This document shows, piece by piece, positions 1 through 64,000 of a stretch of DNA of 64,000 nucleotides. The position numbers were made by a program, and so were the translations under genes. Each line of letters begins with the position of its first letter. Position 1 is the first letter of the stretch. Source of the DNA: a virus; the IMG/VR virus record IMGVR_UViG_3300020179_000026, positions 1 through 64,000 of that record; one strand, 5' to 3'. The notes beneath the pieces are model-generated. The model saw only the letters and a program-made list of their open reading frames with translations, ran no database searches and was not told where the DNA came from.

Positions 1-2
1 TG

Positions 3-521
3 GGTGCATACAAAGGGGACAGTACTGATGCTTTTTTTGACAGCAAACGCATAGACAAGGAATATCACCTTTTGCTTTATGAACCAAACAAACAGTGTCC
101 AGAAATATTAAAAACAAAATATCCATTGGCCGAAATTGTAAACAAAGCGGTTTCTGACAAGGATGGCGAAGCAATTTTTTATCCGGATGAACAACACGGA
201 AACATAATATATAATGAAACAAAGCAGGGATATACTGTACAAACCGAAGATATTGATAATATATTGAACAGGTTGGACGGTTTTGATTTTTGCATTATGC
301 GAATTGATGTTGAAGGCAGCGAATACAATATTGTTCCCAAAATGCTGAAACACCCTAATATTAAAAAAATAAATGAACTTTATATTGAATGGCACAAAGA
401 TCATGAACGGGGAAACACGGAACAGCTTGCAAAAGGACTGATAAGAAACATACCGTTTGTGATGGAAAGTTATTTTGATCAAAATGATTCGCGTCGGGTT
501 CTGACCCAGCACAGTGCTTGA
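3..521 (+). CDS. FkbM-family SAM methyltransferase, 5'-truncated by window edge
   Basis: The frame is open from the first bases of the window, so the N-terminus lies outside it. The visible part starts with a glycine-rich SAM-binding stretch (GAYKGDST), followed by LLYEPNK, a VSDKDGEA stretch and the diagnostic RIDVEGSEYNI, ending near YIEWH. This order is typical of FkbM methyltransferases (Methyltransf_21), which O-methylate sugars or other small hydroxyl groups. The gene heads a + strand block of glycosyltransferases, so methylation of a glycan is the likely role; this is inference from context. It ends 28 bases before the next gene. Its true start and any fused upstream domain cannot be seen. 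Confidence 0.8.
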   Translation, partial: GAYKGDSTDAFFDSKRIDKEYHLLLYEPNKQCPEILKTKYPLAEIVNKAVSDKDGEAIFYPDEQHGNIIYNETKQGYTVQTEDIDNILNRLDGFDFCIMRIDVEGSEYNIVPKMLKHPNIKKINELYIEWHKDHERGNTEQLAKGLIRNIPFVMESYFDQNDSRRVLTQHSA

Positions 522-549
522 TTTACCAAATTATTTGGTAAACTAGGTT

Positions 550-1488
550 ATGCATTATCCTGCCACGCCCACTCATTACATATTGAACGGAGGATTGGGA
601 GATGTGATCGCTGCAAGTCCCGTGGTCAAATATGCAATTGAAAACTTTCACAAAGACGGCAAATATCTGATCAGCACGGTTCCGGCGTACCGAGATATGT
701 TGTGGTTTGTTCCCGACAACAGATTCAACAGCATTTTTGAAAGATATGAATTCAAAGAGGAATACCGGCATGTTCGCATATTTCCTCAAGGTGTGTCCGA
801 TGTGCCCAAAAGCAATCTGAGCAAAGTGGCCAGCTATAATCTGATCAACAAGGTTTTGCGGGATGAGGATTATAATTATCCGTTGTATCCAAAAAATATT
901 GATGTGAGCAAATACAATGTGGATTTCAGTCGATCCGTGATCATATCCGTTGGATTTCGTTCCCCGGTTAGAAAATGGAACAAAGAACTTTTAAGAAAAC
1001 TCACCGAACACATTGTGGAACGGGATCATATTCCGGTGTTGATTGGCACAAGCAAAGAACCGTTTGATCCGAACAGCCCGTTGGTTGCCTACAAACAAGG
1101 AGATGAAGCCAAGGTGTTGGATGTGCGGGACATCACCACCTGTGTGAACTTGATTGACAAAACAAACTTGAATGATTTGATCGGCATTTTTCAGCAATCA
1201 AAATGCCTTGTGGGTTATGATGGGGGCCCCATTCATCTGGCAGGACTCACCAACATCCCCATCATTTGTGCCTATACCTATGTGAATCCGGATTATCGCA
1301 TGTTTGTGCGAAACGGTAAACTGGGATGGAACATGTATCCGGTAACTGTGGGCAAAGAGAAATGCCGTTTCTGTTACACGGACTGGCATCTTTTCAATTA
1401 TCGGTTTGATGATTGCTGGACGGGAACACTGGAATGTGGGGAGTATAAACTGGAACAATTCACGGAACATCTGGACAAAATACTGTGA
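550..1488 (+). CDS. GT9-like (heptosyltransferase-type) glycosyltransferase
   Basis: A 312-residue protein with the two hallmarks of the ADP-heptose:LPS heptosyltransferase family (GT9, GT-B fold). The N-terminal loop NGGLGDVIAASPVV is at residues 13-26. The C-terminal nucleotide-binding motif GYDGGPIHLAGLTNIPII is at about 222-239. Family members transfer a sugar from a nucleotide donor to lipopolysaccharide core; the actual donor and acceptor are unknown here. A C-R-F-C pair near residue 272 is an extra feature. The start ATG follows a short gap after the FkbM gene. The stop TGA overlaps the GTG of the next gene (GTGA), so the two are translationally coupled. Confidence 0.8.
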   Translation: MHYPATPTHYILNGGLGDVIAASPVVKYAIENFHKDGKYLISTVPAYRDMLWFVPDNRFNSIFERYEFKEEYRHVRIFPQGVSDVPKSNLSKVASYNLINKVLRDEDYNYPLYPKNIDVSKYNVDFSRSVIISVGFRSPVRKWNKELLRKLTEHIVERDHIPVLIGTSKEPFDPNSPLVAYKQGDEAKVLDVRDITTCVNLIDKTNLNDLIGIFQQSKCLVGYDGGPIHLAGLTNIPIICAYTYVNPDYRMFVRNGKLGWNMYPVTVGKEKCRFCYTDWHLFNYRFDDCWTGTLECGEYKLEQFTEHLDKIL

Positions 1489-2141
1489 ATTGCAGAATAG
1501 TGCATCTGGTCACGGATCCTGAGAATGATCGCAAAGAAAAAGAATCTGTGCATAATCTGAAGACTTTTTGCAGCAAATATCCGGTGGAATACAAACAAAC
1601 CATCAACGAAATATATAAAAATCTTCCGCCCATGGAAAACTGCAACCGACCAAACAGTGTGAGCATGCAACCGGGTAACGGCAATCTTTCCCCGGGTCAC
1701 TACGGTTGTTTTCTGGCCCATAAAAACGGCATAAGCTTGGAGGATAACATCAATTATGATTTTATATTAATATTTGAAGATGCCATCATAAACCATGATT
1801 TTGAAGATTTTTACAATAAGTTGGAACATTTTTATAAAATAACAAAGAATCATGATCTGGATTTGTTTAATCTGGGAAACAATCAGGGAACGGGATACAC
1901 GTTTGATACTGAAATGGAAGATTATATTCTGGGGGTGCATTTTTTCATACCGACCCAGTCTTACCTGATACCCCGGGAAAAACTAAAACAAGTTCAATTC
2001 AGATTCAAAACCTGTGCGTGGGATGCTTATGATCTTTGGATCACCAAGGTTGCCCGAATGAAAACAGGATGCAGCAAACAAATATTTACCAAACATTGCA
2101 GTGGTTATTCGCATGTGGACCGTTGCATGAAAACTTTTTAA
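1485..2141 (+). CDS. GT25-like glycosyltransferase
   Basis: A 218-residue protein starting at GTG, which overlaps the preceding stop codon. Residues 68-80 (LSPGHYGCFLAHK) match the GT25 family signature found in lipooligosaccharide galactosyltransferases and procollagen galactosyltransferases, where LTxGExGCxLSH is usual. The following acidic motif is FEDA (97-100) instead of the usual EDD, so one metal-binding acid appears replaced. This could change activity or mean the family assignment is remote. The next gene starts 1 base after this stop. Probable role: adding a sugar to a phage or host surface glycan. Confidence 0.6.
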   Translation: MNCRIVHLVTDPENDRKEKESVHNLKTFCSKYPVEYKQTINEIYKNLPPMENCNRPNSVSMQPGNGNLSPGHYGCFLAHKNGISLEDNINYDFILIFEDAIINHDFEDFYNKLEHFYKITKNHDLDLFNLGNNQGTGYTFDTEMEDYILGVHFFIPTQSYLIPREKLKQVQFRFKTCAWDAYDLWITKVARMKTGCSKQIFTKHCSGYSHVDRCMKTF

Positions 2142-2142
2142 T

Positions 2143-2802
2143 ATGAATCGCGCCGTAATCACCACCATGATTGATGGGGAAGGCGAAATTATGGGAAACA
2201 TAAGCATTCCCCGGATGGAGGATTATGCAAAAAAGGTGGGAGCCCGTTTGATTGTGATCAAAAAAAGATTTCCTCCGTTTGATTTCATTGCCATGAGCAA
2301 ATTTTTCATGGAACGCCATCTTCCAAACTATTCCGAGGGCATTTTTTATCTGGACACGGACGCCCTCATTAACCGGAACGCCCCGGACATTTTCAATCTG
2401 GCTCCATCACAAGGCATGAGTGCGGTATGGGATTCTAAAAATGATCAACCCAATCCGGAATGGAACAAATACATCAAAGCGGCGGCCGCCCTGACAGAAA
2501 TTGAACCGTGGGAGGGTTATTTTAACGGAGGTGTTTTATTGCTTCGCCCGGATGCAATCAAAATTTTTAGCAATCCGGAATACTTCAAACTGATGCCGTG
2601 GTACCCAGATCAAACCATCATGAATCTGAACCGGGCCCGATATAATATAAAATATCACAATCTTGGTTCACAATGGAATCTGATGGGACAGAATGGGGGG
2701 GACGAACAAAGCTGGAGCAAATGCAACGTGGCTCATTTTGCCGGGTATGATTTTCAAACTCGAATCAATTTAATGCATCAAATCAATCAAATTTTACCGT
2801 AA
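2143..2802 (+). CDS. GT8-like glycosyltransferase
   Basis: A 219-residue GT-A enzyme. The DXD metal and nucleotide-sugar motif is in YLDTDALI (69-76), followed by YFNGGVLLL (126-134), PDQTIMN (155-161) and a late AHFAG (197-201). This order matches the GT8 family (glycogenin, galactinol synthase and LPS glucosyl/galactosyltransferases). It closes the first glycan operon. Its stop codon overlaps the end of the convergent 43-aa minus-strand gene by 9 bases. Substrate unknown. Confidence 0.75.
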   Translation: MNRAVITTMIDGEGEIMGNISIPRMEDYAKKVGARLIVIKKRFPPFDFIAMSKFFMERHLPNYSEGIFYLDTDALINRNAPDIFNLAPSQGMSAVWDSKNDQPNPEWNKYIKAAAALTEIEPWEGYFNGGVLLLRPDAIKIFSNPEYFKLMPWYPDQTIMNLNRARYNIKYHNLGSQWNLMGQNGGDEQSWSKCNVAHFAGYDFQTRINLMHQINQILP

Positions 2803-2925
2803 TTTTTTCTTTTTATCCCAACGAATCGTATCGTAATTTTGCCAAAACTTCTTGCTTATGCTCCGGGGACGGTCGCCTTTTCCGTTCTGAACGGTGTTTA
2901 ATTTGGCGGTTTTACCCTTGCTCAT
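2794..2925 (-). CDS. 43-aa basic phage protein (NGKGDRPR motif)
   Basis: A complete small frame from ATG at 2925 to TAA at 2794. The ATG overlaps the TGA of the zinc-ribbon gene upstream (ATGA), a coupling seen throughout this genome, so expression is likely. The protein is very basic and contains VQNGKGDRPR followed by FWQNYDTIRWDKKKK. This resembles small proteins I recall from many T4-like and other phages (NGKGSKPRP plus an aromatic Y/W stretch), with no known function. The gene overlaps the end of the GT8-like gene on the opposite strand. Recognition of the family is from memory and not tested. Confidence 0.7.
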   Translation of the reverse strand: MSKGKTAKLNTVQNGKGDRPRSISKKFWQNYDTIRWDKKKKLR

Positions 2926-3134
2926 TCCAGAAAATTTAAAGGATCCTCTTCTTGTGTCAACATTTCTTCGCTTCGTTTACTGACCCGCACAATGCTTTCA
3001 TCAAACCTGTAATTTCCGCAAAAAATGCAGAATGCACTGTCTTTTGCATTCACATTATCGCAAGCTTCACATATTTTATAATAAAAAGGAAACCGTTTTA
3101 CGTCCAAAAGCATTCTTTTTTGTTTACTATTCAC
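2922..3134 (-). CDS. Small zinc-ribbon protein
   Basis: A 70-residue protein with two CxxC pairs, CEAC (22-25) and CIFC (36-39), which make a compact zinc ribbon. The N-terminus is lysine-rich and the C-terminus acidic. The start is GTG at 3134 or ATG at 3113. A late-promoter box (TATTTA on +, 3146-3151) lies 11 bases before the GTG and overlaps the box of the divergent gene at 3153. It is coupled to the 43-aa gene by ATGA. Such ribbons often bind DNA, RNA or protein; no specific function can be assigned. Confidence 0.65.
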   Translation of the reverse strand: MNSKQKRMLLDVKRFPFYYKICEACDNVNAKDSAFCIFCGNYRFDESIVRVSKRSEEMLTQEEDPLNFLE

Positions 3135-3141
3135 GATACAT

Positions 3142-3147
3142 TAAATA
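3142..3147 (+). promoter_or_regulatory. Late-promoter box TAAATA, 5 nt before ATG 3153
   Basis: TTAAATA followed by five bases and ATG. The same palindromic stretch TAAATATTTATA provides the opposite-strand box for the gene starting at 3134, so the promoter is bidirectional. Confidence 0.6.
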
Positions 3148-3152
3148 TTTAT

Positions 3153-3350
3153 ATGTCCAAAGCTGAAAAGGTAGAAGGAATTGTGAACCAAAAGATCACA
3201 GCGGATCTTGTTTTGGACATGTATGACAAATACAAACGGGAAAAAAACAAAGAAAAAAAGGAGGAGATTTTGCAAAAAGTAAAACTTTTGGCTAAAAATC
3301 TAAATCATTATCTGGTCATGCCCAAAGATTATGATAAATATTACAACTGA
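3153..3350 (+). CDS. Hypothetical 65-aa charged protein
   Basis: A longer open frame runs upstream to 2952, but that part is antisense to the zinc-ribbon gene. The ATG at 3153 is chosen because a TAAATA box sits 5 bases before it. The product is helical, rich in Lys and Glu (KYKREKNKEKKEE), and probably a coiled coil. Its TGA shares bases with the next ATG (TGATG). It starts the + strand run leading to the lysis genes. No family recognised. Confidence 0.6.
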   Translation: MSKAEKVEGIVNQKITADLVLDMYDKYKREKNKEKKEEILQKVKLLAKNLNHYLVMPKDYDKYYN

Positions 3351-3598
3351 TGAAAGATTATCTGAAACAAATTGATTTGGAAAAGATTTATGAAGGTACC
3401 ATTCGCAACACCGGTCAGATGAGTGCACCCGATGCAAGCCAGATAAGCCCGGGAATCAACCGGGACAGCATGGCCAGCCAGAACATTTACACACCAAACG
3501 ACTATCGGATTGGTGAAAACGAGGAAGGCGAGAAAGAAACCAAGCTGCGGGAAGCGTTGAAAAAGATCAAAGAGATTTTAAATAATCTTGATCTATGA
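3350..3598 (+). CDS. Hypothetical 82-aa protein
   Basis: An 82-residue protein coupled to both neighbours: its ATG overlaps the upstream stop, and its stop overlaps the ATG of the muramidase gene (ATGA). The N-terminus is amphipathic (DYLKQIDLEKIYEGTIRN), the middle is low-complexity with Ser, Asn and Gln, and the C-terminus is a charged helix (KLREALKKIKEILNNLDL). No recognised domain. Its place in the operon directly before an endolysin candidate suggests a structural or lysis accessory, but this is only context. Confidence 0.6.
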   Translation: MKDYLKQIDLEKIYEGTIRNTGQMSAPDASQISPGINRDSMASQNIYTPNDYRIGENEEGEKETKLREALKKIKEILNNLDL

Positions 3599-4128
3599 AC
3601 CAAATCAAAATATCCCCGAATAAAAGTGCCGAATTTGAAACGGCCATGAAGTTTGTACGGGAAGCAGAAGGTGGATATTACAACCACAAAAATGACCCCG
3701 GTGGGGAAACCATGTATGGGCTGACAAAGCGAGATTATCCTTTGCTGGATATTAAAAATCTTACCCGGGAACAAGCGGACGAAATTTTTTGGCAGGATTA
3801 CTGGCTAAAAAGTGCGGCTCCACAGGTTCCGTTCCCTGCCTATATCAGTTATTTTGACAGTTGTGTAAACACAGGTCGTACCCAAGCCAACAAGTTTCTA
3901 CAAAGATGTGTAGGAGCAACAGCAGACGGTATTGTTGGGCCATATACCCGCAGTCTCATGAGCAAAAAAGATCCAAAAGATTTGGCTTTTGATATAATTG
4001 ATCAACGGCAGACTTTTTATGATAATTTGTGTGAAAAACGCCCTAAGTTGGCTGTTTTCAAAAAAGGTTGGACGAATAGGAACAATAATCTAAGAAAATA
4101 TATAAAAAATTTGTTGGCCAAGGCTTGA
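3595..4128 (+). CDS. GH108-type N-acetylmuramidase (endolysin candidate)
   Basis: A 177-residue protein with the glycoside hydrolase 108 signature: EAEGGY (catalytic Glu at about residue 25) followed by NDPGGETMYGLT. The C-terminal part (about 85-175) has FLQRCVGATADGIVGPYT, typical of the PG_binding_3 domain that accompanies GH108. Family members cut the glycan strands of peptidoglycan. There is no signal peptide, so release would need a holin; a holin-like gene lies at 13252-13461. A Rho-independent terminator at 4175-4202 ends this transcript about 50 bases downstream. Confidence 0.85.
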   Translation: MNQIKISPNKSAEFETAMKFVREAEGGYYNHKNDPGGETMYGLTKRDYPLLDIKNLTREQADEIFWQDYWLKSAAPQVPFPAYISYFDSCVNTGRTQANKFLQRCVGATADGIVGPYTRSLMSKKDPKDLAFDIIDQRQTFYDNLCEKRPKLAVFKKGWTNRNNNLRKYIKNLLAKA

Positions 4129-4174
4129 ATATCTTTGCAAAAAGATAAATATTATTAACAAAAACAACAACGTT

Positions 4175-4202
4175 TTGTAAAGAATCTTCTTTACAATTTT
4201 TT
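4175..4202 (+). terminator. Rho-independent terminator after GH108 gene
   Basis: Inverted repeat TTGTAAAGA / TCTTTACAA with a 4-base loop, followed by six T. It separates the muramidase operon from the signal-peptide gene and overlaps the possible -35 of the next promoter. Confidence 0.75.
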
Positions 4203-4216
4203 GACCCTGATATAAT
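4190..4216 (+). promoter_or_regulatory. Candidate host sigma70 promoter with extended -10
   Basis: TTTACA at 4190-4195, a 15-base spacer, and TATAAT at 4211-4216 preceded by TGA (extended -10, TGnTATAAT). The start codon at 4230 is only 13 bases further on. This is the clearest host-type promoter I found in the window; most other genes carry phage late boxes. Confidence 0.5.
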
Positions 4217-4229
4217 CGGGTCCAGCCAC

Positions 4230-4829
4230 ATGAAAAAAACACTATTAGCCGCAGCTTTGGTCATAGGGGTAGCAAACAGCTTCAGCACTGAAGCTGGCCG
4301 ATGCGTTTTGTCCCAATCTGTGGTTAAACCTAATCTTACCCCCGCTGAATTCAAAACTTTCATGGGAGATGTGAGTAAACTGACCCGCAATTACAGCAGC
4401 GGTCTTTGTGCCAAGTTCACCACGGCCCTGTTGGACAACCTGCACGAGCGAAACGGCAAGGCATTTCCTCAATTGGATTTGCGGGAAGGAAGGATAGTAC
4501 GAGGGCGGAAAGGACGGCAAACCTATCCGGTCACCACTTCAAACAACGGCATATTGTATGCGAAAAACTACAAAAATGTATTTGAAAGCAAACATGATTT
4601 TGTAAAAATAGGCACAAAAGATGTGTTGTCCCTGCCTGAAAACACCATTGTGATTGCGGTTTATCAACCAAAACACAGTCGCAGGCCCGGACATATAGAG
4701 GTATTATTCAAGAAAAACAAACGACTTTATGCAGCATCCGACAAATTGGGGCGTCCTCTTTTTCATCACAAAAATACCTATCGTCAGGTAGACTTTTACT
4801 ATCCTATTCGGGAGGATGGCCAAATATGA
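4230..4829 (+). CDS. Secreted protein, possible Cys/His (papain-like) hydrolase
   Basis: A 199-residue protein with a clear Sec signal peptide: MKK, a hydrophobic core LLAAALVIGVA, and probable cleavage near residues 22-23. The mature part contains GLCAKFT (Cys60) and, about 95 residues later, RPGHIEVLF (His155) followed by YAASD. A helix-borne Cys and a beta-strand His in this spacing resemble NlpC/P60 or CHAP peptidoglycan amidases. The match is weak and I cannot name a family. It sits between a muramidase and a 3D-domain protein, which supports a cell-wall role. It is the only gene here with a host-like promoter, so it may be made early. Its TGA overlaps the next ATG. Confidence 0.55.
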   Translation: MKKTLLAAALVIGVANSFSTEAGRCVLSQSVVKPNLTPAEFKTFMGDVSKLTRNYSSGLCAKFTTALLDNLHERNGKAFPQLDLREGRIVRGRKGRQTYPVTTSNNGILYAKNYKNVFESKHDFVKIGTKDVLSLPENTIVIAVYQPKHSRRPGHIEVLFKKNKRLYAASDKLGRPLFHHKNTYRQVDFYYPIREDGQI

Positions 4830-5305
4830 AAAGAATTATTTTCATATTAATAGCTTTGATAATTTTATATAATATAAGTTTCGTAGGCGTTAAACCTGTT
4901 AAGCCTGTGGGACCTATTATTTCCAAAAAATTGGATAATTTAAGCGGAAAGATTGTTGAACAAGGAATAATTGAAAAGAAAATAAAGGCAAGATTAACTG
5001 TATATTGGGCTAAAGGAGGGGACACCGACAGGGATACGGCCCGCAAAAAAAGCTCATCAGGAACACGTCTTCGTGAAGGGATAAGCGTGGCAGTCGATCC
5101 GCGCCTAATCCCCTTTTATAAGCGTTTATACATACCAAATTTGGGCATCAGGGTGGCTCATGACACCGGCACAGCTGTTAAGCAAAAGAAGGCAAGTGGA
5201 GGTAAACTGCCTGTTATAGACATATTTTTCGAAAAAAAGCAGGATGCTTTGAATTTTGCATATAATAACCCAAAAATAGTCACAGTCAGTGTTTATAAAT
5301 ATTAA
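4826..5305 (+). CDS. Membrane-anchored 3D-domain (double-psi beta-barrel) protein
   Basis: A 159-residue protein with an N-terminal hydrophobic anchor (about residues 3-20) and a 3D domain. The three defining aspartates are visible: AVDPRLIP (Asp91), AHDTGTA (Asp113) and VIDIFFE (Asp132). The 3D fold is found in MltA-type lytic transglycosylases and in Gram-positive resuscitation-promoting and cell-wall enzymes, and is linked to glycan-strand cleavage. It would act in the periplasm, held by its anchor. The same domain recurs, interrupted by an inserted CHAP domain, in the gene at 10382-12181. It is coupled to the upstream secreted-protein gene by ATGA. Confidence 0.75.
   Translation: MKRIIFILIALIILYNISFVGVKPVKPVGPIISKKLDNLSGKIVEQGIIEKKIKARLTVYWAKGGDTDRDTARKKSSSGTRLREGISVAVDPRLIPFYKRLYIPNLGIRVAHDTGTAVKQKKASGGKLPVIDIFFEKKQDALNFAYNNPKIVTVSVYKY
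5296..5301 (+). promoter_or_regulatory. Late-promoter box TATAAATA, 5 nt before GTG 5307
   Basis: The box lies inside the last codons of the 3D-domain gene, five bases before a GTG start. It decides the start of the SleB-type gene. Confidence 0.6.
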
Positions 5306-5306
5306 G

Positions 5307-5840
5307 GTGAGGTTTGAAGATAGAATAAGACAACTATTGTTGGAGGTAACACCAGATCTGCCTCCGCCACCTCCAGCCCTGGTTCAAAAAGCCGAAGCCA
5401 GTATCAAATACAGCGATATTGTGGCTGCAGCTCTGATTGGTGAAGCCGGGGGAGAGGGATATGAAGGCATGCAAGCTGTCATGAATGTGATCATGAACAG
5501 GGTAAAAGGGGGGAATCCGTTCCGGGGTGCGGTTGATGTGGTGCTAAAACCCAAACAATTCAGCTTTTTTGATGATTATAACGCTGGAAGCGTGAAAATG
5601 GGGGACGTTGTAACCAAAGCCATGCAGCATCCCCGATGGGCTATGGCTAAAGAACTGGCCCTTGTAGGCATGCAAGGAAAGCTAGAGGATCTTACTGGAG
5701 GAGCCACTCACTATCATGTAACCAAAGGACCCAGCAAAGTGAAACCTTATTGGAGCAGTCCTCAATTTGGCGGAAAAAACAAGGAAGCTCTAGCGACGAA
5801 CACGATTGGCAGCCACACGTTTTTTAAAAACATTCGCTGA
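5307..5840 (+). CDS. SleB/CwlJ-type cell-wall hydrolase (Hydrolase_2)
   Basis: The frame is open from 5289, but GTG at 5307 is chosen because a TATAAATA box precedes it by 5 bases. The 177-residue product has a proline-rich linker (about 15-24) and a catalytic domain. That domain contains AALIGEAGGEGYEGMQAVMN, with the probable catalytic Glu46, then VIMNRV and PKQFSF (82-87), the classic SleB/CwlJ signature. Family members are lytic transglycosylases or amidases first known from spore germination and also found in Gram-negative bacteria and phages. It would be a second endolysin candidate beside the GH108 enzyme. Its end overlaps the minus-strand gene 5790-6044. Confidence 0.8.
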   Translation: MRFEDRIRQLLLEVTPDLPPPPPALVQKAEASIKYSDIVAAALIGEAGGEGYEGMQAVMNVIMNRVKGGNPFRGAVDVVLKPKQFSFFDDYNAGSVKMGDVVTKAMQHPRWAMAKELALVGMQGKLEDLTGGATHYHVTKGPSKVKPYWSSPQFGGKNKEALATNTIGSHTFFKNIR

Positions 5841-6044
5841 TTTTTTTTTCTTTTTTGCAGGAATTGCAAACAAAATCTGCATGCTGCCCGGATTGCTTGT
5901 GTCCCCTTTAAATCCGCTTGGATGTGTTGCTGTTTTGCCCCAATCAATGTTTGTTCCTTGAAAAGTCTTGGGAACTTTAGCCATGGGAAAAATATTAAAA
6001 TCTTCCGTGAGTTTTTTAACAATCTTGTCAAAACATGTCGTCAT
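5790..6044 (-). CDS. Hypothetical 84-aa basic protein coupled to fibre gene
   Basis: The ATG overlaps the TGA of the collar-fibre gene (ATGA), the coupling pattern used across this genome, so translation is likely. The protein has a GTNIDWGKTATHPSGFKGD stretch and a very basic C-terminus (KKKKKSANVFKKR). Its last 51 bases are antisense to the end of the SleB-type gene. No function recognised; it could be a fibre-associated or assembly protein. Confidence 0.55.
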   Translation of the reverse strand: MTTCFDKIVKKLTEDFNIFPMAKVPKTFQGTNIDWGKTATHPSGFKGDTSNPGSMQILFAIPAKKKKKSANVFKKRVAANRVRR

Positions 6045-7195
6045 GATGATGCTTTGATCAGCTTGCGAACAACTGCACTGGGCTGAATGGTGTTGTGGCC
6101 ATCAGCTGCACCAGATCCTACGGTACCAGTTGCATCCACGGTACCTTGACTATAGGTATAGGAATAGTTTCCGTTTGAATTCTGAATAGTTAAACCTCCC
6201 ACATAACCTATTCCATTCGGATTAAGAGAACCAGGTTGGCGGAATTCAGCTGTAACATCAAATTCACATTTACCTTCAGCTTCAGTCAATACGTGATTTT
6301 CTTCACCTCCGGTGCTTCCCACTGCATTTGCTATGGTGGCGGTTCCTGTTCCGCCTGAACCCATGGTTACACGTCTGCGAAGATCCGGAAGATTGAATGT
6401 TGTGCTTCCGTCCCCAGCACCCCATGTGGTTCCCAAAACTGTGAAAAGTTGTGCATAGGTTGTGCGGGAAACAGGGGATCCATCGCATTCCAGATAAGTT
6501 GCAGGAGGTGCGCCAGATCCGGCCCAATCAATCACCGTTCCAATCGGATTGGTGGTGACCAAACCTGCCAAAAGAACCTGCAGATCCGAGGGTGTGAGAT
6601 CTTGAACTGCACCACCGGTATTCAAACGACCTTTGATGGTGTTGGCCGGGGAAGATACCAATTTTGCATTTGTGATACTGTTGTCTGCAACAATCATGCC
6701 TTGACTACCATCATAAGTCAGGCTGCTACCCAACTTTGTTTTTAAGATCGTATTGGTTCCTATCCGTTCCAGTCCGGAACCTATGCTTATGCTCGCCAAT
6801 TTGCTAGCCAAAAGACCGTTATCTGCCACACGAACAACGTTAGCCACCTGAATGAGTGTATTGTTATCGATTGTGAATTGACTGCCAAAAGGAGCAAATG
6901 CGCTTACTTTAGCAAAGTCTGTTCCGGTCAGCATGTATGTAAGATTTGTACCTGTATCAAAAACAAAATCTCCACTGGCCGGGGCAAGACCTGTGCTAAG
7001 ATTGGTATTGTTTCCACTAAATGTGGCAAATCCAAGATTCTTTGTTCCTACTGGAATACCTGCCAAACTTCCGGTGCCCACATAAAGACGTTGGCTATCC
7101 GTACAATAACCTGGTTCACCTGGTTCCAGTGTAACATTTTTTCTTTCAGTTTCCGTACCCTGACGGAAAATGATCTTTTTGATCTCGGCTGCCAT
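6041..7195 (-). CDS. Tail fibre protein with phage Collar domain
   Basis: A 384-residue fibre protein. The N-terminus has IIFRQGTETERKNVTLEPGEPGY, a motif common at the base of short tail-fibre or tip proteins. The middle is beta-rich and repetitive. A Collar domain (Pfam Tail_Collar) occupies about 215-280, visible as IGTVIDWAGSGAPPATYLEC followed by DGSPVSR and STTFNLPDLRRRV. The C-terminus ends with a GxxxxHNTIQPSAVVRKLIKA strand typical of receptor-binding tips. It probably contacts the host surface. A TAAATA box lies 6 bases before the ATG. Confidence 0.8.
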   Translation of the reverse strand: MAAEIKKIIFRQGTETERKNVTLEPGEPGYCTDSQRLYVGTGSLAGIPVGTKNLGFATFSGNNTNLSTGLAPASGDFVFDTGTNLTYMLTGTDFAKVSAFAPFGSQFTIDNNTLIQVANVVRVADNGLLASKLASISIGSGLERIGTNTILKTKLGSSLTYDGSQGMIVADNSITNAKLVSSPANTIKGRLNTGGAVQDLTPSDLQVLLAGLVTTNPIGTVIDWAGSGAPPATYLECDGSPVSRTTYAQLFTVLGTTWGAGDGSTTFNLPDLRRRVTMGSGGTGTATIANAVGSTGGEENHVLTEAEGKCEFDVTAEFRQPGSLNPNGIGYVGGLTIQNSNGNYSYTYSQGTVDATGTVGSGAADGHNTIQPSAVVRKLIKASS

Positions 7196-7201
7196 TATTA
7201 T

Positions 7202-7207
7202 TATTTA
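7202..7207 (-). promoter_or_regulatory. Late-promoter box, 6 nt before ATG 7195
   Basis: TTAAATAAATA on the minus strand; the second TAAATA is six bases from the fibre start codon. No Shine-Dalgarno is present. Confidence 0.55.
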
Positions 7208-7249
7208 TTTAATATATTGTTTTCTACAATTATTTTAAAAATATTATGA

Positions 7250-7255
7250 TAAATA
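7250..7255 (+). promoter_or_regulatory. Late-promoter box GATAAATA, 6 nt before ATG 7262
   Basis: TAAATA, six bases, ATG. Divergent from the fibre promoter about 45 bases away. Confidence 0.55.
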
Positions 7256-7261
7256 ACTTAT

Positions 7262-7495
7262 ATGGTTAAAAAGGCTTATTCCGTGGTTGTGGATGGCGTA
7301 AACAGCCTGCGGGTTTTTGATGCAAATACAGGCACAACCGTAAGATCCCTGAAACTGCAAGAAACCTTACATTCCAGCCCAGTGGTGGTGGGTGACCGGG
7401 TCACGGTCATTGTGCAAAACAGTTCGGGTCATCGCAAAGGCATCATTTTTAAACTGCCTGGTCTTTCTCAAGTTTTTTCATTTCCGGTAGCTTGA
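7262..7495 (+). CDS. Hypothetical 77-aa beta-strand protein
   Basis: A small, strand-rich protein: YSVVVDGVNSLRVFDANTGT, then SSPVVVGDRVTVIVQ and GIIFKLPG. The pattern resembles one or two blades of a PQQ- or WD-type propeller, but it is too short for a complete propeller on its own. It might be an oligomeric head or tail decoration; this is speculation. A late box lies 6 bases before the ATG. It forms a two-gene + strand island between the fibre and spike genes. Confidence 0.6.
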   Translation: MVKKAYSVVVDGVNSLRVFDANTGTTVRSLKLQETLHSSPVVVGDRVTVIVQNSSGHRKGIIFKLPGLSQVFSFPVA

Positions 7496-7503
7496 AAAAC
7501 TTT

Positions 7504-7525
7504 GTGTGTACCTTACGATACACAC
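7504..7525 (+). promoter_or_regulatory. Hairpin abutting start codon 7526
   Basis: Perfect 7-bp inverted repeat GTGTGTA / TACACAC with an 8-base loop, ending immediately before the ATG. It lies in the 30-base gap between two genes and would sit where a ribosome-binding site normally lies. Confidence 0.45.
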
Positions 7526-8029
7526 ATGACAACACTTACATTTAACGACACTGAAAAACCTGCCGATCTGGAAAAATTCCAGACAATCACCTATCCAACT
7601 TTCTTTTTTGGTTTTGCCATAAGAAGCTTATACGATCAAAAACGTTTAAAAATTAAAAATGAATTCAACCCGCAATATATTGTTCACAAATACGGAACCA
7701 AGCCAGAGGAAATCATGTTTCTTTATGGCATTACCGAACCCGTGTCCAATGACGTGTTGCCCTACATTTATCCTTTAAAAAACAATCCTCAAATGAATCA
7801 CGAACAATATGAAGCGGTGTTAAGACCTTTGGATGTGGAATGCAACGACTGTTATTTGTTTTTGGGTAAAAATCTTTATCCGGTAAATTCGTTCTATGCT
7901 CACAGATTTTTTACAAAATCAAATTTTAAAAATATTTCAAACTATTCTGAAATTCTTGAACGAGATGTGGAATTGCCATTGCATCACACAATTGCACCTT
8001 TCCACCTGTTTTTGCTTACTAATTATTGA
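7526..8029 (+). CDS. Hypothetical 167-aa protein
   Basis: The frame can open at a TTG (7502), but that lies inside a hairpin; the ATG at 7526 directly after the hairpin is preferred. The product is aromatic-rich and mixed alpha/beta, with no signal peptide. Cys residues occur in VECNDCY. No family recognised. Its stop overlaps the end of the convergent spike gene by 7 bases. The late box of the upstream gene 7262 probably serves both. Confidence 0.6.
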   Translation: MTTLTFNDTEKPADLEKFQTITYPTFFFGFAIRSLYDQKRLKIKNEFNPQYIVHKYGTKPEEIMFLYGITEPVSNDVLPYIYPLKNNPQMNHEQYEAVLRPLDVECNDCYLFLGKNLYPVNSFYAHRFFTKSNFKNISNYSEILERDVELPLHHTIAPFHLFLLTNY

Positions 8030-10380
8030 CCACCAACGACCGGATCATTTGGGGGATTGCTGCCCTTGATGTTGTAAGCCATGTTTTGAGGTTCTGGAAC
8101 CACTCGATCCGTGTTGTTGCAAGCCTGACCAACATTACGAACATCCTTATTTTCCGAAAGAAGATTAAGGGGAAGATTTTTAAACAAATGGCTGTGACTG
8201 TATGTGAATAAACAATTGTCGTCTGCTGTACCATTTCCGGGTTTTCCTCCAGCTGGTACACGACTATACACTTTTGTCCAATTACCGCATACATCTGGAA
8301 CAAAATCACCCGGGCAGGGGCTAACATATCCTATAACCAATTTTGACATATTATTGCTTTTACCATATACAAAACTTTTTTCAGTTTCCTGGATTTCAAC
8401 CGGGGCAGTAATGTGATTTATCGTTAGTTCTCCTTCAATGTGCGCTCCACCACCGACAACAAGGTTTCTGCTTACCCCTAAACTTGAATCCACCATGACC
8501 TGTTCATAATTGCGCTGACGCAACACGAGAATGTCACTGGTGATAACTGTTCGGTTTCCTCCATCAATATTCAATTCGTACTGAGCTCCGATGTTGGTTT
8601 GTTGACCGGCAATATTGGTTATGGTTCCGCTCATTTCAATCGGACCCAGTGTTTTTATATTGATTCCTCCTGATCCTACCTGAAGAGTATACCGATTACA
8701 GGCATTAACGGTATAATTCCCCCCGGGAAGATCATCTACATGAACAGGCTCGATCAATGGGCTTGGTTTTTGGTTTTCGAATACACCAAGCTCCCCTACC
8801 TGAACTTTATAATTGTAAATTTTACCCTCCGCATCAATCCGTATGCTTCCAAAATCATTCATGACCTGACCAATCATGTCAAATTTATGTTTGGGTATTT
8901 CTGTTACCAAACTTCCTCCTGCTCCCATATTTTCCTCTATTTTCGAAAATTCAACAATTTTGTCCTTGTATAATTGTTCCAGCTTTTTCTTTTCAGGATT
9001 TTCTTCCCATTTACCATCCATGCTGCTGGGGCTAAGTTTTTGACCTTTACAAACGGGACATTGCGGAGGAGGAGGAAATGCTATCAGTTTGGCTGCCGGT
9101 TGTTTTCCTTGAGGATCCACTGTTTCATATTTGTCCACACCATTGCTGCTAAAAGTAACCACCGGAATGATTACTTGGTTAAATTTGTTGTTTACTGCAT
9201 AGTATTTCCGGTCTTTGGAACAAACAGGACAAGGTCCGGGCTTTCCTTTTTGCTTTTGATTGGTACTACTGACACGGTTAGGATCCCCGTCCTTTTTCTT
9301 GGTTCGATCAATTTCAAACAATTGTTTAAGATCCGCAATAGGATCCATCAATGTTTTCCATTGCTGTTGATATTGAGGATCTTGTTCTCCCACCTTAAAA
9401 TAATAATTTCCTTTTACCACGATATCCAAATCACCTCCAACATACAGGCTATTATTACCTTTTACTGTTGTGAATTTGTCCGCCAAAACAAGCTGTTGGT
9501 CGTTTTTTACGGATAATCTGCTTGTGGTTGCATTATTGAATTCCAAAAAAGATCCGGAATAATGGCTAAGTTTCAATACTTCTTTTGTGTCTGTGTTTAC
9601 AAATTCAATAGTTCCTCCTTTTTGAGAAAACACGGATTTATTTCGGTATGTTTCAGCATCTATTTGCTGAACATTTAAAGTTGTATCGTTTTTGTCAAAA
9701 TTTTCGTAGGCACCCGGATAATCTTCCGCCACACCATAGTCATCCTGATAAATTCCATTCCAAGCGGTTTGGCCAAAACTGGTGGCCCAATAAACCGGAC
9801 GCATGGGGTTTCCATCATAAAAGAAAACCCAAAGGTGTGCTCCCACGTTGGGAACACAGAAAACACCCTTGGCCCGGTTACTATAACAGCTGGGAACATA
9901 ACCATATGCATTTGGATTGACATGAGCCACGTTATTTGCCGGAGCAGAATTAAAAGCATCGCTCAAAGGAACAGTAGACCGTTCATAAACGTTTCCAGGT
10001 TTTTCACCTATGCCATCCGTGTTTTGACTAAATGCCGTGGTTTCAAAATTTTCTTGCGGTTTGCAGGTATCGATCAATGAGCTATCGCTGATGGATCCAA
10101 ATTTTTCTGTGGCATTATATCTTCCGCTGGCAGCCCCACCGAAAAGAGGCATGGCACAATCCGCCCAGGGTAATATCTTTTTAAGATCCTCCAATATGTC
10201 ATTGATGCTGCTATTCAAGTTTTGACCAATAAAATTAAATTCCTTATCAACTTGAACTTCGTTCCATTTGTTATAAACCGTGGGAGTCACGTGTGGAACA
10301 AACACTTTGACACGACCTCGTTGTTCCGGGTCGTTGTTTTGAACCACTATGCCCAGATAATGACCATCATATCTTTTCAT
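8023..10380 (-). CDS. 5: Baseplate spike / hub protein, gp5-like, with Cys4 insert
   Basis: A 785-residue protein opening with a gp5/VgrG-type OB fold: GHYLGIVVQNNDPEQRGRVK at about 6-25, and VGAHLWVFFYDGNPMRPVYW at about 179-198. A beta-helix-like region follows (LKLSHYSGSFLEF, GGDLDIVVKGNYY) and resumes after residue 505. Between them, at about 335-505, is an insert with CPVC at 384-387 and 441-444, a likely zinc site. No T4 lysozyme domain is seen between OB fold and helix; murein cleavage may be supplied by the adjacent 3D/CHAP protein. The C-terminus (SHSHLF) recalls cyanophage gp5. It follows the 3D/CHAP gene after 1 base. Confidence 0.75.
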   Translation of the reverse strand: MKRYDGHYLGIVVQNNDPEQRGRVKVFVPHVTPTVYNKWNEVQVDKEFNFIGQNLNSSINDILEDLKKILPWADCAMPLFGGAASGRYNATEKFGSISDSSLIDTCKPQENFETTAFSQNTDGIGEKPGNVYERSTVPLSDAFNSAPANNVAHVNPNAYGYVPSCYSNRAKGVFCVPNVGAHLWVFFYDGNPMRPVYWATSFGQTAWNGIYQDDYGVAEDYPGAYENFDKNDTTLNVQQIDAETYRNKSVFSQKGGTIEFVNTDTKEVLKLSHYSGSFLEFNNATTSRLSVKNDQQLVLADKFTTVKGNNSLYVGGDLDIVVKGNYYFKVGEQDPQYQQQWKTLMDPIADLKQLFEIDRTKKKDGDPNRVSSTNQKQKGKPGPCPVCSKDRKYYAVNNKFNQVIIPVVTFSSNGVDKYETVDPQGKQPAAKLIAFPPPPQCPVCKGQKLSPSSMDGKWEENPEKKKLEQLYKDKIVEFSKIEENMGAGGSLVTEIPKHKFDMIGQVMNDFGSIRIDAEGKIYNYKVQVGELGVFENQKPSPLIEPVHVDDLPGGNYTVNACNRYTLQVGSGGINIKTLGPIEMSGTITNIAGQQTNIGAQYELNIDGGNRTVITSDILVLRQRNYEQVMVDSSLGVSRNLVVGGGAHIEGELTINHITAPVEIQETEKSFVYGKSNNMSKLVIGYVSPCPGDFVPDVCGNWTKVYSRVPAGGKPGNGTADDNCLFTYSHSHLFKNLPLNLLSENKDVRNVGQACNNTDRVVPEPQNMAYNIKGSNPPNDPVVGGQ

Positions 10381-10381
10381 A

Positions 10382-12181
10382 TCATGCGTTTCCTGCTGCC
10401 TTCAACAATTGGTCTGCAGAAGGATTTTTCAATTGTTTATAACCTTCGGGATAGTATGCCTGAATAAATTTACCGGAACCTTTCTTTCCCAATTCCACGG
10501 TTCTTGCATAAACTCCGCTTTTAGGAGGTTGAACGGTGGCACTTTGGGTTCCGCCTCCGGACAGTACATTTTTTTCAAAATTCAATCGTGATTTCTCCGT
10601 ATCAAAATATATATCAACTGTTAAGGTTTTTACCTCTTGTTGAGCTTGAGAATTCTGGTCCTTTAGTCGAATAACATTTCTTACAGAGCTGCCATTTTTC
10701 CTATTCTTTCGGAAAACACCCTGACCCTCCCGATCCATGTCCCGACCACTGGTATTGCCTTCAATGGTTGTGAATGAACCGTCTGAATTCACAGTTTCAA
10801 CAATACCGGTATGACTGTATTTGTATGTGATAATATCACCAGGTTGCAGAGGTTTTTCACCATATCTAAATATTTCTGCTTTGCCGCTTTTTGCAAATTC
10901 TTCCATGCCATATGCTTTCATGGTGGCAGGAGCAGGTACATTTGTTCCAGCAGTTGCTTGTTGTGTCACGGCACTGACAAATCCTGCACACCACGGTTGG
11001 CCCTGAGATCCACCTCCTGCCTGGAAAAACGGATTTAATTGTGCTCCAGTATTTGTGCTTCCCCTTTCTGTCACCCCCAGATAACTTTGAGCGGCTTGCA
11101 CTGTTCTTTGACCAACTGTGCTGCCTTTGTTAAAATCAACATTACTTGGGTAATATGATTGAGTTCCGTCCCCTTTTACAATTCCCCGTTTTCTGGCAGC
11201 AGTTTGTTCCACAACCGCTGTTCCGGTATCCATAGCAACCCGTGTTCCAATGGCCGGATTGTCAAAAACAATTTTGCTTCCATAAGGAATTTGACTTGGA
11301 TCCACCGCACAACTTACACCTTCAATAAGATTGTTTTTTCCGGTTGAACTGGTTTTGGCTTGGGACCACTCATCACCGCCTGCTCCTAATTTTTCTTCAG
11401 CACTATATGTGGTAATCACCGCGTTAATTCTAAAATCGTTTGGGGATACTGCGTTGGGAACCACCGGACCTGCTTTGACCTGAACATTGTCTCCGCCCGT
11501 AAATCCTTTTTGATAACTTTGAGCATTTTGTTTGACCTGGGTGTTAAGATTTAAGGTTGCATTGGTGGATCCTTTTTGAATAAAATTACCAAAGGAGGCA
11601 GGATTTGTTGCGAGATCCCGGGCTGTTTTTGGTGAAAATTGGGAAGGAACGCTGGTTTGAATGCTGTTGAGCAGGGAACTGACATTTGAAACATTTTGTA
11701 TGCCTTGCAAATTTCCCAAAACCTGCTGACGAGCAAAATCAAAATTACCTGCATTGAATGATGCAAATTTGGAAAAAGTGTTGGAAAATGTGCTTGCGAT
11801 ATCAACTTCACCTCCGGCAAAATTAGGTATTTGAAAATTATTTCCCAAATAAGACTGAACCAAACCTTGAAGTTGATTGGTTATGTTCAATCCCTGGGTC
11901 ACGCTCGCTATGGTTTGATCCAAAACCTGGGGAGATGGTAATTGTGGTAAAAAATCTGTTATGGGCAAATAATCCTTAATATTTCCAAATTGCATGCCAA
12001 AATTGCTCATGTTTGAAAATTGAGCAGGAAGTTGAACTGAACCAAAAATGGTTTCTGGATTAAGCTGGCTCAATTGTTTAGACAAATCATCCAGGGAAGG
12101 AACCGACAGGATCTTTTCAAGCTGGGAAAGATTCATTTCCGGAGCTAATTTTGTCAATAATGCAGCAGGAATTTCAGGCAT
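10382..12181 (-). CDS. Tail-associated murein enzyme: 3D domain interrupted by CHAP
   Basis: A 599-residue protein. Residues 1-245 are a Leu/Gln/Asn-rich helical region. A 3D domain starts at about 253 with Asp294 (AVDPSQIP) and Asp318 (AMDTGTA). It breaks off near 333 and resumes at about 518 with the third aspartate, Asp522 (VDIYFDTEKSRLNF). The break is filled by a CHAP/NlpC-type amidase, about 357-507, with catalytic candidates Cys398 (QPWCAGF) and His457 (YSHTGIV). Two cell-wall activities are thus nested in one chain. Location next to the gp5-like gene suggests it rides on the tail tip and opens the cell wall during DNA entry. A late box lies 11 bases before the ATG. Confidence 0.7.
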   Translation of the reverse strand: MPEIPAALLTKLAPEMNLSQLEKILSVPSLDDLSKQLSQLNPETIFGSVQLPAQFSNMSNFGMQFGNIKDYLPITDFLPQLPSPQVLDQTIASVTQGLNITNQLQGLVQSYLGNNFQIPNFAGGEVDIASTFSNTFSKFASFNAGNFDFARQQVLGNLQGIQNVSNVSSLLNSIQTSVPSQFSPKTARDLATNPASFGNFIQKGSTNATLNLNTQVKQNAQSYQKGFTGGDNVQVKAGPVVPNAVSPNDFRINAVITTYSAEEKLGAGGDEWSQAKTSSTGKNNLIEGVSCAVDPSQIPYGSKIVFDNPAIGTRVAMDTGTAVVEQTAARKRGIVKGDGTQSYYPSNVDFNKGSTVGQRTVQAAQSYLGVTERGSTNTGAQLNPFFQAGGGSQGQPWCAGFVSAVTQQATAGTNVPAPATMKAYGMEEFAKSGKAEIFRYGEKPLQPGDIITYKYSHTGIVETVNSDGSFTTIEGNTSGRDMDREGQGVFRKNRKNGSSVRNVIRLKDQNSQAQQEVKTLTVDIYFDTEKSRLNFEKNVLSGGGTQSATVQPPKSGVYARTVELGKKGSGKFIQAYYPEGYKQLKNPSADQLLKAAGNA

Positions 12182-12192
12182 AATACTAGAAA

Positions 12193-12198
12193 TATTTA
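12193..12198 (-). promoter_or_regulatory. Late-promoter box, 11 nt before ATG 12181
   Basis: CATAAATATTTC on the minus strand. On the plus strand the same bases precede a 17-codon frame (12198-12251) ahead of the kinase gene. Confidence 0.4.
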
Positions 12199-12256
12199 TG
12201 AAACAAAACCCTTTTGCAATATTGAAAAACCCTTATGGTTTAGTAACATAAAACAG

Positions 12257-12814
12257 TTGAAAATAGCATTTTCCGGCCCTCAAGCATCTGGCAAAAGCAC
12301 ACTGATACGACACTTGCTGGATAATTTCCTTAATAAGGAGGATTATCTTTTTATCAAAGGAGGTGCCCGCAAACTGAAAGATCATGGATTTGAAATCAAT
12401 GAAAAAGGTACGGATCTTTCGCAAGTTTTGCTTTTCAATTCATATATTGATGATATTGTAGTGAAGCCAAAAGAAAAAGCATCCAAACATTACATTTATG
12501 ATCGGTGGTTGTTGGATGGTGTTGTTTACTGTGATTGGAGCGTGAGTATCGGCAAAAATTCTCCGTGGGTGTATGATTACGGTCAACTCATGCTGAAAAT
12601 GTTACACACCGAAATAGATGTTCTTTTTTATTGTGATACAGAAGGTGTGCCGGTTGAGAATGATGATTACCGGAATACTGATGAAGAATACCGGACAGTG
12701 ATACAGGCTATTTTTGAAAACTATCTGAAAGAACCAATAGTAAAATTTAAAAAAGTTGTGAGATTATCAGGATCTTTGAAGGATAGAACTTCAAAAGTTT
12801 TAAGTGAGCTTTAG
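12257..12814 (+). CDS. P-loop AAA/NadR-like kinase
   Basis: A 185-residue protein with a Walker A loop GPQASGKST (7-15) and YIYDRWLLDGVVY (about 76-88). It resembles the AAA_28 / NadR-type nucleotide or cofactor kinases common in phages. The only usable start in frame is TTG at 12257; no ATG lies upstream before a stop. A 17-codon frame (12198-12251) ends 5 bases earlier and could couple translation to this TTG. There is no late box in phase. Its stop overlaps the end of the convergent minus gene 12811. Likely role: phosphorylating a nucleotide or nicotinamide metabolite; substrate unknown. Confidence 0.7.
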   Translation: MKIAFSGPQASGKSTLIRHLLDNFLNKEDYLFIKGGARKLKDHGFEINEKGTDLSQVLLFNSYIDDIVVKPKEKASKHYIYDRWLLDGVVYCDWSVSIGKNSPWVYDYGQLMLKMLHTEIDVLFYCDTEGVPVENDDYRNTDEEYRTVIQAIFENYLKEPIVKFKKVVRLSGSLKDRTSKVLSEL

Positions 12815-13227
12815 AGATAGCCCAGAAGACTTAGACGACGAATATTAGGAGAAACAGACTCATCACCATTATTTGTCAACGTTTGCAATGCAGGGGAGAG
12901 GTGCACCATCCCAGTGTTTGCAGTAAACAGAGAACTTGTACGGTTCTTGTAAATGATAGCAAATTGTACACCTTGATAAGCACTATCAACACGCAATCTG
13001 ATGCTATTCGGTCCTACCACACCAGAAGCAACAGTATTAGCAGATAGTGTTACTAATTGACCTGTTAATGCAACTGGAGCATTATTGAATGCAACAGATT
13101 CTACATTTGACCCAACAATGTGAAGTGCAACTCCTGCAGTACTCAAACTGTAATTATTGGTTGCTGTCATATCCGGATTAAAATTATCCGGATCTAAAAC
13201 TTGATTGGGGAAACTTAGTATTGCCAT
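12811..13227 (-). CDS. Hypothetical 138-aa structural protein
   Basis: A beta-rich protein (VALHIVGSNVESVAF, VALTGQLVTLSANTV, IRLRVDSAYQGVQFAIIYKN) with Ala, Val, Ser and Asn dominating and no charged clusters. This composition fits an exported virion surface or decoration protein. It lies downstream of the capsid, scaffold and holin-like genes. A TAAATA box is 6 bases before the ATG, arguing for late expression. No family recognised. Confidence 0.65.
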   Translation of the reverse strand: MAILSFPNQVLDPDNFNPDMTATNNYSLSTAGVALHIVGSNVESVAFNNAPVALTGQLVTLSANTVASGVVGPNSIRLRVDSAYQGVQFAIIYKNRTSSLFTANTGMVHLSPALQTLTNNGDESVSPNIRRLSLLGYL

Positions 13228-13233
13228 ATAATA

Positions 13234-13239
13234 TATTTA
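13234..13239 (-). promoter_or_regulatory. Late-promoter box, 6 nt before ATG 13227
   Basis: AATAAATATATTATATG on the minus strand: TAAATA, six bases, ATG. The spacer is identical to that of the tube gene at 47703. Confidence 0.6.
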
Positions 13240-13251
13240 TTGTTTTTTGTT

Positions 13252-13461
13252 TTAAATTCCTAATTTTGTTTTTAAAATATCCCAAGCGAAAGTTGCTAAT
13301 GCTGAAATAGTTATTGCACCACCTACTATTTTTGTTTTAAATTTTTCTATATTGTTAAGACGGTTATGATGATCGTCCATTTTGTTAATCACATGGTCCA
13401 ATTTAGTTTCTATGCGAGTTACACGTTCCCGTACTTCTATAATGTCATCTTGATAAGCCAT
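13252..13461 (-). CDS. Holin-like protein (XhlA-type topology)
   Basis: A 69-residue protein. Residues 7-42 form a heptad-like coiled coil (VRERVTRIETKLDHVINKMD), followed by one hydrophobic segment (about 45-65, IVGGAITISALATFAWDIL) and a short basic tail. This layout matches the haemolysin XhlA / small phage holin group, which permeabilises the inner membrane at lysis. It could supply the holin needed by the two cytoplasmic endolysin candidates. A TAAATA box is 15 bases before the ATG. Membrane anchoring for another purpose is possible. Confidence 0.6.
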   Translation of the reverse strand: MAYQDDIIEVRERVTRIETKLDHVINKMDDHHNRLNNIEKFKTKIVGGAITISALATFAWDILKTKLGI

Positions 13462-13486
13462 ATATCTTGTTTTTAATATTTATTAA

Positions 13487-13783
13487 TTATGACACGGGAA
13501 TTGTAAGAATTTTAGGTAAAAACTTAATATTTTCTGGATCAAATTGTTTCATGGTTTCTAGCTTTGGGTGTATCATTTTGTGCCACACCCGACTGGCATT
13601 TTCATATCTTTTTGACAAAATCTCCTTTTTTTCTTCAGGAGAATATAATATATTATTTTCTATTTTGTATGTGTTTTCGATATATTTGTTAAGTTCACTA
13701 ATCAAGTTTTTTAAAATATCAAATTCATGTTCTCCATTATATGGAATGTTAAATTCTTTGAGAAAAAACTGCTTAAACTTCAT
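13487..13783 (-). CDS. Hypothetical 98-aa protein after major capsid gene
   Basis: Several in-frame starts exist. The ATG at 13783 is favoured because a TAAATA box precedes it by exactly 5 bases; ATG 13786 is the alternative. The product is charged and helical (SPEEKKEILSKRYENASRVW) with no recognised family. It lies directly after the capsid-gene terminator. Confidence 0.55.
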   Translation of the reverse strand: MKFKQFFLKEFNIPYNGEHEFDILKNLISELNKYIENTYKIENNILYSPEEKKEILSKRYENASRVWHKMIHPKLETMKQFDPENIKFLPKILTIPVS

Positions 13784-13788
13784 CATAT

Positions 13789-13794
13789 TATTTA
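13789..13794 (-). promoter_or_regulatory. Late-promoter box, 5 nt before ATG 13783
   Basis: Tandem TATAAATATAAATA on the minus strand immediately after the T-run of the capsid terminator. Confidence 0.6.
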
Positions 13795-13809
13795 TATTTA
13801 TATAGATAT

Positions 13810-13840
13810 AAAAAAAGAAGGGAGTCGCAAGACTCCCTTC
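13810..13840 (-). terminator. Rho-independent terminator of the major capsid operon
   Basis: Perfect 10-bp stem GAAGGGAGTC / GACTCCCTTC with a 4-base loop (13817-13840), followed on the minus strand by seven T (13810-13816). It lies 63 bases past the capsid stop codon. Confidence 0.9.
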
Positions 13841-13902
13841 TTTAAACTTCACGGGACTTACCGTGTGAAAAAAATTTCTTTTCCACTCAGTGACTACTTT
13901 TT

Positions 13903-15399
13903 TTAGAAGTAGACGCTTTGTGTGGCCGGTGTGAACGGCTGACCCAGACCCACGACAATAATGACGTGGTAGTACAGGTTAGCCCCGAAAATATTATCCA
14001 CAACGCCGTAACGAGTCATCAATCCAACGCGAGGCGAGAAGTCGTTAGGACCAATCGTGCGCTGAACGAGGACTGGGATGTACGGGCAATAGATAATACC
14101 TGTGTCGTAATACTCCGGACCCTTGTAGCCCAGAAGGGCGTACTCGAGACGGGTGCTGCGCTGCGGATTCGAGCCGGAAAAAGGAAATGCTCCTTGATTT
14201 TCGGCTTGAGCGTCAGTGCGTGTATCACGATACACATTGAACCGACCACCGAGATTACCGACCTTGGCCACGCCAACAGGTTGAGTGTTGACATTGCCTT
14301 GGACCGGAACCCACTGGAACTCAGGAAGCATTTCCAGAATTGCGCAAACGCGGGGTGTGGCGACAACAAAGTTGGCGGCACCACGACGGTTACGAACTGC
14401 AATACGGTTGGCTTCGATGATCAGTCTCTGGTAGAAGTCGCGATTGCGTTCAACTAGCCAGCGACCGTCTGCGGAAGCCGGGGACCATACGGAATATCCT
14501 GAGCCGTAGCCTGCATTGAGGGCAACCTGAATCATACGAATGATCATCTCACGGTCGATTTCTGCTTGTAGCTCATAGCTCATAGCATTGGTCAACTCTG
14601 TGTCGATGTCGATACCATTCATATTCTTCAAGTCTTGCTCAAGTTCTACGGACCAGCGAGCGGCGAGCCTACGTGTTCCGGCTTCGACTGCGGTTTTCTC
14701 GAAAGAAACCTCAATCTGAGGAATACGACCGGTAAGTTCGAACTGGCTCAGAATCTGGGCAACGCCCTGATCGCTGCCCTGTATCGAAAATTCATTCGAA
14801 TACGGCTGTGAAGGGGAAGCACCGGATAGCTGAGAAGACGATGTACCAGTGAAGCGTGTGTCGAGGAATTGGTAACCCAATTCAGCGCCATTCGCTTGGC
14901 TGTAAGGAACGCCCAAGGAGCCGTTCGCGTTGGTTCCGCTGCCGTCCACGCCTGTGTTACCCAGCTGTTTGCCAAGGTACTTGTAGCGCAGAGCGAAAGC
15001 AAGACCCACCGGACCGCTCATGGGCTGTACGCCTACGATCTCGTTGGTGATTAGTTCGGGGAATGTACGACGAATCATCGGAATCAGAATCTTCGGCAGA
15101 CGAGCATCACCCTGGGCATAGTTGTCACCCGAGGTGATCTTGCCAGGAGGATTGAATGCCGCACCGATAGAAGCTCCACTACCGAAGACACCACCGTTAC
15201 CGGCGGTATTATCTTCGTTAATCATGCACCATTGCTCTTGGTTTTCCAAAAGCATGGCGGTGTTGAGACGTGTGTGATCGTCTTCGATGGCCCGGACGGA
15301 ATCCGAGGTGTAATCGAGAACGGGTGCCCACTTCTCAAGGAGGGTCTTGGCGCGAGACTGATTGATGTAACTCGTGGGAGGAGCGATACGCTTACTCAT
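13903..15399 (-). CDS. 23: Major capsid protein, gp23-like
   Basis: A 498-residue protein (T4 gp23: 521) with features of T4-type HK97-fold capsid proteins: an N-terminal LLEKWAPVLD, a PKILIPMIRRTFPELITNEIVGVQPM-type stretch (residues about 105-130), repeated aromatic/Gly segments, and the C-terminal YYHVIIVVGL. The N-terminal piece is probably removed by the gp21 protease. Unlike its neighbours it has a canonical Shine-Dalgarno (AAGGAG, 10 bases before ATG) and a GC-richer, more biased codon choice, both fitting very high expression. A hairpin (15432-15446) precedes it and a strong terminator follows. Confidence 0.9.
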   Translation of the reverse strand: MSKRIAPPTSYINQSRAKTLLEKWAPVLDYTSDSVRAIEDDHTRLNTAMLLENQEQWCMINEDNTAGNGGVFGSGASIGAAFNPPGKITSGDNYAQGDARLPKILIPMIRRTFPELITNEIVGVQPMSGPVGLAFALRYKYLGKQLGNTGVDGSGTNANGSLGVPYSQANGAELGYQFLDTRFTGTSSSQLSGASPSQPYSNEFSIQGSDQGVAQILSQFELTGRIPQIEVSFEKTAVEAGTRRLAARWSVELEQDLKNMNGIDIDTELTNAMSYELQAEIDREMIIRMIQVALNAGYGSGYSVWSPASADGRWLVERNRDFYQRLIIEANRIAVRNRRGAANFVVATPRVCAILEMLPEFQWVPVQGNVNTQPVGVAKVGNLGGRFNVYRDTRTDAQAENQGAFPFSGSNPQRSTRLEYALLGYKGPEYYDTGIIYCPYIPVLVQRTIGPNDFSPRVGLMTRYGVVDNIFGANLYYHVIIVVGLGQPFTPATQSVYF

Positions 15400-15401
15400 T
15401 T

Positions 15402-15418
15402 ATTACATTCTCCTTTAT
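15402..15418 (-). promoter_or_regulatory. Strong Shine-Dalgarno and TATAAA upstream of capsid gene
   Basis: On the minus strand, TATAAAGGAGAATG lies just before the capsid start. AAGGAG is at optimal distance from ATG 15399. This is the exception to the leaderless-type starts of most late genes. Confidence 0.65.
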
Positions 15419-15431
15419 AGTAAATTCGACC

Positions 15432-15446
15432 GGTAGCAATGCTACC
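15432..15446 (-). other. Hairpin between scaffold and capsid genes
   Basis: Perfect inverted repeat GGTAGC / GCTACC with a 3-base loop, in the 79-base gap. It may protect or process the capsid mRNA 5' end, or weakly attenuate read-through from the scaffold gene. No T-run follows. Confidence 0.45.
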
Positions 15447-15478
15447 AAATAATCTCAGGCTTAAAACCTCAGAAATGT

Positions 15479-16360
15479 TTACCAGCGGCTCAGTTCGCTA
15501 AGATAACCGTTTGTGGCGTCGTTGTCTTCAGAGGCGGCAGACTTTTCAGTTGCAGCTTCCTCAACAACTACGCGATCCACAGTTTCGGTTTGCTTAGTGG
15601 CTTCGTCGCGAATGGTTGAAAGACGCTCCTCTTCAGTTTTATTGAAGAGTTTAAGGGTGTAATCGTAGTTTTCATTGATGAAGGACACATCCTTGTTGCC
15701 CAGCAGCTTTTGGATGAACTTCTTTTTGTTCTCCGGAAGCTCCCGTGTCTTCTGTTCAAGCAGAAGCGAGGCTTGTGTCTTATTCAGTTCTTTTTCAAGA
15801 ACTACTACGCGTCCTTTAGCGCTTTCAAGCTCTTTACGAGCTTCATCTAATTGTTTCTTGCCGTCCATTACTGCCTCACGAATGCTGTCTTGGGCAATCG
15901 CGGCATCAACGGCGAGAAGATTGCGAACCTTGGCGAGGGTGTCATTGGCTTTGCGGTTGGCAACAGCTTTTTTGATATCCTCGGCAGGTACAACTTCATC
16001 AAGATAAGCTTCCAAATAGGTGCTAATATCATTGATGGTTTCATTTTTGAAGCTTTTGGCTTCACCAGAAAGGGCGGTTTGATACTTTTCAACAATTGCT
16101 TTGAGTTTTCCGCTGTGATTTTCGTCAATCGCGGCAACAACCTTATTCAACTTGGCAACGTGATCTTTATCGATGGCTTCAACAAGGGTTTCCAGCTTTT
16201 TGCTGTGATCTTCATCTTGTTCGGCCAGAGCTTTTTCAACGTGTATTTTTACTTTTTCATTTACAGAAGTTTCAAAAGCTTGTTGAATTTCATTCAGTGT
16301 TTGCTCAGTCAGAATGTCCTTTGTAGCTTCTTTGAGTACCTCTACAACGTTTTTGCTCAT
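15479..16360 (-). CDS. 22: Prohead scaffold / core protein, gp22-like
   Basis: A 293-residue, highly helical, charged protein placed between protease gp21 and capsid gp23, exactly as in T4. Heptad-like repeats run through the first 100 residues (KLETLVEAIDKDHVAKLNKVVAAIDENHSGKL), containing a roughly 14-residue repeated unit. The C-terminus is acidic and ends LSELSRW. Scaffold proteins of this family form the prohead core and are then degraded by gp21. Codon choice is GC-richer than nearby genes, fitting high expression. A TAAATA box is 5 bases before the ATG. Confidence 0.75.
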   Translation of the reverse strand: MSKNVVEVLKEATKDILTEQTLNEIQQAFETSVNEKVKIHVEKALAEQDEDHSKKLETLVEAIDKDHVAKLNKVVAAIDENHSGKLKAIVEKYQTALSGEAKSFKNETINDISTYLEAYLDEVVPAEDIKKAVANRKANDTLAKVRNLLAVDAAIAQDSIREAVMDGKKQLDEARKELESAKGRVVVLEKELNKTQASLLLEQKTRELPENKKKFIQKLLGNKDVSFINENYDYTLKLFNKTEEERLSTIRDEATKQTETVDRVVVEEAATEKSAASEDNDATNGYLSELSRW

Positions 16361-16365
16361 AAAAT

Positions 16366-16371
16366 TATTTA
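16366..16371 (-). promoter_or_regulatory. Late-promoter box, 5 nt before ATG 16360
   Basis: TTAAATAAATA on the minus strand, then ATTTT and ATG of the scaffold gene. Confidence 0.6.
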
Positions 16372-16400
16372 TTTAAAACCTTTCAATTTTTTTGATTTTT

Positions 16401-16550
16401 TTATTTTTTTAAATCTTTGACGCAGTTATAAATACGATTTTGCAATTTAATGTCCATGACCTCCTGTAGTGACTTTTTCGCATTGCTATAGTCTTTTTCA
16501 GTAAGACATTTAATAAAATTGTTGATCAGGAATTTTTGTTTATTATCCAT
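16401..16550 (-). CDS. 49-aa small protein, prohead-core candidate
   Basis: A complete frame from ATG 16550 to TAA 16401 filling the otherwise empty gap between gp21 and gp22. It encodes a helical, lysine-rich protein: NNFIKCLTEKDYSNAKKSLQ, then EVMDIKLQNRIYNC. This layout recalls the small core proteins (gp67/gp68 type) that T4-like phages encode next to gp21 and gp22, but the similarity is from memory. A TAAATA box lies 8 bases before the ATG and overlaps the end of the gp21 gene. Confidence 0.65.
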   Translation of the reverse strand: MDNKQKFLINNFIKCLTEKDYSNAKKSLQEVMDIKLQNRIYNCVKDLKK

Positions 16551-16561
16551 GGTTCTTATAT

Positions 16562-17242
16562 TTAGCTTTTTGAGCTGAGTTTTCTAAAGAATAAAACCAC
16601 CTGTTCTTTCAGGAAATTCTCAACATCATTTTTTGGTAAATTACGGAGCGCATCTCCGAAACTATCATATATTTCTTCATATTGTCCACTTTCTTTTAAA
16701 ACAAATTGTTTGCTTTCTAGAATACCGTCCACAAATGCCTTGGGGAACGATGGATCAGCAACGCAATCAATCGCAACTAAACGAAGATCAGTTACTTTGT
16801 TAGTGCCATTGCCAGCTTCTGTCAATTTTCCTAGAGCACGGCTACTCATGCCGACTTTAACTCCGTCCTGAATCAAACTTTTGACAATCATTCCCATGGG
16901 TGTGCTCAGAACCTTGCTTTTACCGTAGAAGATATTTCCGTCCTGACGAAGTTCAGTAACCATGTGACAAACCCGTTCCAGATTCACTTCCGGAGTTTGG
17001 GGGTGATTCAATTCACCCATGCTTCGATTATTCCGAATCATTTCACTTGTGTAACGTCCTACTTCTTTGGTCATTTCTTCCAGATTATAAATGCGACGAT
17101 TGCGATTAGCATGTTCTGCCATCATGTAAGGACCTTTGATATAAAGAGTAGCAGGTTGATTGGGGTTTTTTTCCTCCAATACATATTCAAAATCATCATT
17201 CGATGCGGGACGTTCAACGATTAGCTTTAGACCATCATTCAT
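16562..17242 (-). CDS. 21: Prohead maturation protease, gp21-like
   Basis: A 226-residue serine protease of the T4 gp21 / HK97 prohead protease group. The catalytic His is in GELNHP (His80) and the Ser in GMSSRALG (133-134), preceded by TPMGMIVKSLIQDG. It cleaves scaffold and capsid proteins inside the prohead and then itself. Position between gp13/gp4 and gp22/gp23 matches T4-like head operons. A perfect TATAAATA box lies 8 bases before the ATG. Confidence 0.85.
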   Translation of the reverse strand: MNDGLKLIVERPASNDDFEYVLEEKNPNQPATLYIKGPYMMAEHANRNRRIYNLEEMTKEVGRYTSEMIRNNRSMGELNHPQTPEVNLERVCHMVTELRQDGNIFYGKSKVLSTPMGMIVKSLIQDGVKVGMSSRALGKLTEAGNGTNKVTDLRLVAIDCVADPSFPKAFVDGILESKQFVLKESGQYEEIYDSFGDALRNLPKNDVENFLKEQVVLFFRKLSSKS

Positions 17243-17250
17243 TGTTTAAA

Positions 17251-17256
17251 TATTTA
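17251..17256 (-). promoter_or_regulatory. Late-promoter box TATAAATA, 8 nt before ATG 17242
   Basis: GTATAAATATTTAAACAATG on the minus strand; full eight-base T4 late consensus. Confidence 0.6.
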
Positions 17257-17266
17257 TACAAATTGG

Positions 17267-17740
17267 TTATTTTTTCGTGGGATTTATTTTTAAATTTTTT
17301 TCTGTAAGGATGATGAACTGCATGTCATGTTTATTTGCAAAATTTTTTGCCGCCTCCCATTTTGCACAATTTGTAACGTAAGTCATTTGTTCATAAAGCA
17401 TTGTAGATTTTCTACATTTGCTGTTTGTGAAGTCAGGTTTTCGTGTTTGTTTTTCTGGTTTAATCTCTACAAGATACTTTTTATAAGTATCTCCTTCTTT
17501 TATTACCATATTCAAATCCACATAATATAGGCGAGTGCTTTTTTCAAAAGGATGAAAGTATGGAATTTTTACACTTTCACTGGCCCAATGAGAAACATTT
17601 GGATTGTCATCACAAAAACGAAAAAATTTAAGTTCATAAGATGAACGATAAACAATAGGCTTCTTTCCCACATATTTGATTTCATTCTTGGGAGAAAAAA
17701 TTCCCTGAATAAACCGGCTATTTTTTTGCAGAGGTATCAT
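17267..17740 (-). CDS. 4: Head-completion nuclease, gp4-like
   Basis: A 157-residue protein (T4 gp4: 150). It contains YRSSYELKFFRFCDDNPNV, SESVKIPYF, a nuclease-like core YYVDLNMVIKEGDTYKKYLV followed by EIKPEKQ, and a C-terminal FIILTEKNL. The D...E-x-K arrangement is that of the PD-(D/E)xK nuclease fold assigned to T4 gp4 (gp50/64), which trims or seals DNA at the filled head before tail joining. It follows the neck gene closely with no promoter of its own. Confidence 0.8.
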   Translation of the reverse strand: MIPLQKNSRFIQGIFSPKNEIKYVGKKPIVYRSSYELKFFRFCDDNPNVSHWASESVKIPYFHPFEKSTRLYYVDLNMVIKEGDTYKKYLVEIKPEKQTRKPDFTNSKCRKSTMLYEQMTYVTNCAKWEAAKNFANKHDMQFIILTEKNLKINPTKK

Positions 17741-17752
17741 CCGGTTTACGGA

Positions 17753-18757
17753 TTATCCAATCAACAACTGTACAGGGCTTGCATCACCCAAGCCCGGAGC
17801 AGAACCCTCATACAATCGTTTCTCCAGTTCTTCTTTTTCTTTCAATCCTTGTTGCAACATGTCATTATAATTAAGTTGTCCACCCCCGAAAAGGTTTACA
17901 GATGTATATTTTCCTCGTACATGACCCACAGCGATTTTCGTTAATGCAAGTGCATATTGCTGGACCCATTGCTCCTGAATAATCTGTTGAACCGGACGCT
18001 CCACATAACAATTTAAAACACCGTAAAATCTAGAATTTCTTGGTGGTGGATACATTTGCATGCATTGTGTGCGCTCATCAAATTTAATTGAACGAGGGAT
18101 ACTCAAAAGTTTTTCTCGGTTTTTTAAAAAATCTTTCAAGATATACCAGCTAATAAGATCAAATCCATAATTTCCCATGGCATAACTGAAATAAGTTTGT
18201 TGGGCCAGTGTTTGTTCGATTGTAAACAAAGTATTAACACCGGTGCTGCTACCTTCTTCGAAATACCTAATGTCTATGACCTTGCGGTATGTTTTGACAA
18301 GATAATCATAAGAATTTAATATAGAAATTTGATCCGCGAAATTTCCTTCAGGATCTGGACTTGCAACCTGAAACGCCATGGGATTTTCTGGATCACCAAT
18401 CACCATATTACCTATATTGTACATGCTATTGATACTGGTGTTACGAATATCGTAACGAAAATTAAAATCAGGTGTCAAACTAAACAATGTGTCTAGGCGT
18501 AATCCTTTTCCTTCATCATAAAGTTCACTATCAAAAACAACATATTCTTCGGTATATCCTGCAAATTTGCTAAACATTTCAACGGCAATGGCTATGTTCT
18601 CAAAAAGTTGATCTTGATGAATTTCTATATTGACAAGAGGAGCACCCAACTGACGACTGATGCGAATTCCCAAATCATTAAATGCTTGAATCCGGCTATT
18701 GAGATTTGTGCTATAAAACGTGCTGACGTTTTGTGTGACTGTGCAACTTAGGCTCAT
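17753..18757 (-). CDS. 13: Neck protein, gp13-like
   Basis: A 334-residue protein (T4 gp13: 309). The N-terminal ISRQLGAPLVNIEIHQDQLFENIAIAVEMF matches the start of T4-like gp13 (LGAP, NVEL, then a helix), followed by TEEYVVFDSELYDEGKGLRL. The C-terminal helix carries EQWVQQYALALTKIAVGHVRGKY. gp13 and gp14 form the collar ring that seals the head and docks the tail. The gp14-like gene is elsewhere (55210-55977). The start follows the upstream stop by one base. Confidence 0.75.
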   Translation of the reverse strand: MSLSCTVTQNVSTFYSTNLNSRIQAFNDLGIRISRQLGAPLVNIEIHQDQLFENIAIAVEMFSKFAGYTEEYVVFDSELYDEGKGLRLDTLFSLTPDFNFRYDIRNTSINSMYNIGNMVIGDPENPMAFQVASPDPEGNFADQISILNSYDYLVKTYRKVIDIRYFEEGSSTGVNTLFTIEQTLAQQTYFSYAMGNYGFDLISWYILKDFLKNREKLLSIPRSIKFDERTQCMQMYPPPRNSRFYGVLNCYVERPVQQIIQEQWVQQYALALTKIAVGHVRGKYTSVNLFGGGQLNYNDMLQQGLKEKEELEKRLYEGSAPGLGDASPVQLLIG

Positions 18758-18758
18758 A

Positions 18759-19382
18759 TTAATTGTTGCTGGTTATGGAAACAATGATGGTGGATTGGTT
18801 GGCGGTCAGCCCAGTAAACATGACATAAAGGGCGTTGACCCGTTCATGCAGGGCGGATACTGCCGCCTGCACAGAAGCATAATTCAGATCTAACGCCTGT
18901 ATTCTGTCCTGATAAAAAACATTTGGAGAAAGAATTGGATCAAAGCCGACCGATGAAAGAGCCGAAGCATAAATGGCACTGTTTGCCACAAGATTTGAAT
19001 ATGCTTCACTCCAATAAGCACTTTTTTCTTCTACCGTTGTATAAACTGAAGACCAGCTTCCGGAAAGTGTATTAACTGTTATATAAGTGCTTTGCCAATT
19101 AGAACTAAAAGACAAAACATGAGTATAGACACTTTGCCAACTGGAACTGTTTGTTTGAACTGTGGTATAAACACTGTTCCAATAACCACTATTAGCTTGA
19201 AGTGTTAGATATGCACCATACCAATTTTCACTAGTTCCTTGATTTTGAGTGTGAAAAACTCCCTGAAACTTTAAGTTTGGTCCGGCAATCGGATCGCTTC
19301 CACTTTCCAATACGCCCGCTGTGGGGTCGGTATGGTGGGTGGAGCGATGAAGTTTTCCGTGAAAAGGATAATTGCCAGACAT
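18759..19382 (-). CDS. Repeat protein with 14-residue W-x-S-x-Y repeats
   Basis: A 207-residue protein. From about 55 to 140 it has six copies of a 14-residue unit, roughly N-S-x-x-W-x-S-V-Y-T-T-V-x-x. Examples are NSGYWNSVYTTVQ, NSSSWQSVYTHV, SSNWQSTYITV and SGSWSSVYTTV. Such repeats in phage structural proteins usually form trimeric coiled or beta-stacked fibre shafts. The N-terminus (HHTDPTAGVLESGSDPI) looks like an attachment segment. The C-terminus (LSALHERVNALYVMFTGL) is another helix. Its job is likely a spacer or whisker-like fibre near the neck, inferred from the adjacent gp13 gene. TATAAATA lies 5 bases before the ATG. Confidence 0.7.
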   Translation of the reverse strand: MSGNYPFHGKLHRSTHHTDPTAGVLESGSDPIAGPNLKFQGVFHTQNQGTSENWYGAYLTLQANSGYWNSVYTTVQTNSSSWQSVYTHVLSFSSNWQSTYITVNTLSGSWSSVYTTVEEKSAYWSEAYSNLVANSAIYASALSSVGFDPILSPNVFYQDRIQALDLNYASVQAAVSALHERVNALYVMFTGLTANQSTIIVSITSNN

Positions 19383-19387
19383 ATATT

Positions 19388-19393
19388 TATTTA
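19388..19393 (-). promoter_or_regulatory. Late-promoter box TATAAATA, 5 nt before ATG 19382
   Basis: TTATAAATAAATATATG on the minus strand. Confidence 0.6.
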
Positions 19394-19408
19394 TAAATTA
19401 ATTGCATA

Positions 19409-21166
19409 TTATGTGCAGAGAATGCTGATTATAAATGCTCCGTCACCCATTCCTATCATGTCTTCACCTGCCTGAATTGTTATAATATTACAATCTGTTT
19501 TGAACAATGGTATGGGCAAAGGCGTATCTCCCTGAATAACACCAAGAATGGCTAATTGTTGCAAATATAATTCATAAAGACAACGATTGATGGTATCACT
19601 TTGGTAATTTTCATTATTTCCAATAAAATTATTACAAGTAACTTCCAAATCAGGATTGTATAAAACCGAATCATCAGTATAGATATTTTTTATAAATTTA
19701 TAACTTTCAAAAATATCCTGATTGTTCATTTGAATATCAATTGCAGATAAAGGAAGAAACGGATCCAAATCAAATTTGAATCGCTGCCGCGCCTGATTCA
19801 AAAGAATATAATTGTTGTTGATCAACTTGCTTATGCTCTTGTTGAAAACAAAACTCTGTGAATATTCATCATCTTCCACCTGTGTTTGATCAGGGGGGAA
19901 TATTTCAAAATCATAAGAATACAGCATGTTGTTTGTTGTGTTAGGTTCTAAAAATCTGAAAAACTGTCCGCCCGAAAGGTTTGTTCCTAAAGTTGTCAGG
20001 GAGAACAACAAAATGTCGTCCACGTTTTCATTCAAATAAATATCTATTGCCTTCAAGTTATAATTTTTTATATTATCTTTGACAAAATTATATTTTCCAA
20101 TTTTTGTTGTAGGTCGGGAAAAATATTTTTTGTATAGTGATTTGTTTGTTAAAATGTAAAAAATATTTTCATTTTGTTTGCTGAAAACATATTTTTCCGA
20201 ATATTCTCCGGATAAAGTTTCTTCGGAAAAATCTATGATTTTATATGTGGAATCTGAAATATTAACTATAATGATCTTGTTTTCTTTGGCCAAAAGAAAT
20301 ATTTCAGTTAAATTTGTGAACTGATTTTTATGAAGCTTAATGTCGATAATTGTATAGGCAGAAAATAACTTTTTAAGTATAAGCGAATATCTCCAATTCA
20401 ATTGATCATCAAAAAATTTCAGACAGGAATTTCCACTGTCCATCACAACTAATGTGGAAAGGTATAAATCAGCAGCAAAAGGATTATTGAATTCATTGTT
20501 GTCGTACCTTCCGCCCTGACCCCCTATGATTTTTTTGACATAACGTTTGTTGAATTTTACGTTCTCACCTTCAATAAAACCCTCAACATCATAAAGAATT
20601 ACTTGATTGTTGAAAGAATCCACAACATACAAATCATTTCCTTCAAGAATTAGATCTGTTATATTTCCGTTTCTCAACTGTGTTTGTTCATCCACATAAA
20701 TGCTGGAAAGAATTATATTAAAAGTGCTATACTCTTTATTGAATTTTGTAAAAAATATAGTTTGTCCCTGTGAAGCTATCAGCAATCGATTTTCGTTATC
20801 GGTTGTTGGTGCTACCACAAAATCCTGAATATAGTCCAAAGCAGACAATCCCACATTTAAAAAAGACGAGCCGCTCGTATTGGGTGTTGTGGTAAAATTC
20901 CATTTGATTTGGTTTTGTCCCGAAGGAACACCCAGCCATTGTGTATAAGAATATGGAATTTGATTTGTGAGAATTTTTGTTTTTGAGTAAAGATACAAAA
21001 TGTTTTTATACAAATAATTCAACCGAATATTCAAAGTTCCTGCCACACTAAGTTCATTTACAGGAATCTGAATTTTATCAAAATGATAAGGCAATTCGAT
21101 AAAATCTCCCACCACTCGATCAAAAATTAAATTTTCTTTTTGAAATAATTTAAAAATATTTTTCAT
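19409..21166 (-). CDS. Beta-propeller-like fibre/adhesion protein
   Basis: A 585-residue protein; the start is ATG 21166, one base past the upstream stop. Repeated strand units such as DLILEGNDLYVVDSFNNQVI and STLVVMDSGNSCLKFFDDQL have the NHL/six-bladed propeller pattern (hydrophobic strand, VxDSxNxxI). N- and C-terminal segments are beta-rich and of unknown fold. The C-terminus has QAGEDMIGMGDGAFIISIL. It is the last gene of a long adhesion operon. The open frame continues upstream through the 15-bp repeats, but that extension is the wrong frame of the neighbour. Confidence 0.65.
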   Translation of the reverse strand: MKNIFKLFQKENLIFDRVVGDFIELPYHFDKIQIPVNELSVAGTLNIRLNYLYKNILYLYSKTKILTNQIPYSYTQWLGVPSGQNQIKWNFTTTPNTSGSSFLNVGLSALDYIQDFVVAPTTDNENRLLIASQGQTIFFTKFNKEYSTFNIILSSIYVDEQTQLRNGNITDLILEGNDLYVVDSFNNQVILYDVEGFIEGENVKFNKRYVKKIIGGQGGRYDNNEFNNPFAADLYLSTLVVMDSGNSCLKFFDDQLNWRYSLILKKLFSAYTIIDIKLHKNQFTNLTEIFLLAKENKIIIVNISDSTYKIIDFSEETLSGEYSEKYVFSKQNENIFYILTNKSLYKKYFSRPTTKIGKYNFVKDNIKNYNLKAIDIYLNENVDDILLFSLTTLGTNLSGGQFFRFLEPNTTNNMLYSYDFEIFPPDQTQVEDDEYSQSFVFNKSISKLINNNYILLNQARQRFKFDLDPFLPLSAIDIQMNNQDIFESYKFIKNIYTDDSVLYNPDLEVTCNNFIGNNENYQSDTINRCLYELYLQQLAILGVIQGDTPLPIPLFKTDCNIITIQAGEDMIGMGDGAFIISILCT

Positions 21167-21167
21167 A

Positions 21168-24100
21168 TTAATAACCACCTGAATAACCACCTGATCCACT
21201 TCCACCCGATCCGCTTCCACCCGATCCGCTTCCACCCGATCCGCTTCCACCTGATCCGCTTCCACCTGATCCACTTCCACCCGATCCGCTTCCACCTGAT
21301 CCGCTTCCACCTGATCCACTTCCACCCGATCCGCTTCCACCTGATCCGCTTCCACCTGATCCACTTCCACCCGATCCGCTTCCACCTGATCCGCTTCCAC
21401 CTGATCCGCTTCCACCCGATCCTCCGGATGAAGCTCCAGTGTTGTTGCCACTAGTTTCAGATTGAGTTTCAGTCGTGCTTATTGACTGATCTGTTTCGTT
21501 AAAACTTATGTCTTTTTCCATATTTTCCTTCCAAATAAAATTTCGTAATTCACTCATGTAAGGAAGATTGTTCAATAATATGGTATTTAATTGTTTTTGA
21601 ATATACGCTCGGGCATCTTTATTGGTAATTTTTGAATTGTTTATGGTTATGTCTATTGCAGGAGACTTGTGATACGGAATTCTTTGCCGAAAAAACTTTT
21701 CAATTGTATCTGCATAGTTTCTGCTTTCAGAAGGTAAATTAAACAACAAAGGCTGAATATTTTTTGAATATTTTTGAATGAACCTGATCGTGTAATAATC
21801 CAAAGGTTTTGTGAAGAAAAATACGTCTCGAATATCTAAGTTTTTTATCGTGAATGCATTCTTTATTTTTAACTTGTCATACAAATTAATACCAGCAAAA
21901 TATTGAGTGGACCCGTATGTAAAAGGTTCGTTAAAAATTTGACTCAATGTATATTTTCCCGGACTAAAAGTTTTAGAATCCACTATCTGTCCGTTTACAA
22001 ATAAAACACATTTTCCGGCTACAGAATCGAATGACAAAGCAAATTCATGATAACCAAATTTTAACTGGGTAGCATCAAACGAAAGATTCAATTCTTCAGA
22101 AGCTTCTGAAGTATAAACATTTGGCAGGTTAATTCTTATACTTATTCCATTTTCTGGGTAGGTTTCATTTAAAACTTCATGATTATACACTGAATTTGTT
22201 GTGGGTACATTAAAGCAAGCGGAAACCGGATAATTCAAAACAATTACATCTTCATTAGTCACCAAAGTTTTTGTGTCTATAAGTGCAACCGATCCGGTCG
22301 AATTAGTGCTTGAACAAATTGCATATACTGTTGAAATGTTTTCCCCGGCAATATAAGTGGAACTAAAATCACTGGCTATCACGTTTGTTGCACTCACAGG
22401 AAGTCTGAATGTGTTAATCACAAATCCTGCAGAATTGTGTACGTAGCATGTTGAATTATTATCAAAAATAAAGAAATTTAAATTGTTGTCTATAGTAAAG
22501 GTTGTGATAGTACCACTGCTATTATAAAATCTTGTTTCAATATTGTTTAAACTGACATTCCATTCTTTTATTTCTCCATTAGATTTGTAGAATATTCTGA
22601 CTTGTTCTCTTATTTCTGAATCATTACCATCCAAGATATAAACGGCGTTGCCTATTTTTTTCAAAGATTTTGCACTGACCATGGGTGTTGTTGAATAGTA
22701 TCTGGTCAAATTATTAAATCCAAATTGTTCGGTTCTGCGATTATATGAAACAAAATCACCGGCATGTGAAACCAAGAAATATGTGCTTGTTTCGTCAGAA
22801 TGGTGTGAAATTGCAGCGGAAAGAGGATTATACTGCGAACTATCCAGTATGGTATTCTGTGAATTTATTTGAAACAATTCTCCTGTGTTGTCTAAAACAA
22901 AATAATCATCCAAACTTTCTATTTGAACCACATCCAAAAGAGAATTATTGAACTGTATTGTATCCAATAACGTCCATTCAGAATTGTAAATTTTTAAAAT
23001 ATTACCATCTATGAAACGAACAAATGGGGTTACAGCTCGGTCTGAATAAACACCGATTCCTGTGTTTTTATAATTGCCCACAATTTCGTGTCCAAATGAT
23101 TGATTGAAATCTTTGCTTCCTATTGTGAAGAAAAATGTGAATCTGTTATCGAAACTTTTGCTGTTGATAGTTTCATTTATTGCATATTCATTACCTGAAA
23201 ATTTATAAACACCATTTTCTGCAGCCAAAATGGTTCCATTGGTTTGAATATATTGGTCTATTCCATTGAATAATATAGAAGAATCATTTTTCAAAATATA
23301 TTCATTAATGTCTTGTTTGCCTATCCGGTAGTAAGCATAAAGAGTGTAAGGTTCAAATGTCATCTGACTTTTTACATCAAATATTTCTGTGGGAACTGAC
23401 ACCTGGTTTGTTATGCAATCATAATAACTTTCGTATGCAAAAACATCGTTTGCAGAAAACGCCATCTGTCGAGTGGTTTTGTTTGGAATAAAATATCTAT
23501 CATACCATATTGGTCGTGTATTGGGATTGGAAGAACCGCTTAACCAAGAGCAAATCCAAGTTCCGTTTATTTCTCCCCGAGGATTTCCGAAGTTACTGGT
23601 ATCTTTATAATTTGCATTTTTCTTCCAAATTTTATCTGAAAATTCCGGTGTATTTGAATAAATCGCACCACATTCAGCCAAATTACTGTCATTTATGTTA
23701 ATAAAATTATATTCTCCCATCTCTAAAGGAGTATGAAAATATGTCAGTTTGCCCGGTTTAAATTTGTATTCATTAATTTTACTTTGATAATTTTGAGAAA
23801 ATCTTAGATTTCCTTTTTCTTGAGGTGCTCCTGTGTTTAAGGAAACATATGATCTTACATCTTTGTTTTCTCCCAAAGAAATATTCTCTGATTTGGGAGT
23901 TAGATTATTTTTTTCTGTGACAAAATTATAAGGAACCTTTTCAGATGAAATATTATTGAATTCACTGTGAAACACTATTTGATTTTTTACCACAGAAGAA
24001 TCTGTGCATTCCACATTTAAATTATTTGTATCAAATTCTTTTTTATAAGAAAACCAATGAGATGAAAGAGAATCAATTAAATTGAATTTTATAGGAAGAA

Positions 24101-24797
24101 CATTAAATGTATTTTCGATTGTTAATTGAATATCGCTACCGGTCAGAGCAACAAACCCCAAAGAAGAGAATTGTTTTACCAATGTGTAAACATTGTTATT
24201 TTTTCTGTAAAATAAAGCTATACAATTATTAACATCATCAAAAATGTATTCAAATGCTTGATGATACAAACTGTTGTTGTCATAGATATCAGAAGTTGAA
24301 GAAAGAAGATAAACGCGATTGGTAAGAAAATTTACATTTAGATAATATTTTGAATTATAATAATCATGTGAGATACGACAAAGGTTATTTGGAATAAAAT
24401 CTATTTCAAAATAATTATCTGGATTTTTTTCTGATAAAAAATTATTGGTGGTTATATCCAAATAATTCGAAGACAACGATGGAACTATTTTCCAATATCT
24501 TTGTGCCGTATCTTTAATATTCAACAAACCATTACTAAGGGTAGTAACAAATCCATTTCCATTTTCAGTTGGATTCGTTAAAGAAAAAATCTTGGAAAAG
24601 TTTACAGATGATGTTAAAGCAAAACTTGAATAGTTGTTATTTTTTTGGTCAAGAGTTTTTACAAATAATTCGGGATATGAAAAATTTATGCAAGAATCAC
24701 TGAATATCTTCTGTTGTTTTGTCTGTAAATCATTGTCCTGAACATAGAAAACCTCCATGTTAGACCAGTTATTTTCGTCAAAAATCTTTACAGGCAT
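21168..24797 (-). CDS. Large fibre protein with propeller, lectin-like and Gly-Ser repeat tail
   Basis: A 1209-residue protein. ATG 24797 is chosen because a TAAATA box sits 5 bases before it; the frame also opens at TTG 24830 within the upstream gene. The middle has propeller-like strands (DVVQIESLDDYFVLDNTGEL, KKIGNAVYILDGND). A following segment looks like a jelly-roll lectin/laminin-G unit (QLKFGYHEFALSFDSVAGKC then VLFVNGQIVDSK). The C-terminus is about 16 copies of the pentapeptide SGSGG encoded by a 15-bp minisatellite, ending GGYSGGY. Probable role: surface recognition, with the flexible tail as a linker or tether. Partner unknown. Confidence 0.65.
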   Translation of the reverse strand: MPVKIFDENNWSNMEVFYVQDNDLQTKQQKIFSDSCINFSYPELFVKTLDQKNNNYSSFALTSSVNFSKIFSLTNPTENGNGFVTTLSNGLLNIKDTAQRYWKIVPSLSSNYLDITTNNFLSEKNPDNYFEIDFIPNNLCRISHDYYNSKYYLNVNFLTNRVYLLSSTSDIYDNNSLYHQAFEYIFDDVNNCIALFYRKNNNVYTLVKQFSSLGFVALTGSDIQLTIENTFNVLPIKFNLIDSLSSHWFSYKKEFDTNNLNVECTDSSVVKNQIVFHSEFNNISSEKVPYNFVTEKNNLTPKSENISLGENKDVRSYVSLNTGAPQEKGNLRFSQNYQSKINEYKFKPGKLTYFHTPLEMGEYNFININDSNLAECGAIYSNTPEFSDKIWKKNANYKDTSNFGNPRGEINGTWICSWLSGSSNPNTRPIWYDRYFIPNKTTRQMAFSANDVFAYESYYDCITNQVSVPTEIFDVKSQMTFEPYTLYAYYRIGKQDINEYILKNDSSILFNGIDQYIQTNGTILAAENGVYKFSGNEYAINETINSKSFDNRFTFFFTIGSKDFNQSFGHEIVGNYKNTGIGVYSDRAVTPFVRFIDGNILKIYNSEWTLLDTIQFNNSLLDVVQIESLDDYFVLDNTGELFQINSQNTILDSSQYNPLSAAISHHSDETSTYFLVSHAGDFVSYNRRTEQFGFNNLTRYYSTTPMVSAKSLKKIGNAVYILDGNDSEIREQVRIFYKSNGEIKEWNVSLNNIETRFYNSSGTITTFTIDNNLNFFIFDNNSTCYVHNSAGFVINTFRLPVSATNVIASDFSSTYIAGENISTVYAICSSTNSTGSVALIDTKTLVTNEDVIVLNYPVSACFNVPTTNSVYNHEVLNETYPENGISIRINLPNVYTSEASEELNLSFDATQLKFGYHEFALSFDSVAGKCVLFVNGQIVDSKTFSPGKYTLSQIFNEPFTYGSTQYFAGINLYDKLKIKNAFTIKNLDIRDVFFFTKPLDYYTIRFIQKYSKNIQPLLFNLPSESRNYADTIEKFFRQRIPYHKSPAIDITINNSKITNKDARAYIQKQLNTILLNNLPYMSELRNFIWKENMEKDISFNETDQSISTTETQSETSGNNTGASSGGSGGSGSGGSGSGGSGSGGSGSGGSGSGGSGSGGSGSGGSGSGGSGSGGSGSGGSGSGGSGSGGSGSGGSGSGGSGSGGYSGGY
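21191..21423 (-). repeat. 15-bp minisatellite encoding (SGSGG)n
   Basis: About 16 tandem copies of a 15-base unit (on +: ctgatccacttccac with variants). Variants at two positions recur in a 45-base higher-order pattern (ccgatccg, ctgatccg, ctgatcca) over units 4-15. That pattern points to duplication of three-unit blocks. Copy-number change keeps the reading frame. Confidence 0.9.
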
Positions 24798-24802
24798 AAA
24801 AA

Positions 24803-24808
24803 TATTTA
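24803..24808 (-). promoter_or_regulatory. Late-promoter box, 5 nt before ATG 24797
   Basis: TTAATAAATATTTTTATG on the minus strand, inside the end of the upstream gene. Confidence 0.6.
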
Positions 24809-25693
24809 TTAATATATTGGGGCAACACAACTAATTGGAATCAAATATGTTGGATTGAATACATTAACACCTATCAACAATTCATTGTTTACAATCGTTA
24901 GAAGTGCACAATATGCACTCAAAGGAGGTATAACCGGATAAATTGGTTCTGATGTAATTGCTGGAAGAATCGTTATTACAAATTCAAGAGGAGGAAGTTC
25001 CGGTCTTACTACCAAAGGTGCTGTAAAAAGATAATCGCCCGTACCTAAAACACCATAATGAATGTCTAATAGATTGGATCCTTGTAGAGTCAGCAAGTAA
25101 TTTCTTGCATCATCCAGCAATTGATAATTTAATATTTTATAATCTAAAATAGGATTAATTATGCTTGGTTGGGTGCAACTTAATTGCACAACAAAAACAT
25201 CCACATAAAAATTTTCTCGATAACAGCTAATACTCGCTGTATACGAATCTAAGAAATTTTTTGTTGTTTCATAAACACCAGAAACTGTTGTTAGTGTAGT
25301 GATGTTTGGATTGACCAAATTAACATTTGTTTGAACAAAATTATTATTCAGATTTGCTGAAATTTTTTGAATTTTGTAAAGAGTTTGTTTAACTCCAGAC
25401 AAAGAAAAAGTTATGATAACAGGCGCTGTGAACAAAAATTCATTTTGCTTATATTGATGAATAACTATATTTTCAGAAGCTGAAAAATTAGACGTATACG
25501 TATAAGCAGATAGAGGAAGGGCGGAAAGAGGTGGGTATGCACTTAGGGATGAAAAGGTGCCTGAACAAAGTGTGTCGGTATATGTGAAATCATAACCAAA
25601 AATAGGATCTTTATACACATATCCGTCAATTGTTCCATAGCTGATAAAATTTTCGTCAGCACTGAGATAAATTATGGCCGTATTGTATCTCAT
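24809..25693 (-). CDS. Hypothetical 294-aa fibre-operon protein
   Basis: A 294-residue, almost wholly beta-strand protein rich in Ser, Thr, Tyr, Leu and Ile with few charges. Two segments are alike: LFTAPVIITFSL and LFTAPLVVRPEL, which suggests an internal duplication. Its C-terminal region (PPLSAYCALLTIVNNELLIGVN) closely resembles the C-terminus of the upstream protein (VPLSSFCALVEIVDNSIPLYSIN). The two adjacent genes therefore share a terminal domain, possibly an assembly or attachment module. The start codon follows the upstream stop by 1 base. No named family. Confidence 0.6.
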   Translation of the reverse strand: MRYNTAIIYLSADENFISYGTIDGYVYKDPIFGYDFTYTDTLCSGTFSSLSAYPPLSALPLSAYTYTSNFSASENIVIHQYKQNEFLFTAPVIITFSLSGVKQTLYKIQKISANLNNNFVQTNVNLVNPNITTLTTVSGVYETTKNFLDSYTASISCYRENFYVDVFVVQLSCTQPSIINPILDYKILNYQLLDDARNYLLTLQGSNLLDIHYGVLGTGDYLFTAPLVVRPELPPLEFVITILPAITSEPIYPVIPPLSAYCALLTIVNNELLIGVNVFNPTYLIPISCVAPIY

Positions 25694-25694
25694 A

Positions 25695-27641
25695 TTATGG
25701 TATTCCTGTTAAACAAATCATAGGGCTGAGAATATCAAAGCCGTTAATTGAATAAAGCGGTATGCTGTTATCTACAATTTCAACTAAAGCACAAAATGAA
25801 CTTAAAGGAACGATTGGAGGTTTTGGACACTGTATGGTCAATACATATCCACTTAAATCTATCTTCTTAATGTATGAAACTGGTAACTCAGTTAACAAGG
25901 CAATTGCACAAGGTGGTATGACTGGTGCGGGAATATATGCAGGATCACAAGTTAAATTAAAAATGCTTATTCCATTTGTAGAACGGGCTGCTAAAATATT
26001 CCCCTTTACATCTATATTGCTTCCCAAATAAACATTAGGAGTAAGGGATATAGGTGGATATGTTTTGGTTAATAACAGAGATTCATTTGGAACAGAATAT
26101 TCATAAACATCAATTAGCCCTGCATTTGAATTTAATGAAACTGTGTTTCCGGGGCGAGAAATTGCCAGTGTGTTATTTTTAATAACCATTCCTGTTCCAA
26201 ATCGGGCATCTGAATTTTGTCCTGTGGATAATTGAACTGAGTACGACCAAACATTTGTAGATGAATTTTTAGTGAAAACAAATACAGATCCATCCGATGT
26301 GTTTAAACATGTTTTTAATGGAGAACTTATTGCTGCAAAATAATCACCTACAGCTATCGCATAACCAAATTGCTCGGAGGCATTTGAAATGCCTGACAGA
26401 TAAAAAACGCTAGTATAATTGGTGAAATTTGTACTTTCAAAAATTTGAGCAGACCCGTCTATATAAGAAATTATTCCTTTATTATTTTTAAATTTTATAT
26501 TTGTGGGTATGGAAGATAATCCTGTCAATCTATTTTCATAATTCCAATCATAATTGGTTCTTTTGTAAATTTCTACTGATGACAATGTGGAAAGGTATAA
26601 ATAATCATTATCAATACACCCACGCATTCCAAACCCTGAAACATTATTGGAATAAACTGTATATTCCTTAATGACATTTCTTCCTAAATTTCTGTATATA
26701 TCAATAGAATTGTTTACGGTATTTCTTACAAGAAGATTATTATTTGAATTATCCAAAAAATTTTCCACGGCGGAAAGATCATAAACTATAGTTTTTCTAA
26801 GATCGTAAGGGGAATTTAAAGATGTCGTTAAAATATAATTTGAAAAAGATTTATTACCGGCAACTTCCGAAAATATATTATTGGAACCTATAAAAAGCTT
26901 GGTGGTTTGACCCACGCTAAAAACATTAGTTCGTATAAATTGTAAACAAGTTCCTAAATTATTGTCTAAAATACTATCAACAACTTTGTTTTCAAAACCG
27001 TAACAATTAAATTCTTTGAGTTTAAAAACAGTTGTACTATCATTTGAAACAAAATTACATACAATTCGATAAGCCGTATTTTTTCTTTTATCTAAATATG
27101 TTTCAGTTAGTGTAACAAAATTGTCTGGGGTAACCATTTTTTGAACTTTTACCCGGCGTCCATGATCCGTTAAAACAACCCGTATGGTTTGAAAAATAGC
27201 GTTATTTTCTAAAGTGTATCCTTGACCCAAGATGATGTTGGATACTGATGAAAGATTTTCAGTAAAAGTTAAAAGAGGGTAATTGTCAGCTTCTGGTCCA
27301 CGAATGGCAATTGTATTTGGGTTATTTTTATAGTCTCCGTCTGCCTTTCCATTTTCTTTTTTTGAAAAATTTCCGGTTATGTCGAGTCCAATTCCCACAT
27401 AAGCACCCTTTAATCCCTCATAATTGGTTTGGGAAAATAGAGATGCCCCTGTGTAAGGTGAATACCCTAAAGATCCGCTTGGTCCTCCTTCATAAGGAGA
27501 AATTAACGAATCCTCATAAAACGCTATACAAATTCCGCCCGAACAGGAAGACACCGGATTAAAAACAGAAAAAGTCAATGAAGCCGCTATATCATGGCGA
27601 CTATCAAATGGTGTTTCGTTGTATATCCTGTTGAATTGCAT
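25695..27641 (-). CDS. Lectin-like + FG-GAP-type propeller adhesion protein
   Basis: A 648-residue protein. The N-terminal 200 residues have a concanavalin/L-type lectin-like pattern: ICIAFYEDS, GLKGAYVGIGLDITGNF, then later strands with IAIRG. The second half contains FG-GAP-like blades: FGYAIAVGDYFAAISSP, GSVFVFTKNSSTNVW, FGTGMVIKNNTLAISRPG, GLIDVYEY, as in integrin-alpha-type propellers. The C-terminus carries the domain shared with the next gene. A receptor- or glycan-binding role fits the domains, but the ligand is unknown. A TAAATA box is 6 bases before the ATG. Confidence 0.65.
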   Translation of the reverse strand: MQFNRIYNETPFDSRHDIAASLTFSVFNPVSSCSGGICIAFYEDSLISPYEGGPSGSLGYSPYTGASLFSQTNYEGLKGAYVGIGLDITGNFSKKENGKADGDYKNNPNTIAIRGPEADNYPLLTFTENLSSVSNIILGQGYTLENNAIFQTIRVVLTDHGRRVKVQKMVTPDNFVTLTETYLDKRKNTAYRIVCNFVSNDSTTVFKLKEFNCYGFENKVVDSILDNNLGTCLQFIRTNVFSVGQTTKLFIGSNNIFSEVAGNKSFSNYILTTSLNSPYDLRKTIVYDLSAVENFLDNSNNNLLVRNTVNNSIDIYRNLGRNVIKEYTVYSNNVSGFGMRGCIDNDYLYLSTLSSVEIYKRTNYDWNYENRLTGLSSIPTNIKFKNNKGIISYIDGSAQIFESTNFTNYTSVFYLSGISNASEQFGYAIAVGDYFAAISSPLKTCLNTSDGSVFVFTKNSSTNVWSYSVQLSTGQNSDARFGTGMVIKNNTLAISRPGNTVSLNSNAGLIDVYEYSVPNESLLLTKTYPPISLTPNVYLGSNIDVKGNILAARSTNGISIFNLTCDPAYIPAPVIPPCAIALLTELPVSYIKKIDLSGYVLTIQCPKPPIVPLSSFCALVEIVDNSIPLYSINGFDILSPMICLTGIP

Positions 27642-27647
27642 ATAAAT

Positions 27648-27653
27648 TATTTA
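27648..27653 (-). promoter_or_regulatory. Late-promoter box, 6 nt before ATG 27641
   Basis: ATTAAATAATTTATATG on the minus strand. Confidence 0.55.
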
Positions 27654-27670
27654 ATTGTAAATTTTTTTTG

Positions 27671-30460
27671 TCATCTTGGATCTATGTAAATAACATGTTG
27701 TCCACTGGCCACATATGTTATTGAAAATTTATTTGGACCATCTTGCGCTGTTACTGAATCATTAATTGTTGTAAAATAATGTTCATTTGACCCAGAAAAA
27801 TTATACACCAACGTTCCATAAACATCTCTTAAGTTAAGATTTGTATTTCCCGCAGACACTGTAAAAACATTTGCAACTGTAGAATCACAAACAATAAATG
27901 AAGAAACTGTACTGCTTATTGTCAACGGCAAGGACGAAACATAATAGAAATTATAATAATTTTGTGAAGATGCTGAAAAAACCAAACTGTTAAATTGATT
28001 TTGATTTGCTACGGGCGACGAATAGAAAGATATAGCCCGAACTGTCTGATTTTTTATAATATCATTATAATTTTTATCATAAATAAATCCGCAAGGTTTT
28101 AATATTAAAAATTGGTCTAAATTTAGTCTGTTGAATGATTTTTTGAATTTGTAATTTTGTAGCAAAGGTACTCCGTTATTGTTATAACTTTTTACTAGAA
28201 CACCCAGTGTTTGTGCTTCATTATGAAAATTTAGAATACTTCTATCATTATAAGAGGAGTTATAATTTTCGGAACTTAAATTGACCACAATCGAACTTAA
28301 AGTTTGAATGGTTTCTGTCTTTGGAAAGAACTCTTCAAACTCCAAATTCTGTATGTCTGCAACTAAAATTTTAGGATAAACTATTTTTTCACTTTTGGCG
28401 GAATTGATTTCAAACAAAGTTAAAAAACTTAAAATTATTTTTTTGTATTCGTCGTCATACCAAAAATTAGAATAATTTTCTATGGAAGAATTTTTTGTGA
28501 ATTTTTCATAGTATGTATTTTTAGTATAATTTTTTTCAAACAAATTAGTTTCGAAATCAAAATTAATTTTGTCTAGAACAACGTAATTAGGAGTTTCCAA
28601 AATTACAGTGTTAAAGATCAGATCAAAATCTACCAGAGAATTTTGAAGTTCAGTTCTTACATTTACAGGATATTTTATAAAAATTCCACTTAATGCAGCA
28701 CTCAAAGGCAAAACGCTGCTGTCATCATACAAACGAATAAACGCCTGACCTAATTGTATATTTTGCTTTTCGTAAAGAGAAGAAAGTGGTGTTGAGCGAA
28801 TAGAAAATAAATCTGTAGATGACGGATAATGTAAAGAAGTAGAAATTGCAGAATAACTGTTTGTTAATGAATTTTTAAACAATCCATAATGATTTCCAAA
28901 AATATCTGTTTTATATTTTGTTAATATACCTTTATTATACAAAAGATATTTTTTACGTTTGTCCAAAGGATAAAAATCGTCTCCGCTAAAATCAAAAACG
29001 TCTTTATTTCTCCAGATTATGCGGTCGTCCCAAAAATCTTCATAATCTGATATTCTGGAAATACCATCATCTCCATCTTCATAAATTTCACTTTTTCCGG
29101 TGTAAGGATAAAATTTGTGAATTTTAGGGTTAGAATATATTTTACCAAAAGCATAATCATTTGACCAATCAAAACGGTTCCATTGAAGATCCGTTTGGTA
29201 ATTTATTCCACTAAGAGATTGATCATACAAAGATAATCCAGAAGCATTAGAACCAACTTCAGGATCGGGTATAACAATAATTTCACCCGAAGATAATTCT
29301 CTTGAAAATGAATATTCTTTCTTATATGTATTCCAAAACAAAATACCTAAATTATCTTTAGTAAAGAAATTACCCAAATATTTTTCATTTTGGGCCCGCA
29401 CTATTTCTGGAACATGTGCTACTGTAGGAAATCTTCTGTTTAAAATGTTTTGATACGGGAATTCTGGAGTCATAACATAACCGCTAAGCGGACTAGTAAA
29501 TTTCTGTCCTGTCAAAGCAAATAACTTATTTCCTAAATTTTTCTGATATAATTTTTTATAGTTAAAAACATTTGTATTTGTTGCAGTTGCATTGTTATTA
29601 TAATTTTGAAAATCTTTTCTATCTAAATATACATAATTTTTTGTTGAAAGTGGAAAGTTTATAGAGAAATTTTTTAAACCTAACTCCTGCAAAAAGAATG
29701 GATACGATTTAATAGCGTTTATGATTGCTTGATCCAAATCAAATATAGGTGTATTGTCTACCTTGGTTGAGTCTAAACCAAAAAATTGTATTCTTTTAGA
29801 GTCTTGTACACCATAGATTTTATAGTCGGATCCAGGTTGGATGTCATAATAATACTGCTGATTATCATAAGCATCATTGACTTGAATATGAATGTCTGAT
29901 AAAACAGATGAAAGAGGTGGTAAATTTACCCCCAAAGATTCGAATTCATTGGTTTGAAGAATAGAAACAATTTCTTTTTTAATAATTGTCTCGATCCCAA
30001 AATCACTTCCCTTTAAATTAGATCGAATAACCCCTGATGTTAATGTATCACGATTTTGTGCATAATATTGGCAAATCCTTTTTATCTTTTTAGTAAAAAA
30101 TGGAATGGCAACATCCAATGATTGATTGTCATTGAAATTAAGATTTTCCAAAAATCTTTGCTCATCAGCAGAAGAATATTTTAAACTTATTTCTTTTAGC
30201 AAATTTATATATTGAAGTCGAACATATGCATTTTTTTCAGATTTCTCTATGTTTTTATAATCAAACCAATCACTTAAATATTTGTTGTAGCTGGATATGT
30301 AAACAGAGGTGTCTGTGCTGGATATATTTAAATTTTTAAGCCATTCTATAAGTGAATAAGAAGAATTAAAATCTTCCGGAACTTTCGTATTATTCAGATT
30401 TAGAACTGAATTATTTGGAATATAATTTTTTAAATTTGAAGATGTAAAATGACTTGCCAT
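27671..30460 (-). CDS. Large baseplate/fibre structural protein, 929 aa
   Basis: ATG 30460 is preferred; the frame also opens at GTG 30478 inside the upstream gene. The first 200 residues are helical (SLIEWLKNLNISSTDTSVYI; SLDVAIPFFTKKIKRICQYY). The remainder is mixed, Asn/Tyr/Phe-rich, with a strand-rich C-terminus (YVSSLPLTISSTVSSFIVCD). Position directly after gp25, gp6 and the PKD/cupredoxin protein, and its size near T4 gp7 (1032), suggest a baseplate wedge or arm component. I cannot show homology. No catalytic motif seen. Confidence 0.5.
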   Translation of the reverse strand: MASHFTSSNLKNYIPNNSVLNLNNTKVPEDFNSSYSLIEWLKNLNISSTDTSVYISSYNKYLSDWFDYKNIEKSEKNAYVRLQYINLLKEISLKYSSADEQRFLENLNFNDNQSLDVAIPFFTKKIKRICQYYAQNRDTLTSGVIRSNLKGSDFGIETIIKKEIVSILQTNEFESLGVNLPPLSSVLSDIHIQVNDAYDNQQYYYDIQPGSDYKIYGVQDSKRIQFFGLDSTKVDNTPIFDLDQAIINAIKSYPFFLQELGLKNFSINFPLSTKNYVYLDRKDFQNYNNNATATNTNVFNYKKLYQKNLGNKLFALTGQKFTSPLSGYVMTPEFPYQNILNRRFPTVAHVPEIVRAQNEKYLGNFFTKDNLGILFWNTYKKEYSFSRELSSGEIIVIPDPEVGSNASGLSLYDQSLSGINYQTDLQWNRFDWSNDYAFGKIYSNPKIHKFYPYTGKSEIYEDGDDGISRISDYEDFWDDRIIWRNKDVFDFSGDDFYPLDKRKKYLLYNKGILTKYKTDIFGNHYGLFKNSLTNSYSAISTSLHYPSSTDLFSIRSTPLSSLYEKQNIQLGQAFIRLYDDSSVLPLSAALSGIFIKYPVNVRTELQNSLVDFDLIFNTVILETPNYVVLDKINFDFETNLFEKNYTKNTYYEKFTKNSSIENYSNFWYDDEYKKIILSFLTLFEINSAKSEKIVYPKILVADIQNLEFEEFFPKTETIQTLSSIVVNLSSENYNSSYNDRSILNFHNEAQTLGVLVKSYNNNGVPLLQNYKFKKSFNRLNLDQFLILKPCGFIYDKNYNDIIKNQTVRAISFYSSPVANQNQFNSLVFSASSQNYYNFYYVSSLPLTISSTVSSFIVCDSTVANVFTVSAGNTNLNLRDVYGTLVYNFSGSNEHYFTTINDSVTAQDGPNKFSITYVASGQHVIYIDPR

Positions 30461-30464
30461 AAAA

Positions 30465-33400
30465 TTAGTTATCTGCACTCAACAGTCCTAGTCCGACGGA
30501 AAGTTGATAATTTATCATGCTATCCACTATATTGTTTGTATTAAACCAATCAGAATAAGCACTATTTGTCTGATTTATTGTTGTTTTTGAATCAGTCCAA
30601 TCGATAAGATTGTTGTAAAATAGATTGTTCGCTCCTCCATTATATGCATAAATATCATAATACCGGGATACTTCAGTACCAGTTATTCCGTCTCCGACTA
30701 CCAACGGCCAACCCCAAGTTACATTCACATCACTTAAATGCACAACTTGTGTGGAACCTGACAAAAACGAATTTGTCAAAACACCATAATTAGTAAGAAT
30801 TCCCTCTGAATACACCTCCCCAAATCTTTCATATAGAACAATCTTACCTGAAGTAGGAACTGTGGATGTGAACCAACTTAATTTTGCCCCAAGATTTTTT
30901 CCGTAATTAGAATTTGATATAGTTTGTTTCTTGTCATAATTAGATGAAAATTGATTTGGTGATCCTCTAAAATATGAAAGTTTTGTGGAAAACAAATTAA
31001 TTAATCTTTGCATATCAGGAGGAAAGGGATAATTATAATTTTGTAAATCCACACCAATCGTGGATTCCATGCTTTGAAGTGCTGATAACTCGTCTGCATC
31101 CAAATCTGAATTATTAAGAACGAAATTAGTTATTTTTTCATATATTCTTTTGCCCAATGAATTTACTTGGCTTTTTTTGTTTCCTACAATAGGACCTAAA
31201 AATTGATCAAAAAGAACATTTTTATTCAATAAAGATTCTTGCAGAATATAAGATTTAATATTTTCAATTGGATTAAAATTTTCATTTATTTTTGAAATTC
31301 CATATGCCCCACTGACCGGATATATACTGAATGTGTTGCTTTGGCCTGTGATGGTTCTGGTTCTTGTGTTATAATAATATTTGTTGATCCAACGCATTCC
31401 TGTCCAATCCCCATATGCCCTAAGATTGCAAGGATTCACATCATCGGTGTTTATGCGATTTACATCCACCGTATTTAAAACGGTAAATTGATTCAAAGGA
31501 TACAAATATATTTTCTTGTCAAAATTGTGAACCAACCAAAGAATATTTTCCGTATCACACGCTAAACTTTCAATACTTTGATATTCAGTTGTAAGATTGG
31601 TTCCGCTTCCTACTGAAAATGTAGTAACATCTGTTCCAGTTTTAACTCGAAAAATATCCTGTTTGTTGAATAATCCATACACATATTGGTCTTTATCAAC
31701 TGCTAATGGACCCAATCCACTGTATCCACTCAACGGATAATTCGAATCCAACACACCTGTATTTGACGCATATTTGTAAAGAAAATCATTACGATTTGTG
31801 ATGCTGGAGTTGTTGTTCAAATAAGTCATTACTGTCATGTAAAGATTATTATCACGGTCTATTAACAATTGTTGAGGACTGAACAAAGTTGGAAATTCTT
31901 TCGCTGCCAAAAAATTACCGTTTGTATCAAATTTTATCAGATAACCTTTTAGGGGATTTGAATATGTTACCCAAATATTGCTGTCCAAGTCAGTTTCAAT
32001 ACAGGTGGGTAAAATTGTGCTTTCATTTGTATACAAACCACTCAATGCTGGTGTGGAATATTCCAAGAAAATTTCTATTGGAACACCCAGATACGATTCG
32101 ATAGGACCGGCACTAAAGCTATTAAGAATTGAAAAATTAACATTTGGGTATCGGGGATATGCTTCCGCATCAACATATCCAGTATCTCTTTGAATTCTTA
32201 TGCAGGAACCAGACGTGTATAAAGTTATCCATGCATTTGCTTGACCATCCAGAGCAATCGATGATGGAGTTGCTCCTGAAACTGCACCCTGATAATTGTA
32301 ATAAACAACATTACCTGCCGCATCAATTCTCGGAGCATTTGAAAGATCTATATCAAATATAACCTCTCCATTTTCTTTTAACTTCAATATTCTATCCCGG
32401 TCTGAGTCTGCAAACCAAACTGCGTCATCTTCAGAAGGACTTACGGCTATGGCAAACGGATTTTTAAGAACGCCTGCAAAAACCGTGGGAGATGTGCTGT
32501 TTGCAGTAAGCTGAAGTGCTAATGTGTCTCCACATGCGTCATAATTTCTGAATTTGTTGTACCGATATATGTTAGATGCAATTGCCTGATTGGATGTTAT
32601 CGACACTGAGTATGAATCTAATCCTTGGCCGACCCAAGAATAAGGAGAATCTTTTTCAAAAAACGCAGGATCTGTAACCGTAACTGAAGCAGTCAATGCA
32701 ACATTTTCTAATGCATAAGGACTATTAAAATATCCTGCGTAGAATCCACCGGTTCTTGTAATATTTTTAACATTATTATTCTTGTAAAATTCAATTCCAT
32801 CTATGACTTTTTGTGAGCAAACCGAAATCAGATTGCAGGTAAGATCAAAATCTTGTGTCGTACAGCTTCCAGTTATATTTAAAACTCCTTGCATTGTATT
32901 ATGAAATTGGCAAGCATAATACAGTGTAGACGGTGCATCACATGGCACATTGAAAATAATTTGTCCGGTTGATCCACCATTATTAGTAACACCAGAATTA
33001 TATTGATTTCCGGTTCCTGTAGAAGCTATTGTTTTAATCCAAAATGGATGTCCTGATGCATTAATATTAAAAATATATGTAGCTCCCCTTTGTAAGTTTA
33101 AAGATGGATTTGAAATACCATTAACCAAGTATGAACCGGTTTCAGCATGGGTAACATAAAATATAGTAGAAGCGGATGTTTGGCCCCCGGCTTTGTTGAA
33201 AGTTAAAAGAGGATAATACTTTGTGCTGTAATTTTGTGTGTCCTTTAATTTTATCAAAAACGAAACTGGGTAATTTTGCCATTTGATCTTGTTAATATAA
33301 AATGTTTCGTCCGGATACCCTTCACCATCAATTCCATTTGAAGTTATGGATAATACTTCGGCTGGATTGTATCTGTTTTTTACCGGTGTTACAACCGATG

Positions 33401-34238
33401 AAAAATTGTTATGGGATAAATTTGAATAATTTTCAGTATAGTTTAAATTTGGTGTTTCATTCCTAGAAGGAAATTTTGAAATGTCCAGGGAAGCAAAAAG
33501 AAAAATTGGAGTTTCTGATGTTAAATTTTTTGGAAATTGATCAACATAATAAACTGTTGTAGTTCCACTAGTTCCTGCCAAAGTGCTTCCTGGGTAGGGG
33601 TATGACGTTTCCACTATTTGATTATTTGAAATGTACACATAAATTGGATCTGCGGTTGTAGTTGCTGAGCTTAAGATTCCGAATCTATTGTCTCTTTTTT
33701 GAACAAAGAAAAAATAAGACTGTAAATGTGCCCAAGGGTCTTTGATATAATTTTCGATCTGAAGATAGTCTGACTTGCTCCCACTTGCATAAAAATTTAA
33801 CGTGTATCCTGTGGCAGAAACTGAGGGATATGACTGCCATGAGTTGAATCTTGAAAATTCAATTGCATCTGAAACTTGACCACTTTTTATTGAAGATATT
33901 TTTTCATTATCTAAATATGAAGATTGCAGATAATCACCTATATAATTAAAAGCTGTTACCTGAAATGTTTGACAAGCCTGCATCGCATCTCCTGCGCTTG
34001 TAAAAGCATAAAATGTAACATCATATGTCCCCGGCCAAGAATAATAATGTGTGGTGCTAAGACTTGTTGAAACCGTGCCATCTCCTAAATTCCAAAAACC
34101 TTTTTTGTCGCTTATGAACAGATTGTTTGATGACAATGATGCTACAAAAGTTAAAGGAGTTACATCAAGCGTATAAGTGCTTAAAGATTCCAAACCCGTG
34201 AAGTTTTTTACGCTTATATTGATATAGGTGCATGTCAT
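30465..34238 (-). CDS. Giant virion protein with PKD, cupredoxin and NHL-propeller domains
   Basis: A 1257-residue protein. At about 25-97 is a PKD domain (FWNLGDGTVSTSLSTTHYYS, then PGTYDVTFYAF). At about 358-456 is a cupredoxin-like barrel with a full type-1 copper ligand set: GHPFW (His397) and YACQFHNTMQG (Cys443, His446, Met449). At about 595-930 NHL-type propeller blades are visible (DDAVWFADSDRDRILKLKEN; LLIDRDNNLYMTVMTY; LAVDKDQYVYGLF). The C-terminal 300 residues are helical then mixed. It follows gp25 and gp6, so it is probably part of the baseplate periphery or a fibre. Copper binding is untested. Confidence 0.65.
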   Translation of the reverse strand: MTCTYINISVKNFTGLESLSTYTLDVTPLTFVASLSSNNLFISDKKGFWNLGDGTVSTSLSTTHYYSWPGTYDVTFYAFTSAGDAMQACQTFQVTAFNYIGDYLQSSYLDNEKISSIKSGQVSDAIEFSRFNSWQSYPSVSATGYTLNFYASGSKSDYLQIENYIKDPWAHLQSYFFFVQKRDNRFGILSSATTTADPIYVYISNNQIVETSYPYPGSTLAGTSGTTTVYYVDQFPKNLTSETPIFLFASLDISKFPSRNETPNLNYTENYSNLSHNNFSSVVTPVKNRYNPAEVLSITSNGIDGEGYPDETFYINKIKWQNYPVSFLIKLKDTQNYSTKYYPLLTFNKAGGQTSASTIFYVTHAETGSYLVNGISNPSLNLQRGATYIFNINASGHPFWIKTIASTGTGNQYNSGVTNNGGSTGQIIFNVPCDAPSTLYYACQFHNTMQGVLNITGSCTTQDFDLTCNLISVCSQKVIDGIEFYKNNNVKNITRTGGFYAGYFNSPYALENVALTASVTVTDPAFFEKDSPYSWVGQGLDSYSVSITSNQAIASNIYRYNKFRNYDACGDTLALQLTANSTSPTVFAGVLKNPFAIAVSPSEDDAVWFADSDRDRILKLKENGEVIFDIDLSNAPRIDAAGNVVYYNYQGAVSGATPSSIALDGQANAWITLYTSGSCIRIQRDTGYVDAEAYPRYPNVNFSILNSFSAGPIESYLGVPIEIFLEYSTPALSGLYTNESTILPTCIETDLDSNIWVTYSNPLKGYLIKFDTNGNFLAAKEFPTLFSPQQLLIDRDNNLYMTVMTYLNNNSSITNRNDFLYKYASNTGVLDSNYPLSGYSGLGPLAVDKDQYVYGLFNKQDIFRVKTGTDVTTFSVGSGTNLTTEYQSIESLACDTENILWLVHNFDKKIYLYPLNQFTVLNTVDVNRINTDDVNPCNLRAYGDWTGMRWINKYYYNTRTRTITGQSNTFSIYPVSGAYGISKINENFNPIENIKSYILQESLLNKNVLFDQFLGPIVGNKKSQVNSLGKRIYEKITNFVLNNSDLDADELSALQSMESTIGVDLQNYNYPFPPDMQRLINLFSTKLSYFRGSPNQFSSNYDKKQTISNSNYGKNLGAKLSWFTSTVPTSGKIVLYERFGEVYSEGILTNYGVLTNSFLSGSTQVVHLSDVNVTWGWPLVVGDGITGTEVSRYYDIYAYNGGANNLFYNNLIDWTDSKTTINQTNSAYSDWFNTNNIVDSMINYQLSVGLGLLSADN

Positions 34239-34246
34239 ATGCCATG

Positions 34247-36085
34247 TTAGACTGTCTCAACGACAATTTCGATTCTTTTCAAGAAATTGTCTTTATCGAA
34301 AAGATAAGGGAATTGAAAATATTCCATGTTTACGTTTTGTGTGGATACATGAATGTCTTCTTTGTCATACACGCTGTTCCAATAAAGAACACTAATCCCA
34401 TCTGCTTTCAAGATGCGGCCATCCTCTACTAATCTTTCCGTATAAAAAGTTTTTACCCCATCGACTTCTGCTATAGAATTATTCAATAATGTTAAATCAA
34501 TTTTTTGTTGTAATTTAACGTTATTGGAATCAAAGTAATTTTGGAAAATTTTAGTCACAACGCTTTTAATTTCATCGTCATTAACTCGTGAATCGAATCT
34601 TTTAACTATTACAAGTTTAGTTTGTTTATAAATTTCTTTGTCCAGAATTTCTACAGGTAAGGATATTCCTAGATTAAAAGCCATATAAACAGGATCAGAA
34701 TATATGACTTCAGAAGAAGTGAGTTTGATTGGATCGATAAATGACTCGATATATTGTTTCTGGGAATCTGTTACAAAATTATTGTTAACCTTTATGGAAT
34801 TTGCTTTTTGAAGTTTTGGAACCAAATAGCAATAAACATTATTGAAATTGCAGGTGTCAGCAAATGTTACTTGATTATATAAAACTCTGCTTTCGAGTGA
34901 AGGGTATTTTAGCCCCAGATTATACAAATATTTCATGTGACCGTTCAGATATTCCTTGTTATTAACAACCTGAACATCATGAATAATGTTTTTAAATGTG
35001 TTTGAAATATAGCTTTTAAAGTCGTTTGTTGTGATCAAACGATATTGTCTCTTGAAAGTGTTGGGTGCATTTTCCCGAATGTTATTAACAGTTTCAGGTT
35101 CCCCAAATTTTGTTGAAGGGTCTGAATTTGTAAATGTGAGAAAAGCAAACTGACCAGGTGTCATATATGTTATATTTTTATTTTTAGTGTCATTTGTAAC
35201 CGTAGTATAATTGGAGCTGCTGTATTGGAACAAACCGTTTCCATCCAGTGTACCAACTCCGGTTTCACCCGGTGTTCCATCGCTTTGGATATAATACACA
35301 AGCACTTCGTCACCACTGTTTAGCTTTTTACCAGTAACATCATTACCAAATTTTATTTCATATCGGCCATTTTCATTGAAACGTAGTTCATAAATCTCAT
35401 CTTGATTTTCGTAAAGGAAAAGATTAGGCACCTGTGACCATAATTTCCATTTTTGTGTTACTTTGTCTTTCACATAAACATTGATAGTGAAATGATCCAC
35501 AAAAGGGGCATTTCCATTTTGATCCACAAGAACAACACGAAGAATTTCATAAGATTCACCTATGGCTGTATAAATGGGATATTCGACAAATTTTCCTTGA
35601 TATAACAAATTGTTCTTGGACAGTTGGTCAAGATATGTGGTACCCGCCTCTGTTTTTGTGAATGTAATGTCTTCTCGAAATGAATATTGAACACCATTAA
35701 TAATAAAGTAGGCGTATCTGGGAATTGTGTATGTTCCTGTCGGAAGATTTTCACTGGCAATTGCATTAAACGAAAGTAAACTTGTTTGATAGCCTATGGG
35801 TTTATAATCTATCAGTTTAACAATCCGATTCATGTTTTCATACAGTTGTGCCTGAGAAAACAAGCTTTCCGATGATGTTTTGTTGAGATAAAACAAAAGA
35901 ACATGATAACTATATGCAATCACGTCCAGGAAACTGTTGAAATTGCTGCCTTCAAAAATCTGGTCTGTGAACACACCACCCCGGTTAAGCTGATCAAGCA
36001 TCAAGCTCTTTAAACTTTGGGCATCAAACGCAGCATATGCATTCTGCTGCAATGGAAAGTCTGTTTTTGAAATTTCGTTTGCCAT
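34247..36085 (-). CDS. 6: Baseplate wedge protein, gp6-like
   Basis: A 612-residue protein (T4 gp6: 660) of the gp6/GpJ baseplate family. Visible are an N-terminal helical region with SLKSLMLDQLNRGG and SYHVLLFYLNKTSSESLFSQ, a beta-rich centre (YEIKFGNDVTGKKLNSGDEV), NAPNTFKRQYRLITTNDFKS, typical for the middle of gp6, and a C-terminal helical part (KLVIVKRFDSRVNDDEIKSV). gp6 forms the inner ring of the wedges and triggers sheath contraction. It lies immediately after gp25 (2-base gap), an association conserved in contractile systems. Confidence 0.85.
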   Translation of the reverse strand: MANEISKTDFPLQQNAYAAFDAQSLKSLMLDQLNRGGVFTDQIFEGSNFNSFLDVIAYSYHVLLFYLNKTSSESLFSQAQLYENMNRIVKLIDYKPIGYQTSLLSFNAIASENLPTGTYTIPRYAYFIINGVQYSFREDITFTKTEAGTTYLDQLSKNNLLYQGKFVEYPIYTAIGESYEILRVVLVDQNGNAPFVDHFTINVYVKDKVTQKWKLWSQVPNLFLYENQDEIYELRFNENGRYEIKFGNDVTGKKLNSGDEVLVYYIQSDGTPGETGVGTLDGNGLFQYSSSNYTTVTNDTKNKNITYMTPGQFAFLTFTNSDPSTKFGEPETVNNIRENAPNTFKRQYRLITTNDFKSYISNTFKNIIHDVQVVNNKEYLNGHMKYLYNLGLKYPSLESRVLYNQVTFADTCNFNNVYCYLVPKLQKANSIKVNNNFVTDSQKQYIESFIDPIKLTSSEVIYSDPVYMAFNLGISLPVEILDKEIYKQTKLVIVKRFDSRVNDDEIKSVVTKIFQNYFDSNNVKLQQKIDLTLLNNSIAEVDGVKTFYTERLVEDGRILKADGISVLYWNSVYDKEDIHVSTQNVNMEYFQFPYLFDKDNFLKRIEIVVETV

Positions 36086-36087
36086 AA

Positions 36088-36561
36088 TTAGATGAAGTAG
36101 AATCCGCTATCTTTTAAAACTCCCTTAATACTTACGTTGGAAAGATTAAGAGAAGGCACATTTATCCGCATGTTTATTGTATACTGATTTTGATCGTAAT
36201 CTACATTCACATTAATATTTAAAATGGTAACCCTCGGTTCAAACAATTCGGTACCTTCAAAAATAACTTTACCGATCAGTCGGGCATTTGCTTCACTCAG
36301 ATTTGTGAAAACAAATTGCATAAGATTCAAACCATACACAGGGTTTAGAATTTTTTGACCGGGTAATGTTGTAAACAAATTGAAAAGACTGTTTTTTATT
36401 GCATCCAAATCATAGTCACTTTTTAAATCCTTGATTTCCAGCTTTTTATCTAATTCAGTACCACGGGTGTAATTCTTTTCTAAATCAAAATGAATATCTT
36501 TGTAAACATGGTCGTCTACCTTGGGTGGTTGCTGCAGAAAAGATAAGTTTATGGCGGCCAT
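36088..36561 (-). CDS. 25: Baseplate wedge protein, gp25-like
   Basis: A 157-residue protein (T4 gp25: 132) with the GPW/gp25 pattern: KSDYDLDAIKNSLFNLFTTL, then PGQKILNPVYGLNLMQFVF, then EPRVTILNINVNVDYDQNQY. It joins wedges to the sheath and tube. A TAAATA box is 10 bases before the ATG, in a 51-base divergent region shared with the + gene at 36613. Confidence 0.85.
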   Translation of the reverse strand: MAAINLSFLQQPPKVDDHVYKDIHFDLEKNYTRGTELDKKLEIKDLKSDYDLDAIKNSLFNLFTTLPGQKILNPVYGLNLMQFVFTNLSEANARLIGKVIFEGTELFEPRVTILNINVNVDYDQNQYTINMRINVPSLNLSNVSIKGVLKDSGFYFI

Positions 36562-36571
36562 ATTTTATAAA

Positions 36572-36577
36572 TATTTA
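36572..36577 (-). promoter_or_regulatory. Late-promoter box, 10 nt before ATG 36561
   Basis: ATTAAATATTTATA on the minus strand; the same palindromic stretch reads TATAAATATTTAA on the plus strand. Confidence 0.5.
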
Positions 36578-36600
36578 ATATAAAAGTTTGTTTTTAAAGG

Positions 36601-36606
36601 TAAATA
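36601..36606 (+). promoter_or_regulatory. Late-promoter box, 6 nt before ATG 36613
   Basis: TAAATATTCAAGATG on the plus strand. Confidence 0.55.
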
Positions 36607-36612
36607 TTCAAG

Positions 36613-37224
36613 ATGAGAAAATTCAAAGGTTTGTACGAATCATTCATAAGCCGTTACACCCGTGGCGGATTCCTGACTGGAGATATTGTCAAATTCAAAG
36701 ACGGTGCCCTGAAGAATGAATGGTTCCAAAAACAGGGTGGGGCTATTCTAGAAAAAGCCAAACAGTTTGCGGATAGTGGTCTTTTGATGCGGGTGAGTGC
36801 CGTAAAAACCAATCGTCCCAGCGTTCAGCCCGGTTTTGTGGAAGCAAACAACGCAGATGACTTTTATTGTGATGTCACGCTGGAACTGGCCCCCGGACTT
36901 TACAAAGATTTCCTGACTCTTCCTGCTTCCATTCTGGAATACAAGGATTATTACCCCAATCTTCCGGAAGTTCCTGAAGGTTTGAAGCGTCCTAACAACA
37001 GCAACATCAAGCCGGAAGAAATTGAAGAAGAAAAGCAAAAGGGTGCCACTTATTTGAATCCGACCTATCAAACTTCACAGACCGACAAGGGTAACGGCAA
37101 AAATACACCTTCTGAAATTGAGCTTAAAAACTCAAATGTTAAGATTCCTTCCAAACCTGCTGAAGGTTCCAAGAATCCCAGCGTTGCTTCGTACACTTAC
37201 AACTATCTTCCTAAGAACCAATAA
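36613..37224 (+). CDS. Hypothetical 203-aa phage protein
   Basis: The N-terminus reads MRKFKGLYESFISRYTRGGF, then LTGDIVKFKDGALKN; I recall such a start (FK-L-E followed by RGGxLxGDxVK) in proteins of marine T4-like phages, function unknown. The first 120 residues look folded; the rest is Asn/Lys/Pro/Ser-rich and probably disordered. A late box lies 6 bases before the ATG, so a virion or assembly role is likely. Its stop overlaps the end of the convergent clamp-loader gene by 14 bases. Confidence 0.65.
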   Translation: MRKFKGLYESFISRYTRGGFLTGDIVKFKDGALKNEWFQKQGGAILEKAKQFADSGLLMRVSAVKTNRPSVQPGFVEANNADDFYCDVTLELAPGLYKDFLTLPASILEYKDYYPNLPEVPEGLKRPNNSNIKPEEIEEEKQKGATYLNPTYQTSQTDKGNGKNTPSEIELKNSNVKIPSKPAEGSKNPSVASYTYNYLPKNQ

Positions 37225-38146
37225 CCTCCTGTAGTTTACAAATACAGGCAGAAAAGTTGATTTCTTGATCCAGAACCTGTTTGCACCTGTACAAATGCTC
37301 TGATATTTCCAAAAAACACTTCTTTTTCTTTTCATTATCCATATCTGAATAAAAAATAACCTCGCATATTTTCTTTAAAAGATCCGGATAATCGGCATTA
37401 AATGCTTTTTCATTTTCTATAATATATTTTCTTACAAATACAAAATCTTCTTTTGAAAGTTTGTTTAATATATTGGCTGCCACACTTTCAAGATTTTGAA
37501 CATTATCATTCAAATTGATGGAAAGATCCAAGGATGTCTGCAATTCAAATATGATTTTGCGTATGTCCGGATAAAAAGCTTTTACTTTGTTTGAAATTAT
37601 TGCTTTGTTTTTATCATTAATTTCAATTTTTTCGTTCTTAAGAATATTGATGCACCGTTCCAAACAGTTTTTTATGGGAGGATTGTAAACGTTTATTTCT
37701 TGTACTCGACTTCGAATAGGTTCGATTACCCTGCTAATATCATTACAGGTAAAAATAAACCGGTTTGTTTCAGAATATTCCTCCAACATGTTGCGAAGTG
37801 CCCGCATCGCATCCGCCGTAAATCCATCAAATTCGTCCAGTATCACAATCTGAATGGATCCGTTGCTGGGCATGAGCTGCAGGAAATTTTTGATTTCATC
37901 CCGAACCGTGTCAATTCCCCGTGTGTCCGAAGCATTGATATAAAGATAATCACAACCAAGTTCTTTTACTATGATTTTGGCCAAGGATGTTTTTCCCATT
38001 CCTTGTTTTCCATAAAGCAAAAGATGTGGAATGGTTTTCTTTTGCAGACAATTTTTTACAAATTCCCGGGTTTTATTGTCCAAAATGATCTCATCAAGGG
38101 TTTTTGGTCGATATTTTTCAACCCATAGGTTATTTGCAATATTCAT
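37211..38146 (-). CDS. 44: Sliding-clamp loader ATPase, gp44/RFC-small-like
   Basis: A 311-residue AAA+ protein (T4 gp44: 319). WVEKYRPKTLDEII (8-21) is the RFC box. Walker A is GKQGMGKTS (46-54), Walker B VILDEFD (101-107), sensor 1 FTCND (132-136) and the SRC-like motif IRSR (144-147). It loads the sliding clamp on primed DNA during replication. In T4 the same clamp also activates late transcription, which fits the many late promoters here. It stands alone among virion genes, and no TAAATA box is at usable distance, as expected for an early/middle gene. The partner gp62 and the clamp were not found in the window. Confidence 0.9.
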   Translation of the reverse strand: MNIANNLWVEKYRPKTLDEIILDNKTREFVKNCLQKKTIPHLLLYGKQGMGKTSLAKIIVKELGCDYLYINASDTRGIDTVRDEIKNFLQLMPSNGSIQIVILDEFDGFTADAMRALRNMLEEYSETNRFIFTCNDISRVIEPIRSRVQEINVYNPPIKNCLERCINILKNEKIEINDKNKAIISNKVKAFYPDIRKIIFELQTSLDLSINLNDNVQNLESVAANILNKLSKEDFVFVRKYIIENEKAFNADYPDLLKKICEVIFYSDMDNEKKKKCFLEISEHLYRCKQVLDQEINFSACICKLQEVIGS

Positions 38147-38155
38147 GATTGACCG

Positions 38156-38161
38156 TAAATA
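38156..38161 (+). promoter_or_regulatory. Late-promoter box, 8 nt before ATG 38170
   Basis: GTAAATATATATGATATG; supports ATG 38170 over the upstream TTG 38149. The spacer also contains an out-of-frame ATG. Confidence 0.45.
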
Positions 38162-38169
38162 TATATGAT

Positions 38170-38631
38170 ATGGATCAAAAGGTTGAAGTCAAGAATTTAT
38201 TGGATCAATTAAAAGAAGTTCAGGCACTTTCTGAGACACCTCGCAGCCCGGAAACAAGATTGGACAAAGGGGAGGTTGAAGATTTTGTCATACAACAATC
38301 GGCCAGATTGATAAAAGAAACCAACGAACTGATCCTTTCCATGAAGGATTATATAGCTCACAGTCCTGAAAGCAAAGAGATATTGGCAATATCTGAACTT
38401 ATCAAAGCCAGTACTGCCGCCATAGACACCCTCAACAAAATTAATCTGGCCGAAAAGAAAGACAAAACTGCCAAGGAAATAAAGCTCTTGGACATAGCTT
38501 CCAAAAAAGAACTTAAAAACACAAATGATGAAAATCGTGTCACTTTCACACGAGAAGAAATTTTAAAGCAATTGATGCGATCTTCGGTCGGTATAGAAAG
38601 TGTTACCCTGGAAGCTAAGAAATCGGAATAG
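38170..38631 (+). CDS. Possible small terminase subunit (gp16-like)
   Basis: A 153-residue, nearly all-helical protein. The central segment, FVIQQSARLIKETNELILSM and a following SPESKEILAISELIKASTAA, with a lysine-rich KKDKTAKEIK after it, resembles the helical oligomerisation core of T4-like gp16. Small terminases form rings that regulate gp17. The assignment is weak because helical proteins look alike. Another coiled-coil assembly factor is possible. Its stop overlaps the end of the convergent gene at 38615 by 17 bases. Confidence 0.45.
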   Translation: MDQKVEVKNLLDQLKEVQALSETPRSPETRLDKGEVEDFVIQQSARLIKETNELILSMKDYIAHSPESKEILAISELIKASTAAIDTLNKINLAEKKDKTAKEIKLLDIASKKELKNTNDENRVTFTREEILKQLMRSSVGIESVTLEAKKSE

Positions 38632-39469
38632 TGTCTAAAGCAGCTTTGTTTGTGTAGGATGTTAAAATGTCGGCGGCACGGCTTTTTAATTTTGTTTGAT
38701 ATTGCACTTGGCCCTCCACAAGAGTCGTGACAATTGTTGGAGGTATAACCTGAACATTTGTGGATCTGCTATTGGGATTATAATTGGAATAAAATTCCGT
38801 AACTTTGAAAAAATCCTTAAAATCCTGCCGGAGTTTTTGTGTAAGATCATTAACTACTTTCATCATTCTTTGATAATGACCATAGTCCGGTATTAAATTT
38901 TGACCATGAGAAAGTGTATTTTCCGAAACCTTTTCTTGAATATTAAAACCGGCATAGCGAAACAAACTGTTAGCTGCTTTTGAAAAAGCCGAATTTACTA
39001 TTTTTGCATTGTTACTCAGCTGATTTTCCAGTCCAGCCCCATAAATTGAAGGTACCGGAAGATTTTTCATATCCCGATCCGAAAGAAGCTGGGTCGAATT
39101 GTTGGCGTAATTGCTCATTCTTGCTAACGACCCCACGCAATCGGACTGACCCCGGGAATAAATTGAATCACCGCCCATTTCAAATTTTACTTTGTCTTTT
39201 ACCTCAGAAAGAGATGTGTTGTATTGTTTCAACCAATGTGCCGCAAAATCAGCATCTAAATTGGATATGTCTAATTTTTTAAAAAAATTTGTTTTTGCTG
39301 TTATTGGGTCATTCGCATAATCTGTTTTGTTCCATTCAAGAAAAAGATCCAGTTCTTTTGTGCGATTGCCAATAAAATCCAGGTAGTTTGAAGCAGACTG
39401 ATAAAATTCTTTTTTAAAGAAAAGCTGGGCCGATACCATTTCCGGATCAATTGTTTTTATGTTGTTCAT
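38615..39469 (-). CDS. Hypothetical 284-aa baseplate-operon protein
   Basis: A 284-residue helical protein with no recognised family. It is coupled to the upstream hub candidate by an ATGA overlap and is the last gene of the tape measure - gp48-like - gp53 - hub run. Features: an N-terminal helical part (FFKKEFYQSASNYLDF), a central Ser/Asn-rich stretch, and a C-terminal strand-helix pair (TIVTTLVEGQVQYQTKL). It may be a baseplate hub or tail-assembly component; context only. Confidence 0.55.
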   Translation of the reverse strand: MNNIKTIDPEMVSAQLFFKKEFYQSASNYLDFIGNRTKELDLFLEWNKTDYANDPITAKTNFFKKLDISNLDADFAAHWLKQYNTSLSEVKDKVKFEMGGDSIYSRGQSDCVGSLARMSNYANNSTQLLSDRDMKNLPVPSIYGAGLENQLSNNAKIVNSAFSKAANSLFRYAGFNIQEKVSENTLSHGQNLIPDYGHYQRMMKVVNDLTQKLRQDFKDFFKVTEFYSNYNPNSRSTNVQVIPPTIVTTLVEGQVQYQTKLKSRAADILTSYTNKAALDTIPIS

Positions 39470-41076
39470 AGTGTTTTGGCGGTGAATTTAGGATCCTTAT
39501 AATTGTATGTTTTGACGGCAAAAATTTCATTAAAATATTTTTGATCCACAAACACATGCTCACATCGAATTATCAGATATATGCCTAAATTTTTGTCATC
39601 AAAATAGTTGTCCGGAACAGTATTATGCCGCTGTATGCTGATGAATTGACCAGCTTGACGGCTGGTAACACCTTTGGTTCTAAACTTGATACAATTGTTC
39701 AGAAACAATGAAGAATAAAGTATTTCATTGCGCCCAAATGAATATCTTTGTGTTTGACTCTCGCTGCTGATGGTAAAAACATTTTTGATGTTTTGTTGCT
39801 TTGTTCTGTATTGGTTCAGAGCTAAATTAGATGCAGGTGCATTGCCTCCCGATCCTTTTAAATTCCGAACATAATTGTCATAATAAGTTTTAGATGCAGT
39901 ATCCAAACTATTGTTTTCAAAATCTATTCTGAAGGTATTTGTGTTTGAATTATGGCTATGAACCAGGTGTGAAACCAATTCGTTTTGGGAATCTTTTCCG
40001 GAAATATTTGTGAATTCATAACGATTTAAAATGCTGGAATCATTATAACTTACCATGTTTCCGGCAAAATCAGGAATACGGTTTTGAACATCTGATACAG
40101 CAGAATCATCTATCGGCATTCCCAAAAAGAAACTTTCAACAAGTCCCGGACCGGACGACTCAGATAAACCGAATTGACTCAACGAAGGAGAATTAAAAAA
40201 TGCGGTTTTAAACAAATCCTTGAAACTTTCCAGTTTCCATTCATCAGTATATCTTTCTATTCTAAGATAACAATTATCATAATCAGATTCAGGAGAACTA
40301 ACATGATAGCTTAAAATATAATTTAAATCATCAATTGATTTATATTGAGCTGGACTGCTATAAAAAATAGAGCTTCCTCCTTGATCCCATTTTTGGGAAA
40401 ATTTTGGACTATACCCTTCTTCGGCATTGAATGTTTTTTTGATTAAATTTTGAATGGCGATTCCGGTATCTATACCCCGTCCCTGATTGTTCAGCCGGAC
40501 CACATCTTTTTCTTCAATGTAATCAGATGTTGTAAAATAAACTTCCTTTTCCGTCATGATTTGATAAGAAAAATCATGAAAATAAAGTTTTTTATATTTT
40601 TCGTTTAACTTGTCTCCCCGGATGTCTTCGCTTTCATAAACGGAAAAAACAAAACGAAGATTAAAAACTTTTTGATCCTTTTCGTTTATATTTCCTTTTT
40701 TTATGGTCCCCGGGGAAACTTCCGGCATGATGTCAATTATCAGAAAGTCCCGGGCATCGCCCCGATATCGATATCCTTTGGATCCGGTACCACGTTGTGT
40801 TCCATCCATTAATGATGGGGATGAATAAAAATTTGGTTGGAGTGAATTTAAGGATTCTATCACGTCAAACTTATTATCATAAATTAGATATCCTCGGTGA
40901 TAAAACAGATCCAGATTGTCTTCCAGGAATAAAGTTTTGATTGCGGATTGCTTTATACGCACCACATCCAAATCCGGATTAAACAATAATATATTATATT
41001 TGTATAAAATATCATTTATTTGAACAACCTGATCATCATAATTTTGCAGGTTGGTAATCGGCAAAGGAACGCTCAT
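39466..41076 (-). CDS. Putative baseplate hub protein (gp27/gpD-like)
   Basis: A 536-residue protein. The C-terminal part, RQAGQFISIQRHNT followed by KNLGIYLIIRCEHVFVDQKY and FNEIFAVKTY, has the pattern (G-x-F-x-I, then GxYxIxxxxH, then a final strand) seen in tail hub proteins of the gp27 / late-control D fold. The long middle contains an Asn/Ser-rich region. gp27 would form the trimeric torus under the tube that carries the gp5 spike. The gene is coupled to gp53 by ATGA, supporting a baseplate role. Longer than T4 gp27 (391), so an insertion or a different hub subunit is possible. Confidence 0.5.
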   Translation of the reverse strand: MSVPLPITNLQNYDDQVVQINDILYKYNILLFNPDLDVVRIKQSAIKTLFLEDNLDLFYHRGYLIYDNKFDVIESLNSLQPNFYSSPSLMDGTQRGTGSKGYRYRGDARDFLIIDIMPEVSPGTIKKGNINEKDQKVFNLRFVFSVYESEDIRGDKLNEKYKKLYFHDFSYQIMTEKEVYFTTSDYIEEKDVVRLNNQGRGIDTGIAIQNLIKKTFNAEEGYSPKFSQKWDQGGSSIFYSSPAQYKSIDDLNYILSYHVSSPESDYDNCYLRIERYTDEWKLESFKDLFKTAFFNSPSLSQFGLSESSGPGLVESFFLGMPIDDSAVSDVQNRIPDFAGNMVSYNDSSILNRYEFTNISGKDSQNELVSHLVHSHNSNTNTFRIDFENNSLDTASKTYYDNYVRNLKGSGGNAPASNLALNQYRTKQQNIKNVFTISSESQTQRYSFGRNEILYSSLFLNNCIKFRTKGVTSRQAGQFISIQRHNTVPDNYFDDKNLGIYLIIRCEHVFVDQKYFNEIFAVKTYNYKDPKFTAKTL

Positions 41077-41444
41077 AAATTAACGTTTTTTTGAATAATA
41101 TTCAATATGGTTGCCAAATAATTTCTTTTTATTACTTTTAATTCGGTTCCAGGTTCCACAAATTTTATTGGATTGGTGATTTTATTTACAAGACATATGA
41201 ACCACCACAAGTCTATGCTTCCATATTGTTCATAACTTATTGTGGTCCAAGGAACCCTACGATTAACTTTTATTACATAATAAAACTGCTTATCAATTAA
41301 TTCAGGAACAACAATATTATTTAAAATATTATAAAAATAAATAGAATTACCATCTTTATATAATTTAAAAATATTTTCGTATCGGGAAGGATTCAAAGGA
41401 TCCAAATCAGGTATATCATTTTGTTGTTGGCCCAGATCAATCAT
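41073..41444 (-). CDS. 53: Baseplate wedge protein, gp53-like
   Basis: A 123-residue protein matching the gp53 pattern: VKVNRR-type strand, then VPWTTISYEQYGSIDLWWFI, then NKITNPIKFVEPGTELKVI. It includes the W-xx-ISY-x-YG and LWW-xI-xxxN-x-I-xNP core typical of this family and the LysM-like tail. T4 gp53 (196 residues) clamps neighbouring wedges; this version is shorter at the C-terminus. It follows the gp48-like gene with a GGAGG sequence formed by that gene's last codons. Confidence 0.8.
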   Translation of the reverse strand: MIDLGQQQNDIPDLDPLNPSRYENIFKLYKDGNSIYFYNILNNIVVPELIDKQFYYVIKVNRRVPWTTISYEQYGSIDLWWFICLVNKITNPIKFVEPGTELKVIKRNYLATILNIIQKNVNL

Positions 41445-41446
41445 GA

Positions 41447-42679
41447 TTATATACCTCCTGTTGAGGTTACAGTAACAGGATCCGCATTAAGGGATGTGTA
41501 TAAAAAGTTACGAGTTTCTGCCACAAGTCCCTTGAGTGTTATTTGCACAGTGTATCCGTCCGGAATGATTGTATTCACTTTGTTTTGACCTTGACCCAAG
41601 CTGCTTTCATCCTTGAAAGTTATTTCCATGGGACGACGGGATCCCACAAATTGAACTTCCAAACGACTGACGTACGCATATGGCATATATTTGTGACCCG
41701 GCAATGAAACTTCATAAATTACCGGAGGTTCAATCAAGTCCCGGGTAAAACGTATGGGTCGATTTTGGTAAACCAAAAGATAAATCAACTGCCAATTTCT
41801 AATAACATCCTTGTATGTAGCGTGTCCTGTGTTTAAAAGAGGAAATGCCACGGTAATTTCATCTCCGCTGTCTTGAAATTGATAAAATTTTGGTTTTTCA
41901 ATATATGTACCGGGTTCCATGATATTCATTGTACCTGATACATCTTCTGCAATGTTTCTTGAACCTTCCACAAGAGAAGCAGCTCCTAATGCTGTGACAC
42001 CTTCCCCTATGCCACCCACATTTTGGTCACCAAAATCGTTGGCTACTCCATTTTGATAATCCTCAAAATAAGGGAATGTATATTCCCATCCGGTTGGTTC
42101 GGTTATGTAAAGTCCTTCATAAACACGTAAAACACTTCTGGCCCCATCAGATCGAGGAAGACTAAACAATCCTTCGCCTCCTAAAAAATTTCCAAACTTT
42201 TCTTTGGCTGCACCAATGGTGGCACCAAGCTTATCTATGGTGCTTCCTACTGGACCTGACTGGAGAAAATTTTGAACTTTTTGTAATTGTTCGCTTATTC
42301 TTCCTTGTGCTGCAGCATCTACCGATCTTCCAGCCCGTTGAATTAATCCGGTTTTATCAAATAAACCTATGGTCATGGAATTATAAGCAGCTTGGGCTAT
42401 GAGTGCGTTGGTTTTAAGACGTTTTTCACTCAAGGATATGTAAGGAACTTCTTGTCTTTTTGTCAAAGGAGTGTGAGTCCAATAAAAACCGTTGATAACA
42501 TCCACTGGAAACTTGTCTCCCACACGCAATCTTTGAGTGGATCCCGGAGCAATCGAAGAACTTACTGAATATCCGGCCCCAACCAAAACAGGAGGAGCGG
42601 AATCACCAGTTGTGTCCCGACCCTCAAAATTAATAGGGTTATCAGAAAACTTCCATATATCTCCTACAAAGCTTGACAT
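41447..42679 (-). CDS. Baseplate tail-tube cap/initiator, gp48-like
   Basis: A 410-residue protein with an N-terminal strand region, a helical insert (GRISEQLQKVQNFLQSG; DKLGATIGAAKEKFGNFLGG), and a C-terminal beta domain. The latter has SLPGHKYMPYAYVSRLEVQF and IIPDGYTVQITLKGLVAETR, close to the IPDAW-x-V-x-I-x-L-xx-L ending of T4-like gp48. gp48 and gp54 cap the hub and nucleate the tube. It lies between tape measure and gp53 genes, which fits. gp54 rather than gp48 remains possible. Confidence 0.6.
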   Translation of the reverse strand: MSSFVGDIWKFSDNPINFEGRDTTGDSAPPVLVGAGYSVSSSIAPGSTQRLRVGDKFPVDVINGFYWTHTPLTKRQEVPYISLSEKRLKTNALIAQAAYNSMTIGLFDKTGLIQRAGRSVDAAAQGRISEQLQKVQNFLQSGPVGSTIDKLGATIGAAKEKFGNFLGGEGLFSLPRSDGARSVLRVYEGLYITEPTGWEYTFPYFEDYQNGVANDFGDQNVGGIGEGVTALGAASLVEGSRNIAEDVSGTMNIMEPGTYIEKPKFYQFQDSGDEITVAFPLLNTGHATYKDVIRNWQLIYLLVYQNRPIRFTRDLIEPPVIYEVSLPGHKYMPYAYVSRLEVQFVGSRRPMEITFKDESSLGQGQNKVNTIIPDGYTVQITLKGLVAETRNFLYTSLNADPVTVTSTGGI

Positions 42680-42681
42680 GA

Positions 42682-44514
42682 TTAATCACTTTCCCGGTGA
42701 TATCTTCTCAGGTCAGACACCGATGTTGATTGTGGAAAACTATTCATGGAATTTTGAGTCACCACATTGTTTACTATGTTTCTATTATTTGCCATTTGTT
42801 CCATCAGCATGTCAAATTTTTGATTAAGATTTTTAAATTCCCTCAATTGATCCACTGCTATTTTATTGTTTACATTTCCTGTTTTGTTCAGTGTTTCCAC
42901 TTGGTCCCCAAACATGGAAAATGCTTCACTGGTATTGTCTTCTTGCGTTGAAAAAAGATCTTCAATATTTGCAGAAGCAACATTATTTTTTCCTGTAATA
43001 TCGGTCATTTTGGGAGTTGATGTAACGATAGGAGCCGGTCCTGATATTTCAGCCACAGTTGATTCAGTTGCGATGGCTTTTAGTTCATCGGCAACTTTTT
43101 TCATGAAAGGTATTTTTGAAATTTTTTCGGCAAGAGACTTTATTCCTTCTAAAATCATGCTAAAAAAACTTTTAATGTAACCAAAAACTTTGGAAACAAT
43201 AGAACCTATTCCTTTCATCAAGGGAATTGCATATTCAAAAACTTTTTTGAAAGCCACAAATGCAAGATAAACTGGACCTCCCAAAGCTTTGAATAAAAAG
43301 TTTAGGATGGGGCTTAATTTTCCGTCCACTGAGCTGAAAAAATCTTTTAACCCTCCAAAAATTTTTCCTATTCTTTTGAATATTTCTTCCCTGAATTTAC
43401 CAAGATCAAATTTATCAAAAAATTCCATTATTTTTTGTCCTAATTCTTTATTGAACCATCCTACGATCCAACCCACAATCTTACCGGGTATGGAAATAAG
43501 AATGGAAAGAAGTTGGTCTTGTATGGCTTGCAGCCCCTGCAACCATTTTCCTTCTCGGAAAGGTTTGAATATGGCTTCTATCCGATCCCGGATGGTTTCA
43601 AATTTAAAAAGATCCAATCCAAAAATTTCAAAAAAATCAAAAAAGTTCAAAATTCCTTGTGTAAATCCTGTAATTAGTTTTTGAAGAAATGATTTATCTT
43701 TTAATTTTGGATCTGTAAAAGCTTGAACTAATCCAACTATGGTTTCAAAAATAACCAGAACCGGTCCCAAAAGTTTTCCAAAAAGTCTTCCCACTTTTAT
43801 TGCTATTTGAAAAACTTTAGAAGCAACCCGTACGTAATCTTCAATAAGTTTAAACACCACAGGAAATTTTTTCATCATTTGCATCACCAACAACGGACCT
43901 TTTCCGGCTTCAATAACCTTAAAAATTCTTCCTACTGTATCAAAAAACTTAGATATAGGTTTTATAATATTTTTATCCAACAACCCTCCAATAAACTTTA
44001 CAAATTTTATTTCACGTATGGGTTTTAGTATCTCCAAAAATTTTAATTTAAGGGCAGAAAAAATATCCTTTATGAATTTTCCCAGTTTTGTTTCGCTCAA
44101 AAATAGGTTCAATCCTTTTAAAATTTTTCCTATTTGAGCAATAGCTCCGGCTATAATTCCAGCCAATAGTGCAAGTGCACCTAGAATCATTTTCAACCAC
44201 TTATTTGATGCTTCTTCAATTTTTGCAAAAGTTGGAGAAAGAACAAGATCTTCTACTTCCTTGCTTTTAAATTCGGGACGACCTACTTTTTCCTCTCCTT
44301 TGGGAAACACGATATCTTTTATGGATCGGGCAAGAATTTTGGACATGGTTTCCCACCGGCGCTTTTCCGTGGTGGAAAGTGTTGAGGAAAGCTTATCGTC
44401 CTCGCCTATGATGGTATCTTCTTTTCCTTCCTTTTTTCCTTGGGTGAAGGAAGCCAGTCTATCTACAGTTTCAGAAAGAGTTTTTAAGAGATTGATCGTC
44501 TCATCACTTGTCAT
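42682..44514 (-). CDS. Tail tape-measure protein, gp29-like
   Basis: A 610-residue, almost entirely helical protein with long amphipathic and hydrophobic segments: WLKMILGALALLAGIIAGAI (about 105-124) and many F/I/K-rich stretches (KFFDTVGRIFKVIEAG; ILSIPGKIVGWIVGWF). The N- and C-termini are hydrophilic, with Asn/Gln-rich ends. This is the usual look of a tape-measure protein. Using about 1.5 angstrom per residue, it predicts a tail near 90 nm, like T4 (gp29, 590 residues). It follows the gp26-family chaperone/hub genes as in T4-like phages. A TAAATA box is 6 bases before the ATG. Confidence 0.75.
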   Translation of the reverse strand: MTSDETINLLKTLSETVDRLASFTQGKKEGKEDTIIGEDDKLSSTLSTTEKRRWETMSKILARSIKDIVFPKGEEKVGRPEFKSKEVEDLVLSPTFAKIEEASNKWLKMILGALALLAGIIAGAIAQIGKILKGLNLFLSETKLGKFIKDIFSALKLKFLEILKPIREIKFVKFIGGLLDKNIIKPISKFFDTVGRIFKVIEAGKGPLLVMQMMKKFPVVFKLIEDYVRVASKVFQIAIKVGRLFGKLLGPVLVIFETIVGLVQAFTDPKLKDKSFLQKLITGFTQGILNFFDFFEIFGLDLFKFETIRDRIEAIFKPFREGKWLQGLQAIQDQLLSILISIPGKIVGWIVGWFNKELGQKIMEFFDKFDLGKFREEIFKRIGKIFGGLKDFFSSVDGKLSPILNFLFKALGGPVYLAFVAFKKVFEYAIPLMKGIGSIVSKVFGYIKSFFSMILEGIKSLAEKISKIPFMKKVADELKAIATESTVAEISGPAPIVTSTPKMTDITGKNNVASANIEDLFSTQEDNTSEAFSMFGDQVETLNKTGNVNNKIAVDQLREFKNLNQKFDMLMEQMANNRNIVNNVVTQNSMNSFPQSTSVSDLRRYHRESD

Positions 44515-44520
44515 CCAAAA

Positions 44521-44526
44521 TATTTA
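44521..44526 (-). promoter_or_regulatory. Late-promoter box, 6 nt before ATG 44514
   Basis: ACTAAATATTTTGGATG on the minus strand, in the 27-base gap after the upstream gene. Confidence 0.6.
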
Positions 44527-44541
44527 GTAAAAAAATACTTT

Positions 44542-45318
44542 TTAGACGTTGGAGAAGAAACTCGTATCTAGATTCAAATCAACAGTTTGCTCGCCTATTT
44601 TCTGGCTGGTTATATTATTTTCTAAATTTTTGATATTTGAAATAAATCCCAGTATTTTCTGAACAAGCGAAGCCGTAAGACTTTCCACTGTGCGGATGTT
44701 CTGGGCTATAGTCTGTCCTTTAAGATCCAAAACTATTGGTTCTTTTTCAGTAAGTTCGATGGTTGTTATGTATTTGGCCAGTTCCAGTATGTAAATTTCA
44801 CTTAGAAGCTTTTGAATCTTGGAATCGTTCTCAAATTCAGCAGAGCGATACTTCAGATAAGAATCCAGAATTTTGTTTTCCTCCTCAATCGAAGGAACAC
44901 TGCAATTCACGGTTATTGGACCCTGTGTAAAAGTTTCTTTATATTTTATTTCCGTGTTTTTGTCAAAATTATCCAGTATTTTTTGAAGATTTACCTCTAT
45001 GGTTTCACCATCCTTATCAACTTTTTGAACGGGGCCAAACGAATGTACTCGAAGAGCCATGATGATCAGAGCCCGATCACTCACAAGTAAGCTTTTGTCC
45101 TCGCTATTCTCCAAAAGAATGCTGTTGATCACCTTTGGATACAGAAATGCAGCCTTGGAACCGGATGCAGCCGCTTCAATAAGATCCTTTTGTTGCTTTG
45201 CAGTGAGCGGTGTGAACTTGCCAGTTTCTTTTTTGCTCAGAATATAACAGTCCGCTTTATCTGACGCTGAATATTCCTTTAATTTGCTTAAAACCTTGTC
45301 TAAATTCAATTCTGCCAT
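44542..45318 (-). CDS. Baseplate hub / tail-assembly protein of the gp26 family
   Basis: A 258-residue protein containing FTPLTAKQQKDLIEAAASG followed by VINSILLENSEDKSLLVSDR and ALIIMALRVHSFG. This conserved block (PLTxKQQKxLI, ILEN, DRxxIIxxLR) is what I recall from the T4_baseplate family that includes gp26 of T4-like phages. The rest is charged and helical. In T4 gp26 is needed for hub assembly and is encoded near the tape measure. Here it directly precedes the tape-measure gene, supporting a role as assembly partner. Confidence 0.6.
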   Translation of the reverse strand: MAELNLDKVLSKLKEYSASDKADCYILSKKETGKFTPLTAKQQKDLIEAAASGSKAAFLYPKVINSILLENSEDKSLLVSDRALIIMALRVHSFGPVQKVDKDGETIEVNLQKILDNFDKNTEIKYKETFTQGPITVNCSVPSIEEENKILDSYLKYRSAEFENDSKIQKLLSEIYILELAKYITTIELTEKEPIVLDLKGQTIAQNIRTVESLTASLVQKILGFISNIKNLENNITSQKIGEQTVDLNLDTSFFSNV

Positions 45319-45339
45319 ATAATTAATTAACCCAGAGTT

Positions 45340-46191
45340 TTATTTTTCAATACCATTTTTCTTTTGCATCTGTTCTATGGTGTCCAATTCTTTTTTATAT
45401 AAATTCAAGTGCAGTTCTGCCTCAATTATTGTCATATTTTTAAGATCAGACAGGGAAAAACGCAACCTTCTTATCAAAATATACTCCAATTCATAGATGC
45501 TCATCAGGTCATAATTGAAAATTGACACAAGATATTGTACAAGAGATTCATTGTAAGGATTTAATTTTATATTTTTAAAATCTTTGATGTCCATGTCCTC
45601 AAAGAGACACGTATTTTCAAAAATTTTAACTATTTTTTGTGTAAATTTTATAATTTCCCCGGAAAAGCTGGCATCCAAACTCTGCAGTACCCTGTCCTTG
45701 TCATAAGGAGTCAGTTCAGAGAAGTTTATGTTGTCTTTGCCTATCTTCAGGGTGCGAATATTACGGCTTATAACGTCAAAATTCTCGTCCGGAAGCAGAT
45801 TGTGAGGCAATCCCATGCATAATTCCAGATTTTTGTTACAAACATACTGATCATCACATTCTTTTATCAGGGATGAAAAGTTTAAAATCCGATTTATGTT
45901 GTGTTTGTAAACAACTGGATCGCCCTTTTCATTTCGACCCTCCAATTTTACAGTATCCCCGTAACAATAAGAACGTAACTGACAAAGAATGGGCAACATG
46001 TCCAACACGTGATAACTTTTGGGTTCCACTGCAAGAGTGTTTACAAGGTTTTCCACACACTTGGAAAATCCTATCACGTCGTTGTTTTTTATGTATTTGC
46101 TTATGGTTTTGCTTGTTTGGAAATCAATTTCCCGGAAATACTCGTACTTTCCTGTTGAAGGTATGAGAACCTTGCAAAGAAAACTTTTCAT
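45340..46191 (-). CDS. Putative hub-assembly protein (gp26/gp51-type)
   Basis: A 283-residue protein: MKSFLCKVLIPSTGKYEYFR at the start, then LPILCQLRSYCYGDTVKLEG, then a helical C-terminal half ending in FSLSDLKNMTIIEAELHLNL. The order (N-terminal short beta part with PSTGK, a QLR-S-x-GD stretch, then helices) resembles T4-like gp51/gp26 hub-assembly factors. It is coupled to the upstream tube-fold gene (stop, 2 bases, ATG) and followed by the gp26-family gene. Family assignment is tentative. Confidence 0.45.
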   Translation of the reverse strand: MKSFLCKVLIPSTGKYEYFREIDFQTSKTISKYIKNNDVIGFSKCVENLVNTLAVEPKSYHVLDMLPILCQLRSYCYGDTVKLEGRNEKGDPVVYKHNINRILNFSSLIKECDDQYVCNKNLELCMGLPHNLLPDENFDVISRNIRTLKIGKDNINFSELTPYDKDRVLQSLDASFSGEIIKFTQKIVKIFENTCLFEDMDIKDFKNIKLNPYNESLVQYLVSIFNYDLMSIYELEYILIRRLRFSLSDLKNMTIIEAELHLNLYKKELDTIEQMQKKNGIEK

Positions 46192-46193
46192 AA

Positions 46194-47084
46194 TTAAAAG
46201 AATCCAGCTATATTGGTGGGTAGATTCCCTGTAGTGAAGCTGTTGCCCTGTTGGAACGGTGAAACATTCGGAATTGTTCCTGTGCTGATGCGATTAATGA
46301 TGTTGGGCAGGGCCAAATAAAGATTGGAATGCACGGTATAATTTGTATAAGTCCAAAAAGTTTGATATTTTTCATATTCAGTGTCGGGAGAATAGCTTAA
46401 ACTTTGATCGCTCAGTCCAATCGGAACGCAATTGTAAAAAGTCCAAACCTTACGAGGTATTTGACTTATTCTTTGATATGATCTTGTGTATTGAAGAATA
46501 GTTATTGTTGATTTTATGTTGCGCTGATCGTTTTCTCCACCCTCACGGGCCACAAAACCATAGTGACTGGCCAAAATCACCCAGGGACGAATCACCATGT
46601 CCATGAAAGAAGTGTTGGTTTCCCGAAATTCTATGACCAACGGCAAGCCCGTATAATCCGTTCGGTTGCCAGCCAATACCCCAGGAATAAATCCCCGGTT
46701 ATTTTTTATGGCCAAACTTTGAACATCGAACTTTTCGTTGGGGATGTTCACACCTTGTGCAAAAAGACAGCCAATAACCTTCTGATAAAAGTAGCTGGTG
46801 AGAATTCCTTTTGGTTGAGAAATGTCCCAACCTTTTCGAGCACCATCTGTATACTCCAAGTTTTGTATGATATCACTGGAAATGGCCCGGGGATAAGGAT
46901 CAATCAAAACAACCCATTGGCTGTTCATGGGTATGGAACTGAACCAACTTTCCATTTGCACAAGGAAATACTCCTGTGCGCTGATTAGGGGAACACCGGG
47001 TATATTAAATCCGAAAAGACTGCTTATCTGGGGCGCGAAAAGAGGATTTTGTCCGTTGGCAAGACCCCGGACATTGTCACTCAA
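46194..47084 (-). CDS. Tail-tube-fold baseplate protein (gp54/gp19-like)
   Basis: A protein of at least 296 residues with WVVLIDPYPRAISS, GVNIPNEKFDVQS, PLVIEFRETNTSFMDMVIRP, and PRKVWTFYNCVPIGLSDQSL. These resemble tube-initiator proteins that share the gp19 fold. The start is unclear: the first standard start is TTG 47084, but the frame is open and protein-like upstream (NPITDAIRGLSDN). An AUU codon at 47117 lies 8 bases after a strong GGAGG. The ATG at 47122 is out of frame and gives a 6-residue peptide. The true protein may therefore be 307 residues with a rare AUU start. Confidence 0.6.
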   Translation of the reverse strand: MSDNVRGLANGQNPLFAPQISSLFGFNIPGVPLISAQEYFLVQMESWFSSIPMNSQWVVLIDPYPRAISSDIIQNLEYTDGARKGWDISQPKGILTSYFYQKVIGCLFAQGVNIPNEKFDVQSLAIKNNRGFIPGVLAGNRTDYTGLPLVIEFRETNTSFMDMVIRPWVILASHYGFVAREGGENDQRNIKSTITILQYTRSYQRISQIPRKVWTFYNCVPIGLSDQSLSYSPDTEYEKYQTFWTYTNYTVHSNLYLALPNIINRISTGTIPNVSPFQQGNSFTTGNLPTNIAGFF

Positions 47085-47128
47085 GCCACGAATGGCGTCT
47101 GTTATGGGGTTATTAATATCATTATCCT

Positions 47129-47145
47129 CCCCTAATATTTAGGGG
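47129..47145 (-). promoter_or_regulatory. Hairpin overlapping Shine-Dalgarno of the tube-initiator gene
   Basis: Perfect inverted repeat CCCCTAA / TTAGGGG with a 3-base loop. On the minus strand its right arm GGGG is part of GGGGAGG, so folding would hide the Shine-Dalgarno. A TAAATA box is embedded in the left arm and loop. Confidence 0.55.
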
Positions 47146-47151
47146 ATGGTA

Positions 47152-47703
47152 TTAGCTTTGAAAGGTGCGGCGGAAGTACTGATAAGCAACCGTCATTGTG
47201 AATGTCACAAATTCACCACCGTTGGTGATATCATATTCCAGCGGGCCAAGGGTACGAGGAGATACCCCGACCAGCTGGTATTGTGCAACGCGGTTCAGCT
47301 GGTTGTCCAACTGAACAAGATCAATGACGGATGTTTGCTTGGCCGCAAAATAGTTGCCGGTGCTGGTGACATCATCAAACACGTCCCGGGTCCAATTCTG
47401 GAATTTTTGATAAAGTTGCGTTTTTTGATCGCAATAGAATTCCATGCTGTAACCTTCACTGCCGGTGTATTTGGCACTGCCCGGGATGTGGAAATCCAAC
47501 CCCATATAAGGAACAGTCACTTCAGTGATTTCACGGCCGGGAAGTGTTGCGGTACGAACATAAACCAGATCATCTTCGTTATAGACTTGGCTGCTGCTGT
47601 CACCCGGATTGATGTTGATTACACGAAAATTAAACTTACGAGCGAAATCACGTTCAGTTACTACCCGGTAGAAATTTTGAATTGTCTGTTGTGTATCGGC
47701 CAT
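47152..47703 (-). CDS. 19: Tail tube protein, gp19-like
   Basis: A 183-residue protein (T4 gp19: 163). Recognisable segments are FARKFNFRVININPG, DDLVYVRTATLPGREITEV, YMGLDFHIPG, YSMEFYCDQ and VYDIT-like YDITNGGEFVTFTMTVAYQY. These follow the tube-monomer pattern of T4-like cyanophages. It lines the tail channel. Codon choice is GC-richer, fitting an abundant protein. A TAAATA box lies 6 bases before the ATG. Confidence 0.75.
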   Translation of the reverse strand: MADTQQTIQNFYRVVTERDFARKFNFRVININPGDSSSQVYNEDDLVYVRTATLPGREITEVTVPYMGLDFHIPGSAKYTGSEGYSMEFYCDQKTQLYQKFQNWTRDVFDDVTSTGNYFAAKQTSVIDLVQLDNQLNRVAQYQLVGVSPRTLGPLEYDITNGGEFVTFTMTVAYQYFRRTFQS

Positions 47704-47709
47704 ATAATA

Positions 47710-47715
47710 TATTTA
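47710..47715 (-). promoter_or_regulatory. Late-promoter box, 6 nt before ATG 47703
   Basis: AATAAATATATTATATG on the minus strand; overlaps the stop region of the upstream gene. Confidence 0.6.
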
Positions 47716-48111
47716 TTCCAAAGTTAACAAATACTTTAATTTATTTAGATCTGCAACGATTTCTTCCACAATGTTTTGGGCATCGGTATCATTTGGATTC
47801 AAAATCGGACACTCTTTATTTGTAAAAACTCCTATGTATTGGTTTATTTTTGCCAAAATATTTTCAACTGAATAAGGTTCCAATGTCAAATTCAAGGGAC
47901 GATATTCAAAGTTGCGATAACGGCCCAGAAGCGTTTCCACCAATTTATCAAAGCTTTTTCCCAGGTCCTTTCCGATCTTGTCGAAAGCTTCATGCTGGGC
48001 AAAACTGAATGTTTGCCAGTGAAAAAGCTTCAGTTGGGCACTGCATTCCAAAGCCGCATGAATAATAACTGTGGGATCATATCCAGCCTGTATTTTAATG
48101 ACCTTTATCAC
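47713..48111 (-). CDS. Dps/ferritin-like helical protein (DUF5856-like)
   Basis: The GTG at 48111 is chosen as start: a TATAAATA box lies 5 bases before it, whereas the longer frame to 48144 runs through a terminator. The 132-residue product has ECSAQLKLFHWQTFSFAQHE followed by AFDKIGKDLGKSFDKLVETL. This resembles the first helices of Dps-type ferritin-like proteins (LHWxxxG...H...), and also a phage/giant-virus family I recall as DUF5856 (KLFHWQTxSYAxHxA). The His, Glu and Asp are in places that could bind metal. Its function beside sheath and tube genes is unknown. Confidence 0.6.
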   Translation of the reverse strand: MIKVIKIQAGYDPTVIIHAALECSAQLKLFHWQTFSFAQHEAFDKIGKDLGKSFDKLVETLLGRYRNFEYRPLNLTLEPYSVENILAKINQYIGVFTNKECPILNPNDTDAQNIVEEIVADLNKLKYLLTLE

Positions 48112-48116
48112 GTTAG

Positions 48117-48122
48117 TATTTA
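48117..48122 (-). promoter_or_regulatory. Late-promoter box TATAAATA, 5 nt before GTG 48111
   Basis: TTATAAATACTAACGTG on the minus strand, starting where the T-run of the sheath terminator ends. Confidence 0.65.
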
Positions 48123-48156
48123 TAATAAAACACCCCGCTTTCAACGGCGGGGTGTT
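48123..48156 (-). terminator. Rho-independent terminator after sheath gene
   Basis: 10-bp stem AACACCCCGC / GCGGGGTGTT with an 8-base loop (48129-48156), followed on the minus strand by TTTTATTATA. It begins 23 bases after the sheath stop codon. Confidence 0.85.
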
Positions 48157-48178
48157 CTATAATTTTTATGTTATTCGA

Positions 48179-50551
48179 TTAGGAAACCAGCTCTTGGAAG
48201 TCTTGTCCGGTCCTTGTGGCATAGAAGTTAACAAGGATGAACTCGGCTGCCCTGACAGGTTTAATGTATATGTCCACGACTAGTTCGTTTTGATCTATAA
48301 CGTCAGGCGTATTATTTCTTTCGTCACAGATAATCAAGTAGTCGTATACACCCTGTGTATTCTTGGCCAATTCGAATATCGGTGTCAGAACGTTTATGAC
48401 TTGCGTTCTTGTGAACAAAGTATTCGGTTCGAACAAGAAGAACTTGATGGTGTTCCTTGTGGCCACTTCCAGGTACAAAAACAATCGACGCACGTTGATA
48501 CGATCAAACGCACTGGGTTTCTTTAGCAGGGTTTTTTGACCGAAAATCACAAAACCCTCGGCTGGGAAGAATGCTACCGGATTTATATTGATCTTATATA
48601 GTTGATCCCGATGTTTCTGGGTAGGGTAAATTGGAAGATCGTTGACACCCAGCAAAACGCCACGTGTGAATCCGGCCGGGGCAAACCACGGCTGGAAATT
48701 ATCGTCTGTGTTGGCCATGGCTGCACCAGCAAAACCGGAGAATGGCACATAAGTTTGTTTACCCAGACCGTCATCATACACCTTGGGGAAGGTAGCATAG
48801 GTACAGGCATAACTGCTGTTCAGCAGGCTGTACAAGTGACGGAGCGGCCAATAAATGTGTTGATTGAAATTCTTTGTTTCATCATCAATTACCTTGGCAT
48901 TTTCACCTTGCACAAAAATGTTTCGTAGGGGATCTGCCACAAACAGATGATCCTTTCGGACATTTTGAGCGAAATTGGTGTATACACTGGCAACCGTGTT
49001 ATAGTTTTCACGGATGCTTAGAGCATTTCCATCAAGGGCTTCGTTATTTGTTTTGTAGAAACCATCCATGTCCAGAGGAATAGTGTCATCAAAAACATCA
49101 GCTCCGCTTAGAGTTTGAACGTTGTACCTAGAAGCAGCAAACACCGTTCCCAATCCACCTTCCAGAGTAAGACTAAGATTGTAAAGATCAGGATTTTCCA
49201 GAAGTGTAAACACACGCTCCAATTTTGTGGGGACACTACCAATCAGCTTTTTGTCTGCCACGGTAGTGTCAAATGCACCAAAGCTGTGAATAGCGTCTGC
49301 CCTGCGAATGATTCCAGCACTTAAAATTCCATTAACAATTCCACTGGGGGCACCTACACGTGTTTCATAGGTTTGTTGAGTATCAACAAATCCATCACTG
49401 TTATAAGGTATGCCAAGATTAGGATTCAGTAGACGAACCTTCTTACTGGGATTGCCCCCGCTGTTGAGCCATGTTTTTGTATTGCGATTAGTAATAAAGG
49501 AATTGATGAACACAGTCATGTTTGGACTGTCATCTTCCCTTGTACCTAGATAAAAAGTTACCGGAGGTCCGCCTGCTTCGCTGTTGATTTGACGCCAGTA
49601 ATCCAAGCTACCGGTGTAGCTTTCGGAAAGAGTATAATCCAGTGTGATGACATCCGGAGAAAACACGCTTTGACGCAACTTGAACAAACCCACAATCAAG
49701 GTGTCATCAAACTGTCGTGTGCTAATGTCAAAAGTAGGAATATTTTCCATGACCTCACTGACGCTGTTGCCCAGACCAAATTGTGTGGCACTTAGAGGAA
49801 AGTTCAGACGAGTGCGAGGAACATTTAAAAAGTTAGAGGTAAATCCAGTCTTGGAATCGACGCTTTTAACCTGACTGATTCCGTCAAATCGAGTAGCCGG
49901 ATTCAGATTAGTGTTGTCAATTATTCCCAGATAATAACCTTCAAACTTTTCGTTGATGCTGGTTTGAGCCTTGTTTAAGACTATCATACCGGCATTGGCC
50001 AATTGTGTAAGTTTATTGCTCCCGGTGGAGTTAAAGGTGAATTGTGTCGGCTCGTTTTTCCAATTTGTGAAAGCCTCACCGTTTAATATGCTTTGATATT
50101 CTTCAGAAGTCAGTTCAATATGAGTGGGTTGACCTAAGAAATAGGTGTGAGCCGCAGACAATCCGATACCTGACAAATTGGGAGAAACAAATTCATTTTC
50201 GTTGAAATACGCACCTTTATACGATGTTACTGGGTATACCAAAGCAGAATAAGAATCCGTAAATCCCACTCCACTGCCGCTACCATAGGGCATACGGCTG
50301 ATTAAAACCTCTGCCTGACTCTGGAACATGGATTTAACCGTATGATAAAAATAACGTTCCGCTGCATTGGTAGGCTTACCATAAATTTGTTCAAATTCGC
50401 TCAAACTTGTGGGTTGTAGAATTTCGTCAATAGGACCTTGTGGTGCAAAACCAGGTATCAAAACCGTTGTGGGTACGTTAATTACTGGTCGCAAAGAAAG
50501 ATCAACTTCATTAATTTCAACTCCGGGACTTTGAATTGTACGCTTTGGCAT
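48179..50551 (-). CDS. 18: Tail sheath protein, gp18-like
   Basis: A 790-residue protein (T4 gp18: 659). The N-terminus (SPGVEINEVDLSLRPVINVP followed by TTVLIPGFAPQGP) and PTSLSEFEQIYGKP match contractile sheath proteins. The C-terminus (FVIFGQKTLLKKPSAFDRIN; VRRLFLYLEVATRNTIKFFL; FEPNTLFTRTQVINVLTPIF) is the conserved handshake-forming domain. Extra length lies in the central protruding domains. A TATAAATA box is 6 bases before the ATG and a strong terminator follows. Confidence 0.9.
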   Translation of the reverse strand: MPKRTIQSPGVEINEVDLSLRPVINVPTTVLIPGFAPQGPIDEILQPTSLSEFEQIYGKPTNAAERYFYHTVKSMFQSQAEVLISRMPYGSGSGVGFTDSYSALVYPVTSYKGAYFNENEFVSPNLSGIGLSAAHTYFLGQPTHIELTSEEYQSILNGEAFTNWKNEPTQFTFNSTGSNKLTQLANAGMIVLNKAQTSINEKFEGYYLGIIDNTNLNPATRFDGISQVKSVDSKTGFTSNFLNVPRTRLNFPLSATQFGLGNSVSEVMENIPTFDISTRQFDDTLIVGLFKLRQSVFSPDVITLDYTLSESYTGSLDYWRQINSEAGGPPVTFYLGTREDDSPNMTVFINSFITNRNTKTWLNSGGNPSKKVRLLNPNLGIPYNSDGFVDTQQTYETRVGAPSGIVNGILSAGIIRRADAIHSFGAFDTTVADKKLIGSVPTKLERVFTLLENPDLYNLSLTLEGGLGTVFAASRYNVQTLSGADVFDDTIPLDMDGFYKTNNEALDGNALSIRENYNTVASVYTNFAQNVRKDHLFVADPLRNIFVQGENAKVIDDETKNFNQHIYWPLRHLYSLLNSSYACTYATFPKVYDDGLGKQTYVPFSGFAGAAMANTDDNFQPWFAPAGFTRGVLLGVNDLPIYPTQKHRDQLYKININPVAFFPAEGFVIFGQKTLLKKPSAFDRINVRRLFLYLEVATRNTIKFFLFEPNTLFTRTQVINVLTPIFELAKNTQGVYDYLIICDERNNTPDVIDQNELVVDIYIKPVRAAEFILVNFYATRTGQDFQELVS

Positions 50552-50557
50552 ATAAAT

Positions 50558-50563
50558 TATTTA
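50558..50563 (-). promoter_or_regulatory. Late-promoter box TATAAATA, 6 nt before ATG 50551
   Basis: ATATAAATAATTTATATG on the minus strand, directly before the sheath start and without Shine-Dalgarno. Confidence 0.65.
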
Positions 50564-50591
50564 TATTTTTTCGGAAATTTTTTTCCTTTAT

Positions 50592-51161
50592 TTATATCAA
50601 AGTTGCATGGAACTGAAAGAAACTAAAGGTGAAGGCACTTTCAGCTTCACTGCTGTCCCGATAATTGTAATTAATTCCCCCTAATTCAACAGGTATGGCT
50701 CCGGTATAATCAAACTTTATTTTGTTATTATTATATTCGTCTAAACCATAAACTGTTATGGTTGTGCTATAATCTCCTAATTTTGGATCATTGTTCGGAT
50801 TTCTGGCATTGGGTATGCCCACTTTATCGTCATTAAGCATTTTCAACCAACTATATATGAACCAATAATTATTAAATAAATTATCCACAGTGAAATTAAC
50901 TGCCACATTTTCATAACTGGGCCGTTCATAACTGGTAACTTTCATGACTTGACCGGCATATTTGGTTTCCACTTCAGGAACCTTGATGGTGGGAACCACC
51001 ATGCCATAAATTGAAAATTGAAAAGATTGCAGATTAACACCCCGATTGTTTCGTTCATATTGGTTCAGATAAGGTTTCAATATATCCGGAGGTGTGACCA
51101 CCATGATAAATTTGTCGCGACGTGTCTTGTTGAGCATCGCCTGATCGTAAAAAGCTGCCAT
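50592..51161 (-). CDS. Second tail-tube-fold protein (gp19 superfamily)
   Basis: ATG 51161 is preferred over the upstream in-frame start, because a TAAATA box lies 5 bases before it. The 189-residue product has RRDKFIMVVTPPDILKP, FQFSIYGMVVPTIKVPEVET, YAGQVMKVTSYERPSYENVA and, near the end, TITVYGLDEYNNNKIKFDYT. This pattern matches tube-like beta-barrels. It sits directly between terminase and sheath genes. Two or three tube-fold genes in one operon suggest specialised rings (main tube, terminator or initiator); which one forms the main tube is unclear. Confidence 0.65.
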   Translation of the reverse strand: MAAFYDQAMLNKTRRDKFIMVVTPPDILKPYLNQYERNNRGVNLQSFQFSIYGMVVPTIKVPEVETKYAGQVMKVTSYERPSYENVAVNFTVDNLFNNYWFIYSWLKMLNDDKVGIPNARNPNNDPKLGDYSTTITVYGLDEYNNNKIKFDYTGAIPVELGGINYNYRDSSEAESAFTFSFFQFHATLI

Positions 51162-51166
51162 AGTAT

Positions 51167-51172
51167 TATTTA
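51167..51172 (-). promoter_or_regulatory. Late-promoter box, 5 nt before ATG 51161
   Basis: TAAATAATACTATG on the minus strand; the box begins with the TAA stop codon of the terminase gene. Confidence 0.6.
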
Positions 51173-52834
51173 AAGAACCTTCCAACCTTCTTTTTCTAAA
51201 TATTCCATTTCCACGTCCCGTTCATCCCGGTCGGAATTTGAAAACATTACGGGCATGCTGGACATTTGATCTTCCCGCCCGCCAAACTGATATGTTATAT
51301 TTTCATTCCGTTTGAATGGGGTGATGCTGCTGGGTCGATTATTGGTGTCCCGGCCCGTCACTTCAAAATATTTTTCCACCAATTCATCATTCAAAATAAG
51401 CAGGGCCATGGCCATGCTCATGACACAATCATCAAAATTATTCGCACCTTTTCGGGCGGCCCATGTTCCGTTGGGATAGCGGGTGAAATTTTTCAGTTCA
51501 TCCAATGTGGTCATGTCCCGGAAAACAATTGCCCGAAGTTCATTGATCCAATATCGCATGTTGATCACTGCCTGATATTTTGTGTTTGTATTTGTGAATA
51601 TTCCTGGTTTTTCAAAAGTTTTGCCATGGGAATAGCTGATGATTGGATCATAATTATAATTTTCAAAAAGGGCATCCACCACCTGTGCTCCGCAATTGTT
51701 CCGCTCAATTAACAGAGGAGGATTGCCCCATTGACCCAATATTTCCAATAATTTTGTTGTGAAATTATAAGGGGTGATGGTGTTGTCCCGGAAACATGCC
51801 ACCTGACGAATTGCACTCAGGTCGGCCAGGTCAAATATCTGCACCACGCTGCTGGCTTGTCCTACCCCCTCGGCTACGTCTACACCTGCCACATATACCC
51901 CATTTTTTATGGGCTGTTCCCATATCTTATATTTGCCCTCATCAAAAATGAAAAGAGGACTGCTGCAACTGCTTTTATATTTTTCGTAATCATCCCCGTT
52001 GAGGGCAGATTCGCCCTCCTGAAGAAATTCATTTCCAAATTCCTGGTCAAAAAGTTCCCGACTGCCCAGACTTTTAATGGTATCATTCTTCCACTTTTCG
52101 TCCCGACCTGGTACTTCATGCCAATCCACTCGTTCAGTTTTCCAGTTGTTTTTACCCTCTATTCCATCTGTATATAATTGGTAAAAAAGATTGCCTGTTC
52201 CATTTGGGGTACTGGCCACAAAGATTTTGCTTTTTTTACTGGAAGATATGATGGGATATACAGCAGACCAAAACATGTCCACCATGTTATTGTCAATATG
52301 TGCCAACTCGTCAATAACCAATACGTTGACAGAGCTGCCTCGGCCTGCATCGGATGATGTGGTGCTGATGCTGATTCGGCTTCCGTTGGCCAAACCCATG
52401 GCGGTTTTACCATATTCGGTCACTCCCGGTTTCAGATAATTGGGAAGATTTTCATAGGCAAGACGCACTCGGGCAAAAATTTCCTTGGCAGTTTCCTCTT
52501 TGTTTGCCACCAAAAGAATTCTTTGATCTTCATTAAAGCATGCCAGCCAAAGACAGTAAATTGTCATCACCGTTGTTTTTCCTGCCTGACGACTGGACAG
52601 CAAACACACGAATCGATTGTCCCGCAAGCTGCGCAAAATTCTTTTTTGATAAGGATGCAGTTTGATTTTGATGCGACCCACATCCAGATTCACGATATAA
52701 AAATGGCTTTCGGCAAAGTGCAAAATGTTTTGTTTGCACTTGCCAACTTCCTTGATCATCTCGGCGGAATATTCAAATTCCGCCTGGGAAGTGGGAAGAT
52801 TTGGATTGCCCAAATATCTATCATTTGGTTTCAT
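51170..52834 (-). CDS. 17: Terminase large subunit, gp17-like
   Basis: A 554-residue DNA-packaging motor (T4 gp17: 610). ATPase part: Walker A SSRQAGKTT (80-88), Walker B VLVIDE (171-176), coupling motif ASTPNGTGN (207-215). Nuclease part (RNase H fold): VAGVDVAEG (Asp319), LLIERNNCG (Glu377), NNFDDCVMS (Asp468/469). All catalytic residues are intact. It packages and cuts DNA at the portal. No late box was found at usable distance on its strand; the 23-base divergent gap carries a + strand box for 52858 instead. Confidence 0.95.
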   Translation of the reverse strand: MKPNDRYLGNPNLPTSQAEFEYSAEMIKEVGKCKQNILHFAESHFYIVNLDVGRIKIKLHPYQKRILRSLRDNRFVCLLSSRQAGKTTVMTIYCLWLACFNEDQRILLVANKEETAKEIFARVRLAYENLPNYLKPGVTEYGKTAMGLANGSRISISTTSSDAGRGSSVNVLVIDELAHIDNNMVDMFWSAVYPIISSSKKSKIFVASTPNGTGNLFYQLYTDGIEGKNNWKTERVDWHEVPGRDEKWKNDTIKSLGSRELFDQEFGNEFLQEGESALNGDDYEKYKSSCSSPLFIFDEGKYKIWEQPIKNGVYVAGVDVAEGVGQASSVVQIFDLADLSAIRQVACFRDNTITPYNFTTKLLEILGQWGNPPLLIERNNCGAQVVDALFENYNYDPIISYSHGKTFEKPGIFTNTNTKYQAVINMRYWINELRAIVFRDMTTLDELKNFTRYPNGTWAARKGANNFDDCVMSMAMALLILNDELVEKYFEVTGRDTNNRPSSITPFKRNENITYQFGGREDQMSSMPVMFSNSDRDERDVEMEYLEKEGWKVL

Positions 52835-52840
52835 TCTGTA

Positions 52841-52846
52841 TAAATA
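52841..52846 (+). promoter_or_regulatory. Late-promoter box TATAAATA, 11 nt before ATG 52858
   Basis: GTATAAATACTTAACAGCGT precedes the ATG; a full T4 consensus box in the divergent gap with the terminase gene. Confidence 0.5.
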
Positions 52847-52857
52847 CTTAACAGCGT

Positions 52858-53463
52858 ATGAGCCAAAACAATAAATATATAAAGAAATACGGTATGCCTA
52901 AAAGTCGCGTAAAAACACTGGAAGAGATTGGAGCAGTCTATCACAAGATGCTTCTGGAAACCCCTGTGGTTCAACAGGAAACAGTTATTGAAGAGAAGAA
53001 ACAAAAGAAATTGGCAGATCCCAAAGCCAAATTTGGCACCAAACCTGGCAAAGGCGGAGTTCAAGCTTTTGAACAAGTGAAAGATAAAAAGCCTGTTTTG
53101 GAACCAAAATTGAAGAATTTTGCACATAAAGACAGTGGTCCGGATCTGAAACAGCTTCGGGAACCAATCGACCCTAAAGTGAAGAAATTTACCAAAGATA
53201 ACTACTTCCAACCAGAGCAACTTAGCAGTGCAAATGAAAGTGTTGTTAACACAAAGAATGTGGAACTTATTGCAGACGAATTAAAGAAGGAAAACAAGAA
53301 TGAAGCATATGAACGTCTTTGTGAATACAAGACACTCTGGGGCAAAGATAATTTTGTAAACCTTCTCACAGTGGCAGCCGTCAATGGCCATACCGAAGCC
53401 CTTGAAGAATTTTTCAGTTTTGTAAATAAAAATACAAAAAATAGAAAGGATAACAATAAATAA
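52858..53463 (+). CDS. Hypothetical 201-aa lysine-rich protein
   Basis: A 201-residue basic protein. The first 120 residues are Lys/Pro/Gln-rich with repeated K-F-xx-K-type motifs (DPKAKFGTKPGKG; DPKVKKFTKDNYF) and probably unfolded. The last 60 (NEAYERLCEYKTLWGKDNF...AVNGHTEALEEFFSFV) form helices. It may be an internal head or DNA-associated protein, inferred from basic composition and its place before an acidic, highly expressed gene. No family recognised. Confidence 0.6.
   Translation: MSQNNKYIKKYGMPKSRVKTLEEIGAVYHKMLLETPVVQQETVIEEKKQKKLADPKAKFGTKPGKGGVQAFEQVKDKKPVLEPKLKNFAHKDSGPDLKQLREPIDPKVKKFTKDNYFQPEQLSSANESVVNTKNVELIADELKKENKNEAYERLCEYKTLWGKDNFVNLLTVAAVNGHTEALEEFFSFVNKNTKNRKDNNK
53457..53462 (+). 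promoter_or_regulatory. Late-promoter box, 6 nt before ATG 53469
   Basis: AATAAATAAATTATATG; the box overlaps the stop codon of the upstream gene. Confidence 0.6.
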
Positions 53464-53468
53464 ATTAT

Positions 53469-54101
53469 ATGAGTAACTTCGACAAACTATACGAAGCCGT
53501 GATGTCCGAGGACGACGTTGAACTTGGTATCACCGGTGATCAATCTGGCGCAGCTGAAGTCGCCCCAGCCGCCACCGGTGAAGAACAAGAGCTGACTCCC
53601 AAGGAGCATCTCTCCAAGGCAATCGAGCTTCTGCAAAAGCTACAAAGCCTCGATCTTATCCCCGACGAAGCCGGTGGTGAGGAAGATGCTGAAGCAGCTT
53701 CCGACGAAGATTACGAAGCAGCAGCTTCTGACGAAGACGCCGAAGAAGAAGGCGAAGACGAAAGCGAAGATGAGGATTCCGAAGAAATCGCCACTGAAGA
53801 AGTGGAAGCCGAAGATATCGGACATGCCCTCGTCAATGCTAAAAAGGGTCAGGAACTCACAAAAGTTTCCTCTGGCAGCAACAAAGTTGCCAGCACAGTT
53901 TCCTCTCTTGCCAAGGGTGGCAAGGGTGGTGACGCCAAAGTAACTGACAAGGTTGGCACCGACGGCGAAAAGGGCCACGCACTTGTCGGCAGTGGTGTCA
54001 AAGGTGGCGCTCCCACGAGCACAAAGGGCAAAGCCAACGTCGTGTCCAGCGTGATCAAGGGTGGTGGAAAAGGCGATCAAGACCTGTTCCAAGCCAACTG
54101 A
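53469..54101 (+). CDS. Acidic, Gly-rich abundant protein (head-core candidate)
   Basis: A 210-residue protein. Residues about 65-118 are almost all Glu, Asp, Ala and Ser; the C-terminal 80 residues are Gly/Lys/Val-rich with repeats (SSLAKGGKGGDAKV; GSGVKGGAPTSTKGKANVVS; SVIKGGGKGDQ). Codons are clearly more GC-rich than those of neighbours, like the capsid gene, so high expression is likely. Acidic repeat proteins of T4-like heads include core proteins such as gp67. This is a candidate internal or scaffold protein, but no homology can be shown. It has its own late box and a strong terminator. Confidence 0.6.
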   Translation: MSNFDKLYEAVMSEDDVELGITGDQSGAAEVAPAATGEEQELTPKEHLSKAIELLQKLQSLDLIPDEAGGEEDAEAASDEDYEAAASDEDAEEEGEDESEDEDSEEIATEEVEAEDIGHALVNAKKGQELTKVSSGSNKVASTVSSLAKGGKGGDAKVTDKVGTDGEKGHALVGSGVKGGAPTSTKGKANVVSSVIKGGGKGDQDLFQAN

Positions 54102-54120
54102 TTAAAAAAAATATAAAGAA

Positions 54121-54152
54121 AACCCCCGTTGATAAGACGGGGGTTTTTTTTT
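54121..54152 (+). terminator. Rho-independent terminator
   Basis: 9-bp stem AACCCCCGT / ACGGGGGTT with a 7-base loop (54121-54145), followed by seven more T. The next late box starts only 3 bases after the T-run. Confidence 0.9.
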
Positions 54153-54155
54153 GAC

Positions 54156-54161
54156 TAAATA
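54156..54161 (+). promoter_or_regulatory. Late-promoter box, 5 nt before ATG 54167
   Basis: ACTAAATACATATATG, fused to the end of the preceding terminator. Confidence 0.6.
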
Positions 54162-54166
54162 CATAT

Positions 54167-55210
54167 ATGCCGTTTGAATATCACAAAACCCTTAACGAGA
54201 AATTTTGGAAAAACGATGAATTTGACAAAAATACTCGAAACAAACTTGTGGATATTGCCTTGGCTTTTTATGGCAATTTAAACACAAAAGCCCCATTGGA
54301 AGATATTCAAATAACCGGAAGCATAACCAATTACAACTATACCAAAAAAAGCGATTTGGATCTGCATTTGCGACTGGATTTCAACAAAGCAAATCCGGAC
54401 AAGGATCTGGTTTTCATGGCTTTTGACGGGGAAGCTTACAAATGGCGGCTCAAACATGACATAACAATCAAGGATCATCCAATTGAAATATTCGTGGAAG
54501 ATATCAGCATACAACCCCATAAAACCAAAAGCATTTATAGCATTTTAAAAAACACATGGATCAAAAAGCCCGTGTTTGATCCCCCCCAAGTTGATGAACA
54601 AAATGTGGATAAAAAATATAATTTTTTCCGAAACGAAATAGATTTTTTAATAAAAGAAAAAGATAAAACCTCAGACAAACCCAAGCTAAAATCAATTCTT
54701 CGTCGTGCAAAAAATATTAAGACAAAACTGGCTGAAGCCCGAAGAGAATGCATGAAAGATGAAGCTGGCTTTGATTTTTGTGTGGAAAATCTGGTTTTCA
54801 AAAAATTACGGGATGCCGGGTATTTAGAAAAGTTAAATGATCTGAAAATTGAAGCTTTTGACAAAATATACAATGAACAAACTTGGAACAGCGGTCTTCA
54901 AACTATATTCATGAGTGACTTGATGGGGAAAGAAAAGAAAAAAAAAGATCCACGTCATATGAAATCTTTTGTTCGAGATCCGGGAACACGTAAACATGTA
55001 CAAACTGTTCCAGACATGCATAAAAATAATGACCCCTTTCCCGAAGTGGGTATATTGAAAAAAAACAAGGGACGAAAAGTAATAAGTGAACCTCTTGCTA
55101 TAAAGATCGCAAGTTTTTATAATATAAATTTAAGTGAAAATCCGGCACATTTAGGAAAATCCCAGGTAACTATTAGAAAGCAAAACAACATTTATGTACT
55201 GGAGAGCTAA
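54167..55210 (+). CDS. Pol-beta-type nucleotidyltransferase-like protein
   Basis: A 347-residue protein. QITGSITNYNYTKKSDLDLH (48-67) contains the nucleotidyltransferase signature G-S-x(n)-D-x-D (Gly51-Ser52, Asp63, Asp65), and HPIEIFVED (about 103-111) offers the third acid. The middle is helical (LKSILRRAKNIKTKLAEARR), and the C-terminus is basic with GRKVISEPLAIKIASFYNIN. The fold transfers NMP to RNA, protein or small molecules; the target here is unknown. It shares a late operon with the gp14-like gene (TAATG overlap), so it may be packaged or act late. A structural protein using a dead fold is an alternative. Confidence 0.6.
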   Translation: MPFEYHKTLNEKFWKNDEFDKNTRNKLVDIALAFYGNLNTKAPLEDIQITGSITNYNYTKKSDLDLHLRLDFNKANPDKDLVFMAFDGEAYKWRLKHDITIKDHPIEIFVEDISIQPHKTKSIYSILKNTWIKKPVFDPPQVDEQNVDKKYNFFRNEIDFLIKEKDKTSDKPKLKSILRRAKNIKTKLAEARRECMKDEAGFDFCVENLVFKKLRDAGYLEKLNDLKIEAFDKIYNEQTWNSGLQTIFMSDLMGKEKKKKDPRHMKSFVRDPGTRKHVQTVPDMHKNNDPFPEVGILKKNKGRKVISEPLAIKIASFYNINLSENPAHLGKSQVTIRKQNNIYVLES

Positions 55211-55977
55211 TGAGTATTGATCGTTATGTGGGTCCCGGGTGTGTTTCAGTATATCCTTATACATATACTCCCAGTGTTCTTCGTTTTACAGATAAAGGAA
55301 ACAATGAATGTGAACGAGAAGTAATAGGTGATCAGATGCGGGAAATCATAGATCTTTACGGTCAACAAGTAGCTTACTGGCAAAACCCTTATAACACACT
55401 TAGCGCCGACAATATTTACGGCGAAGATCCTACAAGAAATTGGCCACAGCCCCAGTACATTATCATGGGTATTAAATTGGATGAAGACAATCTTACCTTA
55501 AATAAATTTGGTTTTGATGCACAGGATTACATGACTGCCATGGTGCATATCAGTAGCTTTTACGCAACATTTGGCTCCGGCCAAGAACCAAAAAGCGGAG
55601 ATGTTCTTAAATTAACAGAATATGGAAATGATCGTCCGGGTGACCGCGATGGTAAATTGTTTGAAATAACGCAGAGATTAGACAGTGAAAACAGCAGTAT
55701 TAATCCGTTGGCTGGTCATTATGTGTGGCTTCTTAAACTAAAACGTTTTGATCATAGTGAAGAAGTTAATTTGCCCAATGAAAAAGGTAACACACAAGTG
55801 CTAGATAATACCGGATATGGAACCCTTTCTGCCACTGTCAGCGGAGAACAGCCCAGAGTAACACGCCCGTCCACACTGGACGGAAGCGTACAGGAAGTCA
55901 CTAAGAAGTTTGTGTTTGATTACTCAGGAACAACAAATGATAACGTGTATGGTACTTATGATGTACACAATGACTGA
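55210..55977 (+). CDS. 14: Neck protein, gp14-like
   Basis: A 255-residue protein (T4 gp14: 256). Matching segments: MREIIDLYGQQVAYWQNP, ADNIYGEDPTRNWPQPQYII, TLNKFGFDAQDYMTAMVHIS, FGSGQEPKSGDVLKLTEYG, GKLFEITQRLD and HYVWLLKLKRFDHSEEVN. This order (DD-IYGE, SKFG, PxxGD, FEI) is that of T4-like gp14. With gp13 it forms the neck connecting head and tail. Its end overlaps the convergent gene 55956 by 22 bases. Confidence 0.8.
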   Translation: MSIDRYVGPGCVSVYPYTYTPSVLRFTDKGNNECEREVIGDQMREIIDLYGQQVAYWQNPYNTLSADNIYGEDPTRNWPQPQYIIMGIKLDEDNLTLNKFGFDAQDYMTAMVHISSFYATFGSGQEPKSGDVLKLTEYGNDRPGDRDGKLFEITQRLDSENSSINPLAGHYVWLLKLKRFDHSEEVNLPNEKGNTQVLDNTGYGTLSATVSGEQPRVTRPSTLDGSVQEVTKKFVFDYSGTTNDNVYGTYDVHND

Positions 55978-56597
55978 TCACGCTCGCTGATTTCTTGTTC
56001 TTGTTCATCTTCTTCCAACCGCTCTAAATTGCACTTTTTCTTCAGAATATGCATATTGGCAGATTTGGTATCAACTCCAAATTCATGATGATTCACCTCA
56101 TCCATCATGGTTTCAAACCGGCTATCCATGTATTTCTGCATGGCAATCGGCTGGACCCAAAAATCATCCGACATGTTCACATTCATTTCCTCACATTTCT
56201 TTTCAATCAAATCAATTGATTCGATCAAACAAAGCCAACGGGCAAACTCGGCTTTCTTCATTTCCACACGGGCTGGACGATTATTAAGAGTCATTTCTAA
56301 TAAAATTTGATTATGCGTCTTTTTTGGATCATATGAGCTGTTAATCAATATTGTTTCTTGTAAAATTTTATATTCTTTTTTATTCACATTCAGATAAGCC
56401 ATGCGACCAAGAAAAACCATGGGAAGAGCAAACATCTGGCCCGAAGTGGAATTATTGGCCTGCTTCCCAATCACATTCTGAATGTCATACCATTCATCGC
56501 TGGTCATTTGCACTCGGGCAGAACGGCCCTGCAAATGTAAATCCAAAATGATGCTTTGAGAGTTATTAATTTCGGGGTTGAGACTGATCGTGGACAT
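55956..56597 (-). CDS. Hypothetical 213-aa protein with internal duplication
   Basis: Two similar segments are visible: ILDLHLQGRSARVQMTSDEW (about 17-36) and LLEMTLNNRPARVEMKKAEF (about 98-117), each followed by a helix with conserved W/I/L. This suggests a duplicated strand-helix module. The C-terminus is acidic and helical. The ATG at 56597 or 56609 overlaps the upstream gene. No known family; its minus-strand operon also carries a zinc-ribbon membrane protein. Confidence 0.6.
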   Translation of the reverse strand: MSTISLNPEINNSQSIILDLHLQGRSARVQMTSDEWYDIQNVIGKQANNSTSGQMFALPMVFLGRMAYLNVNKKEYKILQETILINSSYDPKKTHNQILLEMTLNNRPARVEMKKAEFARWLCLIESIDLIEKKCEEMNVNMSDDFWVQPIAMQKYMDSRFETMMDEVNHHEFGVDTKSANMHILKKKCNLERLEEDEQEQEISERDQSLCTS

Positions 56598-57000
56598 ATT
56601 GTTGAACATATGCAGCTAAAATACAGAAAAGCAGTGGAACGTCAAGCTTTATCTTAAGTTCACTCATGATACAAAATGCAGCCGACACAGATTCGTAGAT
56701 TTTATGCACCACAAAACTTTTTCGGTCCAAACCTTCTGGTTTTTGCACGCTCAATTTTTTATATTCTTGAAAAATTTCATCAAAAAAATCCATGATAATG
56801 CGTTCCGAATCATTCAAATTCTTCTTTTTGGTCCGAAATATTTTATATAAATTATAATAATCTGGTCCTTTTTTTATGAAAAAATTACACAGTTCTTCAT
56901 CAAAATCCTGCATCCAGTTTTCATTTTTTACAGATGAAAGCGGAACAACACTGCTGCTGGTCACACTTTTGGCTATTTGAAAAAGAAGGTTGTTATTCAT
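56566..57000 (-). CDS. Hypothetical 144-aa helical protein
   Basis: A helical protein (NWMQDFDEELCNFFIKKG, then YYNLYKIFRTKKKN, SERIIMDFFDEIFQEYKKL) with a hydrophobic C-terminal helix (PLLFCILAAYVQQYV). Its start overlaps the end of the zinc-ribbon membrane gene by 8 bases, and its end overlaps the next gene. No recognised family. Confidence 0.6.
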   Translation of the reverse strand: MNNNLLFQIAKSVTSSSVVPLSSVKNENWMQDFDEELCNFFIKKGPDYYNLYKIFRTKKKNLNDSERIIMDFFDEIFQEYKKLSVQKPEGLDRKSFVVHKIYESVSAAFCIMSELKIKLDVPLLFCILAAYVQQYVHDQSQPRN

Positions 57001-57412
57001 CTTTAAGATTCAGGGGCAGGGCATCCAAGGATTGAGTGACCACTGGTTCGGTGTTGAGTGCTGTGTCCAATTTAACATAAACTGAAACCTTCTTTTCGCA
57101 TTTTGGACAATCGTAAACAGTGCCTTCTTGCAGATCGATTGGAACAAAGCATTTGTGTTTATCCATGCAAGGACAGGTGAGTTCAAATCCCCGTTTGTTG
57201 TATTCCTTTTCCAGTTCCAGATCCACCTGCTTTAAACGAAGTCCATATCGAACAATTGCAAATTTTCTAAATCCAAAATCAATTGCATATTGCAAACCCA
57301 CGGAAAAAACCGTGGCAAAGAAATAGGGCCAAAACCCGGAAACATCCAATGAATACAGGATGCCACAGGCGGCAAATGGAAGACTTAAAAATAAGGTTAT
57401 TCTAAACAGCAT
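56993..57412 (-). CDS. Membrane protein with cytoplasmic zinc ribbon
   Basis: A 139-residue protein. Two hydrophobic segments at about 3-20 and 26-46 form a hairpin in the membrane. A linker helix follows, then a zinc-ribbon-like part with CPC (80-82), Cys88 and CPKC (102-105). T4-like phages encode similar small membrane/zinc proteins of unknown role; an inner-membrane host-takeover or assembly-site function is possible. Its ATG closely follows the upstream stop, whose last codons supply an AGAGGG Shine-Dalgarno. Confidence 0.6.
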   Translation of the reverse strand: MLFRITLFLSLPFAACGILYSLDVSGFWPYFFATVFSVGLQYAIDFGFRKFAIVRYGLRLKQVDLELEKEYNKRGFELTCPCMDKHKCFVPIDLQEGTVYDCPKCEKKVSVYVKLDTALNTEPVVTQSLDALPLNLKDE

Positions 57413-57413
57413 T

Positions 57414-57773
57414 TTATCCCTCTAAAATTTTATTTAGAGGGTCTACTGTTTCTTCAAGTATCTTTTGAGCTTTTTGTATCTTTTCTATGACCTGTTCCAA
57501 CTGTTGCAACTTTTCTTTCTTGTTGCCAATCAATGGGTTATTTTTGCTCATTTCGCAGATCATTTTGCTGTTGCTTAGTTTTGTAAAATTATCGGCTAAA
57601 CTTTCAAAAATCCGGTCCAAAGGGTAAGGTAGGGTTTTGGGAGCCAAAGTTGCACCTTCCGGGCTGAATTTTTTTACCAAATCGTCTACTGTAAGTGTTT
57701 GCCCTTTAAGCTCTCGGGTGGCTATTCCAGATACCCAGCGGTTATAAATCATCTGTGTATCTTCATTAAACAT
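57414..57773 (-). CDS. Hypothetical 119-aa coiled-coil protein
   Basis: The frame is open to 58091, but that part is antisense to the gene 57808-58248. ATG 57773 has a TAAATA box 8 bases upstream. The product starts MFNEDTQMIYNRWVSGIA, and its C-terminal 45 residues form a coiled coil (KLQQLEQVIEKIQKAQKILE). No family recognised. It is the first gene of the 56-57.8 kb minus-strand operon. Confidence 0.6.
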   Translation of the reverse strand: MFNEDTQMIYNRWVSGIATRELKGQTLTVDDLVKKFSPEGATLAPKTLPYPLDRIFESLADNFTKLSNSKMICEMSKNNPLIGNKKEKLQQLEQVIEKIQKAQKILEETVDPLNKILEG

Positions 57774-57781
57774 ATATAAAT

Positions 57782-57787
57782 TATTTA
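57782..57787 (-). promoter_or_regulatory. Late-promoter box, 8 nt before ATG 57773
   Basis: GATAAATAATTTATATATG on the minus strand, back to back with the box for 57808. Confidence 0.5.
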
Positions 57788-57796
57788 TCGTTATAA

Positions 57797-57802
57797 TAAA
57801 TA
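57797..57802 (+). promoter_or_regulatory. Late-promoter box, 5 nt before ATG 57808
   Basis: AATAAATAATAATATG on the plus strand. Confidence 0.6.
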
Positions 57803-57807
57803 ATAAT

Positions 57808-58248
57808 ATGGCAGTATTTTCCAAATATTTTGCAAATATTATAAGCGAACAAGACGAAAAAGATGTGGTTTCTGATTTGGCCGCACCTGAAGCTGGACCG
57901 ACTGAAACTGATCGGGCCAGCATGGAAGCGGAACTGGACAAAGACACACAACCCAGTGAGTTTGATGTGCAAGCTGTCACTCGGGAACAAATGGCTGCCC
58001 GCAAAACAAACGCTGCCCAAGCCATCGAACTGCAAAGCTGGGTGAAAAATATCGACAAGTTTCTGGAATATCTGAACAGCCCCGACACCAATTCAGTTCA
58101 AACACAGCTTCATGTGGCTCCTTGCGACACTCTTTTTGAAAAGGTTGCCAAGAGCGAAACCAAAAAGATTGCCCGGGTTTGCGTGGAACTTAGCGGTTTG
58201 AGCGAACGTCTCAAGGCATATCTGATCAGCAGCAAGAGCGAGAAATAA
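57808..58248 (+). CDS. Hypothetical 146-aa protein
   Basis: The first half is acidic and Ala/Pro/Thr-rich, probably disordered. The second half (AIELQSWVKNIDKFLEYLNS...DTLFEKVAKSETKKIARVCV) is helical. Codons are GC-richer than the surroundings, hinting at good expression. A late box lies 5 bases before the ATG, so an internal head or scaffold-like role is possible. It ends directly against the convergent primase gene with no gap. Confidence 0.6.
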   Translation: MAVFSKYFANIISEQDEKDVVSDLAAPEAGPTETDRASMEAELDKDTQPSEFDVQAVTREQMAARKTNAAQAIELQSWVKNIDKFLEYLNSPDTNSVQTQLHVAPCDTLFEKVAKSETKKIARVCVELSGLSERLKAYLISSKSEK

Positions 58249-59214
58249 TCAGATCTGCATTTGCAGTCGGGCTTTGGGTCCTTCAAAACTGTTTTTCAAA
58301 ACAAAGTCAGTTTCCACCCCGTTCGTTTTTCGGTCCACGCACATTTCATTAAAATCTTTGTAAGGTATTGTTTTTGGCCAAACAAATACTTTTTGTTTAC
58401 TTTCTATGAGTTGTTTTATTTTTTTATGGGCAGTTTCGTCTTGATTTTGATTATCCAGCACCCATATTTTTGTGTGTAGAGGAAAGTTTTTGAGTTGATC
58501 TTCTTGCTTTTCGGTAAGACTGTTTCGACTTTTATTGATTCCGCTCACAGCCACGCCATTTTTACAAAAACAAGCATCAATTGGACCTTCAAATATAAAA
58601 ATATATGGGAATTCTGATATGCGATCTGCATTAAAAAGACTTCTGTCTCCTCCGCTTTTGCTCAGATAATTGGGCAATTCTGATTTATCAGATGGTAATT
58701 TTCGGCTTTGATAATACACAATTTTTCCATCCAAATCATAAAATGGAATGATTAATCTGTTTTTATGAATGTAATCAACCGAGCTGAACCAAAATGTTTT
58801 AGGTTTATTTATGGCAGAATGCAGACGGCGTTTACAAACATATGCCACGCATTCCTTGAAATGATGGTTTTTCATGTTTTTAAACACTTGTGTGGTATCA
58901 AAAATATTAACAGAATCTTTAGGAAGTATTTCAGGTTCTACAGATTTTTTTTCCACCATCATCCAGGTATTATAAAAATCTTTGTTGCCCATAGGCTTGC
59001 CGGTAAGATCGTAATATAATTTATATAATTTGGCACTGTATCCACAATTGAAACAATAACAGCTGTTGGTTTTTGTGTAAAAATAAAATCTTTTCCGTTT
59101 AAGCCAAGAATCACCTTCCCGACAAATTGGGCAACAACCATTATATGTCTGGTTATATTTGTTATAATATATTTTTGCCAGATGATTGCTCAGAAACGAA
59201 TGAACATCAATCAT
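58249..59214 (-). CDS. DNA primase (zinc finger + Toprim)
   Basis: A 321-residue primase. The CHC2-type zinc finger uses Cys28, Cys31 (CPIC) and Cys54, Cys57 (CFNC). The Toprim centre has FIFEGPIDA (Glu209) and IWVLDNQNQDE (Asp254, Asp259). There is no helicase domain, as in T4 gp61 (342 residues) and DnaG. It synthesises RNA primers for lagging strands. No late box precedes ATG 59214, in keeping with early/middle expression; only 58 bases separate it from the divergent TPR-GT gene. It is isolated from other replication genes. Confidence 0.85.
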   Translation of the reverse strand: MIDVHSFLSNHLAKIYYNKYNQTYNGCCPICREGDSWLKRKRFYFYTKTNSCYCFNCGYSAKLYKLYYDLTGKPMGNKDFYNTWMMVEKKSVEPEILPKDSVNIFDTTQVFKNMKNHHFKECVAYVCKRRLHSAINKPKTFWFSSVDYIHKNRLIIPFYDLDGKIVYYQSRKLPSDKSELPNYLSKSGGDRSLFNADRISEFPYIFIFEGPIDACFCKNGVAVSGINKSRNSLTEKQEDQLKNFPLHTKIWVLDNQNQDETAHKKIKQLIESKQKVFVWPKTIPYKDFNEMCVDRKTNGVETDFVLKNSFEGPKARLQMQI

Positions 59215-59258
59215 TCTACCTATTTTAACATGAAAGTTGAAATATCAAATGTTGTGTT

Positions 59259-59264
59259 TAAATA
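59259..59264 (+). promoter_or_regulatory. Late-promoter box, 8 nt before ATG 59273
   Basis: TTTAAATAAACCCTATATG; favours ATG 59273 over TTG 59237 and ATG 59249, and would drive the second glycan operon. Confidence 0.45.
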
Positions 59265-59272
59265 AACCCTAT

Positions 59273-60787
59273 ATGGACCGGGACAAGTATTTCGACATGG
59301 GCATGCAGTTCATGGGATATGGTAATTTTGAAAAAGCCATCAAATATTTTGAAAAATGCTTGGATCTTTATGAAACCAAGCAACACAAGGCATTGTGTTT
59401 GAATGCTCTGGGTAACGCTTTGGAACGGGATGAACAAACCAAAAAAGCCGAAGAAACTTACAAAAAAGCCATTGAGATGGATCCGGATCAAAAATTATTT
59501 TATAATAATCTTTTCAACCTGAACAAGTTTCAACGCAAAAACAAAGAAGCACTGAAAACTTTTGAAAAGCATCTTTACAACCCCGAAGATCCCCAACAAA
59601 AAATCATGCTGGCCGAGCTTTACACCAACGTGGCCCGATATGAGGATGCATATGCTGTTTACCTGGATTTGATCAAACAGTTTCCTTCAGAGGTGTCATT
59701 TTACTGGAAAATAGCACTCAGCTGCAACAGTGTTGGCAAAAATGATGAAGCCATCATATGGGTTAAAAAGGGTCAACAAATAGAGCCGGAAAACCATCAT
59801 TGCAATATTGCGTTGGGCATTGCCCAGCTTTTCAACAAACAGATTCTGCAAGCCAAAAAAACTTTTGAGGGGCTTAAAATTGATCTTTTCAGCAAGAAAT
59901 GGTATTTGGCATACATCACATTTTTGCACAAAAATTATACCGAGGCGTGGAGAAATTATGAAGTGCGAAACGAGGGTGTATGGGCCGTAAAACCTCTTCG
60001 CATGAAGCCCATATGGGACGGCACACCCATGCCAGACAAGACCATACTGGTGGCGGCCGAGCAGGGATTGGGTGACAATGTGATGGCAGCCCGATGGCTG
60101 CATCTTCTCAAAAACCATTTCAAGCATGTGAAATACTGGTGCAATCCCCGGATCTATGACACCATGCTGCATCTGAAACAAAAAACCCAAATCATACAAA
60201 GTGCATCAGATGCCACGGATTTTGATGTGTGGCTTCCCATCATGAGCATTCCCCAGCGATTGGGTCTGACCAACGATGACATGTTGAATGACGATCCTTA
60301 TCTGATTGTGGAACCCAAAAAGTTGCCCGGTCCCAAGAAGAAAATAGGCATTTGCTGGGCAGGTAGCAACAACCACCAATACAACCGTTATCGCACTATT
60401 TTTGAAAAGGATTATGATCTGCTTCGCGGGCTCATAGAGAAAAACAACCGCTTTGAATGGTTTTCCCTTATCAAAGATGAATATGAGGATGACAATGTTA
60501 AACTGGGGATTGAAAACCCTGTGAAAAACTTCAAAAATGTGTATGAAACTGCCCAGTTGATCAAAGGATTGGATCTGGTGATCAGCATTGACACATTGCA
60601 AGCACATCTGGCCGGAGCCATGAAAGTGCCCACCATACTCATGCTTCCATGGTTTCCAGAATGGCGATGGGGATTGGAAGGAGAAACAACCGTGTGGTAT
60701 CCCAGTGTTCACATCATTCGCCAACAAAAAGCATTTGATTGGAAAGGTGTGATTGACCGGGTCGATGAAAGGTTACAAACACTATGA
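59273..60787 (+). CDS. TPR-repeat glycosyltransferase
   Basis: A 504-residue protein. Residues about 1-215 are tetratricopeptide repeats (YFDMGMQFMGYGNFEKAIKY; LNALGNALERDEQTKKAEET; ELYTNVARYEDAYAVYLDLI). The C-terminal half is a GT9-related GT-B enzyme: KTILVAAEQGLGDNVMAARW, KKIGICWAGSNNHQYNRYR, VISIDTLQAHLAGAMKVPTI, PEWRWGLEGETTVWYPSVHI. Such TPR-GT proteins are common in bacterial glycan clusters. It starts the second glycan operon. The final codons overlap the GT2 gene (ATGA). Acceptor unknown; the TPRs may hold a protein substrate. Confidence 0.8.
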   Translation: MDRDKYFDMGMQFMGYGNFEKAIKYFEKCLDLYETKQHKALCLNALGNALERDEQTKKAEETYKKAIEMDPDQKLFYNNLFNLNKFQRKNKEALKTFEKHLYNPEDPQQKIMLAELYTNVARYEDAYAVYLDLIKQFPSEVSFYWKIALSCNSVGKNDEAIIWVKKGQQIEPENHHCNIALGIAQLFNKQILQAKKTFEGLKIDLFSKKWYLAYITFLHKNYTEAWRNYEVRNEGVWAVKPLRMKPIWDGTPMPDKTILVAAEQGLGDNVMAARWLHLLKNHFKHVKYWCNPRIYDTMLHLKQKTQIIQSASDATDFDVWLPIMSIPQRLGLTNDDMLNDDPYLIVEPKKLPGPKKKIGICWAGSNNHQYNRYRTIFEKDYDLLRGLIEKNNRFEWFSLIKDEYEDDNVKLGIENPVKNFKNVYETAQLIKGLDLVISIDTLQAHLAGAMKVPTILMLPWFPEWRWGLEGETTVWYPSVHIIRQQKAFDWKGVIDRVDERLQTL

Positions 60788-61467
60788 AAACAGCCGCAGT
60801 GGTGGTCAGCTATAAAAACCCGGAACAGACTGAAAAATGCATAAATCTGTTAAAAGATATTGAAATTTATCATCACGATAACAGCAAGGAAAATCTGGGA
60901 TTCACCAAGGCATACAATAAAGGAATAAGATATTTGATATTTGAGCAAAGATGCAAATATGTTTTGGTTATCAACAGTGATTGCTATGTGCATGATCGTT
61001 TCATACAAAATCTTGAGCTTTTCATGGACATGAATCCAAAGTGTGGAATTGCCGGAGTTAAACAAATTGCATCAGATGGTGACACTATTGTTCATGCCGG
61101 ATGCAGTCAGGCATATCCTTATGGTGTTCATATCACCGGAAAAGTCAGTTTGGGCATGCATAACGAAAGCACCATGGTTCCGTGGATCAACGGAGCATGT
61201 TTCGTTGTTCGCCGGGAAATGGTAGAAGATATTGGACTCATGGATGAAAACCTGTTTCTGATCGGTTCTGACAGCGATTGGTGTTTCACGGCCCGTGCCC
61301 GAGGATGGGAAGTTTGGTATTGTGCCCAAGCCACCTGCACTCATGATGGTGGAGTTAGTAAAAAACCACATAACGAAGAATTTGAAGATATCATGTATCT
61401 GGATATGAAATACTGGGAAAGTAAGTGGGTCACAGGAGATTTGTATAAACGTTTATGCGCTTCCTGA
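60784..61467 (+). CDS. GT2-family glycosyltransferase
   Basis: A 227-residue GT-A enzyme. KTAAVVVSYKNPEQTEKCIN at the N-terminus, NLGFTKAYNKGI (about 38-49), the DXD-type VINSDCYV, WINGACFVVRREMVEDIGLM and FLIGSDSDWCFTARARGWEV are the classic rhamnosyltransferase-like GT2 motifs. It is coupled to both neighbours by overlapping stops and starts. Sugar and acceptor unknown. Confidence 0.85.
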   Translation: MKTAAVVVSYKNPEQTEKCINLLKDIEIYHHDNSKENLGFTKAYNKGIRYLIFEQRCKYVLVINSDCYVHDRFIQNLELFMDMNPKCGIAGVKQIASDGDTIVHAGCSQAYPYGVHITGKVSLGMHNESTMVPWINGACFVVRREMVEDIGLMDENLFLIGSDSDWCFTARARGWEVWYCAQATCTHDGGVSKKPHNEEFEDIMYLDMKYWESKWVTGDLYKRLCAS

Positions 61468-62855
61468 TGTTCAATCATCATCAGGATTGTCTTCTTTATC
61501 TGTGGAAGGCATTCCAGCAACTGGAAATAGAAACTCACGTGGCGTCCGGTGAACTTGCCAAACAACTTGGATTTCCTCCAGGAGGAATAAGCGGAAACAG
61601 ATTCCGGATAGCCAACGAATATTTCACACCTGAACAGGTGTATCCAGATTTTAAAAACCTGATTTTTTCAAACGATTGGTCAGGATACGACAAATATGTG
61701 TCGATCATTCCCAATGATCTTTTCGGGAACAAAACCTGGTGGGATTGCCAGATGCAAGCAGAATTAAAAGCTTTTGGTCATTTGAACATTTTGAAAACTT
61801 GTAATCATCCAGACGCCAAAAAATTTGGTTTTCAGTTTTGTCCAAATTGGGTGCCACATCAGCCAGAATTGCGTCAGAAAAAATACATAACCCAAATCAT
61901 ATCTCTTCCGGCCATGGTGGAGGAAACAGGCGAATTGATGCATTTAAAATATAACGGATATGACGTGAAAATAGTGGGTTCCCAACTTTGTCCAGATGGT
62001 TTTGAGCGGGATTATGATCTTTTGCCGTACACCTCGCTTTTGGTTCACAACAAGAAAGTGGGGATTAATTGCTATGCCGTATGCAAAGCTTTGGATACGG
62101 GCATTCCTGTTTACATGGAAAGGAGCACCAAGGAACTGATAGGATTTGGTGATCTTCCAGACGAATTGTTCATTTTCAAAGAGGACATGAGCATACAGGA
62201 AGCTTTTAAGAAAAGCCAAAGCATGGATAATAACAAAATCCGGGAAATCTATCGCAGCATCTATACACTGGATCGAACAGTAACAGCAGTTAAAGATTTG
62301 ATTTCCAAAGCAACTTTTGCACCTCCAACAATTCAGGAATATCACACAATCAATTGCAGTATTCCCAGTGACATTAATCAACATTTGCCGATATTGTTAG
62401 AATATGCAAAGAAATGCGATACCATATGTGAAATGGGCGTGAGAAAAGGGATAAGCACCTGGACATTTCTGCATGCTCGACCCAAAAAGCTTGTTTCATA
62501 TGATATTGAATATTCACCGGATCTGGAACAGCATAAAAAATACGCAAAAAATGAAAACATTGATTATGAATACAGGGTTTCCGATGTATTAAAAACAGAG
62601 ATTGATGAATATGATTTTGTTTTTATTGACACTTGGCACACCTATTCTCAACTAAAGGAGGAATTGAAATTACATGCACAAAAAGCCCGCAAATATCTGG
62701 GATTTCATGATGTTTTCACATTTGGTCATACCGGTGAGGACGGTAAGGATCTGGGACTTGTTCCGGCCATTATGGAATTTCTGCAAAATAACAAGGAATG
62801 GAAAATCAGCCATTACACACATCAAAACAACGGACTTTTGATACTGGAAAAATGA
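61455..62855 (+). CDS. Glycosyltransferase-like + methyltransferase fusion
   Basis: A 466-residue two-part protein. Residues 1-285 resemble a GT-B-type glycosyltransferase (RFLMFNHHQDCLLYLWKAFQ; YTSLLVHNKKVGINCYAVCK; ALDTGIPVYMERSTKELIGF), recognised by pattern only. Residues 300-466 are a class I SAM methyltransferase: motif I ICEMGVRKGIST (324-335), then LVSYDIEY and FVFIDTWHTYSQL (388-400), and FHDVFTFG. The second part belongs to the Methyltransf_24 type. It may add and then methylate a sugar. The gene overlaps both neighbours (13 bases and ATGA). Confidence 0.65.
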   Translation: MRFLMFNHHQDCLLYLWKAFQQLEIETHVASGELAKQLGFPPGGISGNRFRIANEYFTPEQVYPDFKNLIFSNDWSGYDKYVSIIPNDLFGNKTWWDCQMQAELKAFGHLNILKTCNHPDAKKFGFQFCPNWVPHQPELRQKKYITQIISLPAMVEETGELMHLKYNGYDVKIVGSQLCPDGFERDYDLLPYTSLLVHNKKVGINCYAVCKALDTGIPVYMERSTKELIGFGDLPDELFIFKEDMSIQEAFKKSQSMDNNKIREIYRSIYTLDRTVTAVKDLISKATFAPPTIQEYHTINCSIPSDINQHLPILLEYAKKCDTICEMGVRKGISTWTFLHARPKKLVSYDIEYSPDLEQHKKYAKNENIDYEYRVSDVLKTEIDEYDFVFIDTWHTYSQLKEELKLHAQKARKYLGFHDVFTFGHTGEDGKDLGLVPAIMEFLQNNKEWKISHYTHQNNGLLILEK

Positions 62856-64000
62856 AAATCATAGACGCATTCACATTCAACAATGAACTGGATCTTTTGG
62901 AAATCCGGCTACACGAACTGAACGATGTGGTGGATCATTTTGTGCTTAGTGAAAGTACGGTTACCCACGCCAATAAACCAAAACCACTATATTTTAGTGC
63001 TAATCGGGAACGGTTTCGCCCGTTTTTACATAAAATTGATCTGGTTATTTTTGATGATATAAAGAATCCAAGTAGCTGGGGGGTTGAAAACGACCATCGC
63101 CGCAGCTTGAGTGAAAAGATACCGGTTAATCTTCGGGACGATGACATCATTCTGCTTTCGGATGTGGATGAAATACCCCGGAAACAATCAATTCTGGATT
63201 TGAAACAATTACCGGAAAATGCATTTCCCCATACTCTTTGTTTTAACATGTATAGTGGAAGTTTTCATAACAAGGTTGTTGAACCGGCCAATCTCCTGCA
63301 AAACGACAGTACCGTTGCACTTAAATTTTTTCAATATCGCCAAAACAATGACTTTCAATATTACCGGGATGAAAGATCCAAAAGCTATCCCCGAATGAAT
63401 GATGCGGGTTGGCATTTTACCAGCATGGGCGGGCCAAAAAACGTGCGAAAGAAAATATATAGCTTTGCCCATGATGAATATCGTAATTCTGGATTGGATT
63501 TCAGTGAGGATGGCATAAAAGAACGCATACAAAATGGACAGGATCTGTTTCTGCGTCCGGGTTATAAAACAGAGAAAGTGGGGATAGACAGCAGTTTTCC
63601 AGAATATTTGGTAAAAAACAAGGAAAAATACAGTTCCCTTATAAACGGTGAAGACAAAGAACAAGAATTGGTATTAAATGAAAGCTATCCGCTTTTGCAG
63701 CATATGCTTTACAGCATGAAAAATGCCGATTATCAAAGCTCTAAAATAGATGGCGAATACATAGATCTAAAAGTGGATGGTATGACTTGTTCTGCCACCA
63801 AGCATCTGGCCAATAATCTGGCCAGTTTATACAAATGCAATTATCTGGAAGTGGGTGTTTATAAAGGGGCCACCTTTATTGCCGGATTATGGAAAAACAA
63901 TCCCAATCTTTATGTCGGAGTGGACAATTGGAGTGAATATGGCGGCAAAGATGAATTTTTACAAAAATTAAAAAGTGCAAATAAAGATAGCATAGTGATA
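62852..64000 (+). CDS. GT17-family glycosyltransferase fused to methyltransferase, 3'-truncated
   Basis: ATG 62852 overlaps the preceding TGA, and the frame stays open for 383 codons to the window end. Residues 1-260 match family GT17 (beta-1,4-N-acetylglucosaminyltransferase-like): MKIIDAFTFNNELDLLEIRL, FVLSESTVTHANKPKPLYF, the DXD-type SDVDEIPRK (103-111), and PRMNDAGWHFTSMGG. From about 325 a class I methyltransferase begins (NYLEVGVYKGATF, then YVGVDNWSEYGG). So this is a second GT-methyltransferase fusion, next to a similar one. The rest lies outside the window. Confidence 0.75.
   Translation, partial: MKIIDAFTFNNELDLLEIRLHELNDVVDHFVLSESTVTHANKPKPLYFSANRERFRPFLHKIDLVIFDDIKNPSSWGVENDHRRSLSEKIPVNLRDDDIILLSDVDEIPRKQSILDLKQLPENAFPHTLCFNMYSGSFHNKVVEPANLLQNDSTVALKFFQYRQNNDFQYYRDERSKSYPRMNDAGWHFTSMGGPKNVRKKIYSFAHDEYRNSGLDFSEDGIKERIQNGQDLFLRPGYKTEKVGIDSSFPEYLVKNKEKYSSLINGEDKEQELVLNESYPLLQHMLYSMKNADYQSSKIDGEYIDLKVDGMTCSATKHLANNLASLYKCNYLEVGVYKGATFIAGLWKNNPNLYVGVDNWSEYGGKDEFLQKLKSANKDSIVI

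Follow-up and report, generated by a model that had tools for sequence, protein, structure and literature searches.

An exchangeable CHAP or L,D-transpeptidase-like domain interrupts the 3D domain of a candidate tail-associated murein hydrolase of T4-like phages

Murein hydrolase domains are usually described as strings of units arranged end to end. Of the three 3D-type aspartates of YuiC (D129, D151, and D162), D162, which corresponds to D308 of MltA, is catalytic; MltA has an inserted domain which touches the substrate via V161 and Q162 and is located before D261, and non-orthologous displacement of catalytic domains has been described for RpfB and YabE (PMC4499186). The signature of Tlde1a comprises an Arg-X5-His motif and (S/T)xGC residues (PMC9638812). 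A search of open-access papers retrieved no report of a split or nested 3D domain.

The window analyzed here, a stretch of 64,000 nucleotides (positions 1 to 64,000 of IMG/VR record IMGVR_UViG_3300020179_000026), belongs to an uncultured T4-like phage of bacteria, as indicated by its capsid, sheath, terminase, and baseplate wedge genes. The region 10382..12181 contains many stops on the plus strand, and on the minus strand encodes a protein of 599 amino acids consisting of an N-terminal region, the first part of a 3D domain, a CHAP insert, the last part of the 3D domain, and a C-terminal tail. The N-terminal region (residues 1–249, 11435..12181, minus strand), which according to the alignment is kept in 10 of 10 relatives, did not match any family in Pfam and PHROG searches, and no homologue among known tail proteins was detected; it may have a structural or anchoring role. 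Homology of this region to small gp5-adjacent genes of distant relatives was considered as well, but is not claimed because the hhalign probability was below 5%, the likeness being confined to a short SxxQIRD-like motif. The C-terminal tail (residues 561–599, 10385..10501, minus strand) is kept in all relatives.

The first part of the 3D domain, delimited with Pfam and a stand-alone 3D profile, comprises residues 250–333 (11183..11434, minus strand) with Thr257, Asp294, and Asp318; its last part, delimited with the same stand-alone profile and the alignment, comprises residues 514–560 (10502..10642, minus strand). A preliminary description of this DNA had correctly located Asp294 (AVDP), Asp318 (AMDTG), Cys398 (PWCAG), and His457 (YSHTG), but had placed the third aspartate at residue 522. 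The residue is Asp523 of the VDIYF motif (10613..10615, minus strand), equivalent to D162 of YuiC and D308 of MltA (PMC4499186). An uninterrupted stand-alone 3D protein encoded in the same window (4826..5305, plus strand) served as comparison copy, and its aspartates are indeed residues 91, 113, and 132. Since the second and third aspartates are 205 residues apart in the nested protein, as compared to 19 in the stand-alone protein, the former contains 186 extra residues, in agreement with the approximately 185 estimated before. The three aspartates D294, D318, and D523 occur in the order AxD, DTG, [VI]D[VIL][YF]F that is typical of the 3D/MltA-YuiC family, and all 10 relatives retain them together with Thr257, which from its spacing presumably is the equivalent of T91 of YuiC.

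The Pfam 3D profile (PF06725) matches residues 290–325 of the nested protein with columns 2–42 of 72 only (E = 7e-4), a match that straddles the whole-protein cut-off, being just under it in one search and just over it in another. In the nested copies of four related viral records searched, the match likewise starts at column 2 and breaks off at columns 39–43, while the stand-alone 3D protein matches columns 2–57. The 3D domains of Bacillota, 80 copies from 48 of the 61 genomes searched, were all uninterrupted, reaching columns 70–72. When seven stand-alone 3D proteins from these phages were combined into a profile, it aligned with two pieces of the nested protein in co-linear order, namely, columns 4–76 at residues 252–330 (E about 6e-15) and columns 78–98 at residues 518–538. 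Because the second piece is weak when taken alone (E 0.67, a score that unrelated ORFs reach as well), its support derives from register, motif rarity, and conservation rather than from the score; the motif [VIL]D[VIL][YF]F, present in 10 of 10 relatives, has a chance expectation of about 0.001 per 90 residues outside the loci of this family. AlphaFold models of the nested region, calculated from shallow alignments, had mean pLDDT values of 32 (CHAP type) and 46 (the second insert type described below). The proposal that a CHAP domain lies inside a 3D domain holds for the order of the parts, which follows from the sequence, the relatives, and the DNA breakpoints, whereas completion of a closed double-psi beta barrel by the VDIYF strand is putative. 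Searching the PDB sequences with the full protein, its nested 3D part, and both types of insert did not yield a believable match, and the stand-alone 3D copy matched YuiC and no other PDB entry. The family search in bacterial genomes retrieved one distant 3D protein only and therefore gave no host lead.

The insert between the two 3D parts comprises residues 334–513 (10643..11182, minus strand). Within it, residues 392–476 (10754..11008, minus strand) match Pfam CHAP (PF05257) with an E value of 7.9e-11 and 42.7 bits, compared with a cut-off of 26, identifying the domain as a member of this family. The catalytic set C398, H457, E474, and N476 is kept in those relatives that carry CHAP. PHROG endolysin families match residues 358–514, and the nearest relative of the insert in a cultured phage is a stand-alone CHAP protein of Microcystis phage Mae-JY24.

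Scans of IMG/VR retrieved nine further contigs with the nested gene, resulting in a total of ten including the window, with L003/L004 and L099/L100 as near-duplicates. The recovery of ten contigs from many metagenomes rules out an assembly artefact. The gene adjoins gp5, which as far as the contig reaches is located directly downstream, in all ten. Five of them (the window and L001–L004) have the CHAP insert, and in the other five (L005, L006, L099, L100, and L182) the same slot is occupied by an L,D-transpeptidase/Tlde1-like domain unrelated to CHAP. Both types of insert begin after a DTG...RGI segment and stop before KTxT[VI]D[VI]YF or its equivalent. The matches of the second type to YkuD (22.5 vs 23.4 bits) and Tlde1 (20.7 vs 30.1 bits) are marginal, both being below the curated cut-offs. 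R449, H455, T461, G463, and C464 of L005 match R115, H121, S128, G130, and C131 of Tlde1a. In the TEGC sequence of L005, Glu replaces the His of the catalytic (S/T)HGC motif, and H455 is present. A Foldseek search with the AlphaFold model of the L,D-type nested region (mean pLDDT 46) gave no significant match. In a different phage, L191:4001-4372 encodes a domain related to the L,D type (43% identity) as part of a protein of 1115 amino acids; judging from the neighbouring genes, this may be an internal virion protein.

A single sequence does not reveal the insert as an exchangeable cassette, which becomes visible only by comparison of relatives. L005 is the nearest relative of the window by gp5 (96% identity; 98% for the capsid protein), and the N-terminal region, the 3D parts, and the C-terminal tail of the two nested proteins are 76–95% identical, as opposed to 17–19% for the inserts, which is the level of unrelated sequences. 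The last 3D piece is 95% identical despite the unrelated inserts. At the DNA level, homology of the window to L005/L015 covers positions 3969-10642 and 11181-12807 and is absent exactly at 10643-11180, i.e., the insert, stopping at both of its ends; homology to the CHAP-type contigs L019 and L027 is continuous, without a break. A second exchanged spot may be the homology gap at 12808-13215, which includes most of a small gene (12811-13227) and likewise distinguishes the window from the L005 contig.

In the gp5 tree the window groups with L005, fully supported when protein sequences are used, and a single clade of CHAP carriers was rejected (p-AU 0.0001 for amino acids, 0.002 for DNA). To explain the backbone tree, the insert type must have changed twice or more; here, the DNA data reject monophyly of the CHAP carriers (p = 0.02) and the protein data do not (p = 0.17). 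Between L005 and L006, 66 of the 77 differences are located in codons 330-512, that is, in the insert (12% vs 0.9% elsewhere; Fisher p = 4e-24), indicating that here the cassette alone was exchanged. As the whole nested gene is more variable than its neighbours, part of the exchange may also include flanking sequence. The dN/dS ratios of 0.04–0.25 for backbone and insert, obtained from CHAP-type pairs where not saturated, indicate purifying selection on all parts of the protein. The DNA break at the insert and the clustering of differences between L005 and L006 indicate that the slot swaps murein-enzyme cassettes independently of the backbone, and we regard the nested, exchangeable architecture as real, unusual, and well supported by the sequences compared.

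The nested gene ends directly before gp5 (8023..10380, minus strand; gp5 start at 10380), which codes for a baseplate hub/spike protein without a detected lysozyme domain. The sequence ATAAATA, resembling the late promoters of T4, is located 12–18 nt upstream of the start codon (12193..12199, minus strand); it also precedes the gene in the CHAP-type relatives and in L005 and L006, and TAAATA is found in L099, L100, and L182. In the window, ATAAATA precedes 12 of 50 gene starts, with only 33 copies in both strands (128 kb), so that T4-like late promoters are probably used. This motif, the adjacency to gp5, and the structural neighbours support late, structural-type expression of the nested gene.

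The preliminary description had also suggested that the nested enzyme may replace a missing gp5 lysozyme. The gp5 of the window indeed lacks a lysozyme match, but so do 33 of 33 sampled relatives (about 40–46% identity), which like the window protein contain an OB domain and no lysozyme in Pfam searches, and whose gene neighbours mostly are small, probably helical proteins without an enzyme match. Since a lysozyme-free gp5 is usual in this group, the nested enzyme is unnecessary as an explanation, and the specific replacement idea, being weakly supported, was set aside. In the gp5 of the window, the beta-helix part contains two CPVC pairs and the OB fold is matched in two stretches apart from each other, which suggests that this protein, too, contains insertions.

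Apart from the nested enzyme, a wall-enzyme cluster (GH108, stand-alone 3D, Hydrolase_2) is found at 3595-5840, giving this one phage an extensive murein-cutting repertoire. Between the GH108 and stand-alone 3D genes, positions 4230-4829 encode a protein with a signal-peptide-like start, SSGLC and RPGHIEVL motifs, and no Pfam match, possibly a secreted Cys-His wall enzyme. Elsewhere in the window, two neighbouring ORFs overlap in a repeat tract at 21168-21451, which they read in different frames: the ORF 21168-24830 ends in GSGGSG repeats, and the ORF 19409-21451, with a possibly misassigned GTG start, begins with VEADQVEADRV repeats.

As to function, the preliminary description had proposed a nested enzyme with two activities. 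Catalytic residues are kept in both parts, which makes an enzyme with a glycan-cutting activity outside and a peptide-cutting activity inside plausible, both activities being predicted from sequence. Insertion at the active-site side of the barrel could disturb it, and it is conceivable, albeit rather unlikely, that the 3D part no longer cuts glycan and instead is a scaffold or wall-binding barrel displaying a swappable CHAP or L,D-type domain as the sole active part. Such a role would fit with the insert breaking the loop next to the catalytic strand and being the part that is exchanged; the conservation of three Asp and Thr in 10 of 10 relatives, the purifying selection on the 3D parts, and the catalytic function of the third Asp in YuiC argue against it. 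We consider it very improbable that the barrel is incomplete, with VDIYF a chance motif and CHAP following a truncated 3D remnant. The weak score of the second 3D piece alone and the pLDDT of 32 for the nested region count in favour of this reading, but the piece is in exact register, its motif is kept in 10 of 10 relatives at a chance of about 0.001 per 90 residues, and the 95% identity between the window and L005 persists across unrelated inserts.

The CHAP matches to endolysin families, together with the stand-alone CHAP protein as nearest cultured-phage relative of the insert, might point to a second endolysin acting in lysis at the end of infection rather than to a virion protein. This appears improbable, because the gene is located in a late structural block beside gp5, apart from the GH108/Hydrolase_2/stand-alone 3D cluster at 3.6–5.8 kb, and because the protein has a large conserved N-terminal region and no signal peptide evident in its sequence. 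The best explanation, which we hold to be reasonably probable, is a murein hydrolase belonging to the tail baseplate of the virion, with an exchangeable enzyme nested in its 3D barrel; order and exchange of the parts are read from the sequences, and closure of the barrel, activities, virion location, and timing are putative. The C-terminal half of this candidate hydrolase would form a glycan-strand-cutting barrel of the MltA/YuiC type. With the third Asp being catalytic in YuiC and MltA, the cassette is placed between the second and third Asp, directly before the catalytic strand, and this loop would hold a complete second murein enzyme cutting peptide stems, CHAP here and the L,D-type domain in relatives. 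Homologous recombination in the conserved 3D flanks might swap the cassette while the backbone stays. The protein would be made as a late gene product together with gp5, and upon tail contraction would open the wall locally by joint glycan and peptide cleavage. We tentatively propose, as a possibility somewhat short of an even chance, that T4-like phages use the conserved, glycan-cutting 3D barrel as a recombining slot dedicated to cargo: its active-site loop would take up interchangeable peptide-cutting enzymes, which phages would trade with one another irrespective of the remaining gene, perhaps to suit the wall chemistry of their hosts.

The arrangement is significant in that a whole enzyme sits inside another, at the loop preceding a catalytic residue, and that the inner one is swapped between near-identical phages. 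If both parts work, phages could retool wall entry with the tail interface unchanged, the relatives would provide natural matched pairs of one backbone with two cassettes for analyzing the coupling of glycan and peptide cleavage, and the slot would be a site already used in nature for building wall enzymes with two activities.

Compared with the 3D/MltA family (E. coli MltA, B. subtilis YuiC), the nested protein shares the three-Asp signature and a partial Pfam 3D match, but its 3D domain is interrupted between the second and the catalytic third Asp. MltA also has an inserted domain; however, V161 and Q162 precede D261, so that its insertion site differs from the one observed here (PMC4499186). 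Residues 358–514 of the insert match much of a small endolysin of the CHAP type (PHROG 21825, 21357, 9589; Mae-JY24 CHAP protein), whereas here CHAP is embedded in another enzyme domain and encoded by a gene of the baseplate region. The insert of the L,D-type relatives shares Arg-X5-His, (S/T)xGC, and weak Pfam matches with the L,D-transpeptidase fold of Tlde1 and YkuD, but differs by having Glu at the His position of SHGC, by scores below the cut-offs, and by being nested in a phage 3D domain. Like the tail lysozyme gp5 of T4, the nested protein is a putative murein enzyme encoded at the tail spike; unlike it, it is the product of a separate gene beside a gp5 without a Pfam-detected enzyme, and its enzyme domains are different and exchangeable. 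As in RpfB and YabE, a catalytic murein domain has been swapped for an unrelated one with the remainder kept, but in these proteins the domains are arranged end to end and the displacement occurred between phyla, whereas here the domain is nested and the exchange took place among near-identical phages.
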